From positions 1,364,001 to 1,428,000 of the forward strand of contig NZ_PGEX01000001.1 of assembly GCF_002797675.1 (NCBI RefSeq): a stretch of 64,000 bases of DNA, read 5' to 3'. The notes beneath the pieces are model-generated. The model had not been told where the DNA came from. It saw only the letters and a program-made list of their open reading frames with translations, and made no database searches. This DNA is from Hallerella succinigenes (GTDB lineage Bacteria > Fibrobacterota > Fibrobacteria > Fibrobacterales > Fibrobacteraceae). Numbering within the stretch: the stretch's first letter is position 1; each line of letters begins with the position of its first letter. The position numbers were made by a program, and so were the translations under genes. Positions 1 through 64,000 of the stretch are shown here, piece by piece.

Positions 1-2
1 TC

Positions 3-803
3 AAACGGGAAGACTTGGTGAAGCTCGCCAAGGGACGTTTCCAAAGCGGGAATATCATTTTTGCGATTTCCGGTGACTTCAGCAAAGATTCCATGGTAAC
101 AGAACTCAAAAAGTATTTCGAAACCTGGCCGTCAAATGCGAAGAACACGACAGTCGTACCGCCGATGACCCACAAGAACAAGCCCGGCATTTACCTTGTA
201 GATAAAGACATAACGCAGGCGAACATTTCCATTTTAGCGCCATTCGTCAAACGTCCACACGCAGACTACTACCCGACCGCAGTCGCAAGCTTTATCCTCG
301 GCGGCGGAAGCTTCTCTTCCCGTCTCATGACGCGCGTCCGCTCCGATAACGGTCTCGCTTACAGCATTCACAGCCACGCAGGAAATGATTACCGCGACAC
401 ATCTTATGTCTATATCCGTTTGCAAACAAAGGTTGAAAGCGCACCTCTCGCTTTGAAACTTATCCAGGAAGAAATCGACAAGCTCGCCAAGGAAGGCCCG
501 ACCGACGAAGAGCTTGCCCACGCGAAAAAGACTTTGATCGAAAGCCTCCCGAGCCTTTTCGACTCGCCGGAAAATTCCACAATTCTCTTCGCCCGAGATC
601 AGATGCTCGGCAAAAAGGATTCTCATTACATCGATTACGTAAACGAAATCAACGCGGTCACCAAGGAACAGGTGAAGGCGATGATTGCCAAGTATTTTGA
701 CGCAAGCAAGATGACAACGAGCATCGTCGGCCCCAAGGACAAGTTGAAGGACATCGGAAACTTTACGCTCGTTCCGATCGACAGTCTTGACTTCCGAAAG
801 TGA
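3..803 (+). CDS. M16 family zinc peptidase, C-terminal part (5' cut by window edge)
   Basis: The reading frame is already open at base 3, before the first ATG-like codon, so the gene begins upstream of the window. What remains is the C-terminal half of an insulinase/pitrilysin-like (M16) protein. It shows the inactive-domain signature around GGGSFSSRLMTRVRSDNGLA, followed by an ADYY/VRS..GLAYSI region and the helix typical of processing-peptidase second domains. The HxxEH zinc motif normally lies in the missing N-terminal half, so catalytic competence cannot be judged. The next gene starts 7 bases after its stop. Confidence 0.85.
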   Translation, partial: KREDLVKLAKGRFQSGNIIFAISGDFSKDSMVTELKKYFETWPSNAKNTTVVPPMTHKNKPGIYLVDKDITQANISILAPFVKRPHADYYPTAVASFILGGGSFSSRLMTRVRSDNGLAYSIHSHAGNDYRDTSYVYIRLQTKVESAPLALKLIQEEIDKLAKEGPTDEELAHAKKTLIESLPSLFDSPENSTILFARDQMLGKKDSHYIDYVNEINAVTKEQVKAMIAKYFDASKMTTSIVGPKDKLKDIGNFTLVPIDSLDFRK

Positions 804-810
804 GAATCCA

Positions 811-1770
811 TTGAAACGTGATACGTTCCTATTTGCCCTTCTCTTTTGTACGGTCGCTTTCGCCGCTCCGACAAAGGACGAGCTGCGCCATAACGCTTGC
901 GCCGCTACCAAAAAATGCTTAGACGTGATTCTCCCGGGATGCTCCGAACAGGAACTTTCTCCGGTAGAAGATGTGAAATACGACGGTGAATTCTGCTCGA
1001 TTTTTCACGATTTAAAAAATCGAGGAATCGATATGAGAAGCCCTGTCACCAAGGAAATGTTCGGACACTTGGGAAGTCGTTACCGCGTGACCTACGAGAA
1101 CACGGGAACGCTTCCGGTTTCCGGTTCGATGATGAGCTATCTCTTTGACCATTTCCCGTTCACGACCGTTCTTGTGAACGTGTTCCAAGAGACGCATTAC
1201 ACAATCCATTACAACTCTCCGGACCACCGTCTTTTTAGCGGGAATAACGGTGGAAATCTCTTTGGCGATTTTTACTGGGCCTTGCAAGATAGCGCAGGCG
1301 TTGGCAAAGGATTTCACGACGTCTTCTACGGCAGCGGTCGATGCAAAATTCTCCGCTGGAATCTGCACGGAATCGCAATCGCGATTCTCGATATGTACCC
1401 GGAAGGCAACAAGACCCATTACAAGTTCCGCGCGATCGTCTTCCCCGCGAACGCCGTCCTCAATTCCATTATGAAGATGGGCGTCTTCCGCGATGTGGTG
1501 AACTCCAAGATTGGAGAAATCATCCACAATATTTCCGAATCCTCGGAAAGCTATGTATCCGGCAATCATACGCCGGTCGATACGTCCACCATCATCCGAA
1601 AGAAGTACGCCAAGGAACTCGAAGAATTCAAGGAAGTCGCCGCCGGCAAGCGCAACTGGACTCTTGGCGACGCTGTGGAACAGGAACGCGCCGAAGCACG
1701 CAAACACAAACCTGTTTTCGTTACAGAAACTCCCATGATCTTTAAACAAACCAAGCCCGCAGGAAAATAA
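811..1770 (+). CDS. exported protein of unknown function
   Basis: About 319 residues. I chose the TTG at 811 because it places a clean signal peptide at the start (KRDTFLFALLFCTVAFA, cut before APTKDE); an in-frame TTG at 787 overlaps the previous gene and adds a polar stretch. The mature part contains several Cys and aromatic residues and ends in a Lys-rich tail; no repeat or membrane helix is evident after the signal. I do not recognise the family. It follows the M16 peptidase closely and precedes trmH by 6 bases, so it is probably co-transcribed. A periplasmic or envelope location is inferred only from the signal peptide. Confidence 0.6.
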   Translation: MKRDTFLFALLFCTVAFAAPTKDELRHNACAATKKCLDVILPGCSEQELSPVEDVKYDGEFCSIFHDLKNRGIDMRSPVTKEMFGHLGSRYRVTYENTGTLPVSGSMMSYLFDHFPFTTVLVNVFQETHYTIHYNSPDHRLFSGNNGGNLFGDFYWALQDSAGVGKGFHDVFYGSGRCKILRWNLHGIAIAILDMYPEGNKTHYKFRAIVFPANAVLNSIMKMGVFRDVVNSKIGEIIHNISESSESYVSGNHTPVDTSTIIRKKYAKELEEFKEVAAGKRNWTLGDAVEQERAEARKHKPVFVTETPMIFKQTKPAGK

Positions 1771-1776
1771 AAGTCT

Positions 1777-2460
1777 ATGGAAAACTACGTCTACTCTTCC
1801 CCGGAAATGCAGGAAAAAATCGAAGCCTATCTTCCGCGCATTACCGAACACCGTCGCGACCTTTTGGTGAAAGTCGTGCAGAACCGCACCCGTCACTTTT
1901 GCATGGTGCTTGAAGATCTTTTTGACCCGCACAACATTTCGGCTGTGATCCGTACCGCCGAAGTCTTTGGCTTGGAAGACGTCCATGTGATTGAAGAAGT
2001 GAATCCGTACAAAGTAAACAAGTCCATTTTGAAGGGTTCCATCAAATGGATGAACATTTACCTGCACAAAAAGCGCATGGCCTGCATGGAGCATCTGCGA
2101 AAAAAAGGATACCGCATCGCCGTGGCGAGCACCAACACGAACAACTCCGTCTTAGACCTGGATCTTTCCCAGCCGACCGCTTTTTATCTCGGCAGTGAAT
2201 TTACCGGAAACCACCCGGACACCCTCGCCGCAGCCGACTGCGAATTCAAACTTCCGCAGTACGGGATTACGGAATCGATGAACGTTTCCGTCGCGGGGGG
2301 AGTGCTCATGTGCTATCTCGATCACTTTATGCAGCAGAAAGGTCGCCAAAACTTTACACTTTCGCCAAAAGAACGTGACGAACTACTCCTCGAATGGCTG
2401 GAAAGGCACCTAAACGATGAAAGCGCCTCTAGCTCCATTACGCGCATCGGTGATGAATAG
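1777..2460 (+). CDS. trmH: tRNA (guanosine-18-2'-O)-methyltransferase, SpoU/TrmH family
   Basis: 227 residues. The SPOUT knot motifs are visible: motif 1 around DPHNISAVIRTAEVFG, motif 2 FYLGSEFTGN, and motif 3 ITESMNVSVAGGVLMCYL. This order and spacing match TrmH, which methylates the 2'-hydroxyl of G18 in the tRNA D-loop using S-adenosylmethionine. The N-terminal extension (about 30 residues, rich in charged amino acids) resembles the TrmH-type rather than the longer RlmB type, which carries an L30e-like domain. It could still act on another RNA; the family is secure, the exact substrate less so. Confidence 0.88.
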   Translation: MENYVYSSPEMQEKIEAYLPRITEHRRDLLVKVVQNRTRHFCMVLEDLFDPHNISAVIRTAEVFGLEDVHVIEEVNPYKVNKSILKGSIKWMNIYLHKKRMACMEHLRKKGYRIAVASTNTNNSVLDLDLSQPTAFYLGSEFTGNHPDTLAAADCEFKLPQYGITESMNVSVAGGVLMCYLDHFMQQKGRQNFTLSPKERDELLLEWLERHLNDESASSSITRIGDE

Positions 2461-2476
2461 CTAAATTAATTTTGAG

Positions 2477-3385
2477 ATGAAAAAGAATACCAGTTTATAT
2501 CTCGCGGTCGGGCTAGTCGTTCTTTTAGCCATTATCATTTTGATTTTTGGCTTGTTCTTCTTGAACGACAAAGACCCTCGGGAAGTCTTTGACACCTATT
2601 TTTTGCGTTTTCCACAGGTGAGCACGTTAACGCTTGACGACCCTGTGAAAATCAACGGGGTAAAACTCGGCAAAGTAGAAGACATTCACTTGGCTGGCAC
2701 CAAAGTTCTTGTCGTCGTGCGTATCCGCAACGATGTCCGGATTCCTGTCGGCTCCGAAATCCGTGTGCAAAACATCGGCATCATGGGTGAACGTCAGATC
2801 GGAGTGATCCTCTGCGATTCGAGTCAAAACTATGCGCCGGGCGATACGATTGACGGTCAGTTTGACGCCGGCATCGCCGAAGCCCTTGGTCTTGCAGGCG
2901 AAATCATCGACTCCACAAAGATTTTGATTTCCTCCGTTCACCAGGTGATGGATTCTACGATTGCGAATCCGGAATTCCGTGAAAAGTTCCGCACCATGAT
3001 GGATAAGGCAGAATATTTGGAAGATCGTCTTTCGAAGATGCTTGCAGATACCGATCCGCAGCTCAAGAAGAGCCTCAAGAACTTGAACGATGCGACCGTG
3101 AAGGTCAACGCATTGCTCGACACGACAGCGGCTCCGATCGGCGGACTTCTTTCGGACGCAAGCGAACTCATGAAGGACGCCGGCGGTGTCATCGGAAAGT
3201 TGGACGCCGTGACCGATCGTTTAACAGCGCTGACATCGAAGCTCCAGTCAACGGACAATACCGCGGGTATTCTCTTAAACGACCGCGCCCTCCACGACGA
3301 CTTGGTGCAGACGTTGCATTCCGCAGACAGCTTGTTCCAAATCATCCTCCAAGACGGTTTGGACATCAATGTGGACTTCTTTTAA
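2477..3385 (+). CDS. MCE/MlaD-family lipid-transport protein
   Basis: 302 residues: one N-terminal membrane anchor (residues about 7-28, LVVLLAIIILIFGLFFL) and then an MCE domain (about 35-120: DDPVKINGVKLGKVEDI, MGERQIGV). A long helical region follows, rich in Asp/Leu/Lys heptads. MCE proteins form rings that carry phospholipids across the periplasm with an MlaE-type permease and MlaF-type ATPase; neither partner gene is adjacent here. The protein ends in INVDFF, almost the same as the second MCE protein at 30860-31756 (LNVDIF), suggesting both interact with a common partner. Confidence 0.85.
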   Translation: MKKNTSLYLAVGLVVLLAIIILIFGLFFLNDKDPREVFDTYFLRFPQVSTLTLDDPVKINGVKLGKVEDIHLAGTKVLVVVRIRNDVRIPVGSEIRVQNIGIMGERQIGVILCDSSQNYAPGDTIDGQFDAGIAEALGLAGEIIDSTKILISSVHQVMDSTIANPEFREKFRTMMDKAEYLEDRLSKMLADTDPQLKKSLKNLNDATVKVNALLDTTAAPIGGLLSDASELMKDAGGVIGKLDAVTDRLTALTSKLQSTDNTAGILLNDRALHDDLVQTLHSADSLFQIILQDGLDINVDFF

Positions 3386-3407
3386 TTAGAACTGGTAGTG
3401 GTCTATT

Positions 3408-3683
3408 ATGCAGAGTAAGGAAATTAATGTCACAAACAAACTGGGTGTTCACGCTCGTCCGGCAGGCATGATTGTCGACATCACAGGGAAATCCAAATGC
3501 GACGTCACCCTCGAATACGAAGGGAACAAGGTCAATGCGAAGAGCATCTTGAACGTAATGATGCTCGCCATTACACCGGGTTCCGTCGTCAAGTTCAACG
3601 CAGACGGTGAAGACGAAGAACAGGTTCTCGCCCAGCTGGAACAACTTTTCCGTGACAATTTCCATGAAGAACAAAACGACTAA
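3408..3683 (+). CDS. ptsH: phosphocarrier protein HPr
   Basis: 91 residues. It has the phospho-acceptor His15 in GVHARPAG and Ser46 in NAKSILNV, the two regulatory sites of HPr: His15 is phosphorylated by Enzyme I using PEP, Ser46 by HPr kinase using ATP. Both kinases are encoded in this window (3664-5487 and 29839-30867). The C-terminus is acidic. It overlaps the Enzyme I start by 20 bases, so the pair is translationally coupled. No sugar-specific Enzyme II is seen nearby. Confidence 0.95.
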   Translation: MQSKEINVTNKLGVHARPAGMIVDITGKSKCDVTLEYEGNKVNAKSILNVMMLAITPGSVVKFNADGEDEEQVLAQLEQLFRDNFHEEQND

Positions 3684-5487
3684 TCGTCAAAAAATCCGTA
3701 CCGTACTCGTCGGCGTCGCGGCTTCCCCCGGCTACGCTTATGGTCCTGTACGCAAAACAGAAAGTCGCAAGTTTAGCCTGGATTCTTCTGCAATTCCCGC
3801 AAGCACTCTTGTCGCAGAAGAAAAACGCTTCCGCAAAGCGGTCGATACCACCGCAAAAGAAATTGAAGAACTGAAGAAGGTGGCCATCGAACGCCTCGGC
3901 GAAGAAGAGGCTCGCATTTTCGATTCCCACCTGATGATGCTCAAAGATTCGATGCTCATTGACCCCATCGTCGATAGCATCCTCAAAGACGCCCACAATG
4001 CCCGTTGGGCTGTGCACAGCACGCTCTCCGGCCTCATCACGCAGCTCGAAAACAGCAAAAACGAAGTGCTGAGCGAACGCGCATCGGACTTGAAGGAACT
4101 GTACAACCGCCTTCTGTCCGCCCTTGACGAATCCATTCCCAAACGCCCCCCCAAAAAGTCCAAGGGACCATCTCTGCTGGTCGCCCACGAACTGACTCCG
4201 GGCATGCTCATGACCGTCGAAAAAGACGACGTTCTCGGGTTCGCAACAGACATCGGTGGCCGCACAAGCCACATCTCGATTTTAGCACGCGCCATGCAGA
4301 TTCCGGCCGTTTCCGGCCTGCGCAACATTTCGAACCTGATCGAAGAAGACGACTTGCTCTTCCTCGACGGTACGGGCGGCATGGTCATCTTGAACCCGAA
4401 CGAAGACGACTTAAGCCGTTATAAAGAAAAGCTCTCTGTTTACAACAAGCAGAAACAAGAGCTCTTCATGATGCGTCAGCTCGAACCGATGACGCTCGAC
4501 GGCAAGTACATCACGCTCCACGCGAACATCGAACTTCCGATGGAAGCGGACACCGTCCTCGACTTCGGCGCCACGGGCATCGGTCTTTACCGCTCCGAGT
4601 TCCTCTTCTTTAGAAAGGGCGCTCCAAGCTGCGAAGAACAAGCCCAAGCGTATGCGCACATTTTGAAAAAGCTCGAACCGCATCCGGTTGTCATTCGAAC
4701 TCTCGATGCCGGCGGTGACAAGCTTGTTTCCGATATTTCTGCGACAGACGAAGCGAACCCGTTTATGGGCTGGCGCTCCATTCGCGTATGCCTTTCGCGC
4801 AAGGATCTTTTTAAGGAACAGTTGAGAGCGCTCCTTCTCGCAAGCCGTGAAGGACACTTGCGCATTATGTTCCCAATGATCAGCAGTCTCGATGAACTGC
4901 GCGAAGCCAAACGCCTTTATCAAGAATGCCGTACCCAACTTTTGAACGAAGGCGTTGAACTGCCCAAAGTCAAAGTGGGCTGCATGATTGAAGTTCCCGC
5001 CGCCGTGATGATGGTAGACGCCCGCGCCAAGGAAGTGGACTTCTTCAGCATCGGCACGAACGACTTGATTCAGTTTACACTCGCCGTCGACCGTACAAAT
5101 GAACTCATTGCGAACATGTTTGAACCGCATCACCCTGCCGTTTTGAACATGATCGACCGTACGGTGAGAGCCGCACATCGCGAAGGAATTCCGGTTTGCG
5201 TCTGCGGTGAAATGAGTTCCGACCCGCTCTCCACGCTGGTACTGGTGGGCCTCGGAGTGGACGAGCTTTCCATGACGCCATGGAGCATTATGGAATGCAA
5301 GAAGATCATCCGTTCGGTGAACTATGAAGACGTAAAGGCGACAGCACGTACCGTTCTGAAAATGGACACGGCGGAAAGCGTCAATCGCTACCTGCGTCAA
5401 AAGTACCTGCAGATGATCATCGATCTCGGCATTTCGAGCTTTATTACTTCGCACGATGTCAAGAACCCGATGGACAAGAATGCTTAA
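3664..5487 (+). CDS. ptsI: PTS Enzyme I (PEP-protein phosphotransferase)
   Basis: 607 residues from the ATG at 3664; an earlier in-frame start would run deep into HPr. Motifs in order: N-terminal VGVAASPGYAYGPV; active-site His in GGRTSHISILARAMQIPAV; PEP-binding Arg in GIGLYRSEFLFF; IGTNDLIQFTLAVDRTNE; and the conserved Cys in CVCGEMSSDP. It transfers phosphate from PEP to HPr His15. Length is near the family norm (about 570-590) with a slight C-terminal extension. With HPr and HPr kinase it forms a regulatory phospho-relay; no permease is present in the window. Confidence 0.95.
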   Translation: MKNKTTNRQKIRTVLVGVAASPGYAYGPVRKTESRKFSLDSSAIPASTLVAEEKRFRKAVDTTAKEIEELKKVAIERLGEEEARIFDSHLMMLKDSMLIDPIVDSILKDAHNARWAVHSTLSGLITQLENSKNEVLSERASDLKELYNRLLSALDESIPKRPPKKSKGPSLLVAHELTPGMLMTVEKDDVLGFATDIGGRTSHISILARAMQIPAVSGLRNISNLIEEDDLLFLDGTGGMVILNPNEDDLSRYKEKLSVYNKQKQELFMMRQLEPMTLDGKYITLHANIELPMEADTVLDFGATGIGLYRSEFLFFRKGAPSCEEQAQAYAHILKKLEPHPVVIRTLDAGGDKLVSDISATDEANPFMGWRSIRVCLSRKDLFKEQLRALLLASREGHLRIMFPMISSLDELREAKRLYQECRTQLLNEGVELPKVKVGCMIEVPAAVMMVDARAKEVDFFSIGTNDLIQFTLAVDRTNELIANMFEPHHPAVLNMIDRTVRAAHREGIPVCVCGEMSSDPLSTLVLVGLGVDELSMTPWSIMECKKIIRSVNYEDVKATARTVLKMDTAESVNRYLRQKYLQMIIDLGISSFITSHDVKNPMDKNA

Positions 5488-7726
5488 AAAAATCTTTGCT
5501 GGACTCTTCATTTGCGCAGCAACCGTTTGCGCTGCAGAAAATTCGACCGATGACGCTCTCGTCCCCGGTTATGAATTCCAAAACAAGGTCATCCGTTATG
5601 ATCGCAACCAGAAGAATTGCGATTCTTTGCCAGCGGGTCTTGAAAAGGATTTCGCCTGCGCAGCGGCCGCCTACTACAAAGGAAGCTTTGTTAAGTCTTT
5701 GGCTGCATACAAGAAGTTGATCGGCAAAGATTCGAGCCTCGACAAGAGCATCCTTTCGCGTATTGCCCGTTCCCAGTTTGAAGACAAGCAGTTTGCCAAG
5801 GCACGCGAAACCTTAAAGCTGGGCGACGAGCGTTTTTCTAAAGACGACGAATGGAAAGAGTTCGCCGACCGCATCCGTCTAGACTTGACCCTTCAAGAAT
5901 CGGGCATCAAGCCAAAAGCAAAGGCCGATTCGATTGACGTCTTCTTAAAGAATTACGGAGACGATGAGAGCGTTCCTCGGTTGCGTTACAAGAAAGGCGT
6001 CTTGCTTGAACAGGCTCACTGGTTCAAGGCGGCGAAAAAAGCTTACCTGTATGTGATTGCCCATCCTTCGGAATATGGAGATCAGGCGTGGGAAGCTCTC
6101 CGCCGTATCCGTTCCCGTTCGATTGCAGAAACCCTCGACGAAAAGATTACTTATTCAAGCCGTCTTTGCGCCAAAGGTTTCCATGAAGAATGTATCGCTA
6201 TCGTCGATTCCATTTTGGCGCAAGGCGAAGCAGAAGCTCCTGCCCGCGACACTTCTAAAATCCCGAACTTAAAGACTTCCGAAGATTCTTTGAACTGGAA
6301 ACTCGCCCCGAGTTCTATCTCTTTAAAGACGCGCATTTCCCTTTGGGAAAATCGGGCGAACGCTTACAAACGATTAAAAAAAGACTCGCTCGCTATCGGC
6401 TACTATGAATTTTTGATCGACAGCGTTGAACCGCGTGCCGGTTGGCTGCAATCCCTGGCGCGCCTTTACCGCGCAAACCGCATGGATTCTCTCGCCCAAA
6501 AAATCGACTTGTTCTTCCAGGAAAAGTTCCGTTACACCATGCAGAACGCGGACAACATTTGGGTGCGCGCCTTTGAACAAGAACAGAAAGGTCTTTACGA
6601 CGACGCCATTTCAAGCTACGATTCTTTGACGATTCGCCAGTTCAAGAACAGCCCGAAAGTCAAATGGGTGCAGTTCCGCATTGCCCTCTGCTACTTAAAG
6701 CAAAACAAGATCGATTCCGCGATCGCTCATTTTGAAAAGGCGAAGAGCGAAGAATATCTTTGGAGTTCAAGCGGCGCACGCATGTTCCTCGGCGACATTT
6801 ATCTCGCCCAAGGAAAGCTCGAAGAGGCAAAGGCCGCTTACCTCGACTGCATTCAGGATTTTCCCGTCGGCTATTATGCACACCGTTCCCGCATCAAGCT
6901 GATCGAAAGCAAGCTGATGGACTCCACCACGGTTCCGTGGCTCGCTCCGCGCGATATGTCGGAAGAAGAAACAATCCGCTGGATTCAAACGACGCAAGCG
7001 GGAACTTCGGATTCTTCGCATAGCGTTGGCCGTTACGAAATGGTCAAGCGCCTTCTCGATCTAGGCTTTGCCGAGGAAGCTTACGACGTTTTCCAATTCG
7101 CCAAAAAGAAGAACCAGAAACGCCTCGATTTTTTGTATACCTACGGGGCCCTCTTCCTTTCTTACAACGAAATCATTCAGGGTTATGCTCTTGCCCGTCA
7201 ATTCCAAAACGCAATACCGCGCCGTTACTTGGCCGACGCACCGCGTAACGTGATGAAGTTCCTTTACCCGAAACCGTTCTACGACAAGGTCGTCGCAGCA
7301 GCCGATTCTTCGATCGACCCGCTTTTTGTATACAGCGTGATGCGCCAGGAATCGACTTTCAACTATTTGATTACAAGCCCGGCGAATGCTCGTGGACTTT
7401 TGCAGGTGATTCCGCCGACCGCCAAAAAACTCGCCAAGGCAGAAGGCATTAGCGATTACCATCCGAACCTGCTGTACAACCCGTACATGAACATTCGACT
7501 CGGCGTCCGTTACTTAAAGGATTTGCTCGTCGAATATGAAAACGATCCGATGTACGTACTCGCCAATTACAATGCAGGCCCAAAACCTGCCAAACGTTGG
7601 CAAGCAGCCGGCAAGGATATACCTTGGGACAGACGCGCTGAAGAAATCAGCTACTGGGAAACCCGAGATTACGTAAAGCGTTGCCTTGGCAATTATTGGG
7701 TCTACTCCGAAGTTTGGAATCGCTAA
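5480..7726 (+). CDS. soluble lytic murein transglycosylase with TPR-like repeats
   Basis: 748 residues from the ATG at 5480, which gives a signal peptide (LKKIFAGLFICAATVCA). A long all-helical TPR-like region follows (about residues 45-560). The C-terminal SLT domain (about 600-745) carries the catalytic Glu in SVMRQESTFN, then NARGLLQVIPPTA and VLANYNAGP. Such enzymes cleave peptidoglycan glycan strands, leaving 1,6-anhydro-muramic ends. The start overlaps the ptsI stop by 8 bases. The overall plan matches Slt70-like proteins. Confidence 0.9.
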   Translation: MLKKIFAGLFICAATVCAAENSTDDALVPGYEFQNKVIRYDRNQKNCDSLPAGLEKDFACAAAAYYKGSFVKSLAAYKKLIGKDSSLDKSILSRIARSQFEDKQFAKARETLKLGDERFSKDDEWKEFADRIRLDLTLQESGIKPKAKADSIDVFLKNYGDDESVPRLRYKKGVLLEQAHWFKAAKKAYLYVIAHPSEYGDQAWEALRRIRSRSIAETLDEKITYSSRLCAKGFHEECIAIVDSILAQGEAEAPARDTSKIPNLKTSEDSLNWKLAPSSISLKTRISLWENRANAYKRLKKDSLAIGYYEFLIDSVEPRAGWLQSLARLYRANRMDSLAQKIDLFFQEKFRYTMQNADNIWVRAFEQEQKGLYDDAISSYDSLTIRQFKNSPKVKWVQFRIALCYLKQNKIDSAIAHFEKAKSEEYLWSSSGARMFLGDIYLAQGKLEEAKAAYLDCIQDFPVGYYAHRSRIKLIESKLMDSTTVPWLAPRDMSEEETIRWIQTTQAGTSDSSHSVGRYEMVKRLLDLGFAEEAYDVFQFAKKKNQKRLDFLYTYGALFLSYNEIIQGYALARQFQNAIPRRYLADAPRNVMKFLYPKPFYDKVVAAADSSIDPLFVYSVMRQESTFNYLITSPANARGLLQVIPPTAKKLAKAEGISDYHPNLLYNPYMNIRLGVRYLKDLLVEYENDPMYVLANYNAGPKPAKRWQAAGKDIPWDRRAEEISYWETRDYVKRCLGNYWVYSEVWNR

Positions 7727-8599
7727 ATGCTGTTTTTTATTCTCACCCTCGGTGCAGCGGTATGCTTCGCATTTGGAAATGTCCTTGCGAAATCGGGCGT
7801 TGCGAAGTCCGGAGAAAAGGCGGACTTTCACCATCCGATTCGCTTCATTGTGAGCTTTTTGACGTCGAAGCGCTGGTGGACAGGCTTTAGCCTTTCCGCA
7901 CTCGGAAACGTGGGAAACTATACGGCGATGGCGCTGTACAACTTGAGCCTTGTCAAGCCGATCTCTGCGTTAAATCCGGTGCTGACGGCGATTTTTGGGC
8001 GTCTCTTTTTGAAGGAGCCGATCAACCGGCGCGTCGTAACGGCAATCGTCTGCGTTCTCTGCGGTCTTCTGTTCGCAAGTTCCGAAGTGGGCGAAGCTCC
8101 TGGCGTGCAGAACATTCCGGCGCTTTGCATCTTTGTGGGAATCCTTCTCGCCTTCGCCTTTGCGAGCCACTTTATTTTTCGCAGTCCTGAAGTCGGCGAT
8201 TCGATTACGATGGGAACCTGCTATGGTCTCTCCGATGTGCTGTACAAGAGCCTTGCGATCGATGCGACTGCCAAGGGCATTGAACTTTCGGCAGATGAAC
8301 TTTTGTACTGGATTGCGGACGTGCGCGTGTGGGCCTTTGCAGCAACTTACCTAACCGCCTTTGTCTTTACACAGGTTGCGTTCTCCCGCGGTAGAGCCTT
8401 GTTCGTGATTCCATTCAGTGCGGCAATCGGAGCTGTCGTTCCGATTCTTGCAGGCGCCCTTGTTTTTGCAGAACCGTTTCCGCCGACAAAGATCGTGAGC
8501 ATTGCGCTTGTAATTCTCGGTTCGAGCCTGTTCATTGCAAGTCCGCGCCAAATGATCCAAAAAACTTTGAAGAGGAACATGTCCCATGCAAACAAATGA
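7727..8599 (+). CDS. EamA/DMT-superfamily membrane transporter
   Basis: 290 residues with about ten hydrophobic helices in two EamA-like halves. The signature region NYTAMALYNLSLVKPISALNPVLTA is followed by a helix ending in FLKEPINR, as in drug/metabolite transporters. The substrate cannot be read from sequence. The ATG follows the preceding TAA directly, and the 3' end overlaps prmA by 14 bases, so it sits in the same transcription unit. A related permease lies at 37711-38583. Confidence 0.8.
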   Translation: MLFFILTLGAAVCFAFGNVLAKSGVAKSGEKADFHHPIRFIVSFLTSKRWWTGFSLSALGNVGNYTAMALYNLSLVKPISALNPVLTAIFGRLFLKEPINRRVVTAIVCVLCGLLFASSEVGEAPGVQNIPALCIFVGILLAFAFASHFIFRSPEVGDSITMGTCYGLSDVLYKSLAIDATAKGIELSADELLYWIADVRVWAFAATYLTAFVFTQVAFSRGRALFVIPFSAAIGAVVPILAGALVFAEPFPPTKIVSIALVILGSSLFIASPRQMIQKTLKRNMSHANK

Positions 8600-9428
8600 T
8601 GTTTGGTACAAAGCCACCGGTTACTGCTCTCCCGAAGAATATGAACTCGCCACATACTTCTTGATGGAAGCGGGCGTAGGAGCCTTGGAAGAACTCGAAA
8701 CTTCTACCCCGGAACGCACGGACTTCTGCTTTTATACAGGCGACAAAGCGGAACGCGACTCCATCATTGAAAAGTTCCCGCAGTACAACTTCACCACCGA
8801 AGACGAACCTGCAAAAGATTGGGACCGCTGGTGGAAAGACCGTGCAACGCCTGTTCACGTTTCCGACCGCGTCTGGGTACGTCCGCCTTGGGTAAACTTT
8901 ACCCCCGAAGAAAAAGATGCGATTCTGCTCGTTCTCGAAGCGAAAAGCGCCTTCGGCACCGGCGACCATGCAACAACCGCACTCATGGCCGGGATGATGG
9001 AAGGCTTGGATTTGCAGGGCAAATGCGTTCTCGACATCGGAACGGGCACAGGCATTCTTTCGATGATCGCCGACAAGCTCGGTGCAAAAAAAGTCATCGG
9101 CACCGAAATCGATATGCTCGCCCTCCCCTGCATCGCTGAAAATTTTATCCAAAACGGCTGTAAAAATTCTCGCGCCCTCTTCGGATTTTTGGACACCTTT
9201 AACGACAGCGCCAAATTTGACGTCATCGTTTGCAACATGATCCGCACGGAATTCTGGCCCATGCGCAAAGACGTGGAACGCATGCTGAAAAAAGGCGGTC
9301 ACTTCCTTTTGACAGGCCAGCTCACCGCCGAAAAGGATTACGTTCTCGACTGGTTTAAAGAAGCGGGCTTTACAGCCGTCCGCGAAAACACCCGTGACGA
9401 ATGGTGGATTGTCGATGCTGTTCGTTGA
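8586..9428 (+). CDS. prmA: ribosomal protein L11 methyltransferase
   Basis: 280 residues. The N-terminal substrate-recognition domain includes DWDRWWKDRATPVHVSDRVW. The Rossmann methyltransferase domain has AFGTGDHATTALM, motif I VLDIGTGTGILSMIADKLGA and motif II acid VIGTEID. These are typical PrmA features; the enzyme trimethylates lysines and the N-terminus of ribosomal protein L11. It overlaps both neighbours by 14 bases. Confidence 0.93.
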   Translation: MQTNDVWYKATGYCSPEEYELATYFLMEAGVGALEELETSTPERTDFCFYTGDKAERDSIIEKFPQYNFTTEDEPAKDWDRWWKDRATPVHVSDRVWVRPPWVNFTPEEKDAILLVLEAKSAFGTGDHATTALMAGMMEGLDLQGKCVLDIGTGTGILSMIADKLGAKKVIGTEIDMLALPCIAENFIQNGCKNSRALFGFLDTFNDSAKFDVIVCNMIRTEFWPMRKDVERMLKKGGHFLLTGQLTAEKDYVLDWFKEAGFTAVRENTRDEWWIVDAVR

Positions 9429-10428
9429 TGCTGCACTCGGAAAAACCACAAAAAAGCCGGTCTGGATGATGCGTCAGGCGGGCAGAGCCCTGCCCGAATA
9501 CCGCGAACTCCGTCAAAAATTTCCGGACTTCCTTTCCTTTGTGCGGAATGCAGAAGCGGCTGCCGATGCAACGCTCATGCCGACGAACCGTTTTGATATC
9601 GACGCGGCGATTCTCTTTAGCGACATTCTCGTGGCGCTTCCCTATATGGGATTTGATTTGAAGTTCGTTCCGGGAAAAGGTCCCGTGATTTCAAATCCGT
9701 TCCGTTCCGAATCTGACATGCAGAATCTGCACCCGGTAAATCTCGACAAAGACTTGGAATACACAAAGCTCGCTTTGCAAAAAGTCCGCAAGGAACTTTC
9801 CAAGGAAAAAGCTCTGCTCGGATTCGTCGGAGGCCCGATTACCGTCGCCTCTTATGCGATTGAAGGCGGAAGTTCCAAAGATTTGCACTGCACCAAGGCG
9901 CTTTACTACCAGAACAAAAGCGCCTTTGAAAGTTTCTTAAGTCTTCTTGCCGAAATGACCGGCGAATATTTGGCAAGGCAAGCGGAATGGGGCGCAGACG
10001 CGCTCGTCATCATGGATTCTTGGGCAGGACACCTTTCCCGCGAAGATTACATTCGCATGGCAAAGCCTTTCACGGAAAAGGTTATTAAAATCGTGCGCCA
10101 TCACACCGAAGCCCCGATTATCCATTACGCAAACGGAGCTTCGCATTTGGTGGATACATTTACCACATTAGACGTAAATGTCGTCGGCGTGGATCACCGC
10201 TCCGAACTTTCGGAACTTTTTAACAAGCATCCGAACACGATTTTCCAAGGCAACCTGGATCAGGCTCTGCTCTTTGCAAATCCCGAAGAAATTCAACAGC
10301 AAACAAAAAAGATCCTCGAACTTTCCAAGAATCGTTCGCATGTGATGAACCTGGGACACGGCGTCTTGCCGGACACGCCTCTCAGCGGAATCCAAGCGTT
10401 TGTGGACGCCGTTAGAAATTTTGATTGA
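9415..10428 (+). CDS. hemE: uroporphyrinogen decarboxylase
   Basis: 338 residues. The N-terminal signature KKPVWMMRQAGRALPEYREL and the region RFDIDAAILFSDIL are diagnostic for HemE; the C-terminal LGHGVLPDTPL motif is also present. It converts uroporphyrinogen III to coproporphyrinogen III in haem synthesis. I prefer the ATG at 9415, which starts 6 residues from the usual family N-terminus; a GTG at 9394 would only add residues inside prmA. No other haem gene is adjacent. Confidence 0.93.
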   Translation: MLFVDAALGKTTKKPVWMMRQAGRALPEYRELRQKFPDFLSFVRNAEAAADATLMPTNRFDIDAAILFSDILVALPYMGFDLKFVPGKGPVISNPFRSESDMQNLHPVNLDKDLEYTKLALQKVRKELSKEKALLGFVGGPITVASYAIEGGSSKDLHCTKALYYQNKSAFESFLSLLAEMTGEYLARQAEWGADALVIMDSWAGHLSREDYIRMAKPFTEKVIKIVRHHTEAPIIHYANGASHLVDTFTTLDVNVVGVDHRSELSELFNKHPNTIFQGNLDQALLFANPEEIQQQTKKILELSKNRSHVMNLGHGVLPDTPLSGIQAFVDAVRNFD

Positions 10429-10433
10429 TTCCC

Positions 10434-11126
10434 TTAAAGGGATTTCGAAGAAGCGGAAGACATCGAAGAATTTTCTTTCGGTTCTTCGATCTCTACCCAA
10501 TTTTCCATAGCAAAATTCAAAAATTCTTTTGCAATAGAATTTAAAGCTTCTACAGAATCTGTATATTCATATGGATATACACAAGACAGTTGAAGGTTAT
10601 TGACAGAGCACCCTTCATTATAATCGACAAGTTCCCCGACTAATTCCGCACATCGGTTAGCGAAATAAGTTGAATCCTGTACGCAATTATCGCTCCAATA
10701 AGCTCCATCCAACAACCAACCGACAAAAGTACGCATCGAATCCGCCGAAGAATTCAGAAGGCGATATGTAAAAATGGCCGATCCGCCAACACGATTATCA
10801 TTTCCATAGAGACCTTTTTCCTCATAATAAGCATTCACATAAATTCCCAGCGTATCATAAAGTTCTACCCGTTCTGTCGTAAACCGATAATATGTCTTCG
10901 ATGACGATGTCATACTTATCATATCATCAATTCCTGTATCGGAACCTTGTTGAGCAGACGACGTATCTATGGGAATGATTCCATAAGAGATCGAAGATGA
11001 CGATATCATTTCGCTTGAACCCGTCGAAGTCTCCTCATTTTTCTCTGCCGATGACACAGAAGAATCGGAAGAGCAAGCCGAGAAAAGAAGACTTACAAAT
11101 AGAGCAAACCATTTGAAATTATTCAT
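10434..11126 (-). CDS. Ser-rich lipoprotein of unknown function
   Basis: 230 residues with a lipoprotein signal (WFALFVSLLFSAC; lipidation Cys at about residue 18), then a Ser/Glu-rich linker (about 20-55) of the kind common in Fibrobacter surface proteins. The remainder contains several Cys in CVQDSTYFANRCAEL and a stretch with NYEGCS-like spacing. It is preceded by a good ribosome-binding site (GGAGGAAAG). I do not recognise a domain. It converges on hemE, ending 5 bases from it. Confidence 0.6.
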   Translation of the reverse strand: MNNFKWFALFVSLLFSACSSDSSVSSAEKNEETSTGSSEMISSSSISYGIIPIDTSSAQQGSDTGIDDMISMTSSSKTYYRFTTERVELYDTLGIYVNAYYEEKGLYGNDNRVGGSAIFTYRLLNSSADSMRTFVGWLLDGAYWSDNCVQDSTYFANRCAELVGELVDYNEGCSVNNLQLSCVYPYEYTDSVEALNSIAKEFLNFAMENWVEIEEPKENSSMSSASSKSL

Positions 11127-11250
11127 CTTTCCTCCAAAAATTAATTTGTGATTTGGATCTGCCGTTTTAACTTATCTATAATATACTCTAAAGGGGTTAT
11201 AAAATTAATGGATGACTCCATATTCGTGTTGAAAGTCTGTAAAAAATGCA

Positions 11251-12138
11251 TCATTTCCCCATTTTCGCTTTCGCATTCGAAAGCTTCCAGCGGAATTTAT
11301 AATATACAAATCGGACCACGTCTTGCAATTTCTGCAAGAACGTCTTTTCCGGTTCGCAGAGCCATTTCAAATCGAAGTCGCGATCGGGTGAACCCTTTTC
11401 TCGAATCCAACGGGTATAATCCAAAAGGAGCGCATCCCCAGCATCATGATCCCAGAAGAAATAGGCTTCTCCTCGGGTCCATCTTTTTTGCAAGAACTTG
11501 CGTTTTACAAAGCCAAACTTTTGCTCGATTAGTTCCGGATACGAAAAGAGCACTGGCTTCGGCGTATGAATGATCGAATCAAAAGTCAAACCCTTTTCAC
11601 GCAAAGCGACACTCGTGCCGACTTCAAAACGGGTCACCGTATCGTAAAAATCTTCCCCTTCCGGTTCATCCATTAAACGTTCGCAAAACGGCGCAATCGC
11701 CTTCGGCTTCAAAAACAAAAAGAACGACTGCAAATGCGGAGCCTGCTCTTCATTCGAAGTCAGAGAAACCACATCGGCAGACATTTCTTCTGCGGTCTGG
11801 AAAAGCTTCACAAACCGATTCTGAAAATAAACGATGGAATCGTTCACGAGCACCAAACGCTCCCACTCTTCTCGGCGAAACTGGGCCGTGTATGCGATAT
11901 AGCGATGCCACATGCCAAAGTCATAACCGTGATTTACGGTAAAGAACAGCTCAATGTGATGCGAGTCGAGAAACGCGTGCGAAGACGCGTCCAAGTCACG
12001 TTCGTTTGTCAGGTAAACAACGGAATAACCCGTTTGGCAAAGAGCTTCCAGCGCATAGCGAATGTAGCCCGGTAAAGATTCCCCCGTTTGAAACGAGGCG
12101 TAAAGGACCTTGCGAAGGTTGGAAGTTGGATTCGTCAT
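11251..12138 (-). CDS. RgpF-like (rhamnan synthesis protein F) glycosyltransferase
   Basis: 295 residues. The region NHGYDFGMWHRYI followed by ERLVLVNDSIVY is the recognisable RgpF signature (N..YDFG.W ... L.NDS). Members act in rhamnose-polysaccharide or LPS side-chain assembly. It follows rnr with a 3-base gap on the same strand. The C-terminal 60 residues are basic and aromatic, which could bind membrane. The acceptor sugar cannot be predicted. Confidence 0.7.
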   Translation of the reverse strand: MTNPTSNLRKVLYASFQTGESLPGYIRYALEALCQTGYSVVYLTNERDLDASSHAFLDSHHIELFFTVNHGYDFGMWHRYIAYTAQFRREEWERLVLVNDSIVYFQNRFVKLFQTAEEMSADVVSLTSNEEQAPHLQSFFLFLKPKAIAPFCERLMDEPEGEDFYDTVTRFEVGTSVALREKGLTFDSIIHTPKPVLFSYPELIEQKFGFVKRKFLQKRWTRGEAYFFWDHDAGDALLLDYTRWIREKGSPDRDFDLKWLCEPEKTFLQKLQDVVRFVYYKFRWKLSNAKAKMGK

Positions 12139-12141
12139 CGG

Positions 12142-14484
12142 TTATCGCTTTTTACCATGAATGTGTCCGGAATCGCGTCGCGAATTTCCAAAAGTCGAAG
12201 TTTTCTTTTTTCGACCAAAGGATTTTTTTCCGCGGCTTTGACGGCCACGCGGTTCGTCATCCATTTCACTACGGCGGCTTGTACGCTTACGCCCACGTCC
12301 GTATTCGACGCGTTCTTCACGTTCCGCTTTGCGTTTGTTCGCCTTGCGGTCGCCACCGTAGGATTCCCGCACCTTGCGACGTTCGCTCGGGCGAAGCGTT
12401 TCGAGTTCGCTTTCATCCGGTTGCGTCACAAGGCCCAGATTTTCGGCGGCTTCGGCACGGTCGAGCTTTGCCATTTTAGAGGTTCTGCCGTCGCCGATCT
12501 TTTCGAGGATTGCAAAGTCCGCTTCACCGCGAACCGGATTGGCCCGGAGAAGCCTCACGCGAACCTTGTCGCCGCGGGCAAAGGTTTTGTTGCTACGCTT
12601 GCCGTAAACGATTCCCTTGTCCGGATTAAACACGTAGAAGTCGGAGCCTGCGATGTCGCGGAAACGCACAAGGCCTTCGGCCTGCGGATCTTCCACACCT
12701 ACGTAAATGCCCCATTCCTGCACACCGGTCACGGTCGCATTGAATTCTTCGCCCAAATGTTTACGCAAAAGCCAGGTAGCGCACACCTTCAAAGACATGC
12801 GTTCCGTCTTCTGATTCTTCACTTCGTTTGCCGAAATTTCGGAGCAGACGGCCACCACATCCCAGGCGCGCTTCACATCGGTTTCATCCGGAGTCTTGCG
12901 CGAAAGTTCGCGGTGGCACCAAAGGTCCGCATAACGGCGGATCGGGCTTGTGAAGTGTGCATAGTCCTGCCAGTTCAACGCAAAGTGACCGAAGCAGTTG
13001 CTATCGTAATGCGCCTTCTGCATACTGCGAAGAATGCGCATGATGATTTCATCATCTCCCTTAGCACGGGCGATCAGATGCTGGTAAAGCTTAAAGATAT
13101 CCGGGTTCAGGTTCGTATCGCCGCGGCGCGGCTTTCCGAGTTCACGGAGCGAAATCGGGCTGTCCTTGAACAGGTCGGGCATCTGGTAATAAAGTTCCAT
13201 AATGTCCTTCGTATCCGGAGCTTCGTGAATACGGTACACACCTTGCAAATGGCGACGTTCGAGTTCTCGGGCGCAGCACTGGTTTGCAATGAGCATACAT
13301 TCTTCGACCCAGTGGTCGGATTCGTTTTCTTCTCGCGGCACGATCTTTTCTGGTTCGCCGTTTTCGTCAAACTTACAACCGAATTCCGTACTGCCGAGTT
13401 CCAAAATGCCGTTCTTGCGACGATTCTCACGAAGGAGCGCTGTCACTTCCTGCAAGGCCTTCACATGTTCATCGCCCGCTTCCAAACGTTTGACCGCTTC
13501 GCCGTATGTAATGCCCGCGGTAATGTTCACCATACTCTTCTTGAACGCAAAGGATTCCACATGGGCATCTTTGTCAAGTTCTATAAGGCAGCTGAACGCG
13601 AGACGGTCCACGCCCTGGTGCAAAGAACACAGGTCGCTCGAAAGGCGATCCGGAAGCATCGGCACAGAAGTCCACGGCAAATACTGCGTAAAGCTGCGCG
13701 TCAAAGCTTCGTCATCGAGTTCCGAACCCTCCGGCACGTAATGGCTCACATCGGCAATGTGCACGCCCAAATGGAAACCGCCGTCCGGACGCTTTTCCAC
13801 CGAAATCGCATCGTCATGGTCCATGGCGCCGTCCGGGTCAATGCAAAGAATATACAGGTTTCGCAAATCCACGCGGCCGTCCTTCAAATCCTTTTCGCTC
13901 GGAGCCTGCTGCTTGTTCACAAATTCCATGATGGAATCCGAGAAGCCTTCCGGAAGCGAAGAATCCTTGAGGAACTGAGCCTTTACATCGCTCCACTTAA
14001 GGTCACCTTCCATCGCAGAACGGTCCACCTTCGCGAGCATCGAATGCTTGAGCTTCGGATGCGGATACAGCGTAAACGCGATCGTTTCGCCGTCCTTGCC
14101 CGGAACCTTGCTGCGATGCGCCATCTGGTAAACCTTACCCGTGCTCGAATCGGTCACCTGCCACCAATCGTTTCCATCCGGGCTTAAAACGCCACGGTGG
14201 ACGCGGCTTTCGTCATCATCGTAAGTCGCCTTACGACGGCTCGCCGCTGACGGGCGGCGGTTATCTTCGCTGTCTTCTGCATACTTCGGCTCGCCGGCCC
14301 CAGGCGTGTATTCCTTATTGCTTGTACGGGCGAGCGATCCTTCGTTCACCATTTCCGCAAGCAACTGCTTAAAAGCCAATTTCTTGTGTTTCGTAATGCC
14401 CATCGCACGGCGGAGCTGACTGCCGACCATCGGCTCGTCTCGCACAACGGCGATAATCTGTTCTTTCGAGGGCAAATCTTGCAT
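12142..14484 (-). CDS. rnr: ribonuclease R
   Basis: 780 residues. N-terminal helix-turn-helix-like region (residues about 1-60), cold-shock-type domains, and a central RNB catalytic domain with CIDPDGAMDHDDAISVEKR and HIADVSHYVPEGSELDDEA. An S1 domain (FNATVTGVQEWGIYVGVED) is followed by a very basic tail (KRKAEREERVEYGRGRK). This is the RNase R order. It degrades structured RNA 3' to 5' and in many bacteria also takes part in tmRNA-linked mRNA decay. The usual DAKDFDDA motif reads DGAMDHDDA here, but the acidic residues are kept. Confidence 0.92.
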   Translation of the reverse strand: MQDLPSKEQIIAVVRDEPMVGSQLRRAMGITKHKKLAFKQLLAEMVNEGSLARTSNKEYTPGAGEPKYAEDSEDNRRPSAASRRKATYDDDESRVHRGVLSPDGNDWWQVTDSSTGKVYQMAHRSKVPGKDGETIAFTLYPHPKLKHSMLAKVDRSAMEGDLKWSDVKAQFLKDSSLPEGFSDSIMEFVNKQQAPSEKDLKDGRVDLRNLYILCIDPDGAMDHDDAISVEKRPDGGFHLGVHIADVSHYVPEGSELDDEALTRSFTQYLPWTSVPMLPDRLSSDLCSLHQGVDRLAFSCLIELDKDAHVESFAFKKSMVNITAGITYGEAVKRLEAGDEHVKALQEVTALLRENRRKNGILELGSTEFGCKFDENGEPEKIVPREENESDHWVEECMLIANQCCARELERRHLQGVYRIHEAPDTKDIMELYYQMPDLFKDSPISLRELGKPRRGDTNLNPDIFKLYQHLIARAKGDDEIIMRILRSMQKAHYDSNCFGHFALNWQDYAHFTSPIRRYADLWCHRELSRKTPDETDVKRAWDVVAVCSEISANEVKNQKTERMSLKVCATWLLRKHLGEEFNATVTGVQEWGIYVGVEDPQAEGLVRFRDIAGSDFYVFNPDKGIVYGKRSNKTFARGDKVRVRLLRANPVRGEADFAILEKIGDGRTSKMAKLDRAEAAENLGLVTQPDESELETLRPSERRKVRESYGGDRKANKRKAEREERVEYGRGRKRTSRRSEMDDEPRGRQSRGKKSFGRKKKTSTFGNSRRDSGHIHGKKR

Positions 14485-14590
14485 AAAACGCCTCCTATTT
14501 ACACTTAGAAAATAGGTTAATCAAAGGCTAAAAACCAAAAAAACGCTAAAAAACGTAAATTCATCACAGAATCTTGCTATTTTCCGAGCT
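14485..14590. promoter_or_regulatory. divergent promoter region between rnr and eda
   Basis: 106 AT-rich bases separate two divergently transcribed genes and must hold both promoters. The rnr start is preceded by GGAGGCG on the minus strand. I see no clear operator or riboswitch-like structure. Confidence 0.4.
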
Positions 14591-15235
14591 ATGAACAAGC
14601 TCCTCTCCTCACTCCAAGACATGCCCGTCGTCGGCATTCTGCGCGACATCCCGGAAGGCGCCGAAGAATCCTGCGCCAAGACCACCGCCAAATGCGGTTT
14701 AAAAGCCATCGAAGTCACCATGAATACCGATGCAGCGGCAAGCATCATTGCAAGGCTCAAACGCTTCGCAAAGCCGCTTGGCATCCAAGTGGGAGCAGGC
14801 ACCGTCCGCAACCTGAAAGATCTCGACAAGGCTCTTGCAGCGGGCGCGGAATTCATCGTTTCCCCGAATACCGTCGAATCGGTCATCCGCAAATGCGTCG
14901 AAGAGAACATTCCCGACATCCCAGGCGCGCTGACCCCGACCGAAATCCAGAGCGCCTATGAATTTGGCGCAAGCTGCGTCAAAATCTTCCCGGTGAGCCA
15001 TGTCGGCGGACCTTCCTACATCAAAGCATTACGCGGCCCATTCCGCGACATTCCACTACTCGCCTGCGGTGGAGTCTCTACCGAAAACGTCGCGGATTAC
15101 TTTAAAAGTGGCGTGAACCTCGTCGCCTTTGGCGCTAGCATTTTTAAGCCCGCACGGATGCAGGCAAACGATTGGGAAACCATCGGAAAGGATCTTTCGA
15201 TTTTTATAGAAAGCGTAAAGTCGGCGATTCGCTAA
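14591..15235 (+). CDS. eda: KDPG/KHG aldolase
   Basis: 214 residues. Family motifs: VVGILRDIPEGAEE, AIEVTMNT (catalytic Glu region), VGAGTVRN, and the Schiff-base lysine in CVKIFPVSHVGGPSYIKAL. It cleaves 2-keto-3-deoxy-6-phosphogluconate to pyruvate and glyceraldehyde-3-phosphate (Entner-Doudoroff or sugar-acid catabolism). The 3' end overlaps the convergent mqnA gene by 32 bases. No dehydratase gene (edd) is nearby. Confidence 0.9.
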   Translation: MNKLLSSLQDMPVVGILRDIPEGAEESCAKTTAKCGLKAIEVTMNTDAAASIIARLKRFAKPLGIQVGAGTVRNLKDLDKALAAGAEFIVSPNTVESVIRKCVEENIPDIPGALTPTEIQSAYEFGASCVKIFPVSHVGGPSYIKALRGPFRDIPLLACGGVSTENVADYFKSGVNLVAFGASIFKPARMQANDWETIGKDLSIFIESVKSAIR

Positions 15236-16013
15236 GGATCTCCTCTTTTACACACAAATTAAAATACAGCTGCAAGGATTTTTTTCTTTCGTCTGTAAAT
15301 TCGTAATCGAGAGAATCGTAATAGCCTTTTAATTCTTCCGCAGTGAATGGGACGGGGTAACGCTCCGCCCATTTTTTTAATGCTTTCTGCGGACACGCAC
15401 GAAACTTTGCAATCGACTCGCGCACATTTTCAAGGAAGGCTTCAAGTCTTGGACGCATCTCGCACGAAAGCGCCAAACGATGAATACTCCACGCCCCGAA
15501 CACGAACGGAAGCCCGTGCCAGTCTCTCCAGAGAAGAGCCATGTCGTAGCAATACGGCCAAGAGCCTTTCGCCTTTTCGATCAAAGCCTCATCTCCGATA
15601 AGGAGTGCCGCGTCACAATCTGCGCGTTCTGTCACATATTCCGGGCGAACGTTTGCATACTGCGAGCAAATGACCCGCAAAAGGGCAACCGACGTTCCAC
15701 TCTGCGAAGTCATGTAAATGCGCTTGCCCGAAAGCTCGTTCAGCGGATAGCGGGAAAAGAGTTCCACAGAATTCACTTCGAGCTTGCACGATGTGCAAAG
15801 ATCCGGAGCAAGGACAAGATCCTGCGGCGCACGGGCATAAGCGATCGAAGATGCAGGCGCCAAGTGGATTTCACCCGTCCAAAGTTTTTGATTCAGAGCG
15901 CTCGGCGCTCCATCGTCAAAAGAATAGCCTTCAAAACGCGCTTCATCGTTCAAAAAAAGATGAAAAAACGGAGCGCACACCAAAAAAGGGATTCTTCCAA
16001 CACGCAAGTTCAT
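15204..16013 (-). CDS. mqnA: chorismate dehydratase (futalosine menaquinone pathway)
   Basis: 269 residues. The N-terminal LRVGRIPFLVCAPFF, the motif LAPASSIAYA, and KLEVNSVELFSRYPLNEL are typical of MqnA/MqnD periplasmic-binding-fold proteins; the N-terminal order fits MqnA, which turns chorismate into 3-enolpyruvylbenzoate. It implies menaquinone synthesis by the futalosine route. The other mqn genes are not in this window. Confidence 0.85.
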   Translation of the reverse strand: MNLRVGRIPFLVCAPFFHLFLNDEARFEGYSFDDGAPSALNQKLWTGEIHLAPASSIAYARAPQDLVLAPDLCTSCKLEVNSVELFSRYPLNELSGKRIYMTSQSGTSVALLRVICSQYANVRPEYVTERADCDAALLIGDEALIEKAKGSWPYCYDMALLWRDWHGLPFVFGAWSIHRLALSCEMRPRLEAFLENVRESIAKFRACPQKALKKWAERYPVPFTAEELKGYYDSLDYEFTDERKKSLQLYFNLCVKEEILSESPTLRFL

Positions 16014-16037
16014 GAGAATAATTTAACTTTTTGGCAT

Positions 16038-16322
16038 ATGGCAAAATTTCATGTGAAAAGAACTCTCTTTGGTGAAGATCAAAAAAGTTTGGTTTTTCGT
16101 GGATCCATTTTGGAAGGCGATATCGCCAAGGGTATGTCGATTAAAATTCCTGTCACCGACAAAGCCGTCATTGACGTGAAGATCGATGATGTGATTGAAC
16201 TGATTACCCACGATACAGGCGAAAAGCGCACCGGCCTGATTGCCAAGTTCCTGGACGAACCGGACGCCCTCGAAATCGTCGCCGACTTGAATGTGGCAGA
16301 CGAAGATCTCATCGTGGAATAA
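16038..16322 (+). CDS. small conserved-looking protein, possible beta-barrel domain
   Basis: 94 residues from the ATG at 16038. The sequence has regularly alternating hydrophobic residues (KSLVFRGSILEGDIAKGMSI) that resemble the domain-2 beta-barrel of translation GTPases, and an acidic C-terminus (NVADEDLIVE). There is no GTPase domain, so the similarity is only structural and uncertain. I do not assign a function. It lies alone between mqnA and the glycosyltransferase gene, which ends 7 bases after it on the other strand. Confidence 0.6.
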   Translation: MAKFHVKRTLFGEDQKSLVFRGSILEGDIAKGMSIKIPVTDKAVIDVKIDDVIELITHDTGEKRTGLIAKFLDEPDALEIVADLNVADEDLIVE

Positions 16323-16328
16323 CTTTTC

Positions 16329-17960
16329 TTAAAGTTCTAGCAGGAGACCGCAACGGAGATAGACTAAATCTCCGGTTTTTCGCAGATTCTCGTAACCGCC
16401 AAGCACAAGCATCGACGAATAGCGGCCAAGCTTAATATCCAAGCCACCGCCTACGCGCCAAATCATCTGGGCATCATTTCCAAACGCATAACCGATGTCG
16501 AAAGTCGCCGCAGGCATCATCACGCTGCCAAACGGCAAACGCATATAGGCGCTTCCCATCACCGGAACAAGAGTCACATCGCCAAAGCGCTGGTAGTCCA
16601 CTCCAAGGCCCAAAAAAACCATCTGATCGACCGGATACCACCAGTGGCCCGACACGTTAAAATTGAATTCGGAAAGATCTTCCGTCGCATTCACAACGCC
16701 CGCACTCACATCCGCGGTCAAGGCTTGCGCAGGCGCTGGTGCTAAAGCCGCAAACGAAAGGGCACTTGAAAGCACAAACGGCAAAACCTTCACAACCGTC
16801 GAAGTTCCTTCCTCTTCTTCATCTCCACGGGCTTCACGCTTCCAACCGCCACCGTGTTCCTTCGCAAGCGAAAGGAAGCTGCCCTTGAGCATCGCAAAGT
16901 TCATCAGCAAAAAGTAGTAGGCGCTTCCCGAAAGTTTTGTCAAAGCCACAAGCAAGAACAAAACGGCAAGACCCATCGTCACAAAATAAACCGGACGACC
17001 GGAAGTCAAAAGAATACCGTTCAAAACGAGCAGCACAAGCGCAATATGCGGAGTCAGCCAGCGCAAAAGTTTATGCGAAAGGAACAGGTAAGCGAGCAAC
17101 GGACGGAACGGATTGAGCAGCGGCAAGTAAGAGAACAAGTAGTTGAAGTTCGCACGCCCAATGCGCACCTTGCGACGGTATTCGCCCGAGCCTTCCTTCG
17201 AAGTCTGCTCCGTTCCGATAGCACTCGAATCGAAGGTGCAGAAGGAACCTTTCTGCAAAACCTTGACCGTAATGAAGAAGTCATCCATCACACTCTTCTT
17301 CACCGGGAGCTGTGTGTACAGCGATTTGCGGATTGCATAAAGGGCGCCGTTACCGCCGACAAGGCGATCGAGAATGCCTTCGAACTTTTTGATTTCCGAT
17401 TCTAGATCCCAGTAGCTGCGTTCGCCCGAGCCGAGCGGACTTCCGCTCTTGTCCGTCAAAATCAAATGCCCGCAGACGCAGCCGATTTGCGGATCGGCGA
17501 ACGGAGCGACGAGCTTTCGAATCACGTTCGGAAAGAGCATCGTATTCGCATCACAGAAAACGAGAATTTCGCCCGAAGCCTGTCCCTGCAAACGGTTGAG
17601 CATGGCGGCCTTCCCCGCGTTCTGCGGAGCCTTCACCAGGCGAATGCCCTTGTCCGCATAGCGTTCTACGATTTCCGCGGTACGGTCCGCAGATCCGTCG
17701 TCGCCGATCAAAATTTCGAGCAGTTCCTTCGGGTAATCGATTTCGAGAAAGTTCAAAATCTTCTTTTCGATGACCGCTTCTTCGTTGTACGCCGAAACGA
17801 GAATCGAGACCTTCGGAAGATTTACTTTATCTGCAATCATGCGATTCTTACGAGAGAAAAGTTCGCTCAAAAAAGGAAGTGTCACTGGGAAAATCAAATA
17901 GCAGTGAACGAGCAAAAAAAGCAGCACCCAAAAGGCGATTTCTATCGGCGTAAAATTCAT
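16329..17960 (-). CDS. family-2 glycosyltransferase fused in frame to a small outer-membrane-barrel-like domain
   Basis: 543 residues. Residues 1-385 form a complete processive GT2 enzyme: N-terminal membrane helix, VSILVSAYNEEAVIE, DDGSADRT, DAN at FCDANTM, an RRKVRIGRANF region matching the QxxRW position, and C-terminal membrane helices. After a DEEEEG linker a second signal-peptide-like stretch (VVKVLPFVLSSALSFAALAP, ending PAQA) precedes about 130 residues of alternating beta-strand pattern with glycines and a C-terminal LLLEL, like an outer-membrane beta-barrel. A GTG at 16793 behind a purine-rich AAGAGGAAGGA could start the barrel separately. It overlaps the upstream gene by ATGA. Confidence 0.75.
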   Translation of the reverse strand: MNFTPIEIAFWVLLFLLVHCYLIFPVTLPFLSELFSRKNRMIADKVNLPKVSILVSAYNEEAVIEKKILNFLEIDYPKELLEILIGDDGSADRTAEIVERYADKGIRLVKAPQNAGKAAMLNRLQGQASGEILVFCDANTMLFPNVIRKLVAPFADPQIGCVCGHLILTDKSGSPLGSGERSYWDLESEIKKFEGILDRLVGGNGALYAIRKSLYTQLPVKKSVMDDFFITVKVLQKGSFCTFDSSAIGTEQTSKEGSGEYRRKVRIGRANFNYLFSYLPLLNPFRPLLAYLFLSHKLLRWLTPHIALVLLVLNGILLTSGRPVYFVTMGLAVLFLLVALTKLSGSAYYFLLMNFAMLKGSFLSLAKEHGGGWKREARGDEEEEGTSTVVKVLPFVLSSALSFAALAPAPAQALTADVSAGVVNATEDLSEFNFNVSGHWWYPVDQMVFLGLGVDYQRFGDVTLVPVMGSAYMRLPFGSVMMPAATFDIGYAFGNDAQMIWRVGGGLDIKLGRYSSMLVLGGYENLRKTGDLVYLRCGLLLEL

Positions 17961-18460
17961 TCAGCAATCCATTCCTTTTCCTTCGACAGGAATTGCATCA
18001 AAAGGATATTCATCTGATCGGCGGAAAGGCCGTTCGAATAAGTGAGAATCGAAAGTCCCTTCGGCGCGATCAGCACGTATGAAGGAACCGCTTGAAGATT
18101 CCAAACGTTAAAGAAGCATCGGTTCACGGGCAAGCGTTTGTCGTCGCACTGGATCGTATCTTCTGCGGCCTGGTTTAAGCGTACCGGGTGAAAGCGTTTA
18201 TTCAAAGTTTCAACGACCTGCTTGTCGCGGTAAGTCGTCTTTTCCATTTCGCGGCAAGGAATGCACCAGTCCGCGACGATGTCGACAAAGATCATCTTCT
18301 GATCTTTTTTAGCAGAAGAAAGGGCCGCCGTGTAATCTTCCCAGTGCACAGAATCGCGGGCCGTCGTCACCGCTTTGAATTTCGGAGCGTCTTTTGCAAA
18401 AACGGACGCAATCATTCCGCAAAGGAGAACAGCCAGGCAAAGCGCGAAAGAGAGCTTCAT
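17957..18460 (-). CDS. periplasmic thioredoxin-fold protein
   Basis: 167 residues from the ATG at 18460. Signal peptide (LSFALCLAVLLCGMIASVFA), then a thioredoxin-like domain with the redox motif DWCIPCREMEKTTY (C-x-x-C) and the cis-Pro loop in LQAVPSYVLIAP. It resembles the C-terminal domain of DsbD and DUF255-like thiol reductases, so a role in reducing exported disulfides is likely. Longer in-frame starts lack a signal and overlap the lipoprotein gene upstream. ATGA overlap with the glycosyltransferase suggests one operon. Confidence 0.78.
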   Translation of the reverse strand: MKLSFALCLAVLLCGMIASVFAKDAPKFKAVTTARDSVHWEDYTAALSSAKKDQKMIFVDIVADWCIPCREMEKTTYRDKQVVETLNKRFHPVRLNQAAEDTIQCDDKRLPVNRCFFNVWNLQAVPSYVLIAPKGLSILTYSNGLSADQMNILLMQFLSKEKEWIAE

Positions 18461-18822
18461 TTTTTTTCCCCTTTCTTTGAATCGGGCTGGTTTCGAATCT
18501 GCGGAGCTATAGCATTCACCGCCACCGCAATCGAATCCGTATATTCGACGACCGCTTCCTGGAACGGCTCCCAAAGGTCGGGACTTTTTTGAATGCATTC
18601 CGCGACCGAATCAAAGCGCTCCGCCGTATAGCCGTACTTTTCTAGAATTCGCATACGGACTATGCGACCGTCCGTCGAAGTTTCCCCATACTCGCGCGAA
18701 GCGACTCGGAGATCGACGTACAGGCGCACAAAATCGGGGGGAATAGAATTGGAACTCTCGGAACAGGCAAGCACCGAGAGTGCAAAAATTCCAAGCCTGA
18801 TTTTATTCCTTAAAGAGTCCAT
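18457..18822 (-). CDS. small lipoprotein of unknown function
   Basis: 121 residues from the ATG at 18822, giving a lipoprotein signal (KIRLGIFALSVLAC). The mature part is helical with a DFVRLYVDLRVA start and the segment RILEKYGYTAERFDSV, a pattern reminiscent of small Bacteroidota/Fibrobacterota helical lipoproteins. It overlaps ftsY by 20 bases upstream and the thioredoxin gene downstream by 4. Function not recognised. Confidence 0.6.
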   Translation of the reverse strand: MDSLRNKIRLGIFALSVLACSESSNSIPPDFVRLYVDLRVASREYGETSTDGRIVRMRILEKYGYTAERFDSVAECIQKSPDLWEPFQEAVVEYTDSIAVAVNAIAPQIRNQPDSKKGEKK

Positions 18823-19705
18823 CGACATATTCCGCCTTGTTAAAAGGCACGAGCTGGTCGATGCGTTCACCCATTCCCACCCAGAGAATAGGCACCTTCA
18901 GAGAACTTGCAATCGAAAGAACGGAACCTCCGTGAGCCGTACCGTCGAGCTTTGTCACAACAAGACCCGTCAGCGGGAAGCTTTTGTGAAAGATCTTCGC
19001 CTGGTTGATTGCATTCTGCCCCGTGTTGCCGTCGAGAACGAGCATCATATCGTGCGGATAAGACGGATCGATCTTCTTTAGCACGCGGACGATTTTTGCG
19101 AGTTCTTCCATCAGGTAATCTTTATTCTGCAAGCGACCAGCGGTATCGATGAACACGACGTCACAGCCACGCGCCTTGGCCGCCTGGCAAGCATCAAAGG
19201 CGACCGCAGCCGGGTCCGAGCCTTCCGCGTGGCGCACGAATTCCGCACCCGAACGTTTTGCCCAAACTTCAAGCTGTTCAATCGCCGCCGCCCGGAACGT
19301 ATCCGCCGCAGCGATCATCACCTTGTGGCCTTCGTCTGCAAACTTCTTTGCAAGCTTTCCGATTGTCGTCGTTTTACCGGCGCCGTTCACACCGATTACA
19401 AGGAACACGTGCGGATTACCCTTGAATTCAAACTTCGGCGGGTCCACCAGAAAGCGTTCCGCTTCGGAGCGCAAAATATCTAGGACTTCGTTTTGCGAAA
19501 GGGACTTGCCCAAAGCCTCTTCACGGAGAGCGTCCGTCAAAAGGAATGCGGCACTCGTACCGACATCCGCCTTGATCAAACGTTCTTCGAGTTCCTCGAG
19601 CATTTCATCTGTGACTTTCCCTTGACCGGCAATGCCCTTGATTTCGCCAAGGATCGCCTCGCGGGTCTTCTGAAGGCCCTTTTTGATGGCAGAAAACAAA
19701 CCCAT
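18803..19705 (-). CDS. ftsY: signal recognition particle receptor FtsY
   Basis: 300 residues. NG-domain only, without a long acidic A-domain. P-loop GVNGAGKTTTIGKLAKKF, DTFRAAAIEQL, the DTAGRLQNK switch, TKLDGTAHGG and a C-terminal GERIDQLVPFN are all typical of FtsY rather than Ffh, which would carry a Met-rich M domain. It receives SRP-bound ribosomes at the membrane. It starts at the base where clpP ends. Confidence 0.95.
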   Translation of the reverse strand: MGLFSAIKKGLQKTREAILGEIKGIAGQGKVTDEMLEELEERLIKADVGTSAAFLLTDALREEALGKSLSQNEVLDILRSEAERFLVDPPKFEFKGNPHVFLVIGVNGAGKTTTIGKLAKKFADEGHKVMIAAADTFRAAAIEQLEVWAKRSGAEFVRHAEGSDPAAVAFDACQAAKARGCDVVFIDTAGRLQNKDYLMEELAKIVRVLKKIDPSYPHDMMLVLDGNTGQNAINQAKIFHKSFPLTGLVVTKLDGTAHGGSVLSIASSLKVPILWVGMGERIDQLVPFNKAEYVDGLFKE

Positions 19706-20298
19706 TAGAGAATGCTCTTCACTTCGTCGATCAGTCCGTAAGCCTTGGCTTCGTCTGCCGACATAAAGTTATCGCGTTCCGTATCACGATCGACTTCTTC
19801 GATTGTTTTGCCGCTTGTCTTCGCAATGATGCTCGTGGTAATGGAGCGGATGCGAAGCATTTCTTCGGCCTGGATCTTGATGTCGCTTGCAGGGCCTTCC
19901 ATTTGACCTTGGATCAACGGTTGGTGAATCATGATGCGGGCGGACGGCCAAGCATAACGCTTTCCCTTTGCACCGGCAGTCAAAAGCACAGCACCCATCG
20001 AAGCCGCCTGACCACAGCAAACCGTCACCACGTCACTCTCAATTGCGTTCATCGCATCGTAAATTGCAAGGCCGCTAGAAATCACGCCGCCCGGGCTGTT
20101 GATGAAGAAAATAATATCGTCATGGGAAAGGGAATCCAGATACAAAAGCTGCTTCACAATTTTGCCGGCACTTTCGTCGTCCACTTGATTCCACAAAAAG
20201 ATTTTACGATTGTTAGAAAAGTACTCTTCGGCCTTCTTCATGAAGTCCGGCATCTGTTCCTTTTCTTGTTCTTTTTCGGCTTTCTTTGCGGCGTTCAT
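19705..20298 (-). CDS. clpP: ATP-dependent Clp protease proteolytic subunit
   Basis: 197 residues. Catalytic triad visible: Ser in GQAASMGAVLL, His in RIMIHQPL, Asp in DRDTERDNFMSADEA. The oxyanion loop region INSPGGVISSGLAIYD is present. The N-terminal 20 residues (Lys/Glu-rich) are longer than usual and may be a propeptide or reflect a later start. It shares a base with ftsY downstream. No clpX is adjacent. Confidence 0.93.
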   Translation of the reverse strand: MNAAKKAEKEQEKEQMPDFMKKAEEYFSNNRKIFLWNQVDDESAGKIVKQLLYLDSLSHDDIIFFINSPGGVISSGLAIYDAMNAIESDVVTVCCGQAASMGAVLLTAGAKGKRYAWPSARIMIHQPLIQGQMEGPASDIKIQAEEMLRIRSITTSIIAKTSGKTIEEVDRDTERDNFMSADEAKAYGLIDEVKSIL

Positions 20299-20364
20299 TC
20301 AAAAACTCCATCGGGTAAAATTTGTTCCGCACTAATTTACAAAATTTCACAAGCACCATTTTTC

Positions 20365-20386
20365 AAAAGCCTAAATCAAAGGCTTT
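20365..20386 (-). terminator. possible terminator after the EcoRI-type methyltransferase
   Basis: A six-pair stem AAAGCC/GGCTTT with a nine-base loop sits about 40 bases beyond the methyltransferase stop. It is followed on the minus strand by only a short T run, so it is a weak candidate. Confidence 0.35.
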
Positions 20387-20423
20387 ATTTAGGACCCGAA
20401 GGCTTACTGGTCTTTTTCCGCCG

Positions 20424-21389
20424 TCAGCGGGATTTGGATTGACCTTGAATCAGAATTCTGAAGTATGTGGGCTTGCCGTTGATGCACAAATCCCGTTCAT
20501 CGTTTCCTTTGCGGAATTTGATAATCTTGAACTGGTCTGGGTTGAACTTATGCAAAAAGGTAATGGGAACGCCCATAATTCCATTGTAATCTGACGGAAT
20601 ATCCTGAGTCTTGTTTACGTTGATAGCATCAAAGTTGTCAAATCGCGGATAAGCGTGTTCATTTCCCCTGTATTCCTTGACCAGAGGAATAAATTCATGC
20701 CTTTGTGCATTATCCAGATTTGTAAGCCACATGCAGTTGTTCGGCGAAATAATTCTTTCGCCATTGCCATTGATTTTAGTTTCTAGGCCATAGAGTTCGT
20801 AATGTTTTGGCACAATAAAACCAGAAATTCCACGACCCATATTGACTCCCATCCACACCTTATTTTCTTTTATCAGTGCGAAAACTTCTTTATATGTAAT
20901 GGCGTTAATATTGCTGATGATCAGGAATTTTTTCTTGTATTTTTCTAATTGGGAAACATATTCCCTGAACAAGGAAAATGGTGGGTTGGTCACGACTATA
21001 TCACTTTGCTTCAGGAGTTCAACGCTCTCGTTGCTCCGAAAATCACCGTTTCCCTTGAAATAGTTAACATCTTTTAGGGTTGGGTATTTTTTTTCTTTTC
21101 CGGCATATTCGTAGTAGAACGCATGTTCATTTGCTTCGAATAAGTCCTGAGAGTCTCGCTTGTAGCAGGCGCAAATCAATTTTTTTAGACCTAGCCGTTT
21201 GAAATTTTCTACAAAAAATTTGTAAAAATTGCTGACTCTGGCATCATCGCAGTTGCAATAGACCGTTTTGTTCTTGAAGTGTTTTTCGTAATACTGTAAT
21301 TCTCTTTCGATATCCAAAAGCTGCGTGTAGAATTCGTCCTTTTTGTTTGCCTTGGCGTTGTCCAAGAGAGAATGATCTATTTTACGCAC
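20424..21389 (-). CDS. EcoRI-family adenine-specific DNA methyltransferase
   Basis: 321 residues, GTG start. It resembles plasmid-borne M.EcoRI over nearly its whole length: KDEFYTQ near the start, VYCNCDDARVSNF, GDFRSNES, the catalytic DIVVTNPPFSLF (NPPF), GRGISGFIVP, ISPNNCMWLTNL, AINVNKTQDIP and VPITFLHKFNP. It should methylate the inner adenine of GAATTC. It is AT-richer than its neighbours and lies between core genes, which suggests horizontal transfer. A broken endonuclease gene lies just upstream on the same strand, as in the E. coli ecoRIR-ecoRIM order. Confidence 0.93.
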   Translation of the reverse strand: MRKIDHSLLDNAKANKKDEFYTQLLDIERELQYYEKHFKNKTVYCNCDDARVSNFYKFFVENFKRLGLKKLICACYKRDSQDLFEANEHAFYYEYAGKEKKYPTLKDVNYFKGNGDFRSNESVELLKQSDIVVTNPPFSLFREYVSQLEKYKKKFLIISNINAITYKEVFALIKENKVWMGVNMGRGISGFIVPKHYELYGLETKINGNGERIISPNNCMWLTNLDNAQRHEFIPLVKEYRGNEHAYPRFDNFDAINVNKTQDIPSDYNGIMGVPITFLHKFNPDQFKIIKFRKGNDERDLCINGKPTYFRILIQGQSKSR

Positions 21390-21404
21390 TATAAAATCCC
21401 CTAG

Positions 21405-21650
21405 TTAGATTTTGTCAGCTGTTTGGAGCATGACGCTAGAATCGCCAATTTGGACAATTTTGTTTTTGCAAAGATTTCTGTTGATTGGCATTCCGTAATT
21501 AGCCGCCGTCAAACGGTCGAGCCTGTTTATTGCTCCCGAATTATAGGTCAGGGTGACTTTTCTACCGTCGGGTCTTGTCACGACGACATCCTGCGTTAGG
21601 AAATTGGAACCTTCCAGGAAAAGGACGTAGCCATAGGAATTCCTTATTCT
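21405..21650 (-). pseudogene. C-proximal fragment of an EcoRI-type restriction endonuclease
   Basis: The minus-strand frame from about 21641 to the TAA at 21405 encodes roughly 78 residues that resemble the C-proximal part of R.EcoRI: YVLFLEGSNFLT, TRPDGRKVTL, NSGAINRLDRLTAANYGMPI and NLCKNK. The paired arginines in NRLDR correspond to the Arg200/Arg203 DNA-contact residues. There is no start codon; an in-frame stop lies at 21651-21653, and the N-terminal two thirds, including the catalytic PD-(D/E)XK residues, are missing. The frame ends about 25 residues short of the usual C-terminus. The break coincides with a GAATTC at 21637-21642. Confidence 0.88.
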
Positions 21651-21808
21651 TTACATAAATATACAATATAATTTTGACAGTAAAATGACAGAACCAGCCA
21701 TTCATTTTAGGGTAAAATAACGTTCAGAAACCCTTCAAGACAGCCTTTTTAACCTTCCCCAGGTGCCCGCAATTCTGGAAGTGGATGGGAAAAATTACTT
21801 TTGAAGTA

Positions 21809-23161
21809 ATGAAGAAAACTGTAGAACAGACGATTGTTGCCCCTGCTACCCCGCACGGAACATCCGCGCTAGCCGTCATCCGCGTGAGCGGACCTGAAAC
21901 GCGCTCCATTTTAAGAAAAATGTTCCACTGCGAATCCCCGACACCTCGCATGGCAACTCTTGCAGTGGCAAGGCATCCCGAAACGCAAAAAAAACTCGAT
22001 TCCCTGCTGTACATTTTTTACGCAGCCCCCAATTCCTATACAGGCGAAGATTCGCTCGAACTTTTTCCGCACGGGAACCCTCTGATTGTCCGCAGCTTAA
22101 TCGATGCGATGTGCAGCCTTGAAAACGTGCGCATCGCTTACCGGGGAGAATACACAAAGCGCGCTTTCTTGAACGGCAAAATGGACCTTGTGCAAGCGGA
22201 ATCCGTAGCCGATGTAATTCACAGTCAAACGCTTTCTGCTTTAGACAATGCGCACAAGCTTTTATCGGGAAAGTTCTCCAAGGACGTTCACGAACTTGCG
22301 CACAAATTAAAAGACATCTCTGCCCGCATCGAACTCGAAGTGGATTTTGTGGAAGAAGAAGCGGACCCCGATTTTGCGGGCTGGAAAGATCGTTTTAGCG
22401 AAATTCAAGAAAAAGTCAAAGACCTTATCCGTCATTTCAAAAATTCCGGAGCGATCAACAAAAAACCGCGTATCGTTCTGTACGGAGCACCGAATGCGGG
22501 AAAATCGAGCCTGCTGAACGCCCTTCTAAAAGAAAACCGCGTTCTCGTCAGTGATATTCCCGGCACGACCCGCGACTTTATCGAAGTTTCTTTACCGCTT
22601 CCCTCGGGCGAAGCGACGCTGATCGATACCGCAGGCATCGCCGAAGTCGCCCAGAATGCGCTCGACGAGCGTTCCATGGAAAAAAGCGTCGAAGCGATCG
22701 AATCCGCAGACCTCGCGATTTGCCTTGTGGACGCCACCCAAGCAAACACAGCCGAAGCGCAAAAGCAAATCGCCGAAGCCAAAGAAAAAGGGCACTGGAT
22801 CGTCTATTCCAAAATCGATCTCGCAGGTAACGCTCCCATTCCAAGCGACGTCACGCTCACCCTTTCTTCCAAAGCGGGAACAGGCCTTTCGGAACTCGTG
22901 CAAATGCTCGACAAGGCGCTCTTTCCCGAAGGCGAAACAAGCGACGAATACTGGATTACAAGCGAACGAGAATGCGCCGCCCTGCGTGAAGCCGACGCAG
23001 GACTTGACCGCATCCAAACGCTTCTCGACACCAATCCCGCCGTGGAACTCATCGCCTTCGAACTTCGCTCCGTCGCCAATTCCTTGGCAGAAATCGTTGG
23101 CGAAATTTCGAGCGAAGACGTTCTGCAAACGATTTTCAACGGCTTCTGCATCGGAAAGTAA
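21809..23161 (+). CDS. mnmE: tRNA modification GTPase MnmE (TrmE)
   Basis: About 450 residues. N-terminal TIVAPATPHGTSALAVIRVSG, the tetrahydrofolate-binding region, and a GTPase domain inserted in a helical region: GAPNAGKSSLLNALL, DIPGTTRDFIE, DTAG and SKID. It ends in the invariant FCIGK, whose Cys is needed for wobble-uridine modification with MnmG. I use the ATG at 21809, which fits family N-termini; an ATG at 21785 behind GGAAG is also possible. The next gene starts directly after its stop. Confidence 0.93.
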   Translation: MKKTVEQTIVAPATPHGTSALAVIRVSGPETRSILRKMFHCESPTPRMATLAVARHPETQKKLDSLLYIFYAAPNSYTGEDSLELFPHGNPLIVRSLIDAMCSLENVRIAYRGEYTKRAFLNGKMDLVQAESVADVIHSQTLSALDNAHKLLSGKFSKDVHELAHKLKDISARIELEVDFVEEEADPDFAGWKDRFSEIQEKVKDLIRHFKNSGAINKKPRIVLYGAPNAGKSSLLNALLKENRVLVSDIPGTTRDFIEVSLPLPSGEATLIDTAGIAEVAQNALDERSMEKSVEAIESADLAICLVDATQANTAEAQKQIAEAKEKGHWIVYSKIDLAGNAPIPSDVTLTLSSKAGTGLSELVQMLDKALFPEGETSDEYWITSERECAALREADAGLDRIQTLLDTNPAVELIAFELRSVANSLAEIVGEISSEDVLQTIFNGFCIGK

Positions 23162-23905
23162 ATGCAACAGCAAATTCTCGATCTCTGCAATCGCATTTCA
23201 AACGTCACCTACGAAAACCTGACGAAGATCATTCGCTATTCCGAAGCGAAAAGCGCGGACGGTGCCCGTAAACTCGACGACAGTTACGAAAACGATTTGG
23301 ACGCTTGGATGGGCGGCGGTACCTGTTTTAGCCTCACCTGGCATCTATACCAGGAGCTCCGCAGCATGGGTTATGCACCCAAGCTTTTAATGGGCGACAA
23401 GCGCATCGAAAAAAACATTCACTGCGCCCTGCTCCTTCCTGTAGACGGTGAAGACTTTTTGCTCGATCCAGGATACTTGATCTTTGACCCGTTAAAAATT
23501 CCCGTCGCCATTCCATTTCAAAAAAGCGAAGCCTTTTATCCGCTCGTTCCGAACGTGGTCCGTTTAGAGCTTGAAAACGGTGTCCTTGGACTGTACACGG
23601 GTTCCCTCAAAGGTCCTTTGAAGCTCCGGTTTGAATTCAACATTTTGGGCGTCACTCCGCAGGAATTCCAAAAACACTGGAGCGAATCCTTTGACCGCGA
23701 AATGATGACTTATCCGGTACTGAATAAGCTCGACCGAGAAAAAGGCGTCCAGTACTACTTCCAAAAAGGGAACCTGCTCATCCGCGATAAAGACGGTTCG
23801 CGCATGGAAAAGATCCTGCCAGAAGACCAAGTTTCAAAGCTCCACGCGATATTTGGCATTGAAGAAGAAACGATCGAAAGAGCTCTCGGCGTTTTAAGGA
23901 AATAA
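23162..23905 (+). CDS. arylamine N-acetyltransferase-like protein
   Basis: 247 residues. The catalytic triad pattern of NAT enzymes is visible: Cys in MGGGTCFSLTWHLYQEL, His in NIHCALLLPV, and Asp in DFLLDPGYLIFDP. The spacing matches the family, which transfers acetyl groups from acetyl-CoA to amines. The N-terminus lacks the usual RIG.. motif, so it could be a divergent transglutaminase-like relative. It begins at the base after the mnmE stop and ends at a shared terminator with glk. Confidence 0.68.
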   Translation: MQQQILDLCNRISNVTYENLTKIIRYSEAKSADGARKLDDSYENDLDAWMGGGTCFSLTWHLYQELRSMGYAPKLLMGDKRIEKNIHCALLLPVDGEDFLLDPGYLIFDPLKIPVAIPFQKSEAFYPLVPNVVRLELENGVLGLYTGSLKGPLKLRFEFNILGVTPQEFQKHWSESFDREMMTYPVLNKLDREKGVQYYFQKGNLLIRDKDGSRMEKILPEDQVSKLHAIFGIEEETIERALGVLRK

Positions 23906-23911
23906 AAAAGA

Positions 23912-23934
23912 CCCGCACAACAGCGGGCCTTTTT
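23912..23934. terminator. bidirectional terminator between NAT-like gene and glk
   Basis: CCCGC and GCGGG pair across a six-base loop. A-rich sequence precedes and CCTTTTT follows, so the hairpin can stop transcription from both converging genes. Confidence 0.8.
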
Positions 23935-23949
23935 CACATTCAAGCAGAA

Positions 23950-25017
23950 TTACTTCTGCAAGCAAACGCTTGCATTTGCAGCGCCGTAAAGGCTAATGCT
24001 GTAATCCTTGATCACGTACACCGGAATCTTCTTCAAGAGCGGCTGGATGTTCGGGTTGTAATTCTTTTCAAAGTATTCCATGAACAGATTGTTGTTCACG
24101 AGCCAGCGCAAATCCTTTTGCACCGTACCGCCGGCGAGGTAGAAACCGCCAAACGGAAGGAGGAGCGTGCACACGTCACTGGCATAACGGGCAAGCATCT
24201 TCACAAAAAGGCGCATCATTTCGGCAGCAACCGGATCCGTATCGCTTGCACGGCTAATATACTTTGGACGGTCGTTCCAGACCGTTTCTTCGATTTTCTT
24301 GAACGCATCGTTCTGCGGAACGCCCTTCGTATCGCGCCACCATTCATAAAGGTGCGCAAGGCCCATGCCGGAGCAGAGAGGTTCCACGCCCGGAACTGCG
24401 CCAATGCGCTTTTCCATGTAATCGCGGAAGTCCTGCATATCCTTGTCGAACGGGGCAAAGGTCATGTGACCGCCTTCCGAACTCGCCGGAATGTACTTCT
24501 TGCCGTCATAAGCGAGGAAAGAAACGCCCATGCCCGTACCCGGGCCGATCACCGCCTTGGTCGTCGGTTTTGATTCCGGGGTCGAACCGTCCAAGTGAGG
24601 AATCTTATAAATCTGTTTCGAATCGTTCACGTTCAAAGTCGGAATTCCGTAGCTGATTGCGATAAAGTCGTTCACGACGAGCACCGGGAAACCGAACTTA
24701 CTTGCGAGATCGTTACCGTCCACGCTCCATTTGAGGTTCGTCATCACGCAGCGGTTATCGGCAACAGGACCTGCCGCGCTGATGCAACAATGGCTCGGCT
24801 TCAAATCCGCACGCTTTTCCGCAGCAATTCGAAGGGTTTCCGCAATCGGTTCTTCAAGACCGTTGATTTGAGAAGAAGCGTAGTCCGCCTTCATCACCAG
24901 GGTAAACTTGCCTTCTTTGCAGGCAACAAGTGCCAAATTTGTATTCGTACCGCCGATATCAATGGCTAAAACGAGACGATCAAATTCAGCTTCTGGGTTG
25001 CACCATTTTAATTCCAT
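23950..25017 (-). CDS. glk: glucokinase
   Basis: 355 residues from the ATG at 25017, which follows CGGAGTTTTT. Motifs: phosphate-1 loop LAIDIGGTNTNLAL, adenosine/phosphate region VIGPGTGMGVSFL, the sugar-binding Glu in SSEGGHMTFAP, and GGFYLAGGTVQKDL. This is the Glk (ROK-unlike, proteobacterial-type) organisation, which phosphorylates glucose with ATP and suits an organism lacking a sugar PTS permease. A longer in-frame start adds an unconvincing N-terminus. Confidence 0.9.
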   Translation of the reverse strand: MELKWCNPEAEFDRLVLAIDIGGTNTNLALVACKEGKFTLVMKADYASSQINGLEEPIAETLRIAAEKRADLKPSHCCISAAGPVADNRCVMTNLKWSVDGNDLASKFGFPVLVVNDFIAISYGIPTLNVNDSKQIYKIPHLDGSTPESKPTTKAVIGPGTGMGVSFLAYDGKKYIPASSEGGHMTFAPFDKDMQDFRDYMEKRIGAVPGVEPLCSGMGLAHLYEWWRDTKGVPQNDAFKKIEETVWNDRPKYISRASDTDPVAAEMMRLFVKMLARYASDVCTLLLPFGGFYLAGGTVQKDLRWLVNNNLFMEYFEKNYNPNIQPLLKKIPVYVIKDYSISLYGAANASVCLQK

Positions 25018-25128
25018 AAAAACTCCGTAAATGTTGCTATAAATATATCCAATATTTTTGCAATTCAATCAAATTTGCCCCTGTTTTGTTCTACTCCGGC
25101 GCCTATTTTTATAGTATCTTTGATACTG
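25018..25128. promoter_or_regulatory. divergent promoter region between glk and lptC
   Basis: 111 bases between divergent genes. A TATAAATATA-like AT stretch at about 25035-25055 may serve as a -10 for glk. No clear operator was found. Confidence 0.4.
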
Positions 25129-25833
25129 ATGGCATATTTTTTGCTAGGCAATCTAAAACATTTACGGCGGACGCTCGCGCTGAGCGCCTGCATTTTTTTG
25201 ACCATTCTTTCGACTGCCTGCGAAGATGCCGAAGAAAACAGCCCACCGCCGGGCTTTGAAGCAGTCGAACGTCCAACGATGCTCTTCACGGACACGACCC
25301 TGCTCGATTTTTATGAAAAAGAAAAACTTTCATGGAAGGTGAAGACCGCCTATCTGGAACGCTGGGGCAGCACCGAAAAAATTTTTGCAAAGCCGATTCT
25401 TGTCGACATTTTTGATTCCGCGGGAGAACGCTCCGCATTTTTAAGGGCTGATTCAGGAACTCTCGACAGCAAGATGAATTACGTCTACGCTTATGGACAT
25501 GTTTACGCGCTAACCCCGAAAGGCGCTTCTGTTCGAGCGGACTCTCTTTTGTGGAATAAAAAAGACAACCTGGTGAAAACCGAAAGCTACGTCCGCGTGG
25601 TAAGCGAAGACGGCGACGTTCTCCAGGGAAAAGGCTTTGTAAGCGACGCAAAAATGGAAAACTGGCACATTCTTTCCGATGTCACAGGAATTTTTCAGGA
25701 CGCAGCCAGACGCTTAAAGGAAGAAGACAATAAGCAAAGCGAAAACATTGTAGAAGATGTGCCTGCTCCGCATCGACCGCCTGTACAAAAGCAGCCCGTT
25801 CCAAATAAAGCGGTTCCGGGAGGCAGAAAATGA
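25129..25833 (+). CDS. lptC: LptC-like LPS-export protein (lipoprotein type)
   Basis: 234 residues. It starts with a lipoprotein signal (LALSACIFLTILSTAC, lipid Cys before EDAEE). LptC-type beta-strand repeats follow: DFYEKEKLSWKVKTAYLE, ADSGTLDSKMNYVYAYGHV and RADSLLWNKKDNLVKTE. The position before an LptA-like gene and lptB supports the call: LptC receives LPS from the LptBFG transporter and hands it to LptA. E. coli LptC has a transmembrane anchor instead; a lipid anchor would serve the same purpose. The gene overlaps the next by 4 bases. Confidence 0.8.
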   Translation: MAYFLLGNLKHLRRTLALSACIFLTILSTACEDAEENSPPPGFEAVERPTMLFTDTTLLDFYEKEKLSWKVKTAYLERWGSTEKIFAKPILVDIFDSAGERSAFLRADSGTLDSKMNYVYAYGHVYALTPKGASVRADSLLWNKKDNLVKTESYVRVVSEDGDVLQGKGFVSDAKMENWHILSDVTGIFQDAARRLKEEDNKQSENIVEDVPAPHRPPVQKQPVPNKAVPGGRK

Positions 25834-27080
25834 CGTTTCGCATTCTACTGCTAGCGATTCTTTTGGGCGGATTCTGGGAAAGCTCCATTGCGCAAAGTTC
25901 CCCGCTCGTGATGCGCCACGCCGACAGCCTTGCGGTAATGCGCAAAGCGGGCTTTTTGCTGCTGAACGGACACGTTTATTTTACGCATGATTCGATCGCA
26001 TTCCGCACAGCCCGTGCCACGTGGAACAAGCATCTCGATAAAGTCGACTGCGAAGGGAGCTTTCTCTTTACCCATCCCGACGGTTACATCAAAGCGAACT
26101 ACGGTTCCTACCAGCGCAAAACGGAAATCGCCATCGCCAAGGGCTATGTCGAAGCAAAAGATTCCGCAGGCTCTTACGCTTTCTTCGGAAACAACCTTGT
26201 TTACAACAAAAAGAAAAAGTTCTTAAAGCTCACCGACCAGCCACTTTTACATCAGTATCAAAAACAAAAAAAGGACACGACGAAAATCGACACGACCGTC
26301 GTACGCGCAGAACTCATCACGTTCAATCAAGAAACGGAATTCGCCGAAGCCTTTAGAAACGTGACCATCACCCAGGGCGAAATGATCGTCACCTGCGACA
26401 CGGGCTACCTTGATAAAAAGAACAACTGGGTCGCCCTCAAAGGTTCCCCCAAATTTAACCTCGAAGGCTACGAACTGACCGGAGATTCCATCTACCTCAC
26501 AATCGACTCCGAAAAGCGCACCCTCAAAAGCGCCCTCGTCATTCGCAACGCCAAAGGCAAGCAGCACGAAAAGGGCAAAAAAGGAAAACCCGATCACTAC
26601 ACGGAAGCGATCGGCGACACGCTCTACGCGGAATTTAAAAACGACAAGATCAAGCGCCTTTATGTGAACTTAAACGCCCGCGGGTTCTTCTACGAAGCGG
26701 ACTTTGCCGATTACAAGAACCAGATGGAAGGCGGTCGTCTGGACCTTTCCTTTAAAAACGGAAAGCTTAAACGCGCCCTGATTTCGGGCGATGCCCAAAG
26801 TACCTATTTTCACGTGATGGAAAAAAAGCGCCAGATCGACGGCAGAAACGAAGCCACTGGCGACACGATTCGAATCGCCTTCGCCGACGGAAAGGTTAAA
26901 CATTTAAAACTCGCGGGGACAAAGACGCTCGCCAGCGGGCGTTACACCGACCTGACCAAACAAAACATTTTACCCAAAGTGGTAAAGGATTCGAGCGTCA
27001 AAAAATGGACCGAGCAATCCTTGAAGAAACTGGAGAAAACCGACAAAAGCGCTCCCGCGAAAAAAGAGGATACCAAATGA
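25830..27080 (+). CDS. LptA/OstA-like LPS-transport protein
   Basis: 416 residues with a signal peptide ([17 protein letters not shown]). It has repeated beta-strand units of the OstA type, each about 25-30 residues with a D-S/T-x-x-x-x-T/G pattern ([51 protein letters not shown]). It is longer than E. coli LptA (about 185), resembling the extended OstA-like proteins of Bacteroidota. The tail is Lys-rich. It sits between lptC and lptB and overlaps both. Confidence 0.75.
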
Positions 27081-27814
27081 AAAACCTCATTCGAACCATT
27101 CGCACGGATAAGATTTGCAAAATCTACAACGGTCGTAAAGTGGTGAACGACGTTTCGATCAGCGTTTCCCAGGGAGAAATCGTCGGCCTTCTCGGTCCGA
27201 ACGGTGCCGGCAAAACGACTTCATTCTACATGATTGTGGGCATGGTCCGTCCGGATTCCGGTCACATCTTCTTGGACGATGTGGAAATGACCGAAAAGCC
27301 GATGTTCCGCCGTGCAAGACTCGGCGTCGGCTATCTTCCACAGGAAGCTTCAATCTTTCGCAAGCTGAGTGTCCAGGACAACATCATGGCAATCCTCGAA
27401 ACTCAAGGCTACAGCCGCAAGGAACGCAAGGAACGCTTGGAACAGCTCCTCGAAGAATTCAAAATTACGCACATCCGCAAAACGAAATCGATGAGTTGCT
27501 CCGGTGGCGAAAGAAGACGCTTAGAAATCGCCCGCGCACTCGCCGCAAACCCGGACTTTTTGCTGCTCGACGAACCGTTCGCAGGCATCGACCCGATCGC
27601 CGTCGCCGACATTCAAGCGATCATTTCCAGTTTAAAAGACAAGGGCATGGGAATCCTCATCACGGACCACAACGTACGTGAAACGCTTTCCATCACAGAC
27701 CGCGCCTACATCATGTACAAAAGCCAGGTTCTGACCGAAGGCACTTCCGACTACCTCGCAAGCAACGAAGAAGCGAAGCGTATTTACCTCGGTGAATCTT
27801 TCCGCCTGGACTAA
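27077..27814 (+). CDS. lptB: LPS-export ABC transporter ATPase
   Basis: 245 residues from the ATG at 27077, which overlaps the preceding stop as ATGA. Walker [17 protein letters not shown], the Q-loop [13 protein letters not shown], signature [16 protein letters not shown], Walker [17 protein letters not shown] and the H-loop [19 protein letters not shown] and FAGIDPIAV are characteristic of LptB. It powers LPS extraction from the inner membrane. The membrane partners LptF/LptG are not in the window. Confidence 0.94.
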
Positions 27815-27829
27815 ATCAAGGACGCTCTT

Positions 27830-29347
27830 ATGGATTTAGGAATTCAATTAAAGCAAGGCATGAAGTTGGATCAGAATCTGTCCCCGCAGATGCTGCAGTC
27901 CATTAAAATGCTCCAGATGAACACGATCGAACTCCAGGCGGCAATCACTCAGGAGATCGAAACGAACCCGCTCCTCGAAGCAGAAGAGCCTGTCGATAAC
28001 CGCATGGAATCCTTGGATGAACCGGTACGCGAAAGCTCGGGCGTCGATGGTGACGACAACAGCCACGATCTGATGGAACCCGGTATCGAAAATTCGATCG
28101 ACTGGAATCAGTATATGGAAGACGGGTTCCGCAATTCCGAAGCGCCGTATAAAGATTTGGGCGGCAGGGATCCCGATGAAGACCTGCGCCCGGAACCGAC
28201 GCGCGGCCTCAGCATGCAGGAGCTCTTAAAGAATCAGCTTCGCGAATGGAAACGTTCTCCGCAGATTGTGAAGATCGTGGAATATCTCATCGGCTGCGTC
28301 GGCGACAACGGCTTCCTCGCACCCGCCGACAAAGATCTTTTACTCGATGAAAATGCCGAAGAACAAAAAGACCCGGACATTGCCGAAGTCGAAGAAGTTC
28401 TGCAGAACAAAAAACCTTTAGAAGAAGCCTCTTACCCTGTGCAAGAAGCGTTCCACGTTCTACAATCCTTTACTCCGCCGGGAATCGGCGCTCGCAACCT
28501 GCGCGAATGCTTTTTGATTCAAGCCTACCGCATCCCGGACTTTTCCCCTCTTGCGATCCAGATTCTGGAAAAGCATTTCGACGCCCTGACCGAGCTCCGC
28601 TACGCAGCCATCGCCAAAGCTTTAAACAAAAGTACGGAAGAAGTGCAAAAAGCGGTCCACGAGCTGCATGTGCTTTCTCCGCATCCAGGCGCCCAGATTA
28701 ACAACACGCCAACCCAGTCGATTGTCCCCGACATGGAAGTCGTCAAAACAGGCGAAGGAAAGTTCAAGGTCGTCATGCGCTACGAACACATTCCTCGCTT
28801 GCACATCAACGAGACCTACCGCAAAATTTTACAGCAGCCGAATGCGAGCAAAAAAGACAAGGACTATGTGCGCGACAAGCTCAACGCCGCGAACACGTTT
28901 ATCAAAAGCGTGGACAATCGCCGCAGCACAATCGAACTTGTGATGAATGCGATTCTCGAAAAGCAACACGACTTCTTTGCCAAAGGCCCTGAAAATCTAA
29001 AGCCGATGATTCTGCAAGACATCGCCGATGAAGTCAAGCGCGACCCGAGTACGGTCAACCGCGTCACGAACGGCAAATACGTCGACACGCCTTACGGTAT
29101 TTACGAGCTCAAGCAGTTCTTCAGCTCGGGCATCATCCAGAGCGACGGCAGCGCTGTCGGCTCGGCAAAGATCCTCGACACGATCAAGGACCTTGTCGCA
29201 AACGAAGACCGCTCAGCTCCGCTTTCCGACCAGGCGATTGCCGATGCCCTCGAAAAACAGGGCATGAAGGTCGCCCGCCGCACGGTCGCCAAATACCGAG
29301 AAGAACTGAAAATTCTGCCCGCAAGGCATCGAAAAGCCTTAAAATAA
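27830..29347 (+). CDS. rpoN: RNA polymerase sigma-54 factor
   Basis: 505 residues. Region I: Gln-rich LDQNLSPQMLQSIKMLQM and LEAEEPVDN. The core-binding region is central. The C-terminal DNA-binding part includes DPSTVNRVTNGKYVDTPYGIYELKQFFSSG and the RpoN box ARRTVAKYRE. Sigma-54 recognises GG/GC at -24/-12; one excellent match lies upstream of the small heat-shock genes at 50982-51002. The order lptB-rpoN-hpf-hprK is a recurrent arrangement in other phyla. Confidence 0.96.
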   Translation: MDLGIQLKQGMKLDQNLSPQMLQSIKMLQMNTIELQAAITQEIETNPLLEAEEPVDNRMESLDEPVRESSGVDGDDNSHDLMEPGIENSIDWNQYMEDGFRNSEAPYKDLGGRDPDEDLRPEPTRGLSMQELLKNQLREWKRSPQIVKIVEYLIGCVGDNGFLAPADKDLLLDENAEEQKDPDIAEVEEVLQNKKPLEEASYPVQEAFHVLQSFTPPGIGARNLRECFLIQAYRIPDFSPLAIQILEKHFDALTELRYAAIAKALNKSTEEVQKAVHELHVLSPHPGAQINNTPTQSIVPDMEVVKTGEGKFKVVMRYEHIPRLHINETYRKILQQPNASKKDKDYVRDKLNAANTFIKSVDNRRSTIELVMNAILEKQHDFFAKGPENLKPMILQDIADEVKRDPSTVNRVTNGKYVDTPYGIYELKQFFSSGIIQSDGSAVGSAKILDTIKDLVANEDRSAPLSDQAIADALEKQGMKVARRTVAKYREELKILPARHRKALK

Positions 29348-29503
29348 GGGTTCACAAAGGAGCTATTCCAAATTAGAAGCCGAAAAAGAAAAAATTTTTC
29401 TCGAAAAGCGTTCTTTTTTGGAAAATAAAGATGTATATCCATTGATGGGAGGACGTCCAAAGTTCTCCAAAAGTTATTTTCCACCCTTAACTGGAGGTTC
29501 GAT

Positions 29504-29836
29504 ATGGAAGTTCAAATTGCCGCTCGTCATTGCACTATTTCTGATACTCTTCAAGCTACCCTTAAAGATGCAGTGGACGCACTTGGAAAATTCTATCCGA
29601 ACATTACTTCTGCTTCCATCGTTCTCGACAAGATCAGCGATCTCAGTCGCCATGTGGCAATTTCTCTGAATGTGAAGGGCGCAACCGTCGTCGCCTCCGC
29701 AGACGAAGAAACAATGGGAAAAGCGATTGATGTCGCTTTTGAACGCGCGAAAGTGCAGCTCAAGAAGGCTAACGAAAAGCAGAGCGCCCATCAGGCGGAA
29801 TCGATGGCAGAAGTCACCGCTGCTGCACAAAAGTAA
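29504..29836 (+). CDS. hpf: ribosome hibernation-promoting factor (short type)
   Basis: 110 residues. It has the S30AE/HPF fold pattern: QIAARHCTISDTLQATLKDAV, the FYPNITSASIVLDK strand, and DVAFERAKVQLKK at the end. The protein binds the decoding centre and promotes inactive ribosome dimers in stationary phase. The long-form C-terminal dimerisation domain is absent. It is preceded by CTGGAGG. The 156 bases between rpoN and this gene probably hold its own promoter. Confidence 0.88.
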   Translation: MEVQIAARHCTISDTLQATLKDAVDALGKFYPNITSASIVLDKISDLSRHVAISLNVKGATVVASADEETMGKAIDVAFERAKVQLKKANEKQSAHQAESMAEVTAAAQK

Positions 29837-29838
29837 AA

Positions 29839-30867
29839 GTGGCATACTACTGTTTTAACAATCAAGATATCAAGCGCCGAGCCCTGTGCCCGGTTCTTGA
29901 TTTTTTTAAACACTTCCAGAAACCGCTGAAGCTCAAGCTTCACACGCCGGAAAATTCCTTAAAAACCAATATTTCTCATATCGGGATTCATCGTCCGGGC
30001 CTTGCGATGTCCGGGTATCTTTCTGTTTATAATCCCGATCAAATCCAGATGATCGGCTCCACGGAATGGAGCTATCTAGAAAGCGTCGGCAGCGAAGCCC
30101 GCGAATATATTTTCGCCAAGCTTTCTGAATTTCGATCTCCCATGTGGGTGCTGACACACAATTTGACGCCGCATCAAGAACTTTTGAACATGTGCGTCAA
30201 ACAGAACGTTCCGCTCATGACAACGGAACTTTCGACCTTTGACTTTGCAAAAGAAACGCAGCGTTTCCTTGAACAGTATTTTGCGGAATATACGTCCGTC
30301 CATGCGAGCCTCGTTGACGTTTACGGCGTGGGCATGCTCTACGTGGGCGACAGCAACGTCGGCAAATCCGAATGCGTGCTCGATCTTGTGGAACGCGGTC
30401 ACCGCCTGGTTGCAGACGACTCCGTTCGCATCACGCGCATCGGCGATACGCTCATCGGTCGCTCAGAAGCCCTGATCAAACATCACATGGAAATCCGCGG
30501 CATCGGCATCATCGATGTCAAATCCATGTTCGGTATCAAATCCGTGCGACGAAAAAAGAAGATCGAAGTCGTCATAGAACTGCAACCGTGGCAGCAGGGT
30601 ATGACTTACGAACGCACGGGCCTTTCCAACGCATACGAAGAAATCCTCGGAGTTAAGGTTCCCAAAGTTTTGATTCCGGTCGCTCCGGGCAAGAGCCTAA
30701 CCGTAATTTCCGAAGTCATCGCCATGAACGCGCTCATGAAAATGAACGGCGTGGACGCCGCCAAGGAATTTAATGCTAATTTGTTGAAAGTCATTCAAGA
30801 TAAGGCGCAAGGCCTTTTCAAGGATGACGGTTTTAACGACGTTCTGATCGGTACCACGTATGAATAG
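29839..30867 (+). CDS. hprK: HPr kinase/phosphorylase
   Basis: 342 residues, GTG start. N-terminal regulatory domain, then the catalytic domain with P-loop YVGDSNVGKSECVLDLVERG, ADDSVRI, and the HprK signature IRGIGIIDVKSMFG. It phosphorylates Ser46 of HPr using ATP and can reverse the reaction. Its target (3408-3683) keeps Ser46. The gene is 2 bases behind hpf and overlaps the next MCE gene by 8. Confidence 0.93.
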   Translation: MAYYCFNNQDIKRRALCPVLDFFKHFQKPLKLKLHTPENSLKTNISHIGIHRPGLAMSGYLSVYNPDQIQMIGSTEWSYLESVGSEAREYIFAKLSEFRSPMWVLTHNLTPHQELLNMCVKQNVPLMTTELSTFDFAKETQRFLEQYFAEYTSVHASLVDVYGVGMLYVGDSNVGKSECVLDLVERGHRLVADDSVRITRIGDTLIGRSEALIKHHMEIRGIGIIDVKSMFGIKSVRRKKKIEVVIELQPWQQGMTYERTGLSNAYEEILGVKVPKVLIPVAPGKSLTVISEVIAMNALMKMNGVDAAKEFNANLLKVIQDKAQGLFKDDGFNDVLIGTTYE

Positions 30868-31756
30868 CAAGATTTCGATGCACGGCAACAAGCGAATGCT
30901 CTTCGGCGTTCTGTTCCTTGCCAGTCTCATCTTCTTGCTCTGGTATTTTTTTCACCCTCTCAGCCCTTATAACGAGCGCACCCATTACACCGCCGCCTTT
31001 AGCGTTGTCGGTCCCATCGGCAGTGGAAGCAATGTGAAAATCGGCGGACTCCCCAAAGGCCGTATTCTGGGAATGCACAAAACAGATTCCTGTATCTACG
31101 TCACCTTCGAAGTGGTCTCCACAGTTTCTATTCCCAAGGATTCGAAACTCACCTTTACGACAGTCGGATTCCTCGGCAACCACGAAATCTGCATCCATCT
31201 CGGCACCTCCGATACAGTCTACACATCCAAGGATACGATTTTTAATACTCTCTTCGATAAGGGATTGAACACCGCCCTCGCCGAATTCAATGCAACTCTC
31301 GAAACAACCCTCGCCCTGCTCGACACCATCGAAAAAGATTCCGACCGTCAAAAGCTTGACCGCGTGATTCGCAAAGGCAAGAACTTGGTCGCAACCGCAA
31401 ACAGCGACATGGAAAGTTGGAAAAACGAAGCGAAAACCCTCTTTGAAAATCTTTCCTCTTCCGCAGACAAGCTTCAGAATTCCTTTGAAAAGTTGAAGTC
31501 CGACGCAGGCACCCTCGAAGGAGACGGCTCCGAACTGCTGTCCAAACTGGAACAGTTGACAACTTCCGTCGAAAATACCAAAATCCAGTCGAAAAACGTT
31601 CTGGAAAAGCTCGCTCGAAACGACAACACCGCCGCTCTCGTGATGCAAAAAGGCAGCGAAGTTTCTAAACAGCTGGATGCAATCCGAGCAAGTGCACAGG
31701 CCCTCATCGCTGACGTTAAAAAACACGGCATCAAGCTGAACGTAGACATCTTCTAA
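30860..31756 (+). CDS. MCE/MlaD-family lipid-transport protein, second copy
   Basis: 298 residues. N-terminal membrane anchor (RMLFGVLFLASLIFLLWYFF), MCE domain (VVGPIGSGSNVKIGGLPKGR, VGFLGNHEICI), then a long coiled-coil-like helical region. The protein ends in GIKLNVDIF, nearly matching the first MCE protein at 2477-3385. Its position directly behind hprK with an 8-base overlap suggests co-expression. No permease or ATPase partner is adjacent. Confidence 0.85.
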   Translation: MNSKISMHGNKRMLFGVLFLASLIFLLWYFFHPLSPYNERTHYTAAFSVVGPIGSGSNVKIGGLPKGRILGMHKTDSCIYVTFEVVSTVSIPKDSKLTFTTVGFLGNHEICIHLGTSDTVYTSKDTIFNTLFDKGLNTALAEFNATLETTLALLDTIEKDSDRQKLDRVIRKGKNLVATANSDMESWKNEAKTLFENLSSSADKLQNSFEKLKSDAGTLEGDGSELLSKLEQLTTSVENTKIQSKNVLEKLARNDNTAALVMQKGSEVSKQLDAIRASAQALIADVKKHGIKLNVDIF

Positions 31757-31807
31757 AGATACCTTTTTTATAAGTTTCTTCCCCTCATAAATACTTATGT
31801 TTAGGGT

Positions 31808-34564
31808 ATGGTTAGTTTGAAAAAATATGCTTTGGCAATCGCCACTCTCAGCGGTCTACTTCTTTCTTGCAGTGACAATCTCGATGACGTCTCCGAAGAT
31901 GATTTGAATCCTCCGGGAGAAATTCCTGCGGATGCCGAGAATTTTATGCGCAGCGCTCCAGTCGTCTTTACCGAAGTGAATCCTCAGAATTTCACGTTCC
32001 AAGATGAAGACGGCGACAATTCCGATTGGATCGAGCTTTTTAACCCCGCCGATACCGCAGTGAACCTGAAAGGCTTTTCTCTTTCGAATTCCGAAAGCGA
32101 GCCTCGCAAATGGACATTCGGAAACGCGATTGTTCCGCCTCAGAGTTTTTTGATCGTTTATTTTTCGAAAAAGGACCGTGCCGATTACGAAACTCCTTCA
32201 GATTCTACCGATATGCTGGGGAGCGGCGCGTGGAGCTGGAGCGATTCCCAATCCACCCCTGTTGCAGGCAATAGCATTGCAGAACCTTGGCAGACTTCGA
32301 ATTACGTTTCTAGCGTAAACGGAAGGCGCTCCATTTCGGGGCAGATGCAACTTGCGGTCAATACGGAACTTGGCTGGAGCAGCGCCTGTATTTTCGTCGG
32401 GGTGAATTCCGGTTCGACTTCCGATGTGCAAGACTTGAAAACGGCGAATCAGCTTCTGCTGACGGGTTACGTGACAAAGGACGAACCTTTGGAAATTCGC
32501 CTTACGCAGCCCGATTACGATGATTGGCTCGGCTGGTCGACAACGATTACCGGCACCGGGGATTCTTCGACAGTGTACAAGATTTCCCTGCCGACGGGAA
32601 CCTCCTTTCCGGATTTGCAAAACATTTACGGGACGCGTTTCGCCGCGGTCAACAATCACTACAACCGTGTACAGTTCAAGTTCACCTCATACATCGCCTG
32701 CAACCAGGGACATTTTCCCCATACAAATTTCAAACTTCCCAAATCAGGCGGGAGCGTTTTCCTGTTTGATTCCACAGGCGCCCTGCGCGATTCCATTCTT
32801 TACCCTAGCGTTCCCCAAGGAAAAACCTTTTCCTTCGCCGGAAACGGTTGGGGCTTTGCAGAGCCTACTCCGCTCGGGATTACGAGTGAAGCTTATGCTG
32901 TCCAAGCCACAAACCGCTTTGAGCTTCCCGAATCCGGATTTTACACGGATCCGTTTACGGTCTCCCTCACAAGCGATTCTTTGAGCGTTGCCCGCTGCGA
33001 ACTCGGCGGAAAACTTCCGACGGAAACAAGCCCCGTCGTCACCACGCTCGACATTTCCCAAACTACAGTTCTCCGCTGCGCCACGTTCCGCACAGGCGCC
33101 TTGCCAAGCGATGTCAGCACACGCACCTACATCTTTGAAAGCGCACCGAGCATCGCTACGGCTTTCATTACCGCCGACCCGAATTCTCTCTTTGATCCGG
33201 ACTCGGGAATTTACGAAGAAGGCCCAAACGCAAGCCCCGAAGAACCGCATTACGGCGCAAATTACTGGCTCGACAAAACGATCCCTGCCGAAATCACCTT
33301 CTTTGAGCCTGGCGCCCAAACGCCCGCATTCAGCAAAACGGTCGGCTACGAAATCTTCGGCAATTACAGCCGTACAAACGCTAAAAAATCCTTCGCCCTC
33401 AAATTCCGCAAGCGCTACGGAGATTCCGAACTCGAATACAAGATTTTCCCCGAATTTCCAAACCTCGCCGTTTTTAAGGATCTCGTCTTCCGCAACAACG
33501 GCGGGAACTTTTACCAGGATTACATCCGAGACAGACTCGGATCGAGCATCACGCAAGGCTTAGGCGTCGATTATCAAAAGGCTCGCCCATCGATCGTCTA
33601 CGTAAACGGAAAATACTTTGGCATTCACAATATCCGTGAACGCCTGAACGAAAACTACTTTCTCACGAATTACGGCTATGACGAAGGCTCCATTGACCTG
33701 CTCAAAACCAACAACGAGGTCACCTGTGGCAGCGCAAGCGATTACCTCGCCCTCGAAAGATATATCCAAGCTAACGATCTCCGCGACAGCGCCGCTTACG
33801 CCTACGTTCAAAGCCTGATGGACGTGGACAATTACACGAATTACATCCAAACGGAAATGTTCATCGCCAATCGCGACTGGCCAGGCAATAACCTTAAAAA
33901 GTGGAAAAGCCATTCGCCCGAAACCAAGTGGAAATGGATGCTCTACGATTTAGACTGGGGATTTGACAACGGTCACGCCGAAGACAGATACGCATCCATG
34001 AACATGTTCGAATACACCTTGGATTCCACGGCGACCAGTTACCCGAACGGCGTCGAATACACGGTTCCCATCCGAAACCTGCTCAAGAATTCCACCTTCC
34101 GCAATCGGTTCATCAACCGCTTCGTCGCGCTGACCGTAACCAAATTCAGCGTCGATACCGTCCTTGCAAAAATACACAGCATGATGCAAGAAATCCAAGC
34201 GGAAATTCCCCGCGATCAGGACCGTTGGGGCCATAACGCGAGCTATATGGAAAACCAGCTTTCCAAGATCGAAAATTTTGCCAAGATCCGCCCCGCTCAA
34301 GTCATCGCCGAAATGGAAGACTATTTTGGGCTTTCTGACTTCGCCACAGTCACGCTCGACCCAGGAAGCTGCGGCACGATTTCCGTTGACGGCATTTCCC
34401 TGCACCATGCGACCGCGCTCAAGCTTTACCCGAATATTCCGGTAACGCTTACCGCAGAACCTTCAGCCGGTTGCACGTTCATCGGTTGGAACGACGGTGA
34501 TACTTCTAGCGTTAAAACGCTCCTCCCTGCCGACGGAAGCGTCTATACCGCACTCTTCCGCTGA
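31808..34564 (+). CDS. surface lipoprotein with lamin-tail and CotH-kinase domains
   Basis: 918 residues. Lipoprotein signal (LAIATLSGLLLSC). N-terminal lamin-tail domain (about 50-130: FTEVNPQNFTFQDEDGDNSD, WIELFNP). A middle domain resembles the chitobiase C-terminal fold (about 375-445). The CotH kinase-like domain (about 500-790) contains SFALKFRKRYG, VYVNGKYFGIHNIRERLNE and the metal/ATP motif WKWMLYDLDWGFDN. A bacterial repeat ends the protein (PVTLTAEPSAGCTFIGWNDG). CotH proteins phosphorylate secreted partners; such domain mixes are common in Fibrobacter surface proteins. Substrate unknown. Confidence 0.88.
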   Translation: MVSLKKYALAIATLSGLLLSCSDNLDDVSEDDLNPPGEIPADAENFMRSAPVVFTEVNPQNFTFQDEDGDNSDWIELFNPADTAVNLKGFSLSNSESEPRKWTFGNAIVPPQSFLIVYFSKKDRADYETPSDSTDMLGSGAWSWSDSQSTPVAGNSIAEPWQTSNYVSSVNGRRSISGQMQLAVNTELGWSSACIFVGVNSGSTSDVQDLKTANQLLLTGYVTKDEPLEIRLTQPDYDDWLGWSTTITGTGDSSTVYKISLPTGTSFPDLQNIYGTRFAAVNNHYNRVQFKFTSYIACNQGHFPHTNFKLPKSGGSVFLFDSTGALRDSILYPSVPQGKTFSFAGNGWGFAEPTPLGITSEAYAVQATNRFELPESGFYTDPFTVSLTSDSLSVARCELGGKLPTETSPVVTTLDISQTTVLRCATFRTGALPSDVSTRTYIFESAPSIATAFITADPNSLFDPDSGIYEEGPNASPEEPHYGANYWLDKTIPAEITFFEPGAQTPAFSKTVGYEIFGNYSRTNAKKSFALKFRKRYGDSELEYKIFPEFPNLAVFKDLVFRNNGGNFYQDYIRDRLGSSITQGLGVDYQKARPSIVYVNGKYFGIHNIRERLNENYFLTNYGYDEGSIDLLKTNNEVTCGSASDYLALERYIQANDLRDSAAYAYVQSLMDVDNYTNYIQTEMFIANRDWPGNNLKKWKSHSPETKWKWMLYDLDWGFDNGHAEDRYASMNMFEYTLDSTATSYPNGVEYTVPIRNLLKNSTFRNRFINRFVALTVTKFSVDTVLAKIHSMMQEIQAEIPRDQDRWGHNASYMENQLSKIENFAKIRPAQVIAEMEDYFGLSDFATVTLDPGSCGTISVDGISLHHATALKLYPNIPVTLTAEPSAGCTFIGWNDGDTSSVKTLLPADGSVYTALFR

Positions 34565-34607
34565 AGCAAAAGTTCAAAGCCTTAAACTTTTCTAAAATTG
34601 CGTTCAA

Positions 34608-36179
34608 ATGAACAAAGCGACTCTTATTATTGCGGCGAGCATGCTCGCCAGCCGTGTACTCGGCATTCTCCGTGAAATGCTCCTTGCCCGTGCAGCGGGC
34701 GTCACCGCAGAAAAGAACGCTCTGGATCTCGCCTTCCTCATCCCGGATATTCTGAATCACGTAGTGAGCACAGGCTTTCTTTCGATTGTCTTCATCCCGA
34801 TCTTTTTTGGCTACAAGACAAAAGACGACGAAGAGGGTGCCTGGAAATTCTTCAGCAATGTGCTGAACACGATTGGCATTCTTTTCCTAGCTTTAATCAT
34901 CCCGTCCTTCATTTGGATGAAGGAACTGATCAGCCTCTTCACTTCGGCGGCGGATTTGCCCGAAGAAATCCTAGACTGCGCAACATACTTCGGCAGAATC
35001 ATTTTGCCGGGACAGCTCTTTATCTTTGCCGGCAGCTTCCTCGTCGCCGTACAACATACCCGCAAGCAGTTCACGATTCCTTCGTTGACGGGCGTCATCT
35101 ACAACCTTGCGGTTATCGGCGGCGGTATCATCGGAAGCGATCACGGTCTCGAAGGATTTGCGTGGGGCGTTCCCATCGGTGCGTTCATCGGTTTCTTTGT
35201 TCTGCAGATTTTTGGAGCCTACCGTAGCGGGATACATTACCGCTTCTATTTGAACCCGAAGCATCCCGACATAATACGGTATGTGAAGATGATGTTCCCG
35301 ATGTCCTTTGGCGTCGGAAGCATGTTCGCATTTGAATTTATCATTCGAAGCTTCGGCGGCATTTTCGGTTCGAGCGGAATTTCTAGTTTGAATTACGCCT
35401 ACCGTGTGATGTACACTCTCGTCGCGGTCTTCGGATTTTCCGTTGGCGTTTCCGGCTACCCGGATATGGCGCGCCTTGTCAAAGAAAACAAGTTCAGCGA
35501 GCTGAATAACAAGATCTGGTCGAGCCTTTCGAGAATGTTCTGCATTCTCGTTCCAGCGGTCATCACAATCTGGGCACTTTCCTTCCCCGCTGTAAGAATT
35601 CTTTTTGAACGTGGCGCCTTTTTACGCGATACGACGGAATACGTGGCAAAACTTTTGCACTGGTATTTGCCGGCAAGCCTTGGTCTTTGCCTGCAAGCGG
35701 TGCTCGTGCGTTCCTTCTATGCAAAAGAAAAGATGTGGACGCCAACGCTCATCAACACGGGCATTTTCCTGCTGACGATTCCCGCCTACCTCTTCTTCGC
35801 CGAGGACTTCGGTATTTATGTAGTCCCAATCATCGGAGCCTCAGGCGCCATACTCCAAGTGGCAACGATGGTGTTCCTCTGGGCGCGTCAAACGGGTACG
35901 GAGGGCATGGAACATGCTCTTTGGAATATGGGAAGAGCTCTCGCCAGTTTCGCCGCAATGATCGTCATCGCTATTGCTATCGAGAATATTTCATACGACT
36001 TTGTCCGCAGTTGCTCGCTGTTCGCTCTGATCGTTTATTCAGGCTTTATCGGCATTCTTCTTTTCCCTACGTGCCTTGGACTACAAAAAGCAATTGGTTC
36101 CGATGACGCAGGCGATATTTTAAATGAACTTCTCGGAAAAATTCTCCGTAAGTCGCGCATTACAAAAAAAAATTTGTAA
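34608..36179 (+). CDS. murJ: lipid II flippase MurJ
   Basis: 523 residues with about 14 hydrophobic segments. N-terminal MLASRVLGILREMLLAR, the loop PGQLFIFAGSFLVAVQHTRKQF, GLCLQAVLVRSFYA and LFERGAFLRDTTE match MurJ/MviN of the MOP superfamily. It moves the peptidoglycan precursor lipid II to the outer face of the inner membrane. It follows the CotH gene after 43 bases. Confidence 0.92.
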   Translation: MNKATLIIAASMLASRVLGILREMLLARAAGVTAEKNALDLAFLIPDILNHVVSTGFLSIVFIPIFFGYKTKDDEEGAWKFFSNVLNTIGILFLALIIPSFIWMKELISLFTSAADLPEEILDCATYFGRIILPGQLFIFAGSFLVAVQHTRKQFTIPSLTGVIYNLAVIGGGIIGSDHGLEGFAWGVPIGAFIGFFVLQIFGAYRSGIHYRFYLNPKHPDIIRYVKMMFPMSFGVGSMFAFEFIIRSFGGIFGSSGISSLNYAYRVMYTLVAVFGFSVGVSGYPDMARLVKENKFSELNNKIWSSLSRMFCILVPAVITIWALSFPAVRILFERGAFLRDTTEYVAKLLHWYLPASLGLCLQAVLVRSFYAKEKMWTPTLINTGIFLLTIPAYLFFAEDFGIYVVPIIGASGAILQVATMVFLWARQTGTEGMEHALWNMGRALASFAAMIVIAIAIENISYDFVRSCSLFALIVYSGFIGILLFPTCLGLQKAIGSDDAGDILNELLGKILRKSRITKKNL

Positions 36180-36217
36180 ATTAATGCAGAACACTTTCGC
36201 GTTCAAGGAGATAATCT

Positions 36218-36757
36218 ATGGAATTAAAAGGCTCTAAAACAGAGAAGAACTTGTGGACCGCTTTTGCTGGAGAATCTCAGGCTCGTAATAAATACACTTA
36301 CTATGCGTCTAAGGCGCGCAAAGATGGCTACGTTCAAATCGCAAACATCTTTGAAGAAACAGCGGGCAATGAAAAGGAGCACGCTAAACTTTGGTTCAAG
36401 TATCTGAAGGGTGGTGAAATTCCCGATACCATCGCAAACTTGAAGGATGCCGCTGATGGCGAAAACTATGAATGGACCGACATGTACGCTCAGATGGCGA
36501 AGGAAGCTCGTGAAGAAGGCTTCAACGAAATCGCGAGAAAGTTCGAAATGGTCGCCAAGATTGAAAAGGAACACGAAGAACGCTATCGTAAGTTGCTGAA
36601 GAACGTAGAAGAAGGGCTTGTCTTCTCGCGTGACGGTGACACGATTTGGCAGTGCTCCAACTGCGGTCACATCATCATCGGCAAAAAGGCTCCGGCCGTT
36701 TGCCCGGTCTGCAACCATCCGCAGAGCTACTTCGAAATCAAGAAAGAAAACTATTAA
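36218..36757 (+). CDS. rubrerythrin
   Basis: 179 residues. Ferritin-like diiron domain with two E..H pairs ([47 protein letters not shown]), then a C-terminal rubredoxin domain with two Cys pairs ([23 protein letters not shown]). It reduces hydrogen peroxide in anaerobes, in line with a strictly anaerobic host. A strong ribosome-binding site (AAGGAGAT) precedes it. Confidence 0.95.
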
Positions 36758-36780
36758 AGCTTGTTGTCAGATCAACAGCA

Positions 36781-36814
36781 AAAAATCCCCGTGCGAGTGC
36801 ATGGGGATTTTTTT
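36781..36814. terminator. bidirectional terminator between rubrerythrin and mscL
   Basis: AAAAATCCCC and GGGGATTTTT form a ten-pair stem around a GTGCGAGTGCAT loop, with flanking A and T runs. It can terminate both converging genes. Confidence 0.9.
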
Positions 36815-36828
36815 GAATCTTAACCGAA

Positions 36829-37275
36829 TTACTTCTTGAGCAAATCGCGGATTTCCGTCAAGAGAACTTCTTCCTTGGACGGTGCCGGCGGTGCTGGCGG
36901 CTCGGCCGGCTTTGCTTCTTCCTGCTTGCGCATGTTCTGCATAAAGCCGAGGAACTTCTTCATCACGATGAAGACGACAAGAGCGACAATGAGAAAGTCC
37001 AAAACGCCACCGATGAAGTTACCGTAAGGAATCGCGACACCAGATTCCGTCGTGTAGGAAAGCGTCTTCAAACCTTCGGCAGCATTCTTTGTACCCGAAA
37101 CAGCTGCGATGATTGCTGTCACGCACGGCATCACGATGTCGTTCACGAAAGAAGTGACAATTTTACCGAAAGCACCACCGATAATGACACCTATCGCCAT
37201 GTCGACGATGTTGCCCTTAAACGCGAACGCCTTAAATTCAGCAAGAAGGCCTGTAGCCTTATTTTTAATGTCCAT
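36829..37275 (-). CDS. mscL: large-conductance mechanosensitive channel
   Basis: 148 residues. N-terminal amphipathic helix, TM1 ([20 protein letters not shown]), a periplasmic loop, TM2 ([20 protein letters not shown]) and a C-terminal helix ([12 protein letters not shown]) after a Pro/Ala linker. This is the MscL pattern; the channel opens at high membrane tension to release solutes. It starts behind a GGAGT motif. Confidence 0.95.
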
Positions 37276-37414
37276 ACATGGACTCCTTTTTAATGGATAA
37301 GTTGAATCACTAGTGTCCTCAAAAATTTAAAATAAAAACAGGCCGTTGAAAAGATCAAGTATTCCTTCCTCGACTTTTCGTGTTTTTCAACACTTCTAGC
37401 AGTCAAAAGTTCCT

Positions 37415-37487
37415 GGAGCGGGGTCTTATCGGTAAGCGAACTAGCGCCAGCCGTTTGACGGCCTTTCCTCGAATCACCCCGCTATCC
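37415..37487. other. predicted structured element in a 435-base gene-free stretch
   Basis: GCGGGGT at 37418-37424 pairs with ACCCCGC at 37476-37482, extendable by an A-T pair and a bulged GG/CC. Within it lie hairpins CTTA-TCGG-TAAG and GCCGT-TTG-ACGGC, giving a three-way-junction shape. About 25 bases further left, GTTGAAAA and TTTTCAAC (about 37345-37392) form another inverted repeat. It could be a small RNA, an attenuator, or the end of the small broken reading frame at 37502-37668. A tRNA was ruled out. Confidence 0.45.
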
Positions 37488-37501
37488 CAAATGCGAAGAA
37501 G

Positions 37502-37668
37502 CTATTTCTTCTTATTCAAGAATTCGGCTCGTTTCCGCAACCATTCATCCATCAATGCTCGTAGTTCGCGGGTATTGACCGTGCAGATTTCCGTTTTATT
37601 TTCATTCTCGGGACAGAGGAATTCTATTACCGTTTTGTCCTTGTCAACCTCGATTTAGAGGTGCCCAT
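37502..37668 (-). pseudogene. small reading frame with an apparent one-base deletion
   Basis: The minus strand from 37654 to a TAG at 37502 encodes about 50 plausible residues (KTVIEFLCPENENKTE, ELRALMDEWLRKRAEF) but has a stop directly upstream and no good start. An ATG at 37668 begins MGTSK in another frame; adding one A in the AAA run would join them into a 55-residue protein. Either the gene is decayed, or the base is a sequencing error. I do not recognise the product. Confidence 0.4.
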
Positions 37669-37710
37669 ATAATAATTATTCCAAGTTGGCATAATTACTA
37701 TCTTTGGCCC

Positions 37711-38583
37711 ATGCTTTGGGTCACACTCGCACTTGGATCCGCCTTATTTTTAGGATTCTATGACATTGCAAAGAAAAAGGCTCTCACCGGCAACGCCGTT
37801 TTGCCCGTCCTGTTCTTTGTCAGCTTAACCTGTACCGCCGTTCTTTTGCCGGTTTACTTCCTCGGTAAAATTCCATCGCTTGCGCTTTCCGAGCATTTGA
37901 TGCTCCTCGTCAAAGCGGCGATCGTGACCGCAAGCTGGATCTTTACCTTCAACGCGGTCTCCCGTCTACCGCTCAGTCTCACCGCTCCCATCCGCGCAAG
38001 TGCGCCGATCTTTACTATCGCGATGGCGGTCGCCATCATGGGAGAACGTCCGAGCTCCTTTGAATGGATCGGCATCGGCTTTGCCATGGTGAGCTATTTC
38101 CTCATCAGCATCGCATCCCGAAAGGAAACGGGACACTTCTTTACGAACATCTGGATTCTTTCGATGTTCTTCGGCACCTTTCTCGGATCGTGCAGCGGCG
38201 TGTACGACAAGTTCCTATTGCAAAGGGCAAAGCTCGACCCGCTCGCAATCCAGTTCTACTTTAACATTTACATGGCATGCATCCAAGCGTTCAGCATTCT
38301 ATTACTCTGTTTCTTGCAACGTAACAAGCCGGACCGAAAACGCTTTGAATTCCGCTGGATCATTTTGGCGGTGGGCGTTCTGCTCGTCATCGCAGACCGT
38401 TTTTACTTCCTCGCCGTCCACGAACCGGACGCCCTGATTTCCGTCGTCACGGTCATCCGCCGTTCGAACGTGCTGATCAGTTTCGCCGGTGGGCTGATTT
38501 TCTTTAAGGAAAAACGCACCAAACTCAAATACGTCGCCATGGTGGGTATTCTCATCGGGCTTTTCTTCTTTGGCTTAAAATAA
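37711..38583 (+). CDS. EamA/DMT-superfamily membrane transporter
   Basis: 290 residues with ten predicted helices in two halves. LPLSLTAPIRASAPIFTIAMA and the loop IMGERPSSFEWIGI are typical of EamA permeases, as is the C-terminal FFKEKRTKLKYVAM. Substrate unknown. It converges with and overlaps the SIR2-like gene by 9 bases. Confidence 0.8.
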   Translation: MLWVTLALGSALFLGFYDIAKKKALTGNAVLPVLFFVSLTCTAVLLPVYFLGKIPSLALSEHLMLLVKAAIVTASWIFTFNAVSRLPLSLTAPIRASAPIFTIAMAVAIMGERPSSFEWIGIGFAMVSYFLISIASRKETGHFFTNIWILSMFFGTFLGSCSGVYDKFLLQRAKLDPLAIQFYFNIYMACIQAFSILLLCFLQRNKPDRKRFEFRWIILAVGVLLVIADRFYFLAVHEPDALISVVTVIRRSNVLISFAGGLIFFKEKRTKLKYVAMVGILIGLFFFGLK

Positions 38584-39558
38584 ACGATTCAAGAATTTCT
38601 GCGCGTCTTCGCAGACGACAACGTCCTTGTCGAAAAGGCGTTGCAAGCGTTCGATTGAATTGTCCTTCTTAGGTTCAAAAACGACGACATTTCGAATACG
38701 GGTCCGATGTTTCAAAAGAAACGGGAAGCTGTTTCCGTCCGTCTGCGGAAATCCGTAGCCGATTACATAGATTTCATCCGCTCTCGAAAGGTAATAGTCC
38801 GCCTTCGCCCAAATGACGTTAAAAAGGCTCCCCCGCAAAAAGGAATCCTTCGCATGCGCCATCGGAATAAAAATCGGATTGTCCTTTTGATACATCGGAA
38901 AACTGCGGTCGCCAGGTTCTATACGACAAACGCTTTTCAAATCAAAATCTTCGCCCGTCCCCTTGACCGGATACCAGTTGAGCGACCCGTGCAGTTTCAA
39001 AAGGTCAATCGTCCGCGAACGGGAGCCGCATTCCGCAGAACGGTCCGCGCGCTCGATGTTCACCCCGTAATCCACAGCAGTCGAAGCGCAAAGTTCCGGA
39101 TCCTGCAGCACCTGGTCTTCAATCAGCGTGTCGTAATTGAAAGAGAGAATCAGATTGTCCCGCTTAGAATTGGCACGGTCATTTGCCACCGCATTCAAAA
39201 AATGCGAAAGGTTCCGGGAAGCCTCCGCCGAAAGCGGCACCGAGCGGTGCATCGAAAGAGCGATAAACCGGAGCAATTCAAAACGGAGCGTCGCATTGTG
39301 CAAACGCTCTTCTTCGCTCGGAAAAATCTGCGTCGCGAGAATGTTCGTCGCGACCGATTCAATCTTTAAATATTCCGATTCACCACGGCAAAGTTCCCGC
39401 AAAAAGTAGCAATAATTCCGGAGCGTCATGCACTCCGGATAAATCCCGTCGGGGATGCGACCGTTCAAATCCTTGAGCGTCGGCATCTCGGGGCAATAGG
39501 ACTTACTAAAGCCCGAGCCGACGAGAAAAACGCGACGGTAGTGATCTGAAGAAATCAG
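38575..39558 (-). CDS. SIR2-like NAD-binding-fold protein (probable CTG start)
   Basis: About 327 residues. The open frame extends upstream of the first ATG (39486) and encodes the NAD-binding motif VFLVGSGFSKSYCPEMPTLKDL, so translation must start earlier. The only nearby candidates are a CTG at 39558, overlapping the DksA-like stop as CTGA, or an ATT just after it. Other SIR2-like motifs: LILSFNYDTLIED, LLKLHGSLNWYPV, FIPMAHAKDSF and EIYVIGYGFPQTDG. Stand-alone SIR2-like proteins often deplete NAD in antiphage defence, but others have different roles; no partner gene is adjacent. Confidence 0.8.
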   Translation of the reverse strand: MISSDHYRRVFLVGSGFSKSYCPEMPTLKDLNGRIPDGIYPECMTLRNYCYFLRELCRGESEYLKIESVATNILATQIFPSEEERLHNATLRFELLRFIALSMHRSVPLSAEASRNLSHFLNAVANDRANSKRDNLILSFNYDTLIEDQVLQDPELCASTAVDYGVNIERADRSAECGSRSRTIDLLKLHGSLNWYPVKGTGEDFDLKSVCRIEPGDRSFPMYQKDNPIFIPMAHAKDSFLRGSLFNVIWAKADYYLSRADEIYVIGYGFPQTDGNSFPFLLKHRTRIRNVVVFEPKKDNSIERLQRLFDKDVVVCEDAQKFLNRLF

Positions 39559-40025
39559 GAATTGCCTCTCTGCGCCATGCGCTGTTGCTGGGCGTAAAGG
39601 CGAGCCATTTCCATACGGTTTTCTTCGCGTTCACGCTTCTTCGTTTCGGACTTGCAGCTCACGCACTTGGTCGCCGTCGGCACCGCTTCGAGGCGAGCCT
39701 TCGGAATCAACTTCTTGCAGACCTTGCAAATGCCGAACGTGCCGTCTTCGATACGCTGAAGGGCTTCTTCCAAGTATACGAGGTACTTGCCATCGCGAGC
39801 GGCTAAGTCAAAGTTCGTTTCGAGGGAATTGTAGTCGGAAGCGACGTCCGCCATGTGAGTGGCATAACCGGCCGTTTCACCGCCCTGATCACGCTGCCCT
39901 TGGAACGTTTCGTTGTTCGCGACGTCGCTTTGAGCAGCGACCAGTTGACGGCGACGTTCTTGCAAAAGGGCCTTGAAGTAATCCAAATCCTTCTGACTCA
40001 TTTTTTCTTGCTTCTTTTCTGCCAT
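39555..40025 (-). CDS. DksA/TraR-family zinc-finger protein
   Basis: 156 residues from the ATG at 40025, which lies 9 bases behind AGGA; an ATG nine bases upstream leaves no space for that site. It has a coiled-coil N-terminal part (DYFKALLQERRRQLVAAQSD), the DksA-like YATHMADVASD region, and a zinc finger with Cys pairs CKVCKKLIPKARLEAVP and CVSC. Such proteins bind the RNA polymerase secondary channel and modulate stringent control. The last 40 residues are rich in Arg, Glu and Gln. Confidence 0.87.
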   Translation of the reverse strand: MAEKKQEKMSQKDLDYFKALLQERRRQLVAAQSDVANNETFQGQRDQGGETAGYATHMADVASDYNSLETNFDLAARDGKYLVYLEEALQRIEDGTFGICKVCKKLIPKARLEAVPTATKCVSCKSETKKREREENRMEMARLYAQQQRMAQRGNS

Positions 40026-40048
40026 CTTAACCATTCCTCTCTTGGACT

Positions 40049-40066
40049 ACTCTCTGGATTGAGAGT
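40049..40066 (-). promoter_or_regulatory. leader hairpin near the DksA-like ribosome-binding site
   Basis: On the minus strand ACTCTC pairs with GAGAGT across a six-base loop, ending about 24 bases before the start codon. The same pyrimidine arm could instead pair with the GAGAGG that contains the ribosome-binding site. A switch is possible but unproven. Confidence 0.35.
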
Positions 40067-40225
40067 ACCATTGCCCGCATAAACTATTCTTTTTTTTAGA
40101 AAAGGGGCGGGCTTTTATAAAAATTGTTCAAATTTCCGAAGTCCCACACCAAAAACTATCCCGGTGAATGATCGCAAACCGATGATTGCCACCTGTTGCC
40201 GTGTCATAATGAGCCAAAGGCGTGA

Positions 40226-41191
40226 TTATCGAACGGATATTCCAAACTCCGCGCCCCAAAGGAGTTCAATCGACGCATTCGGAATGATTTCTATCAATTC
40301 ACGGTGATGGTTCAGCACATCGGGCGCAGAACTCATCGGTTCAAGCGCAATGCTTTCACGGTCAGGGGGAGTGTAAATTTGAATACCGCGCCACAGATCC
40401 TTGCCCGTCTTCTGCCAAACGTCAATCTGGTTTCCCGTTTCGGGATCCTTCAAAATGACCGAAACCCGGTCCGAACTTTCGGCGTCAAAAGCGAAATAAT
40501 CGTTGATGAAAGTTTCCGCGATCGGAGTGTTTCCTGTGAAACGCGTTTCCGCTTCGAGTTCCCCTGTCGGAATATCCGCGGAATCGAGCAGCGCCTTGTG
40601 AGAAGCCGGCATCGAAAGAGTCAAAGCGTTCACCTTTTTGCCGAGCATAAAGTACGGGTGGAATCCCTGTGCATAGGGGAGCGTTTCGTGATACGTATTT
40701 TTCACAATGGATTTTACGGTAAAGGATTTTCCGTTGAACGCATAAATGTTTGTTACTTTGTATGTAAATGGATAAGCATTTGCGTCACCGTAAAAGTCTC
40801 GCGAAAGAGTCAACACGGCTTCTTTTTCATTGGACGCAAAGGATTCGAACTTCCACGGGAGAACATGCAAAAAACCGTGAAGCGCATGCGGAGCCCAGCT
40901 TACGTTGTTCACCAACTTGTAATCCTTTCCCTTCCAAGACCACTTGGCGTTTGCCGTGCGGCCCGGCCACGGAGAAAGGCAAACGCCTGCGTTTGTATCC
41001 GCCTGAATTTTGCGGAAGGTTTCCGCGTCGCGGTAACCGTAAAGCAAGTCCATTTTTTTGCCGTTCACCGGGACGCGCCAAGCGTTTAAGCCTGCGCCCC
41101 ATCCTGCAAGGATTTCCAGTTCGCAGTCATCCGCATGGACCACGTAACGTTCTACTGTTCCGAGCGGTTTCGATTCCAAGAAAAAGTTCAT
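40226..41191 (-). CDS. aldose 1-epimerase-like protein
   Basis: 321 residues from the ATG at 41191, preceded by GAGGA. The galactose-mutarotase fold is recognised by PWPGRTANAKW, APHALHGFLHVLPW (first His), YAQGFHPYFML (second His) and SIALEPMSSAPDV (catalytic Glu). It interconverts alpha and beta sugar anomers, feeding sugar kinases such as glk. It overlaps the upstream TPR gene. Confidence 0.85.
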   Translation of the reverse strand: MNFFLESKPLGTVERYVVHADDCELEILAGWGAGLNAWRVPVNGKKMDLLYGYRDAETFRKIQADTNAGVCLSPWPGRTANAKWSWKGKDYKLVNNVSWAPHALHGFLHVLPWKFESFASNEKEAVLTLSRDFYGDANAYPFTYKVTNIYAFNGKSFTVKSIVKNTYHETLPYAQGFHPYFMLGKKVNALTLSMPASHKALLDSADIPTGELEAETRFTGNTPIAETFINDYFAFDAESSDRVSVILKDPETGNQIDVWQKTGKDLWRGIQIYTPPDRESIALEPMSSAPDVLNHHRELIEIIPNASIELLWGAEFGISVR

Positions 41192-41202
41192 TTGTAAAGT
41201 CC

Positions 41203-42237
41203 TCATTTTTTCACTTTCAAAAATTCCGCATGAATCCAATCATAAAAACGTTTGGAATCATTCGCATGGATCAGTCGCCATTTCGCATAAACAGACCTGT
41301 CGGCATTTTCAACAATCGTGTAAACAAAAGCGTCCACTAGATTTTCTTTCACAAGTCCCTTGTAAAAAGGAGTCAAGACATTCGAATAGTGACTTTCATC
41401 AAATCCCGCGATTAATTCGACAGCATCCTTAAACATGTGGGCCAAGTATTCTGCGATCTGTTCTGACGTGGTATCCTTTTCATAAAATTTTCGATTCCCT
41501 AAAGAATCCATGTTCGCCAACGCATAAGCTAAAATAAAAGCATCGTGCAAATCCGCCTTTTTTGACTTCTTCGGCAAATTCATCGTAATGGTATCCTTTG
41601 CCCGAACCGTCACAAGTCCCTTTGAATTCTGATACAAAATACGAAGCATATTCTGCATTTGATCTTTTTTCTGGGTAAGCAAAAGCGAGTACATGCCATA
41701 AGAAAAAACGTCCGTCCAATTGCCCAAATTTTCAGAAACGAAAGTCAAATAGTAATATGTACTTGGATGAAGCTTTGTATTCCGCGTTGCTTTTACAAAC
41801 CATTCAGCAGCCTCTACATCCCGCTTTGCTCCCATGCAAGTTACACCCGCATTGAAAGGAATATTGTAAGAATGGGGAGCCTTCGCAAATCCCGCTTTGT
41901 ATGCTTCTAAAGAGGAATCCGGCATTTTCATCGCATCATAAATCGTACCGACCATGCTTGCAATCGATTCTACCAAGCGAGGATCCTGATTCAAGCGTTC
42001 CGCCTCTTTCGCAAATTGAAGCGCCTGTTTTACATCGCCTTTTGCGTAATAGGAATAACCGAGCTCGTACTTGACAAGTGCACTTTTCGGATCGAGTTTT
42101 TCGGCTTCTTTATATTTTGCGATTGCGTAATCGTATTTTCCCTTGTCGTGAAATTCAGTTCCTTCTTGAACCAGCTCGTTCACGCCGGCAAACGAAAACG
42201 CCATAAAACTGATGAGAAAAAGAAATACATTCTTCAT
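41203..42237 (-). CDS. exported TPR-repeat protein
   Basis: 344 residues from the ATG at 42237. Signal peptide (KNVFLFLISFMAFSFA), then TPR repeats (about residues 25-160: GKYDYAIAKYKEAEKLDPKS, VKYELGYSYYAKGDVKQAL). A C-terminal region without clear repeats follows. Such proteins form scaffolds in the periplasm. It shares its 3' end with galM. Confidence 0.7.
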   Translation of the reverse strand: MKNVFLFLISFMAFSFAGVNELVQEGTEFHDKGKYDYAIAKYKEAEKLDPKSALVKYELGYSYYAKGDVKQALQFAKEAERLNQDPRLVESIASMVGTIYDAMKMPDSSLEAYKAGFAKAPHSYNIPFNAGVTCMGAKRDVEAAEWFVKATRNTKLHPSTYYYLTFVSENLGNWTDVFSYGMYSLLLTQKKDQMQNMLRILYQNSKGLVTVRAKDTITMNLPKKSKKADLHDAFILAYALANMDSLGNRKFYEKDTTSEQIAEYLAHMFKDAVELIAGFDESHYSNVLTPFYKGLVKENLVDAFVYTIVENADRSVYAKWRLIHANDSKRFYDWIHAEFLKVKK

Positions 42238-42328
42238 TTTATACACCATTCATTTTTTTCAAAAAAAAAGTAAAAATAAAAGCTCCACAAAAATTCGGCA
42301 GCACGGAACTTTTTATATTAAAAGGCAA

Positions 42329-42649
42329 ATGAGTACACGTTATAAAATTAAAGATGTCCGTTGCGAACAACCCGGTGACGGCATGCCGACGATCTATAAA
42401 ACGAGCAAAAGTATTTTCGGAAACCTGATCATGCAGGATTATTCCGAAGAAGTCGACAGCTATATCGTTTACACAAGTCGGAATTACGAAAGATTTTTGA
42501 AGGACAGTGCAAACCCTTTATTCCGCGCCATGCACTATCTGATTTACATTGTGCAAGCGGATTGGGCGGAATCCAAAAAATTCATCGACGAAACTAAAGG
42601 AAAATTCGTCGATGAATTGACGACCCCCGAGATTCGGACAACGCTTTAG
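42329..42649 (+). CDS. small protein of unknown function
   Basis: 106 residues from the ATG at 42329; a longer in-frame version would cross the promoter region. It is soluble and mixed in charge (YKIKDVRCEQPGDGMPTIYK, FRAMHYLIYIVQADWAESKKF). No motif is recognised. It is divergent from the TPR gene and overlaps the small membrane protein gene on the other strand by 4 bases. Confidence 0.55.
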   Translation: MSTRYKIKDVRCEQPGDGMPTIYKTSKSIFGNLIMQDYSEEVDSYIVYTSRNYERFLKDSANPLFRAMHYLIYIVQADWAESKKFIDETKGKFVDELTTPEIRTTL

Positions 42650-42822
42650 GCTTCGACTTTATCTTCGACAGCCTTTTCGTTCTTCGCTTCGTTCTTGGTT
42701 TCACACTCGTCTTCGATTTCCTGCTCCGCTTCCACGTTGCGCATCATCGCAATGCGGGTAATCACAGCCACAGCTGCGGCAAAAACAGTCACGATAGCGC
42801 CGACGACAATTCCCTTCTTCAT
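42646..42822 (-). CDS. 58-residue single-pass membrane protein
   Basis: Starts at 42822 behind an excellent AAGGAG site six bases away. One N-terminal membrane helix (GIVVGAIVTVFAAAVAVIT), then a highly acidic tail (EAEQEIEDECETKNEA). There is no homologue I can name. It is too short for many gene finders but has a very good start. A strong hairpin lies upstream at 42893-42926. Confidence 0.65.
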   Translation of the reverse strand: MKKGIVVGAIVTVFAAAVAVITRIAMMRNVEAEQEIEDECETKNEAKNEKAVEDKVEA

Positions 42823-42892
42823 GAAAACTCCTTTTTTCTGATTCTAAAATAATATTAAAATTTACATATCGGCGATTTTTATTTTAAAACAA

Positions 42893-42926
42893 AAAGTCTA
42901 CGGCATAAAACTACGCCGTAGACTTT
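42893..42926. terminator. strong hairpin, probable terminator
   Basis: AAAGTCTACGGC and GCCGTAGACTTT form a perfect 12-pair stem with a ten-base loop. It has a preceding A run and only a short T run after it. It lies between the small membrane protein and the flavin reductase gene and could also serve as a protein-binding palindrome. Confidence 0.6.
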
Positions 42927-43076
42927 AATCACTGCTCCAGTTTCCTGGATTAAACCCTTCCTTCATTCAATATAACGGCAGTTTTCAAAAATCGGTTCAA
43001 AAATTCTCACCGGCAAATGTCCAAGTTAGAACATTCAAACCTATAATTTGATAATTTTATTCAAAAAGGAGTTTTT

Positions 43077-43646
43077 ATGAGAAAGGATTTTGGCAAAAAG
43101 GCAATTATCACACCGCTTCCTGTTTTGATTATCGCCACTTACAACGAAGACGGCAGTGCAAACGCCATGAATGCGGCCTGGGGCGGCCAACGGGAAGACG
43201 ACCAGATCACGATTTGCCTCGGAACAAGCCACAAGACCGTGGAAAACCTGAAAAAACGCAAAGCTTTTACCGTGAGCTTCGGCACTCGCCAAACCGCAGT
43301 CGTCTCCGACTTCTTCGGTATCGTCAGCGGCAAAAAGTTGCCGAACAAGGTGGAAAAATCCGGACTGCACGTTATGAAAAGTGCAAACGTGGACGCCCCG
43401 ATGTTCGAAGAATATCCGCTGACTCTCGAATGCACGATTCTTGAAATGAGCCCGGACTGCGACGGCAGCACTTATATCATTGGACAGGTTGAAAACGTGA
43501 GCGCTGACGAAAGCGTTCTCGGAGAAGACGGAAAGGTGGATTTAGGCAAGGTACAACCGATTTCTTACGATTCCGTCGCCAAGGCTTACCGCGTCCTCGG
43601 TGAAAAGGTCGGCAAGGCATTCAGCGACGGAAAGCAGCTGCTTTAA
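43077..43646 (+). CDS. flavin reductase-like (FMN-binding split-barrel) protein
   Basis: 189 residues. Motifs of the flavoredoxin/flavin reductase family: PVLIIATYNEDGSANAMNAAW, QITICLGTSHKTVENLKKRKAFTV, and the DFFGIVSG region. Such proteins bind FMN and pass electrons to partners in anaerobes. AAAAAGGAG precedes the start. It ends near the broken FISUMP gene on the opposite strand. Confidence 0.85.
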   Translation: MRKDFGKKAIITPLPVLIIATYNEDGSANAMNAAWGGQREDDQITICLGTSHKTVENLKKRKAFTVSFGTRQTAVVSDFFGIVSGKKLPNKVEKSGLHVMKSANVDAPMFEEYPLTLECTILEMSPDCDGSTYIIGQVENVSADESVLGEDGKVDLGKVQPISYDSVAKAYRVLGEKVGKAFSDGKQLL

Positions 43647-43653
43647 TTCACAA

Positions 43654-44171
43654 CTAGTCTTCATCTTTGATGCAGCGAACGGAGCGGTAATCGTTCTTCC
43701 AGTTGCCGCCCACTCCTGCATCATACGCACAGACGTAGAATGTTGCCACCTCGCGATCGTCACTGTAAACTTCGTCGATAGCCCAGAATCTGCCACCGAT
43801 CCATCCATTTCCAAATGAAAATGGATAAACCGAAAAGCCAAGCATGTCGTTTGCCTTGGAACTTATTCCACCACTTTGAATTCCTTCGTCGGACCCTAAA
43901 ATTCGCAAAATGTTTCCAGGATGCTGATACGCAAAGTCATCTGTCGCATATACGGAATTTAACAATTCTTCCCATTCCGCTTTACTCGGAATATGCCAGC
44001 CGTAATCACAGGCACCGCGAATTTTACCCGTCAAATTGCAGGTTTTGTTAAAACCGCATTCCATAGGATTTGTCTTATCGTTTGCTAGCGCGATCGAATC
44101 AATGGCTGCGACCCAGAAATAGCCACGACCCGTCACTTCGCAACCGGCGGATCCACCACCATCCGTCGGAT
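43654..44171 (-). pseudogene. 3' part of a FISUMP lipoprotein gene split by an insertion sequence
   Basis: Encodes the C-terminal part of a FISUMP domain: NPTDGG, GRGYFWVAAID, IRGACDYGWHIPSKAEW, SKANDMLGFSVYPFSFGNG and the closing YRSVRCIKDED. It has no start of its own. Joined to 45660-47400 with one TATATA retained, 1741 + 518 = 2259 bases gives exactly 753 codons, with the junction reading D-V-Y-N-P-T-D-G. It is therefore the tail of one gene, not a separate gene. Confidence 0.88.
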
Positions 44172-44177
44172 TATATA
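44172..44177. repeat. target-site duplication TATATA (left), IS copy 1
   Basis: TATATA flanks both ends of the element (44172-44177 and 45660-45665) and is also seen at both ends of copy 2. As it is a palindromic AT hexamer in all four flanks, part of it could belong to the element ends. Confidence 0.7.
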
Positions 44178-44193
44178 GTTGACCCTTAAAAAG

Positions 44194-45546
44194 TCACTTC
44201 GCGAGCGCAGGATAAGGAGGTTCGCCGTTTTTATTCACCCCTTCCCGGCAAAGGAAGCAACAGTATAGCCATTCCAACAGGACAAAAAAGCGCCTCATGG
44301 CCCTCTTGAAGTTGAACGCCGCTGCTGCAAGCTTTGCATTGAGCATGTCGCCAAAGATTCCCTTGTAGAAATTTCTACCCATACGGTGGTCGCTTTTCAG
44401 GTGGCCGTTGATAGGCTCGATGCCTGCCCTCTTGCAAAAAAGCTTGTGAGCCTTTTCCTTCTGGTAGTAAGTCGCGTTTTTCTTCGGGACGTCCGGTATC
44501 ACGATCTTTGTCGTTCCGGATTCCTTTTGTCCGCGGTAGCCTCGGTCGCATGCGGCCTGGCTCGGCCTGAATCCAAGCATTTGTTCAACATGGTCAAGCG
44601 TATCGTCTATCGTATGTCCGTCATACTCGTCCCGGAACGAGACCGCGCCGACAATGATGCCGCTGTAGCTCCGGGCGATTGACACCTTGTTGCCGAACTC
44701 GTATTTCTTGTGTTCCTTGCCCTTGCCGATGCATTTTACTTCGGGTTCGTGAAGCGAATAGACCTTGTCCTTGTCGCATTTCTTCTGTGCCAGAACTTTT
44801 TTGAAAAGCTCGATTTTTTCTTTGTACGTGTTCAACAAGTTCTTGCTGGCGAGATTTCGCTCTAATTCACGGACGAGCCGTCCCGCGATTGTCTTCAGCC
44901 TGCGATCTGCCTTGTGAGCCTTCTTGCCGTTCTTCGGGTGATTGCGGAAACGCTGGTCACGATGGACCTTCTTCAAGGTTCTCTTGTAGGACTGTCTTTG
45001 CGGAAGATCATGCTCTTCCACGATCCTCTGTACCTGTTCTATTATCTTGTTCGCAAGTTTGGCGTCTGTAGGGAACGTGATGTTCTTTTCCTGCACGGTC
45101 GTGTCAAGAAAGACCGTGCCGCATCCTGTCGGTCCTTGTTTATCGTGGTCATCGTTGACGAGGATACTTTCCTTGAGGATCATGTCCATGCCCGCTTCGC
45201 CAATCATGTGCCGGAAGTGAACAAGTTCGCTCGGGTCGCAGGGTTGCTCCGTCGAGAAGAACCGTTCTCCGCAAAAATACTGGTAATAGGCGTTTTCCTG
45301 AAACTGCTCCACGACGGACTCGTCCGATACGTTGCGGATGTGCTTCAGGATGATGAGCCCGGTCATGAGACGGATCGGCTTGTTCGGCGCACCCATTTTG
45401 TCGTCAAACCGTTTCGAAAACTCGGTCTCGAACTTGTTCCAGTCAATCTTGTTCGCGAGAACGTAGAGGGAATGCTTGTGGTTCAACTGCTCCTCAAGGG
45501 AACAGAAAAGGCTTGTCTGTGCGTGGGATTTTGGCGGTCTGTACAT
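44194..45546 (-). CDS. IS5-like transposase, copy 1
   Basis: About 450 residues from the ATG at 45546; a TTG 21 bases upstream lies inside a hairpin. N-terminal InsH/DUF772-like region (NKPIRLMTGLIILKHIRNVS, YYQYFCGE), then a DDE domain: VFLDTTVQEKNITFPTDAKL (first Asp), SQAACDRGYRGQKES (second Asp region) and INGHLKSDHRMGRNF (Glu/His region absent, the acidic residue earlier in GIEPINGH). No ribosome-binding site precedes the ATG, only the T run of the hairpin. Confidence 0.9.
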   Translation of the reverse strand: MYRPPKSHAQTSLFCSLEEQLNHKHSLYVLANKIDWNKFETEFSKRFDDKMGAPNKPIRLMTGLIILKHIRNVSDESVVEQFQENAYYQYFCGERFFSTEQPCDPSELVHFRHMIGEAGMDMILKESILVNDDHDKQGPTGCGTVFLDTTVQEKNITFPTDAKLANKIIEQVQRIVEEHDLPQRQSYKRTLKKVHRDQRFRNHPKNGKKAHKADRRLKTIAGRLVRELERNLASKNLLNTYKEKIELFKKVLAQKKCDKDKVYSLHEPEVKCIGKGKEHKKYEFGNKVSIARSYSGIIVGAVSFRDEYDGHTIDDTLDHVEQMLGFRPSQAACDRGYRGQKESGTTKIVIPDVPKKNATYYQKEKAHKLFCKRAGIEPINGHLKSDHRMGRNFYKGIFGDMLNAKLAAAAFNFKRAMRRFFVLLEWLYCCFLCREGVNKNGEPPYPALAK

Positions 45547-45590
45547 AAAAAATTGCAAGGTTTTCAATCATATTTTAGAAAACCTTGCAA
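45547..45590 (-). terminator. terminator-like hairpin in front of the transposase start
   Basis: On the minus strand TTGCAAGGTTTTC and GAAAACCTTGCAA form a perfect 13-pair stem (12-base loop), followed by TTTTTT and then the transposase ATG. It would stop transcription reading in from outside. In copy 2 (55139-55182) one base of the stem is changed. Confidence 0.8.
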
Positions 45591-45609
45591 TATTTTCACA
45601 GGGTAGAAA

Positions 45610-47400
45610 TCAGTTTTTCCCAATAGTTATGCGGGCTGGGCGGGATTTTAAGGGACGACTATATACATCTTCAAGGCAAACGCTCTTTTTATATTTCACA
45701 TAATTTTCGTCTGTATAATTCAAATTTTCCGCAAGCCATGTCTGGTTTCCGATTTTGACCGTATAGTAAATCTGTCCATCACGGCTGTCCGTCATCTTTC
45801 CATATTGAATATCCGGATTCAAGCGAGCGCTCTTCGGAACTTCATTTGCCTTGCGGCTCGCGTCTGTAACACTTACCCAGCCGTAACTTGGCGTACAGTA
45901 AAAACGGAAAGCCGGGTTTAGATTTCCATTCGTCATGGTTCCTACTTCCGATGCGGTACAAGGCTTACCGTCGGTATTGATTTCAACCGTTGTCGCTAAG
46001 CGGTACCCAGTCGTATCGCACATGTAATATGTAGAATCATAGTGATAAAGATCTTCGATCGCTGTCGCTGAAGTATCGATAATCAACGTCAACTTTTGGA
46101 TTTTTCGGGATGTGCAAATTCCATAGAGGGAGTCGTAATGATTGACCCTTCTCCACGAGCGATTACTGAGACAGATGTAGCTCGTATCGTTTACTATCGA
46201 AATTTCATCCACATTTTTTTCTGAGCATTCACCACGGGCAATTTGTTTTTCATTGGCATACTCCCAAACAGAATCTACGCAGATGTAAATATTTTCGTTG
46301 AACGTTTGAAGTTCGGTCCTACGTTCCACGGTGCACTTGGGCAGCATATCGTTGGCATCGGGTTCTTCCCATCTGTAGATGGGAGTAATCGTACCGATCG
46401 CATGACAGGAATAGGTTTCACCCAGATAGGTTTTCATTTCTCGAAGTTTTTTTTCACTGCACTTTCCAAGTGCTTCGCCAAGCTTTGCCACTCGCCATTG
46501 AGAAGTCAATGAATCGCAAATATATGCCGTGTCACTTAAAATACGTACAGAATCGAACATCAAAGCTTTGCATTCCCCAAATTCAAAATTGAGACTTTCT
46601 TCGATAGTCGATTTTTGCCATGACGAATCTGTACAGGTATAATGTTCGTTTCTCCATACGCCGATAGAATCTTCCTTGGAATCGTTGCAAGTACCGAGCG
46701 TTCCCACTAGAGTATTCTTATCGTTCAAGCATCGTACATAGATTTCTGCACGATATGCGTAAAGTTCCGGAGAATGCCAATCTGCATCGTCATAATCAAA
46801 GCGGATTGCGGTAGCATAGCCGTCCCAATCCATATCGCCATCGACCCAGAATGCAGTATACTGACCTTCCAAGGCATAATAACCATTATAAAATCCGGTC
46901 GGCTTCACCGAAAATCCAATCAGATTTCCGCCATTTCCGCTGGTTCCATTTTCATCCGATTCCCATCCGGATGTGGTCTTGAGCACCCAACCGGCCGAAT
47001 CCTCGTGAGCTTCTTCCAAAAGTGAAAAAAGTTCTTTCCATTCCGCATAAGTCGGCAGGTGCCAACCTTCAGGGCAAACTTTCTTTGCCTGTTTTAAGGA
47101 ATAAAGCACTCCATAATTTTTAGAAGTGCCGTAATCCCTGCTGTTTTTGGAACCTTCCAGCTTGTAGTTCAGGTTTTCCGCCATCCAGGTGTAATCGCCC
47201 ACGGTGACAGTGGAATATTTTTGACCGTCTCTCTTATCCGTAAAAGAACCTGACTTGATGACGATTGTAGAATCGTTCCCGTCCGGATCGGTGTAAGAAA
47301 GGTCCGAGGGATCGCCCGATGTAGAATTTCCGCAAGCAGAAAGATGAAACATTGCCAAGAACAACATGGCAATCATTGCTACAATTTGCATTTTTCTCAT
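45610..47400 (-). pseudogene. 5' part of a FISUMP lipoprotein gene, truncated by the insertion sequence
   Basis: From the ATG at 47400 it encodes a lipoprotein signal (IVAMIAMLFLAMFHLSAC), a complete FISUMP domain (about residues 40-240: TVTVGDYTWMAENLNY, EGWHLPTYAEWKEL, EIYVRCLND), about six short Cys-containing repeats of 45-50 residues (pattern GxC...Y.C.S..WR), and the start of a second FISUMP domain (DSRDGQIYYTVKIGNQTW). The frame then runs 16 codons into the insertion sequence and stops at 45610. The product would lack its second domain. Confidence 0.85.
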
Positions 47401-47499
47401 GAGTGACCCCATTCTAATTCTCTTTTTGCAAAAGATAACCATTCTTTTGAAAAAAGGTGGAAAATATCAAAAGTTAATTTGTTTATAAAAATTTATAGC

Positions 47500-47508
47500 G
47501 GGGGGGGG
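47500..47508. repeat. G9 homopolymer between divergent lipoprotein genes
   Basis: Nine consecutive G in an otherwise AT-rich intergenic region, about 100 bases from the start of the minus-strand FISUMP gene and 168 from the plus-strand one. Such tracts change length by slipped-strand replication. No promoter elements were assigned with confidence. Confidence 0.8.
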
Positions 47509-47675
47509 TAAAGGAAGCTCGTGTTAGCTATCTTTTGTTAAATCCTATTTGGAGGAATATTATTTCAAAATCAATTACTATGGACGCCTTGTGTAATCCG
47601 TTTATTTATATATAAATTAGCCTACATTTGGCAAATTATACGGGGATGCTTTGTTATTTTTAGGGAATGAAGTTT

Positions 47676-50033
47676 ATGAAAGAATATTTTTATAAAAACA
47701 CGTTCGCGAAAAAGTTCACTGTCTTAGCCCTTGCGGGGGTGCTCGGGTTTGCCCTTTCGGCTTGCGATAATTCGTCATCGGCAAGTAACAATGCACTTCC
47801 TGCAGAAGTCTATGACTTGGCTGAACTGGATACTTACGAATGTAATGACGAAATAACAGGGAAAAAAATCTATGTCTCTGAACAGTCTCTGAATTACGAA
47901 TGTGACGGCAAAGCCTGGCAAAAAACAAACGACAAGACCAAACCGAGTTCCTCTTCGAACAAAACATCCAGCAGCTCATCCAAGAAAAATACATCGGATA
48001 TAAATCCCGAAAATTTAAAAACAGCAGACTTCTTAAATCCGGAAATTTCCTATGGAGAAATCAAGGACAGTCGCGACGGCGAAGTCTATAAGACTGTAAA
48101 AATCGGGGACCAGACATGGATTGCCGAAAACTTGAGATACCGATACAAAGGAAAAACAGCCTCTTTGGACTCCTCAAGTTTCTGCTATGAAGACAATCCG
48201 GAAAACTGTAAAAAATTCGGACGCATGTATCTTTGGAGTGCTGTCATGGACAGTGCGGGAATTTTGAATGACGACGGAAAGGGATGCGGAAACGGCGTCA
48301 CATGCACCCCGTCTTATCCTGTACAGGGAATCTGCCCAGAAGGCTTTCACGTGCCGAACGGAATCGAATACCAAAAGCTTTTATATTATGCGGGAGCGCA
48401 TTATCAACGAATAAATACGGGGTACTATCTTCATGATGCAAATGCCTTTTACTCGGAAATAGGTTCAAACGGGAAAAAAACGACTGGAACCGATGATTAC
48501 GGATTCTCTGCGATCATGTCAACTCATTCCGAGTATTATAAAACCATCTTTTCCGTCTTTTGGACTTCTGTGCAAAGAAGTTCCAAGTACAGCAAAATAT
48601 TCTATCTCAGTCCACAATATGCCGCAATCTACGATAATGGCTCTCTGGAATCTTCCCACAAAAATTACCTGCGCTGTATTAAAACAGAAGAAGATTCCAC
48701 TTATGCCATTTCCACCGATATCCAACATGACCTTAACCGCGCTGTAGCCTGTAAAACAGACGAAGTCGATACTTGTAAATATGGAACTCTCGTCGATTCC
48801 AGAGATGGACAAAAGTACAAGACCGTTCAAGTCGGGTATATGATCTGGATGGCGGAAAATTTGAATTACCGCTATTTGCAACCGTCGGCTACAGAAGATT
48901 CCACGAGTTCCTGCTACGAAAACGATCCGGAAAATTGTAAAAAGGATGGACGCCTGTATTCGTATAGTGCGGCGGTGGATAGCGCAGGAATTTTCAGTGA
49001 CAATGGAAAAGGCTGCGGCTACGGAATTAAATATTGTCCCTATCCGGACACGGGATTTATCCGCGGAGTCTGCCCAGAAGGTTGGCATTTGCCGTCTGGT
49101 GCTGAAGTGTTGGATCTTAGATATATGGCATACAAAAATAAGGATATCGAATCCAAAACGGAATTCAGTGCCGGCGGAGCTTTTTCACTTGGGTTAAACA
49201 TCCGTCCTGTGGGAATCAAACGAGGACACTGGTACGAAGGCTATGGCGCCCTTATGTGGACAAGTTCATCTGTCGAAGAAAAATATGCCACCTATATACA
49301 AGTACATAGTTATTTATTCGATCATGATTGGGAGTATCAGGAGAAAAATAACCACATGTCCGTAAGATGCGTTCGACATTTCGATTCTTACGAACCGACC
49401 GAACCGGATACAAAAATTTCCTTCCCGACTTTTGACGAAACCATTCCCGTCGTAGATCCCTGCCGCGGCACCGGATGCAGTGATTCCATTGTGGATGAGA
49501 GAGACGGAAAAGTTTACCGAACTGTTAAAATTGGAGACCAATGGTGGATGCAGGATAACCTACGGCTTCAAGATACGACAGACACGCTTTACAACAAATA
49601 TGATAAAGAATATCCTTGGAGCGTTGCCATGGATAGTGCAGGAATTTATTCAACAGACGGCAAAGGCTGTGGCAATGGAAAGTTCTGTTCTACATCCGGC
49701 AAAGTTCGAGGCATTTGTCCAAAGGGTTGGCATTTACCGACCACAAAAGATTTCTGGACTTTGATGGCCCATGCGAGCGATAAACCCCTAAAATGGAAAG
49801 ACGATATAAATAATCTCTATTTTAGACACACTGCAACCCAGTATACCACCCAATATTACGGTAGCAAGGCATTGACTTCTTGCTATTGGGCTTCCACAGA
49901 AAAATCTGAAGAAACCGCTTCCCAAATGTGCGTTTCCGCAGATGATGGATCCTTGTTTGCAAATTTTGTCAGCACGTCAGGAGGCATCAAAAAGAATAAG
50001 GATAAACATACGATACGCTGCATCAAGGATTAG
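47676..50033 (+). CDS. FISUMP-domain lipoprotein with three domain copies
   Basis: 785 residues from the ATG at 47676, nine bases behind AGGGA. Lipoprotein signal (KFTVLALAGVLGFALSAC), a Ser/Lys linker (about 85-110), then three FISUMP repeats (about 125-345, 360-580 and 600-785), each opening with a DSRDG..YKTVKIGDQTW.AEN motif and closing with RCIK or RCVR. A C-type pattern SCYEDNPENCKKFGR..YLWSAAMDSAGI recurs. The domain is a hallmark of Fibrobacter; function is not known, surface display is inferred. Confidence 0.9.
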   Translation: MKEYFYKNTFAKKFTVLALAGVLGFALSACDNSSSASNNALPAEVYDLAELDTYECNDEITGKKIYVSEQSLNYECDGKAWQKTNDKTKPSSSSNKTSSSSSKKNTSDINPENLKTADFLNPEISYGEIKDSRDGEVYKTVKIGDQTWIAENLRYRYKGKTASLDSSSFCYEDNPENCKKFGRMYLWSAVMDSAGILNDDGKGCGNGVTCTPSYPVQGICPEGFHVPNGIEYQKLLYYAGAHYQRINTGYYLHDANAFYSEIGSNGKKTTGTDDYGFSAIMSTHSEYYKTIFSVFWTSVQRSSKYSKIFYLSPQYAAIYDNGSLESSHKNYLRCIKTEEDSTYAISTDIQHDLNRAVACKTDEVDTCKYGTLVDSRDGQKYKTVQVGYMIWMAENLNYRYLQPSATEDSTSSCYENDPENCKKDGRLYSYSAAVDSAGIFSDNGKGCGYGIKYCPYPDTGFIRGVCPEGWHLPSGAEVLDLRYMAYKNKDIESKTEFSAGGAFSLGLNIRPVGIKRGHWYEGYGALMWTSSSVEEKYATYIQVHSYLFDHDWEYQEKNNHMSVRCVRHFDSYEPTEPDTKISFPTFDETIPVVDPCRGTGCSDSIVDERDGKVYRTVKIGDQWWMQDNLRLQDTTDTLYNKYDKEYPWSVAMDSAGIYSTDGKGCGNGKFCSTSGKVRGICPKGWHLPTTKDFWTLMAHASDKPLKWKDDINNLYFRHTATQYTTQYYGSKALTSCYWASTEKSEETASQMCVSADDGSLFANFVSTSGGIKKNKDKHTIRCIKD

Positions 50034-50076
50034 TCTAATCGGAATTCACACCGCTCTAAAAAATATCCTTATATCA

Positions 50077-50106
50077 AAAAACGGCTCCCGCAGGGGAGTC
50101 GTTTTT
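50077..50106. terminator. bidirectional terminator between FISUMP and hsp20 genes
   Basis: AAAACGGCTCCC and GGGAGTCGTTTT pair along 12 positions (one G-T) around GCAG, flanked by A and T runs. Confidence 0.9.
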
Positions 50107-50128
50107 ACTTAGGGTTTAGGATGAAACA

Positions 50129-50497
50129 TTATTTGATTGTCAATTTGTGCTGAGCGGCGCTCTGCTTTCTCGTGAACTTGAATGTGAGAATACCGTTTTC
50201 GAGGAACGCCTCGGCGGATTCCGGATTGATTTCATCAGCGAGCTTGAAAGAGCGTTCATAATGCATTTCTGCAGAAGCGCTCTTACGGGTCGCCTTGATG
50301 CTCAAGGAATTGCCTTCCACATGCACATCGATATCGCTCTTTTTTACACCGGGCAATTCGACTTCGAGCGTGTAAATACCGCCTTTTTCCGAAACGGTTG
50401 CACGCGGAGTGCAAGAGGAGCAAGCCTTGACATCGTCATTCAACGTGTCGAACAGATCGCTAAATCCAAAAACCGGAAGCAATTCATTTGTATACAT
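50129..50497 (-). CDS. small heat-shock protein, Hsp20 family (downstream copy)
   Basis: 122 residues. Alpha-crystallin domain with ATVSEKGGIYTLEVELPGVKKSDIDV and GNSLSIKATRK, closing ENGILTFKFTRK. A short Cys-containing N-terminus (DDVKACSSCTPRATV) precedes it. RBS AAGGAGAT. It follows the second hsp20 gene by 63 bases and shares its layout; probably a tandem duplication read from the same promoter. Confidence 0.9.
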   Translation of the reverse strand: MYTNELLPVFGFSDLFDTLNDDVKACSSCTPRATVSEKGGIYTLEVELPGVKKSDIDVHVEGNSLSIKATRKSASAEMHYERSFKLADEINPESAEAFLENGILTFKFTRKQSAAQHKLTIK

Positions 50498-50560
50498 AGT
50501 GTATCTCCTTTTTTTGAATTTTACCGAAACGAAAATTCCGAAAAGCCTAAAGTGAAAAAT

Positions 50561-50935
50561 TTATTTGATGACGAGCTTGTGCGGAGCCGCCGAAGCCTTC
50601 TTGGAAAGCTTAATCGAAAGCAAGCCGTTTTCAAAAGTCACATCGGCAGCTTCCGTATCGAGATCCTGGGAAAGCTTGAAAGAACGTTCGAACTTCATAT
50701 CGGCAGTCGCGGACTTACGAGAAGCCTTGATGGTAAGCATGAAGTTTTCGAGGTTCAGATCGATGTCTTCTTTCTTGACACCCGGAAGATCGACTTCGAG
50801 AGTATACTGGCCATTATTTTCGGCGACAGCGGCACGCGGCATGCAGGAGCCACAAGCCTTACCTTCATTTTCGAACGCATCAAAGAACTTGTTGAGTCCA
50901 AAGAAGTGAGTCGGAATCATTTGAGTGTTGTACAT
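50561..50935 (-). CDS. small heat-shock protein, Hsp20 family (promoter-proximal copy)
   Basis: 124 residues from the ATG at 50935, behind AGGAGAT. Alpha-crystallin domain: AAVAENNGQYTLEVDLPGVKKEDIDL, LTIKASRK and ENGLLSIKLSKK. The same N-terminal KACGSCMPRA motif occurs as in its tandem paralogue. These chaperones hold unfolded proteins in oligomers. Its start is about 50-65 bases from a sigma-54 promoter match. Confidence 0.92.
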   Translation of the reverse strand: MYNTQMIPTHFFGLNKFFDAFENEGKACGSCMPRAAVAENNGQYTLEVDLPGVKKEDIDLNLENFMLTIKASRKSATADMKFERSFKLSQDLDTEAADVTFENGLLSIKLSKKASAAPHKLVIK

Positions 50936-50981
50936 GGTGTTATCTCCTATTTGTTTATTTTTTCTTTTCTCACCCATGCTT

Positions 50982-51002
50982 ATTGCAAAAGCCGTGCCAA
51001 AG
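50982..51002 (-). promoter_or_regulatory. sigma-54 promoter for the hsp20 pair
   Basis: On the minus strand TTGGCACGGCTTTTGCA: GG at -24, exactly ten bases, GC at -12, a near-perfect match to TGGCACG-N4-TTGCA. It predicts a start about 12 bases downstream, about 35-40 bases before the hsp20 ATG. RpoN is encoded at 27830-29347. I found no enhancer-binding protein gene in the window. Confidence 0.88.
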
Positions 51003-51167
51003 TGCCGAGTTCGGAAAATTTTTTGAATTTTGGTAAAAGAGGAGCGGGGGAGTATTTCAAATTCGAACTAGGAGTTTTAAAACGAAATTTTTAGCTGATT
51101 TATTTTGAAGCAACTTCCAACCTACCTCTGCGAAGAAAAAATTTTCTAATTATGATTTCAGCAGTCT

Positions 51168-51980
51168 ATGACGATTCGCGCAAAAATTCTTCAAACCATC
51201 CTGTACGCAGTCCTGAAGGTTTCGGGCTGGAAAAAGAAGGTGCTCTGGGAAAACTTGGAGCATGTCCGTCCGGGATTGTTAAATACTCAAAAAAAAGCTT
51301 TCTATCAAAAGCTCTTAAAAAACATCACCCGGGACGCTGCGGATTTCATCACCAAGAGCCGTATCTATTCAAAGGAAGATCCTCGTTTTGAAATAGACCC
51401 GGCGAGTCTTCCTGTCCTTGAAAAAATGAAAAAGGGTGGGCTGATGTTGACAGCTCACTTCGGAAATTACGAAATCATTGGCCCGTGGCTTGTCCGTATA
51501 GGCATTCCGCTTGTAGCAAGTTATGCACATTTGCACCCAAAAATTCTCGATAATTGGGTATATTCACATATAAGGTCTGTGGATAAATATAATTATTCAC
51601 TTTTTATAAACAATCCTAGAGACATTATCAAAACCCTAGATGCGAATAACTTGTTCTGTCTAATCGCCGATCAAGACTATAGAAAACCTCGTTTTATTCC
51701 TGGAAAACTGTTCAAAAAGCTAGTTCACTGCAATCCGATTCCACAATTTATCCTCGAACACCGTCCACAGACACCTGTTTATATCTGTTGGCTGAATTCA
51801 CAAAACGATAAAAGAATTCTCTCTGCACAAGAAATAACTGCTACAGATGGTGGAGAAATTTTTGATAAATATCATCTATGGTTAGAAAAACAGATAGAAA
51901 AATCCCCAGAAGAGTGGTATGGGTGGATACATCGCCGTTATTTATCCACTCAGAAATCCACCGAAATTCAGACAAGCTAA
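51168..51980 (+). CDS. LpxL/HtrB-like lipid A acyltransferase
   Basis: 270 residues. The acyltransferase motif HFGNYE (His and Glu four apart) sits in LMLTAHFGNYEIIGPWLVR; a second block is FCLIADQDYRKPRFIP, and the end carries the WYGWIHRRY box. Family members add a secondary acyl chain to lipid A. The second half is AT-richer than the first. DnaA-box-like sequences lie inside it. Slightly short versus the usual 300. Confidence 0.82.
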   Translation: MTIRAKILQTILYAVLKVSGWKKKVLWENLEHVRPGLLNTQKKAFYQKLLKNITRDAADFITKSRIYSKEDPRFEIDPASLPVLEKMKKGGLMLTAHFGNYEIIGPWLVRIGIPLVASYAHLHPKILDNWVYSHIRSVDKYNYSLFINNPRDIIKTLDANNLFCLIADQDYRKPRFIPGKLFKKLVHCNPIPQFILEHRPQTPVYICWLNSQNDKRILSAQEITATDGGEIFDKYHLWLEKQIEKSPEEWYGWIHRRYLSTQKSTEIQTS

Positions 51981-52112
51981 ATTAACTATTTATTTGCCTT
52001 AAATGATTGAAATTCATCTATTTACAGCAATATTTTGATTTTTACTTTATTTTAAATTGAATTTAATCCACAATAAATCCCAAAATTTTATCTCATTTTT
52101 TAAAAAAAATAA

Positions 52113-52128
52113 TGTTTCACGTGAAACA
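52113..52128. promoter_or_regulatory. parS site 1
   Basis: Perfect 16-base palindrome TGTTTCACGTGAAACA, the ParB/Spo0J consensus. It lies in an AT-rich gap between the lpxL-like gene and a permease gene. Confidence 0.95.
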
Positions 52129-52178
52129 ATGGAGGATAAAATAGGGAATGTTGAATGAAAGTGAATTGGACTTTGGGA

Positions 52179-52910
52179 TTAAATGTTGAAAACTACGAGA
52201 CCGCTCACGGACAAATAAATATACACGCAGCGTCGCAAAACTTTATCCGAAATCCGATTGAAAACTTTTCCACCTATAAAATTACCCAACAGCACAAATA
52301 AAATTCCAAATCCATAAGCCAGCCCTACCGCTGGAGTTAAAAACCCGTTATATCCGCGAACTACAGTCATCATAACATTTCCCGAAAACAAGTAAGCTTG
52401 CATACATGCTATATAAACATCTTTATTCGGACAGGAAGCAAGAAAATACAAAACCGCCGGCGGACCCTGCATTGCAAAAAGTCCACCCATTACACCGCTC
52501 AAAGTTCCCATGGAAATCTGAGTCGGAAGCGTCGGTTTCAAATGAATTTTTTTATTGAAAAATAAAAAGTAAAAGCTCGCAAAAAACAAGACCAAACCCA
52601 GAATCTGCCTAATCGAATGTTCTTCAATGCGAGTCAAATAAAAAATGCAGATAGCGGAAGCCACCATAAAAGTTATCAACAAAGGGAGGAACATCCTCCA
52701 TACGATGAACTTCCACTTCTGCAAAACGATTAAAATCGAATTCGTTCCTGCCAACAGTCCGGAAAGTGCAGTCGCTTCACCATAACTTGGAAGCAAGAAC
52801 GGAAAAATCGTCATCACGAATATTCCGAATCCAAAACCTGTCACACGCTGGATAAAACTTCCAGCTAAGCAAAACAGGCAAAGCAAAATAATATTCGCAG
52901 GATCCGTCAT
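52179..52910 (-). CDS. TauE/SafE-family (TSUP) anion exporter
   Basis: 243 residues from the ATG at 52910. About eight membrane helices; the first carries FCLAGSFIQRVTGFGFGIFVM and the second half GTLSGVMGGLFAMQGPPAVLYFL, the two half-repeats of TSUP permeases. Substrates in the family are sulfite, sulfonates or other organic anions; none is implied by the neighbours. No strong ribosome-binding site is visible. Confidence 0.82.
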   Translation of the reverse strand: MTDPANIILLCLFCLAGSFIQRVTGFGFGIFVMTIFPFLLPSYGEATALSGLLAGTNSILIVLQKWKFIVWRMFLPLLITFMVASAICIFYLTRIEEHSIRQILGLVLFFASFYFLFFNKKIHLKPTLPTQISMGTLSGVMGGLFAMQGPPAVLYFLASCPNKDVYIACMQAYLFSGNVMMTVVRGYNGFLTPAVGLAYGFGILFVLLGNFIGGKVFNRISDKVLRRCVYIYLSVSGLVVFNI

Positions 52911-53331
52911 ATTTAGAAGGCATCGCAAATATAACAAAGACTTTTGATAAAGAAAGTTACAAGTATATTATATAGTGTAAGAAAATAAAAAAACTAATTT
53001 TTAAGCAATTTCCTTCTTCAATTTTATCATTTCAAAAGAAAGCAATCGTGAGGCGGAATATTCATAATAGAAAAACTCCCGTTCTGAAAAAGGATTTTTT
53101 TTCAAAGGCCTAATGGAAAATATCGCTGAACAACCGGTAAAGTTATAAACGATGACCTTATAAATTAAGTTAAACCTCAAATTATGTATATACATTAATC
53201 TAAAGAGAAGGGCGGATATAACAATTGAGCATGTAGCGATATGGGTTAAAATTTTATAGAATTTTTATAAAGTTTTCAATACTAAATTCACATTTGGAGT
53301 ACGCACATTTTTCCGTTGAATTCAAAGAACG
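52911..53331. other. AT-rich gap, no supported gene
   Basis: 420 bases, very AT-rich. A 64-codon frame on the minus strand (53001-53195) has weak start context, odd composition and no recognised motif, so I do not call it. The stretch is close to the DnaA-box and parS sites at 53332-53419. Confidence 0.5.
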
Positions 53332-53379
53332 AGTGGATAACCTCACAGAAAAATTCTATTTTCATCAGAATTATCCACA
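53332..53379. promoter_or_regulatory. pair of DnaA boxes
   Basis: A perfect TTATCCACA at 53371-53379 and a one-mismatch box on the other strand at 53332-53340 (TTATCCACT). Further boxes lie at 51578-51586 (perfect), 51942-51950 and 55551-55559 (perfect). They mark the region as origin-proximal. Confidence 0.6.
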
Positions 53380-53403
53380 TCATTTTACTCCATAAAATTT
53401 TTT

Positions 53404-53419
53404 TGTTTCACGTGAAACA
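53404..53419. promoter_or_regulatory. parS site 2, inside the promoter of the ArfA-like gene
   Basis: Perfect TGTTTCACGTGAAACA. A TATACT -10 lies at 53425-53430 and a weak TTGTTT -35 at about 53403-53408, so the parS palindrome covers the spacer. ParB binding would be expected to hinder transcription of the downstream gene. Confidence 0.9.
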
Positions 53420-53450
53420 TTTTTTATACTCTTTCTTTAAGGAGGCCTTT

Positions 53451-53603
53451 ATGGTTAAACAAAATTCCAATAACGGGACAACATTACGAACTCGAATTGT
53501 CCGGGATAAAACAAAATACAATCGAAAACAGAAACACAAGAAATCCTTCGCAGAAGCGGGGGATTTTTCCTTTATAGAAACTTTCCTTTTATTTTTCACT
53601 TGA
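53451..53603 (+). CDS. candidate ArfA/BrfA/ResQ-like ribosome-rescue factor with in-gene terminator
   Basis: 50 codons behind a strong AAGGAGG six bases from the ATG. The core LRTRIVRDKTKYNRKQKHKK is basic and aligns with E. coli ArfA FRQRVEKNK...YMRKGKH (R-x-R-V/I-x-K/R-N/D-K, then Y-x-R-K-x-K-H). A 13-pair terminator-like hairpin (53541-53566 plus U-rich tail) starts at codon 31, before the stop. The encoded end (FIETFLLFFT) is hydrophobic, like the degradable tail of full-length ArfA. Known family logic: transcripts cut at such a hairpin lack a stop codon, so the protein is made in useful form only when trans-translation fails. Function here is inferred. Confidence 0.72.
   Translation: MVKQNSNNGTTLRTRIVRDKTKYNRKQKHKKSFAEAGDFSFIETFLLFFT
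53541..53573 (+). terminator. intrinsic terminator within the coding region
   Basis: AAATCCTTCGC and GCGGGGGATTT pair along 11 positions (two G-U), AGAA loop, followed by TTCCTTT. It lies between codons 31 and 42 of the gene above. It also fits an RNase III-type hairpin. Confidence 0.75.
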
Positions 53604-53763
53604 ATCATTTATAAACCGAAAGAACGTTTACAAACTTGGTTGTCGACACAGCCGACCCGAGCCATTTCGGATATATCTTGTTCAATATAGCATATACTAT
53701 TCATGCTACAATATAGATACATACTAGGCGTTCTCAACTAACCACACTTTATTTTCAAAAGTT
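53604..53763. other. short gap before IS copy 2
   Basis: 160 AT-rich bases with one inverted repeat (TAGCAT/ATGCTA at about 53687-53712) and no gene. Confidence 0.4.
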
Positions 53764-53769
53764 TATATA

Positions 53770-55251
53770 GTTGACCCTTAAAAAGTCACTTCGCGAGCGC
53801 AGGATAAGGAGGTTCGCCGTTTTTATTCACCCCTTCCCGGCAAAGGAAGCAACAGTATAGCCATTCCAACAGGACAAAAAAGCGCCTCATGGCCCTCTTG
53901 AAGTTGAACGCCGCTGCTGCAAGCTTTGCATTGAGCATGTCGCCAAAGATTCCCTTGTAGAAATTTCTACCCATACGGTGGTCGCTTTTCAGGTGGCCGT
54001 TGATAGGCTCGATGCCTGCCCTCTTGCAAAAAAGCTTGTGAGCCTTTTCCTTCTGGTAGTAAGTCGCGTTTTTCTTCGGGACGTCCGGTATCACGATCTT
54101 TGTCGTTCCGGATTCCTTTTGTCCGCGGTAGCCTCGGTCGCATGCGGCCTGGCTCGGCCTGAATCCAAGCATTTGTTCAACATGGTCAAGCGTATCGTCT
54201 ATCGTATGTCCGTCATACTCGTCCCGGAACGAGACCGCGCCGACAATGATGCCGCTGTAGCTCCGGGCGATTGACACCTTGTTGCCGAACTCGTATTTCT
54301 TGTGTTCCTTGCCCTTGCCGATGCATTTTACTTCGGGTTCGTGAAGCGAATAGACCTTGTCCTTGTCGCATTTCTTCTGTGCCAGAACTTTTTTGAAAAG
54401 CTCGATTTTTTCTTTGTACGTGTTCAACAAGTTCTTGCTGGCGAGATTTCGCTCTAATTCACGGACGAGCCGTCCCCCGATTGTCTTCAGCCTGCGATCT
54501 GCCTTGTGAGCCTTCTTGCCGTTCTTCGGGTGATTGCGGAAACGCTGGTCACGATGGGCCTTCTTCAAGGTTCTCTTGTAGGACTGTCTTTGCGGAAGAT
54601 CATGCTCTTCCACGATCCTCTGTACCTGTTCTATTATCTTGTTCGCAAGTTTGGCGTCTGTAGGGAACGTGATGTTCTTTTCCTGCACGGTCGTGTCAAG
54701 AAAGACCGTGCCGCATCCTGTCGGTCCTTGTTTATCGTGGTCATCGTTGACGAGGATACTTTCCTTGAGGATCATGTCCATGCCCGCTTCGCCAATCATG
54801 TGCCGGAAGTGAACAAGTTCGCTCGGGTCGCAGGGTTGCTCCGTCGAGAAGAACCGTTCTCCGCAAAAATACTGGTAATAGGCGTTTTCCTGAAACTGCT
54901 CCACGACGGACTCGTCCGATACGTTGCGGATGTGCTTCAGGATGATGAGCCCGGTCATGAGACGGATCGGCTTGTTCGGCGCACCCATTTTGTCGTCAAA
55001 CCGTTTCGAAAACTCGGTCTCGAACTTGTTCCAGTCAATCTTGTTCGCGAGAACGTAGAGGGGGTGCTTGTGGTTCAACTGCTCCTCAAGGGAACAGAAA
55101 AGGCTTGTCTGTGCGTGGGATTTTGGCGGTCTGTACATAAAAAATTGCAAGGTTTTCAATCATATTTTAGAAATCCTTGCAATATTTTCACAGGGTAGAA
55201 ATCAGTTTTTCCCAATAGTTATGCGGGCTGGGCGGGATTTTAAGGGACGAC
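53770..55251 (-). mobile_element. IS5-like insertion sequence, copy 2 (1482 bp)
   Basis: Same length, ends and flanking TATATA (53764-53769 and 55252-55257) as copy 1, differing by a few bases. It sits between parS sites in an intergenic segment, so no gene appears to be broken. Confidence 0.93.
53786..55138 (-). CDS. IS5-like transposase, copy 2
   Basis: Differs from copy 1 by three visible residues: HSLY to HPLY near the start, KKVHRD to KKAHRD and KTIAGR to KTIGGR in the middle. Same DDE layout and ATG directly behind the leader hairpin. The hairpin here has one mismatch (GAAATCC in place of GAAAACC), which may weaken the terminator. Confidence 0.9.
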   Translation of the reverse strand: MYRPPKSHAQTSLFCSLEEQLNHKHPLYVLANKIDWNKFETEFSKRFDDKMGAPNKPIRLMTGLIILKHIRNVSDESVVEQFQENAYYQYFCGERFFSTEQPCDPSELVHFRHMIGEAGMDMILKESILVNDDHDKQGPTGCGTVFLDTTVQEKNITFPTDAKLANKIIEQVQRIVEEHDLPQRQSYKRTLKKAHRDQRFRNHPKNGKKAHKADRRLKTIGGRLVRELERNLASKNLLNTYKEKIELFKKVLAQKKCDKDKVYSLHEPEVKCIGKGKEHKKYEFGNKVSIARSYSGIIVGAVSFRDEYDGHTIDDTLDHVEQMLGFRPSQAACDRGYRGQKESGTTKIVIPDVPKKNATYYQKEKAHKLFCKRAGIEPINGHLKSDHRMGRNFYKGIFGDMLNAKLAAAAFNFKRAMRRFFVLLEWLYCCFLCREGVNKNGEPPYPALAK

Positions 55252-55257
55252 TATATA

Positions 55258-55635
55258 GTTAGGTAAGGTGGAACCTTTTATATAATTTCAAAAATTTATT
55301 CGTTTAGACTAGATGGAATATTGTATATAATTCCCTTTATTTTTTATATTATTGAAACAATTCTTGGTTGATACTGCAACAAAGACACTCAAACCTAAGC
55401 ACGAGCTTTACAATGCGATCAAGAAAACTTTTCTTTTACCGTAAAGTATTTCTTCAAATGTTTCACGTGAAACATTACCTCAAATAAAACTTTAAACAAT
55501 CATCCAAAAATCAAAATTTTATAATTTCAAAAAATCCTTTCAAAATCACTTTATCCACATCTTATATTCATAAATCGTAAAACATTTAAATTACCCACTC
55601 TTCTTTTCCTTTCATATAATTCTAAATTTTTTCAC
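55258..55635. other. AT-rich gap with parS and DnaA box, no clear gene
   Basis: About 380 bases. A frame of about 30 codons (from TTG, with LVDTATKTLKPKHELYNAIK) ends at about 55443; it looks protein-like but is too short to call. It may be the end of a gene split earlier. parS site 3 (55459-55474) and a perfect DnaA box (55551-55559) follow. Confidence 0.5.
55459..55474. promoter_or_regulatory. parS site 3
   Basis: Perfect TGTTTCACGTGAAACA, about 160 bases upstream of rsmG. Confidence 0.95.
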
Positions 55636-55643
55636 GTGAAACA
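55628..55643. promoter_or_regulatory. parS site 4, overlapping the rsmG start
   Basis: TTTTTCACGTGAAACA, one mismatch at position 2. The GTG of this palindrome (55636) is also the best rsmG start codon. Confidence 0.82.
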
Positions 55644-56286
55644 TTACTCAGATTCAAATCAAGAAAAATTGCTCGTTGAATTTCTTTCAGCGAATGGAAT
55701 TTCCTTATCTGAAAATATTCTTGAAAAACTTTTCGCTTACGTAAATTTGGTAATTATCGGAAATGAAAAAGTAAATCTGATTTCCAAAAATGATATTCCC
55801 AAGTTTTTGACTCGCCACATTGCGGATTCTCTTTTTCCGTATATCGTTCTGTCTAAAGCAAATTATTTAAAACCTGGAATGGTCTGGACCGATATGGGCG
55901 CCGGTGGTGGCTGTCCTATTTATCCGCTTGCGATTGTTTGTCCGTATATTCAATTCTATGCATCTGAACCTCGTCACAAGAGAGTTCTCTTTTTGGAAGA
56001 AACCAAGAACGCTTTAAAACTCGAAAATCTGACTGTTGTCGGCAAACGTTTTGAAACTTCTAATATCCAAAATTGCGACATCATTTCTTGCAGAGCGCTT
56101 TCCCGTTTTGAAGCGGATTATGAAAGAGCTCTTCCGGGCCTTAAAAAAGACGGAATATTTGTGACATTTAAAAGTCGTGAAATTGCTCAGGAACTGAAGG
56201 ACATTCCGAATGTTCATTTAATCGATTACAATCTTCCTCTTGAAACTCAAGAATACTCATTAGTGATCAAAGGAATCTATGGGTAA
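55636..56286 (+). CDS. rsmG: 16S rRNA m7G527 methyltransferase (GidB)
   Basis: 216 residues. Motifs: NEKVNLISKND, HIADSLFPYIVL, SAM-binding MGAGGGCPIYPLAIVCP, and the SCRALSRFE region. Classical order near bacterial origins is rsmG-parA-parB, as here; the 3' end overlaps parA by 8 bases. The GTG start lies in parS site 4 and lacks a clear ribosome-binding site; a TTG at about 55669 is an alternative. Confidence 0.88.
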   Translation: MKHYSDSNQEKLLVEFLSANGISLSENILEKLFAYVNLVIIGNEKVNLISKNDIPKFLTRHIADSLFPYIVLSKANYLKPGMVWTDMGAGGGCPIYPLAIVCPYIQFYASEPRHKRVLFLEETKNALKLENLTVVGKRFETSNIQNCDIISCRALSRFEADYERALPGLKKDGIFVTFKSREIAQELKDIPNVHLIDYNLPLETQEYSLVIKGIYG

Positions 56287-57064
56287 AGTTATCGCTATTT
56301 GTAACCAGAAAGGTGGCGTGGGTAAAACAACTACAGCAATCAACCTTGCTGCCAATTTTGCCGCTTTAGAAAAGAAAACCCTCCTGATCGACATGGACCC
56401 GCAGGGGAACGCCTCTCAAGGTTTGGGTTATCTGGAAAGCCAGGAAGAAGACGTGCACGAAGCACTCGAACTGGCAGAAAGTCCAGATGCGATTACAAAA
56501 ACAGCTCTGAAAAAGTTCGTTTTGAAAACGGACTTGGACTATTTGAACGTCATTACTTCTGGTCCGGACCTTTCCGTAATGGAATTGGAATTGGTGAACG
56601 CAATGAGTCGTGAACACCGTCTGAGCCGTATCACGAATGTATTGAAGGAAGAGTTTGAATATATCATTATAGACGCTCCTCCTAGCTTGAACCTTTTGAC
56701 CTTGAATGTCTTGACCGCAGCCGACAGCGTTTTGATCCCTGTCCAGTGCGAATACTACGCTTTGCAAGGTCTTGCAGAACTTTTCAACACAATCCGTCTT
56801 GTTCAGAAAAACTTGAATAATCATTTGAACATCGAAGGCGCACTTCTCACCATGTACGATAACCGCTTGAGCCTTTCCCGCCAGGTGGCAGAAGAAGTTC
56901 GCAACGTCATTCCGGAACGTGTTTTCAAAGTCATGATTCCACGCAACGTCAAACTCAGCGAAGCTCCGTCCCACGGAAAACCGGTTATTCTTTATGATGT
57001 CAAAAGTGCCGGTGCACAGGCTTATATGAAACTCGCTGAAGAAATCATCAATGGGGTGAAGTAA
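56279..57064 (+). CDS. parA: chromosome-partitioning ATPase ParA (Soj)
   Basis: 261 residues. Deviant Walker A KGGVGKTTTAINLAANFA, DMDPQGNASQGLG, and the DAPPSLNLLTLNVL Walker B region. It drives chromosome segregation with ParB. It overlaps rsmG and is followed by parB after 2 bases. Confidence 0.96.
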   Translation: MGKVIAICNQKGGVGKTTTAINLAANFAALEKKTLLIDMDPQGNASQGLGYLESQEEDVHEALELAESPDAITKTALKKFVLKTDLDYLNVITSGPDLSVMELELVNAMSREHRLSRITNVLKEEFEYIIIDAPPSLNLLTLNVLTAADSVLIPVQCEYYALQGLAELFNTIRLVQKNLNNHLNIEGALLTMYDNRLSLSRQVAEEVRNVIPERVFKVMIPRNVKLSEAPSHGKPVILYDVKSAGAQAYMKLAEEIINGVK

Positions 57065-57066
57065 CT

Positions 57067-57966
57067 ATGGGAAAAAAATCGATGGCGCTCGGTCAGGGAC
57101 TGAGCACAATCATGCAGAGCCACGCTCAAACTTTGAACGATCAGCTCAACCAGGATGAAAATGGAAATACCATCCAGGTGAAAAAAATCAACCTTGACTT
57201 GATTGACCCAAACCCGTATCAGCCCCGTACCGAATTCAACGAAGAAGAACTCGTTGAACTCGCAGAAACCATTGAACAGCAAGGGTTGATCCAGCCGATT
57301 ACGGTTCGAAAATTCAACGGACGTTACCAAATCGTAAGCGGTGAACGCCGTACCCGTGCAGCACGTCTTGCCGGTTGGACGACCATCGACGCTTATGTGC
57401 ATGAACTCCTTTCCGACAAAAAAATGGCGGAATGGTCTCTCATCGAAAATATCCAGCGTGTGGATTTGAATGCGATCGAAGTCGCTAAGTCCTATGAAAA
57501 GCTGATTGAAAATTACGGTTACACCCATGACGATCTCGCAAAGAGCGTGGGCAAGTCCCGTTCGGCAGTCACGAATGCACTCCGTCTTTTAAAGCTCCCG
57601 GAACAGGTCCAAGCCTGGATCAGCGAAGGAAAAATTTCCCAGAGCGCAGCCCGTACCTTACTCAGCCCGGAAATTTCCGACCCGGAAGCCGTTGCCCGTG
57701 ACATCATTGAAAAGGGAATGAACGTCCGAGAAATTGAACAGATTTCCAAGGACAAGAAAAAGGAAAAGGCTCCAAAGGATCCGGCAGTCGAAACTCCTCT
57801 CGACCCGAACATCGTTTCTTTCCTCAAAAAAATGGAAGAATTTTTCGGCACGTCCGTCAAACTCCAGAAGGGAAGTGAAAACGCTTCCAAGGGAAAGCTC
57901 ATCATCGATTACTATTCCTTTGAAGATTTGACCCGCATCCAGGAAAAAATGGAAGGATTGAATTGA
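57067..57966 (+). CDS. parB: chromosome-partitioning protein ParB (Spo0J)
   Basis: 299 residues. ParB/Srx domain with QPRTEFNEEELVELAETI and the CTP-binding GERRTRAARLAGW, helix-turn-helix (DLAKSVGKSRSAVTNALRLL), KISQSAARTLL, and a C-terminal dimer domain (SKGKLIIDYYSFEDL). It loads at the parS sites listed here. The N-terminal MGKKSMALGQGL region resembles the ParA-interacting tail. Confidence 0.96.
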   Translation: MGKKSMALGQGLSTIMQSHAQTLNDQLNQDENGNTIQVKKINLDLIDPNPYQPRTEFNEEELVELAETIEQQGLIQPITVRKFNGRYQIVSGERRTRAARLAGWTTIDAYVHELLSDKKMAEWSLIENIQRVDLNAIEVAKSYEKLIENYGYTHDDLAKSVGKSRSAVTNALRLLKLPEQVQAWISEGKISQSAARTLLSPEISDPEAVARDIIEKGMNVREIEQISKDKKKEKAPKDPAVETPLDPNIVSFLKKMEEFFGTSVKLQKGSENASKGKLIIDYYSFEDLTRIQEKMEGLN

Positions 57967-58754
57967 AGAACCGATATCACATTATCCAGATCATCCCTTC
58001 GGATTCAGGAAAAACTATTTCCTTTAAAATCAGCTCTCTGAAGTGGAAGATTTTTGGAATTTTGATTATCGCCATCTTTTTGATGGGCGGTTTCTTTATC
58101 TATAAACTTTCCACCATCAACGCGATCATCATCAGTTCAAGACAGGTTCACGCCCAGAACGAAATGCTGCTCAAAAAACAGCAGGAATATGAAATGTTTT
58201 TCTCGGAATTGGATTCCATTTCCACCATGGAAAAACAGATCAAGAATATTCTAGGCACCTTCTTCGAAACGGATTCTACCAAACTTTCCAAAGTCATCGA
58301 CAAGAATCGATTTGACTTTACACCGCTTTCCAAGAACCGCTTCAATGCGGAACTTCAAAGCTATACCAACGGCGGAAAATCAGAGAACTGGTCCAAAATG
58401 CCGAGCATCAACCCGACCATCGGCATCATCAGTAAACAGTTTTCCTCGGAACATACAGGCATTGACATTTCTGCGAAAAACGATGAACCGGTCTTTGCGA
58501 CTGCAGAAGGAAAAGTTATTTCCGCTGCAAAAACAAAGGATCGCGGATTGCATTTGCAAATCAATCACGGAAATGGTTACATCACCAGTTATTCCCATCT
58601 TCAAAAAACCTATGTAAAAAAAGGTGAATTCGTGAAGAAGGGAGAAGCAATCGGGACGGTAGGCTCTTCTGGAAACACAACAGGCCCTCATATCCATTAT
58701 GAAATCCTGAAGAATAACGTTCCCGTCGATCCAGAACTTTTTATTGAAGAATAA
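57963..58754 (+). CDS. M23-family (LytM) metallopeptidase, membrane-anchored
   Basis: 263 residues, TTG start overlapping the parB stop. One N-terminal membrane helix (about 28-48), a coiled-coil stretch, and the peptidase domain with zinc ligands in SSEHTGIDISA (HxxxD) and GPHIHYEIL (HxH). Cleaves peptidoglycan cross-links or activates amidases. The pair with a bactofilin just downstream is a recurring cell-shape arrangement. Confidence 0.9.
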   Translation: MKNRYHIIQIIPSDSGKTISFKISSLKWKIFGILIIAIFLMGGFFIYKLSTINAIIISSRQVHAQNEMLLKKQQEYEMFFSELDSISTMEKQIKNILGTFFETDSTKLSKVIDKNRFDFTPLSKNRFNAELQSYTNGGKSENWSKMPSINPTIGIISKQFSSEHTGIDISAKNDEPVFATAEGKVISAAKTKDRGLHLQINHGNGYITSYSHLQKTYVKKGEFVKKGEAIGTVGSSGNTTGPHIHYEILKNNVPVDPELFIEE

Positions 58755-58764
58755 GGAACCTTTT

Positions 58765-59118
58765 ATGGCAAGAGAAAACGACAGTCAGTTTACACAGATT
58801 AGCCCTTCCATGTTCATTACCGGGGATCTTACCGGTTCGAGCGATTTGCGCATTGCCGGTAAAATCAAAGGCAATATCGCAACGACAGGTGATGTCGTGA
58901 TCGAAGAATCAGGGTATGTCGAAGGAACGATCAAAACAAAAAATGCGACGATTGCAGGAAAAGTCAGCGGTGACATTGAATGCAGCGAAAAGGTGGTTCT
59001 GGAAGCAAAATCTTTAACCATTGGAAATCTGAAAGCAAAACTCTTAGTCATCCAATGCGGAGCAAAGCTAAAAGGAAACTGCGATGTTTCCGTCGAAACT
59101 GAAACCAAGAAGTCTTAA
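58765..59118 (+). CDS. bactofilin
   Basis: 117 residues from the ATG at 58765 behind AAGGA. It has a regular beta-helix repeat (MFITGDLTGSSDLRIAGKI, GYVEGTIKTKNATIAGKV, VVLEAKSLTIGNLKA), the polymerising cytoskeletal bactofilin core (DUF583). Short unstructured ends. Coupling to the M23 peptidase suggests a scaffold that places the peptidase, as described for Helicobacter-type pairs. Confidence 0.9.
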   Translation: MARENDSQFTQISPSMFITGDLTGSSDLRIAGKIKGNIATTGDVVIEESGYVEGTIKTKNATIAGKVSGDIECSEKVVLEAKSLTIGNLKAKLLVIQCGAKLKGNCDVSVETETKKS

Positions 59119-59134
59119 CGGACTTCTTTTTTTT
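59107..59134 (+). terminator. terminator overlapping the bactofilin stop codon
   Basis: AAGAAGTC and GACTTCTT form eight pairs, followed by a run of T. The TAA stop (59116-59118) lies in the loop. Confidence 0.88.
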
Positions 59135-59400
59135 ATCCACTCTGTCTTTAAATTTTCTTCTTATATATATAAAAGGTATAGGTATTGATAACGTGGATTT
59201 GTGGACAAAATGTAAAATTGTGGATATAAGTAATTGATTTTTAAAAAGATATAAAAGAAGTGGATAAGTTTTTTCTTTTGAAAACTCGGGAATCTATCAA
59301 CAGAATTCAATGTTGAAAACTCGGAAAGGTTAAATTTTCAATATCAATCCCCAGAATGGGCACAAACCGACGTTGAAAGTGAGTTTTCAATAGGTTATCC
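59133..59400. other. candidate replication origin (DnaA-box cluster, AT-rich)
   Basis: In a 387-base gene-free, AT-rich stretch: TTATCCACT at 59133-59141; on the minus strand TTGTCCACA at 59200-59208, ATATCCACA at 59219-59227 and TTATCCACT at 59259-59267; and TTATCC followed by ATCCACA near 59395-59407. These match or nearly match the DnaA box. Repeated GTTGAAAA-like segments (59310-59390) could add to melting. dnaA itself is not in the window. Confidence 0.55.
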
Positions 59401-59505
59401 ATCCACATGTTGATAAATTTATTAAATTGTTTTGCATCACATTGAAAGTCAAAGACTTAGAGTTTATATAGCTCTAGGGATTAAACTTTAATTAGATTAA
59501 AGGGT

Positions 59506-60255
59506 ATGGAAAAGAGAGTGGGATATTTTCGGATAGGGCAGATTACGGATATCCATCTGATTGTAAAAAACGATCAGGAGGATAGTTTACAGTCCGTCGA
59601 AAGCTTTAAGAAAACTTTAGAAGACGCAAAGAAGTTCAATTTGGATCTTCTTGTCTTTAGCGGTGACTTAAGCGAACACAGTTATAGGGAAGAATACGAA
59701 CTTTTCTTTCGGATGATCCAGGGTTATGACCGTCCCTGGTGCTTTATCACCGGAAACCATGATAATTCGGTAGAACTTTCAAAAATTTCCCCGGTGCCAA
59801 TGGTATTGAAAGAGGGGAATTATTTTTACAAGAAGGATGTAAACGGTTCCACTATCTTCTTTTTGGACAGTTCTATGGGAATCGTTTCGAAGCAACAGCT
59901 CGAATGGCTCGAACAGGAAGCGGCGAAAGAAAAGAAGGAAGTTTTTCTTTTTGTACATCATCCGCCTTGTCATTGTGGACACCTGTTCATGGATTCCCGT
60001 TATGCGCTCAAGAATTTGAAGGAAGTCGGGTTTGTTCTCGACCGTATTTCCAATTTGCATGCGATTTTTGTGGGACATTACCATTCTGCGATGGAAGTGG
60101 ATCGTGGAAATGGCCAGACGGTTTACCTGACTCCTTCGACGCAGATGCAGCTTGATCCGGATTCTGTGGACTTTCACATTTTGAGTACGGTCCCAGGCTG
60201 GCGCTACATTGAATATCGGAATGGTAAACTTTTCACAGAATTAAGATATCTTTGA
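59506..60255 (+). CDS. calcineurin-like metallophosphoesterase
   Basis: 249 residues. Metal motifs in order: GQITDIHL, LLVFSGDLSEHS, CFITGNHDNS, FLFVHHPP and FVGHYHSAME. It resembles CpdA/Icc phosphodiesterases that hydrolyse cyclic AMP or related substrates; which one is unknown. Lies after the candidate origin. Confidence 0.88.
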   Translation: MEKRVGYFRIGQITDIHLIVKNDQEDSLQSVESFKKTLEDAKKFNLDLLVFSGDLSEHSYREEYELFFRMIQGYDRPWCFITGNHDNSVELSKISPVPMVLKEGNYFYKKDVNGSTIFFLDSSMGIVSKQQLEWLEQEAAKEKKEVFLFVHHPPCHCGHLFMDSRYALKNLKEVGFVLDRISNLHAIFVGHYHSAMEVDRGNGQTVYLTPSTQMQLDPDSVDFHILSTVPGWRYIEYRNGKLFTELRYL

Positions 60256-60330
60256 TTTGTTATAAATTTCTAATTATTTTAGGGAATACCCTTGATTTTA
60301 TTTCAAGACTTAGCTAAATTATTCCCACCC

Positions 60331-60403
60331 GGCGGTTTAGCTCAGTAGGTAGAGCAACGGAATCATAATCCGTGTGTCTGTGGTTCGACCCCACAAACCG
60401 CTA
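60331..60403 (+). tRNA. tRNA-Met (anticodon CAU)
   Basis: Clover-leaf folds cleanly: acceptor GGCGGTT/AACCGCT (first pair G-U), D-arm GCTC/GAGC, anticodon stem ACGGA/TCCGT with loop ATCATAA, T-arm TGTGG/CCACA with TTCGACC. The CAU anticodon fits elongator Met; a lysidine-modified Ile tRNA cannot be excluded. CCA is not encoded. Confidence 0.93.
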
Positions 60404-60429
60404 CTATTTCCTTGTGGAAGGAGCTCAAT

Positions 60430-60858
60430 ATGAATAATAAGCTTTTTGCGTTTTTGTTCTTACTGGCTTCTTCCCTTTTTATTTTTGGATGCGGCAGCGA
60501 TAAAGCCGATGAACTGACTCCGGATCTTCCTGCTAAAACCGCATCGATTGTAACCGCTCCGATTACGGTTCCAAACTTTGTGACTCCGCAGAATTCTTCG
60601 ATTAACGAGAATAAGGCAAAGCAGTATGTGAATGCCAGTGCAGCGCTTATCCTTCTCGGTGAAGAATGGTCCGAAAAAATTGAGAAGGCCAAAGGCGAAG
60701 AAAGGCTCGTTATTCTTAAAAACTACGAAAAGGCTCGCGATCAGGTTTGCAGTCGCATCGGTCTTGCAGGCCTCGCTGAATACAACTGGATTACGAATGT
60801 GGCCGTCAAAGATTCGAGCAACGCCGACGTCTTTGCAAAAGCAGGCTTGAAGCTTTAA
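60430..60858 (+). CDS. small lipoprotein of unknown function
   Basis: 142 residues from the ATG at 60430, behind GGAAGGAG. Lipoprotein signal (LFAFLFLLASSLFIFGC). The rest includes helical AKQYVNASAALILLGEEWSEK and RLVILKNYEKARDQVCSRIG. It starts 27 bases after the tRNA. Domain not recognised. Confidence 0.65.
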   Translation: MNNKLFAFLFLLASSLFIFGCGSDKADELTPDLPAKTASIVTAPITVPNFVTPQNSSINENKAKQYVNASAALILLGEEWSEKIEKAKGEERLVILKNYEKARDQVCSRIGLAGLAEYNWITNVAVKDSSNADVFAKAGLKL

Positions 60859-60881
60859 GTTTTCTAAAAAATGGAAAAGAG

Positions 60882-60909
60882 CATCCGTTACCCTACGGGT
60901 GTTTTTTTT
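60882..60909 (+). terminator. terminator after the lipoprotein gene
   Basis: CATCCGT pairs with ACGGGTG (seven pairs, one G-T), TACCCT loop, and eight T follow. Confidence 0.85.
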
Positions 60910-60960
60910 GTAAGCATTCAAAATGAAGAGCTATGCTTACGTGATTTTTAAGGCTCTTCA
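60910..60960 (+). other. possible H-type pseudoknot
   Basis: GTAAGCAT (60910-60917) pairs with ATGCTTAC (60933-60940). TGAAGAGC in its loop (60924-60931) pairs with GCTCTTCA (60953-60960). This gives two 8-pair stems with six-, one- and twelve-base loops, the third AU-rich, as in classical H-type pseudoknots. A terminator follows at 60973-60994. Not a match to a known riboswitch by eye. Confidence 0.5.
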
Positions 60961-60972
60961 TCAACATGTGTG

Positions 60973-60994
60973 GGTGGCTTCGCCACCTTTTTTT
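60973..60994 (+). terminator. intrinsic terminator after the pseudoknot region
   Basis: GGTGGC-TTC-GCCACC followed by seven T. Confidence 0.88.
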
Positions 60995-61034
60995 GTTGAC
61001 TTTCGCCTAAATCAAACAAAAAAAATGGGCTATT

Positions 61035-61042
61035 TTCTAAAA
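61035..61042. repeat. eight-base target duplication TTCTAAAA of the lnu(C)-like transposon
   Basis: TTCTAAAA occurs at 61035-61042 and again at 62768-62775, directly flanking the element. Confidence 0.9.
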
Positions 61043-61123
61043 GGCTATGTCACAACAAACAGTTGATAAATAGCCATTTTTATAGGGGAGTATCAGAACT
61101 CCCCTACAAACTGTTATTTGCAG

Positions 61124-61618
61124 TTATCTATACTCATTTGGAATTTCGATATGAAATGTCTCACACAATAACTTCACATCATGTGCATCATTTTCATCAA
61201 ACTCGTATCCCAGATGGAACATTACTTGACTATATGGTTCAATACAGGAAACCTCTATTTCCTCAATTCTTCCTTTACCCGAAAAAGTTTCTACCGGAAA
61301 ACAATCCCCATCATAAAGAATTTCACCTTCGTCCGTATATTCAAAACAATGCAAATCAATAATTCTGTTTTTCAAATCTTCCCATACAGTATGGTTCAAT
61401 GTTGTATATTCCATCTTAATCTCATAAAAGCCATTAGCTTTCATTATTTCTATAAAGTTCTGATAATCGTTCTTTTCTACAAGAATGTCAATATCATTAT
61501 GGGCTCTTGACTGATATCCAAGAAGAGCATCTACACCCCAGCCACCATCAAGAAAGACTTTAATCTCCGCATCTATTGCAAATTGAAGAATCTGTTTTAC
61601 ATCTGTTATATTGACCAT
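61124..61618 (-). CDS. lnu(C): lincosamide nucleotidyltransferase, Lnu(C)-like
   Basis: 164 residues from the ATG at 61618. Nucleotidyltransferase motif LDGGWGVDALLGYQSRAHND, then DIDI for metal binding; the middle and end (FYEIKMEYTTLNHTVWEDL, DCFPVETFSGKGRIEEIE) match what I recall of Lnu(C). The enzyme adenylylates lincomycin and clindamycin. It lies downstream of the transposase on the same strand. Confidence 0.92.
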   Translation of the reverse strand: MVNITDVKQILQFAIDAEIKVFLDGGWGVDALLGYQSRAHNDIDILVEKNDYQNFIEIMKANGFYEIKMEYTTLNHTVWEDLKNRIIDLHCFEYTDEGEILYDGDCFPVETFSGKGRIEEIEVSCIEPYSQVMFHLGYEFDENDAHDVKLLCETFHIEIPNEYR

Positions 61619-61641
61619 CTTATCATCTCCACAAATTCTAA

Positions 61642-62679
61642 TTAGGCGACCAGAGGAACTGCTGGTCTGTTTGATAAATCTCTGCATTTAGCAGTTTTCA
61701 ATGTTGCCAAAACAAAAGTTAAGAAGATGTTCCTTTTCTCCATGTCGCTTTCTTTGGCGTAATTTACAAGGTTATTCCACACAAGATAGTTGTTCAGATA
61801 CTTGGTAGAAACACCGTTAAAGCCACGCATAAACCTCTTTAGCTGGCTATGGTAGCTATTGATATGTTGGATATTATAAATGCCTTTCTTGGCTTTGCCA
61901 GTCTTTAACTGCACAAGGTCAATACCATTGGCATTTGTAAATCTCACATAGGAGTTCATCTTGTCCGTAACAAGAGTGGAATTGGTCTTAATCCTACCAT
62001 CATAAATATGATGTAAATCTCTTGTAGAAACTCTACCAGTATTCGTAATCTTGGAGATAGACAAGCCATTCCTATTAACCGCACAAGGAACACATACCTT
62101 TTCTTGGGACAAGCCTCTGATATGTGTAGAATGACCACGCTTATGAGCCTTGCGTGGCATAGCAAATGTCTTACTCTTGCTATGATTGCCCTTGTACGAG
62201 ATGGCGAAAAAAGTTTCGTCAGCCTCAATAATGCCGTCAAGGGTAACATCGTCTGCCATATTCTGAAGTGCATCCAAAATCTTGTGTCTCCAAAGGAATG
62301 CGGTGTTTCTGTGAATCCCACAAGCAACAGCAGTCTTACGAATGGATAAGCCATTCATCATACAATCAATGTACTGCTCCCACACGGACAAGTCTTTTCT
62401 TGTACCAGACACAATGGAGTTCGTAGCAATCACGAAGGACTTGCCACAATCCTTACATACATATCGCTGTGTGCCATCTTTACGATGACCATTGCGAACC
62501 ACATGGATACAGCCACAAAGAGGGCATACACGACCATTTGCAAAGCGTTCCTTTGCTACGAAATCTTCAATATTCAAAGACTTTACAAAGGCAGGACTTA
62601 AAAGCATTGTTTTAAGGCTTTCCTGCTCTGCGACAGTCAACTTACCGATAATATCTAATGCGTCTTTGATAGTAGGCAT
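61642..62679 (-). CDS. IS1595-family transposase (ISSag10-like)
   Basis: 345 residues from the ATG at 62679, behind AGGAGG. Zinc ribbon (CPLCGCIHVVRNGHRKDG, CKDCGKSF), a helix-turn-helix (SIRKTAVACGIHRNTAF), and an ISXO2-like DDE domain opening with IIEADETFFAIS and including LVTDKMNSY and INSYHSQLKRFMRG. Confidence 0.9.
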   Translation of the reverse strand: MPTIKDALDIIGKLTVAEQESLKTMLLSPAFVKSLNIEDFVAKERFANGRVCPLCGCIHVVRNGHRKDGTQRYVCKDCGKSFVIATNSIVSGTRKDLSVWEQYIDCMMNGLSIRKTAVACGIHRNTAFLWRHKILDALQNMADDVTLDGIIEADETFFAISYKGNHSKSKTFAMPRKAHKRGHSTHIRGLSQEKVCVPCAVNRNGLSISKITNTGRVSTRDLHHIYDGRIKTNSTLVTDKMNSYVRFTNANGIDLVQLKTGKAKKGIYNIQHINSYHSQLKRFMRGFNGVSTKYLNNYLVWNNLVNYAKESDMEKRNIFLTFVLATLKTAKCRDLSNRPAVPLVA

Positions 62680-62808
62680 ATCCAATTACCTCCTTCGGTG
62701 GTACTGTTTCTTACTATTATTATACGCTATTTCTCGTCAAAAATCAACCATTTGTTGTGACAGAGCCTTCTAAAATTTAATCGCCAAAAAAAACAGAAGA
62801 AAAAGCCC

Positions 62809-64000
62809 ATGTCAAAATTATACAAATCCATCTTCAATGTCAACGGCTGTTCAGTCGTCAAGCAGGAGCAAACCGACACCACGGTCACCATCACGGTAAG
62901 ACTCACCAAGGGCAACGCCAGCAGGTGCGGCTGTTGTGGGCGAAAAGGGAAGCTCTACGACAACGGCCGGGAACAGAGGGTATGGCGGACGCTCGATCTC
63001 GGCACGAAGATGGGCTTCATCAGGATGGACACCTACAGGGTGAAGTGCAAGAAATGCGGCGTAAAAACGGTGAAGGTGCCGTGGGCAAGCCACAGGTCAG
63101 GCTTCACCGACGCCTTCGAGCAGCAGGTCGCATGGGCCGTATGCAGCATGTCGAAAAAGGCTGTCGCAAAGCAGCTACGCATCGCCTGGAATACCGTGGG
63201 GGAAATTGCCGACCGCGTATGGGATCGCCTGGACACAAGGCCGATCAAGGCAGGCTGCATCTTCAGGCGCATAGGCATCGACGAGACCAGCTACAAGAAA
63301 GGGCACAAGTACATAACGGTGGTAGTGGATCACGACAGGCGCTGCGTGATCTGGGTCCACGAGGGCTACGGGAAGGAGGTGCTGGACCTCTTCATGAGGG
63401 AACTCAGCGAAGAGCAGCGCAAGGGCGTGGAGCTTGTGACTTGTGACGGAGCCAAGTGGATAAGGTCAAGCATCGAGGAGTTCCTGCCCAATGCCGAACG
63501 GTGCGTGGACAGCTTCCATGTCGTACAGTGGGCGACAGAAGCCCTGGACAAGGTCCGTGTGGAAGCCTGGAAGGAGGCCCGCAAGGAAAACCGCAATCAG
63601 AAACGGGGCCGAGGCAGGCCCACGAAGGATAGCGTCCCGAAGGACCGCACCGCGGAGGGGATAAAGAACTCCAGGTACGCTCTGGGCAAGGCTCCAGAGA
63701 ACCTTAACGAAAGCCAGCAGAGAAAAATAGAACTCATAGCAAGCCGCTATCCGCGTCTCTACAGGGCATACCAGCTCAAGGAGGAACTGCGCATCATCCT
63801 GAAGATGGGCTATGACGATGCCAGGGAAAATCTGGACAGGTGGCTGTGGCGTGCAAGCCACTCACGCATCGGCTCAGTAAAGGATCTGTACGCAAAGATC
63901 AAGCGTAACTACGACGGAATCCTCAACACAATCAGGCTGGGCGTGTCAAACGCAAGGATCGAGGCGACGAACAACAAGATAAAGCTACTGATACGGACTG
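62809..64000 (+). CDS. ISL3-family transposase (3' cut by window edge)
   Basis: 397 codons from the ATG at 62809 remain open to the window end, so the gene is cut at its 3' side. N-terminal zinc finger (CGCCGRKGKL, CKKCGVKTVKVPWA), helix-turn-helix (SMSKKAVAKQLRIAWNTVG), and DDE domain: GIDETSYKKGHKYITVVVDH (first Asp), VTCDGAKWIRSSI (second Asp), VDSFHVVQW and the final NARIEATNNKIKLL (Glu). GC-richer than the element before it. The right side of the element and its end repeat are not visible. Confidence 0.92.
   Translation, partial: MSKLYKSIFNVNGCSVVKQEQTDTTVTITVRLTKGNASRCGCCGRKGKLYDNGREQRVWRTLDLGTKMGFIRMDTYRVKCKKCGVKTVKVPWASHRSGFTDAFEQQVAWAVCSMSKKAVAKQLRIAWNTVGEIADRVWDRLDTRPIKAGCIFRRIGIDETSYKKGHKYITVVVDHDRRCVIWVHEGYGKEVLDLFMRELSEEQRKGVELVTCDGAKWIRSSIEEFLPNAERCVDSFHVVQWATEALDKVRVEAWKEARKENRNQKRGRGRPTKDSVPKDRTAEGIKNSRYALGKAPENLNESQQRKIELIASRYPRLYRAYQLKEELRIILKMGYDDARENLDRWLWRASHSRIGSVKDLYAKIKRNYDGILNTIRLGVSNARIEATNNKIKLLIRT

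Follow-up and report, generated by a model that had tools for sequence, protein, structure and literature searches.

Control by non-stop mRNA has been documented for two backup ribosome rescue factors, ArfA and BrfA, whose mRNAs end ahead of the stop codon and whose products are degraded after tmRNA tagging (PMC6881298, PMC8012679). Residues 25-29 of ArfA form a strand that joins the sheet of RF2, and the ArfA C-terminus fills the mRNA tunnel (PMC5378476). A Lys-His pair is common to ArfA and BrfA (PMC8012679, PMC6881298). A survey of 15,259 genomes recorded arfA in 0 of 1,956 FCB-group genomes (PMC11633108). The documented non-stop-mRNA examples belong to Proteobacteria and Bacillus, so that a case in Fibrobacterota, with an ArfA-like core and another N-terminus, would widen the use of this trick. 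Backup rescue factors determine whether a bacterium survives without tmRNA.

We analyzed a 64,000-nucleotide stretch of the Hallerella succinigenes genome (the window), in which the initial annotation had described a 50-codon gene with a strong AAGGAGG. This gene was found on the plus strand at the position given in Table 1, and it is the only rescue-gene copy in the 3.13-Mb genome. The start proposed earlier, 53404, lies outside the gene and coincides with a perfect parS site. The protein begins with MVKQNSNNG directly downstream of its own Shine-Dalgarno sequence, and it is short and expected to be disordered off the ribosome.

Table 1. Positions of the probable rescue gene, its signals and the adjoining partition genes in the window
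Feature	Position	Strand	Remarks
Possible -10 element TATACT	53425-53430	+	Predicted, weak; relatives have TATATTTG similarly far upstream
Shine-Dalgarno sequence AAGGAGG	53439-53445	+	ATG 5 nt downstream; AAGGAGG or AAGGAGA equally spaced in nearly all relatives
ORF of the probable ribosome rescue factor, 50 codons and TGA	53451-53603	+	Translation MVKQNSNNGTTLRTRIVRDKTKYNRKQKHKKSFAEAGDFSFIETFLLFFT
Conserved-core codons LRTRIVRDKTKYNRKQKHKKS, resembling ArfA residues about 25-48	53484-53546	+	KH codons at 53532-53537
Hairpin in the reading frame, 13 pairs, loop AGAA	53539-53568	+	Folding and comparison
T-rich tail TTTTTCCTTTA	53563-53573	+	Transcript 3' end expected within or just past the tail; conservation among relatives ends about 6-8 nt past the stem
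ORF end with hydrophobic codons and TGA, not conserved and probably outside the mRNA	53574-53603	+	About 8% amino-acid identity
parS sites TGTTTCACGTGAAACA	52113-52128, 53404-53419, 55459-55474, 55628-55643		Three perfect, one near-perfect
gidB	55636-56286		Adjoins parS sites
parA	56279-57064		Adjoins parS sites
parB	57067-57966		Adjoins parS sites

RNA folding showed that positions 53539-53551 pair with 53556-53568 around a 4-nt loop (13 pairs, -16.5 kcal/mol), with the stem starting inside codon 30, TTTTTCCTTT lying directly 3' of it as a weak U tract, and the TGA following 11 codons past the stem. None of 200 dinucleotide shuffles reached this folding energy (z -2.95), and the 13-pair terminator-like hairpin that had been noticed ahead of the stop codon was thus confirmed by folding and shuffling. 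A stringent scan of the 64 kb for hairpins with a T-rich tail returned five sites, of which the rescue-gene site was the only one lying in sense orientation within a gene; two of the others were located just beyond gene ends, one was antisense within a gene, and one was unassigned. The shortened mRNA is expected to yield a product of about 40-42 residues with its end near ...KSFAEAGDFSF.

We then assessed the similarity of the conserved core, LRTRIVRDKTKYNRKQKHKK, to ArfA. In a profile-profile comparison that used six ArfA proteins, the core matched the RF2-strand and mRNA-tunnel segment over 21 columns (hhalign 92.3%, E 5.5e-7), with both ArfA segments, the RF2 strand and the tunnel segment with its Lys-His pair, present. 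Among single sequences, similarity was weak for E. coli ArfA (7.7% of shuffles reach the score), and clear both for Vibrio campbellii ArfA (0.2%) and for the ArfA of Pseudoalteromonas phage J2-1 (FRTRVERDKTKYRRKKKHK), in which 14 of 18 residues are identical to those of the window core (0 of 2,000 shuffles reach the score). The phage protein exceeded the cut-offs of both PF03889 (41.3 bits) and DUF7230 (28.6 bits), and by sequence it bridges the window core and ArfA. The ArfA alignment of the initial annotation is therefore real, being upheld by the Vibrio and phage proteins and by the profiles, while its E. coli single-sequence match is weak. Common descent with ArfA seems likely, short of proof because the match is short and lysine-rich. 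The phage J2-1 gene itself (L136:511-663) ends in an ordinary stop codon, lacks a hairpin, and is therefore free of tmRNA control by the hairpin route.

The Pfam ArfA model matched none of 13 family members, no protein of the genome that holds the window, and nothing in 168 Fibrobacterota genomes, with a positive E. coli control. In the alignments, the N-terminal minidomain of ArfA (hydrophobic patch L19, L24, F25) and its KGKGS were absent, and only F25 had a counterpart, L12. The window protein also lacks GGQ, the motif of the hydrolase domain that ArfB carries itself. The only Pfam match of the window protein was DUF7230 (PF23876), at 26.5 bits for the full length and 27.1 bits when trimmed against a cut-off of 27; this match covers core residues 16-33, half of the profile, and all members score near the cut-off. 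No protein exceeded the 27-bit DUF7230 cut-off in the genome-wide search, and neither the protein nor its profile gave a match in NCBIfam or the PDB. Among 395 Bacteroidota, DUF7230 had three matches, all below the cut-off, and the core profile had 14, most of which were K-RIPVPQKPPK peptides that end in normal stops and lack the hairpin, so that we do not extend the hairpin trick to Bacteroidota. The Bacteroidota proteins L138-L150 are small basic peptides of the form K-RIPVPQKPPK-VEKxKKVYxRKK(H/E), some with KHKK, with normal stops and free of hairpins. One Fibrobacterota homologue, L097, has a K-RIPVPQKPPK-type N-terminus joined to a KH core and also carries a terminator in frame.

Of 168 Fibrobacterota genomes, 71 contained homologues, and almost all of these belong to Fibrobacteraceae; the first profile identified 70, all Fibrobacteraceae, and a broader profile added G001 from another family. 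The first scan yielded 23 Fibrobacter homologues (L002-L024), and among the family-positive genomes are the F. intestinalis type strain and genomes resembling F. succinogenes. Homologues in dozens of species retain the hairpin together with the basic motif, a combination on which the initial annotation had made its reading depend. Three genomes (G095, G108, and G131) carry a second gene copy. That of G095 (L094) is divergent and has a hairpin of another sequence, and that of G108 (L096), also divergent, lies among short phage-like ORFs and has a normal stop without such a hairpin. The hairpin contains an insertion in L065 and is lost in L069, close to a contig end. No relatives were found in plasmids by tblastn with the family proteins or in a scan of viral contigs, and a Capnocytophaga hit (L025) was rejected as a chance match. 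The N-terminal stretch of about 28 residues kept by the relatives (AKES..LR.LRIDGSQ) is missing from the window copy, and no copy was matched in four of the six genomes of the same genus; for these reasons, simplification or decay of the gene may be under way in the window lineage.

Conservation was next compared along the gene in 59 distinct sequences. Amino-acid identity was 0.81 upstream of KH, 0.90 over the ten hairpin codons, 0.51 over the next three codons, and 0.08 beyond them, and the corresponding base identities were 0.77, 0.88, 0.71, and 0.29. Base by base, conservation ceased 6-8 nt past the stem, where the T tract ends. Among homologues, the distance from the hairpin to the stop codon ranges from 3 to 78 codons, and no conserved stop codon was present in the gene's frame or in the other frames of the post-hairpin stretch. 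Judged from these alignments, the conserved transcription unit stops ahead of any stop codon. The same signature, in which conservation runs out at a T tract and includes no stop codon, could reveal similar unannotated genes.

Codon choice within the hairpin followed the pairing. The alanine codon whose third base falls in the loop was variable (GCC 43, GCT 11, GCA 10, GCG 1), whereas the alanine codon two codons on, in the stem, was GCG in 64 of 64 sequences; the serine codon was TCC in 65 of 65 and the glycine codon GGG in 60 of 60 (Fisher p 1e-36 for the codon-choice contrast). Across 46 distinct sequences, 98.0% of 552 pair cells held standard pairs, compared with 42-64% when the partner was slid. 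Pair-shuffle controls were exceeded only mildly (25/500 and 11/500) because half of the pairs are invariant. The third bases of the K1 and F codons, which form the outermost pair, showed no association, and this pair is therefore unconstrained. In the divergent homologues L093, L094, L061, and L097, hairpins of different sequence occupy the equivalent position and encode different residues, with long T runs in L093, L061, and L097. Protein constraint alone is insufficient to account for this replacement, which is our strongest point. Three lines of comparison, namely codon usage, base pairing, and the substitution of other hairpins in divergent homologues, show that the hairpin is kept as RNA.

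The genome encodes tmRNA (tag ANEDYALAA), SmpB, RF1, and RF2, the last with SPF and the switch-loop Trp (WGSQIRSY) that ArfA needs. We consider the gene very probably an RF2-recruiting, ArfA-type rescue factor that is made from a non-stop mRNA and repressed by trans-translation, and we infer the transcript 3' ends, tagging, RF2 dependence, and release. The rescue-factor reading of the initial annotation is supported by the joint conservation of motif and hairpin, by the RNA-level constraint, and by the ArfA-like core, and two outcomes that by its own terms would have refuted it did not occur. Transcription would stop, or the mRNA would be cut, at the in-frame hairpin, leaving an mRNA without a stop codon. 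With tmRNA and SmpB working, the product would be tagged and degraded; with these failing, the untagged 40-42 residue protein would build up and serve as a backup. On a non-stop ribosome, its basic C-terminal segment, which carries the Lys-His pair, would occupy the vacant mRNA tunnel, and RF2 would be recruited through a strand made by the LRTR[IV] stretch; the GGQ motif of RF2 would then release the peptide. Both the appearance upon trans-translation failure and the RF2 recruitment are proposed by analogy with arfA and brfA.

How the non-stop mRNA arises allows for a variant of this reading, in which the same rescue factor is produced after RNase III cuts the hairpin rather than after intrinsic termination. 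E. coli arfA mRNA is cut inside a long stem, and CC or CCC interrupts the U tract in nearly all relatives. We nevertheless favour intrinsic termination, because 12-14 pairs make a short stem for RNase III, because conservation does not extend past the T tract, and because the divergent members L093, L061, and L097 have canonical terminators; cutting by RNase III thus falls on the unlikely side. The missing N-terminal residues and the patchy presence within the genus raise a different question, namely whether the window genome holds a decayed remnant of a gene that functions in other Fibrobacteraceae. Here the start, the Shine-Dalgarno sequence, the whole core, and the hairpin are all intact, and the window hairpin still pairs though its sequence is unlike that of all relatives, which makes decay unlikely.

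A change of function was weighed as well. The product could be a basic peptide that binds ribosomes or nucleic acid in another role, with an incidental hairpin and tmRNA control through non-stop mRNA but no rescue activity. DUF7230 is a family of unknown function whose members here score near the cut-off, and the Bacteroidota basic peptides have a related core with ordinary stops and no hairpin. Against these points, both functional segments of ArfA have their match in the core, and control by tmRNA through a non-stop mRNA marks ArfA and BrfA (PMC6881298, PMC8012679), so that we regard another role as quite improbable. Attenuation, with the ORF as a leader peptide and the hairpin as a regulated terminator for the downstream gene, would suit a short ORF and a terminator-like hairpin near a Shine-Dalgarno sequence, but the gene context speaks otherwise. 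The nearest downstream gene, which belongs to many unrelated groups across the loci, runs in the opposite direction in 45 of 70, and in the window it is a minus-strand transposase. The peptide itself is conserved, and no conserved competing antiterminator arm or stop codon was found. Attenuation was rejected on this context, the downstream genes not being conserved, and is hardly conceivable.

Returning to the rescue factor, we compared it with the described systems. It resembles ArfA (PF03889; E. coli yhdL, Vibrio, and phage J2-1) in its core, [LF]RxR[VI]..-K-..Y.RK.KH, in its size and Lys-His pair, in its presence beside tmRNA, and in a hairpin ahead of the stop that predicts a non-stop mRNA. 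Unlike ArfA, it has no Pfam ArfA match and no KDNALKA N-terminal minidomain, its KGKGS is shortened by three residues to the TK type as in phage ArfA, a short stem and a T tract take the place of the long RNase III stem, and it belongs to the phylum Fibrobacterota. It shares with the RF2-dependent BrfA of Bacillus subtilis (PMC6881298) the Lys-His pair and, as predicted here, a terminator-like hairpin inside the ORF; BrfA, compared by description, differs in its 72 codons, about 62 residues made, and N-terminal helix, and it was not returned by phmmer of ArfA against the PDB. Francisella ArfT (PMC6299226) is likewise short and basic, and its release-factor-dependent rescue is a property that the present protein may share, but ArfT has the tail KKGGSTNKK, also uses RF1, and has no hairpin control (PMC6299226).

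No description of a Fibrobacter rescue factor or of DUF7230 was found in the literature searched, in agreement with the initial annotation, which had known of no example in Fibrobacterota, and with the 0 of 1,956 FCB-group genomes in the survey (PMC11633108). The regulatory trick is already known, and the lineage, the N-terminus, and the DUF7230 link appear to be new. More tentatively, and with some doubt, the gene could represent an undescribed release-factor-dependent rescue family that links ArfA and DUF7230 beyond Proteobacteria and Bacillus, in which the in-frame terminator is constant and the hairpin sequence is repeatedly replaced; rescue factors would then also be found among the DUF7230-like proteins of other phyla, in some cases with ordinary stops.

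No ArfB was found in the window genome. A third RF-1-domain protein (194 aa, FQGGGPGGQ; L060:1234-1818, minus strand) was examined and rejected, as it had no ArfB match and is not ArfB. Among Fibrobacterota, 15 genomes carry ArfB, and none of the 71 family-positive genomes has both. This exclusion had a P value of 1.6e-4 by genomes and of about 0.1 by genera, the latter not significant and computed with 14 ArfB genera, 13 of them over the cut-off. Mutual exclusion of ArfB and the rescue gene is thus suggestive, and many relatives have neither. The rescue gene would explain how Fibrobacter may manage without ArfB, and it offers a testable function for DUF7230.

The parS sites (shuffles mean 0.04), together with gidB, parA, and parB, form a chromosome partition locus. 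One parS falls in the rescue gene's promoter region, and ParB might therefore affect this gene; the site is missing at the relatives' loci. Just past the rescue gene lies a transposase with DUF772 (457 aa, 53786-55159, minus strand), and an ORF of equal length at 44194-45567 on the minus strand is probably a second copy of this transposase.
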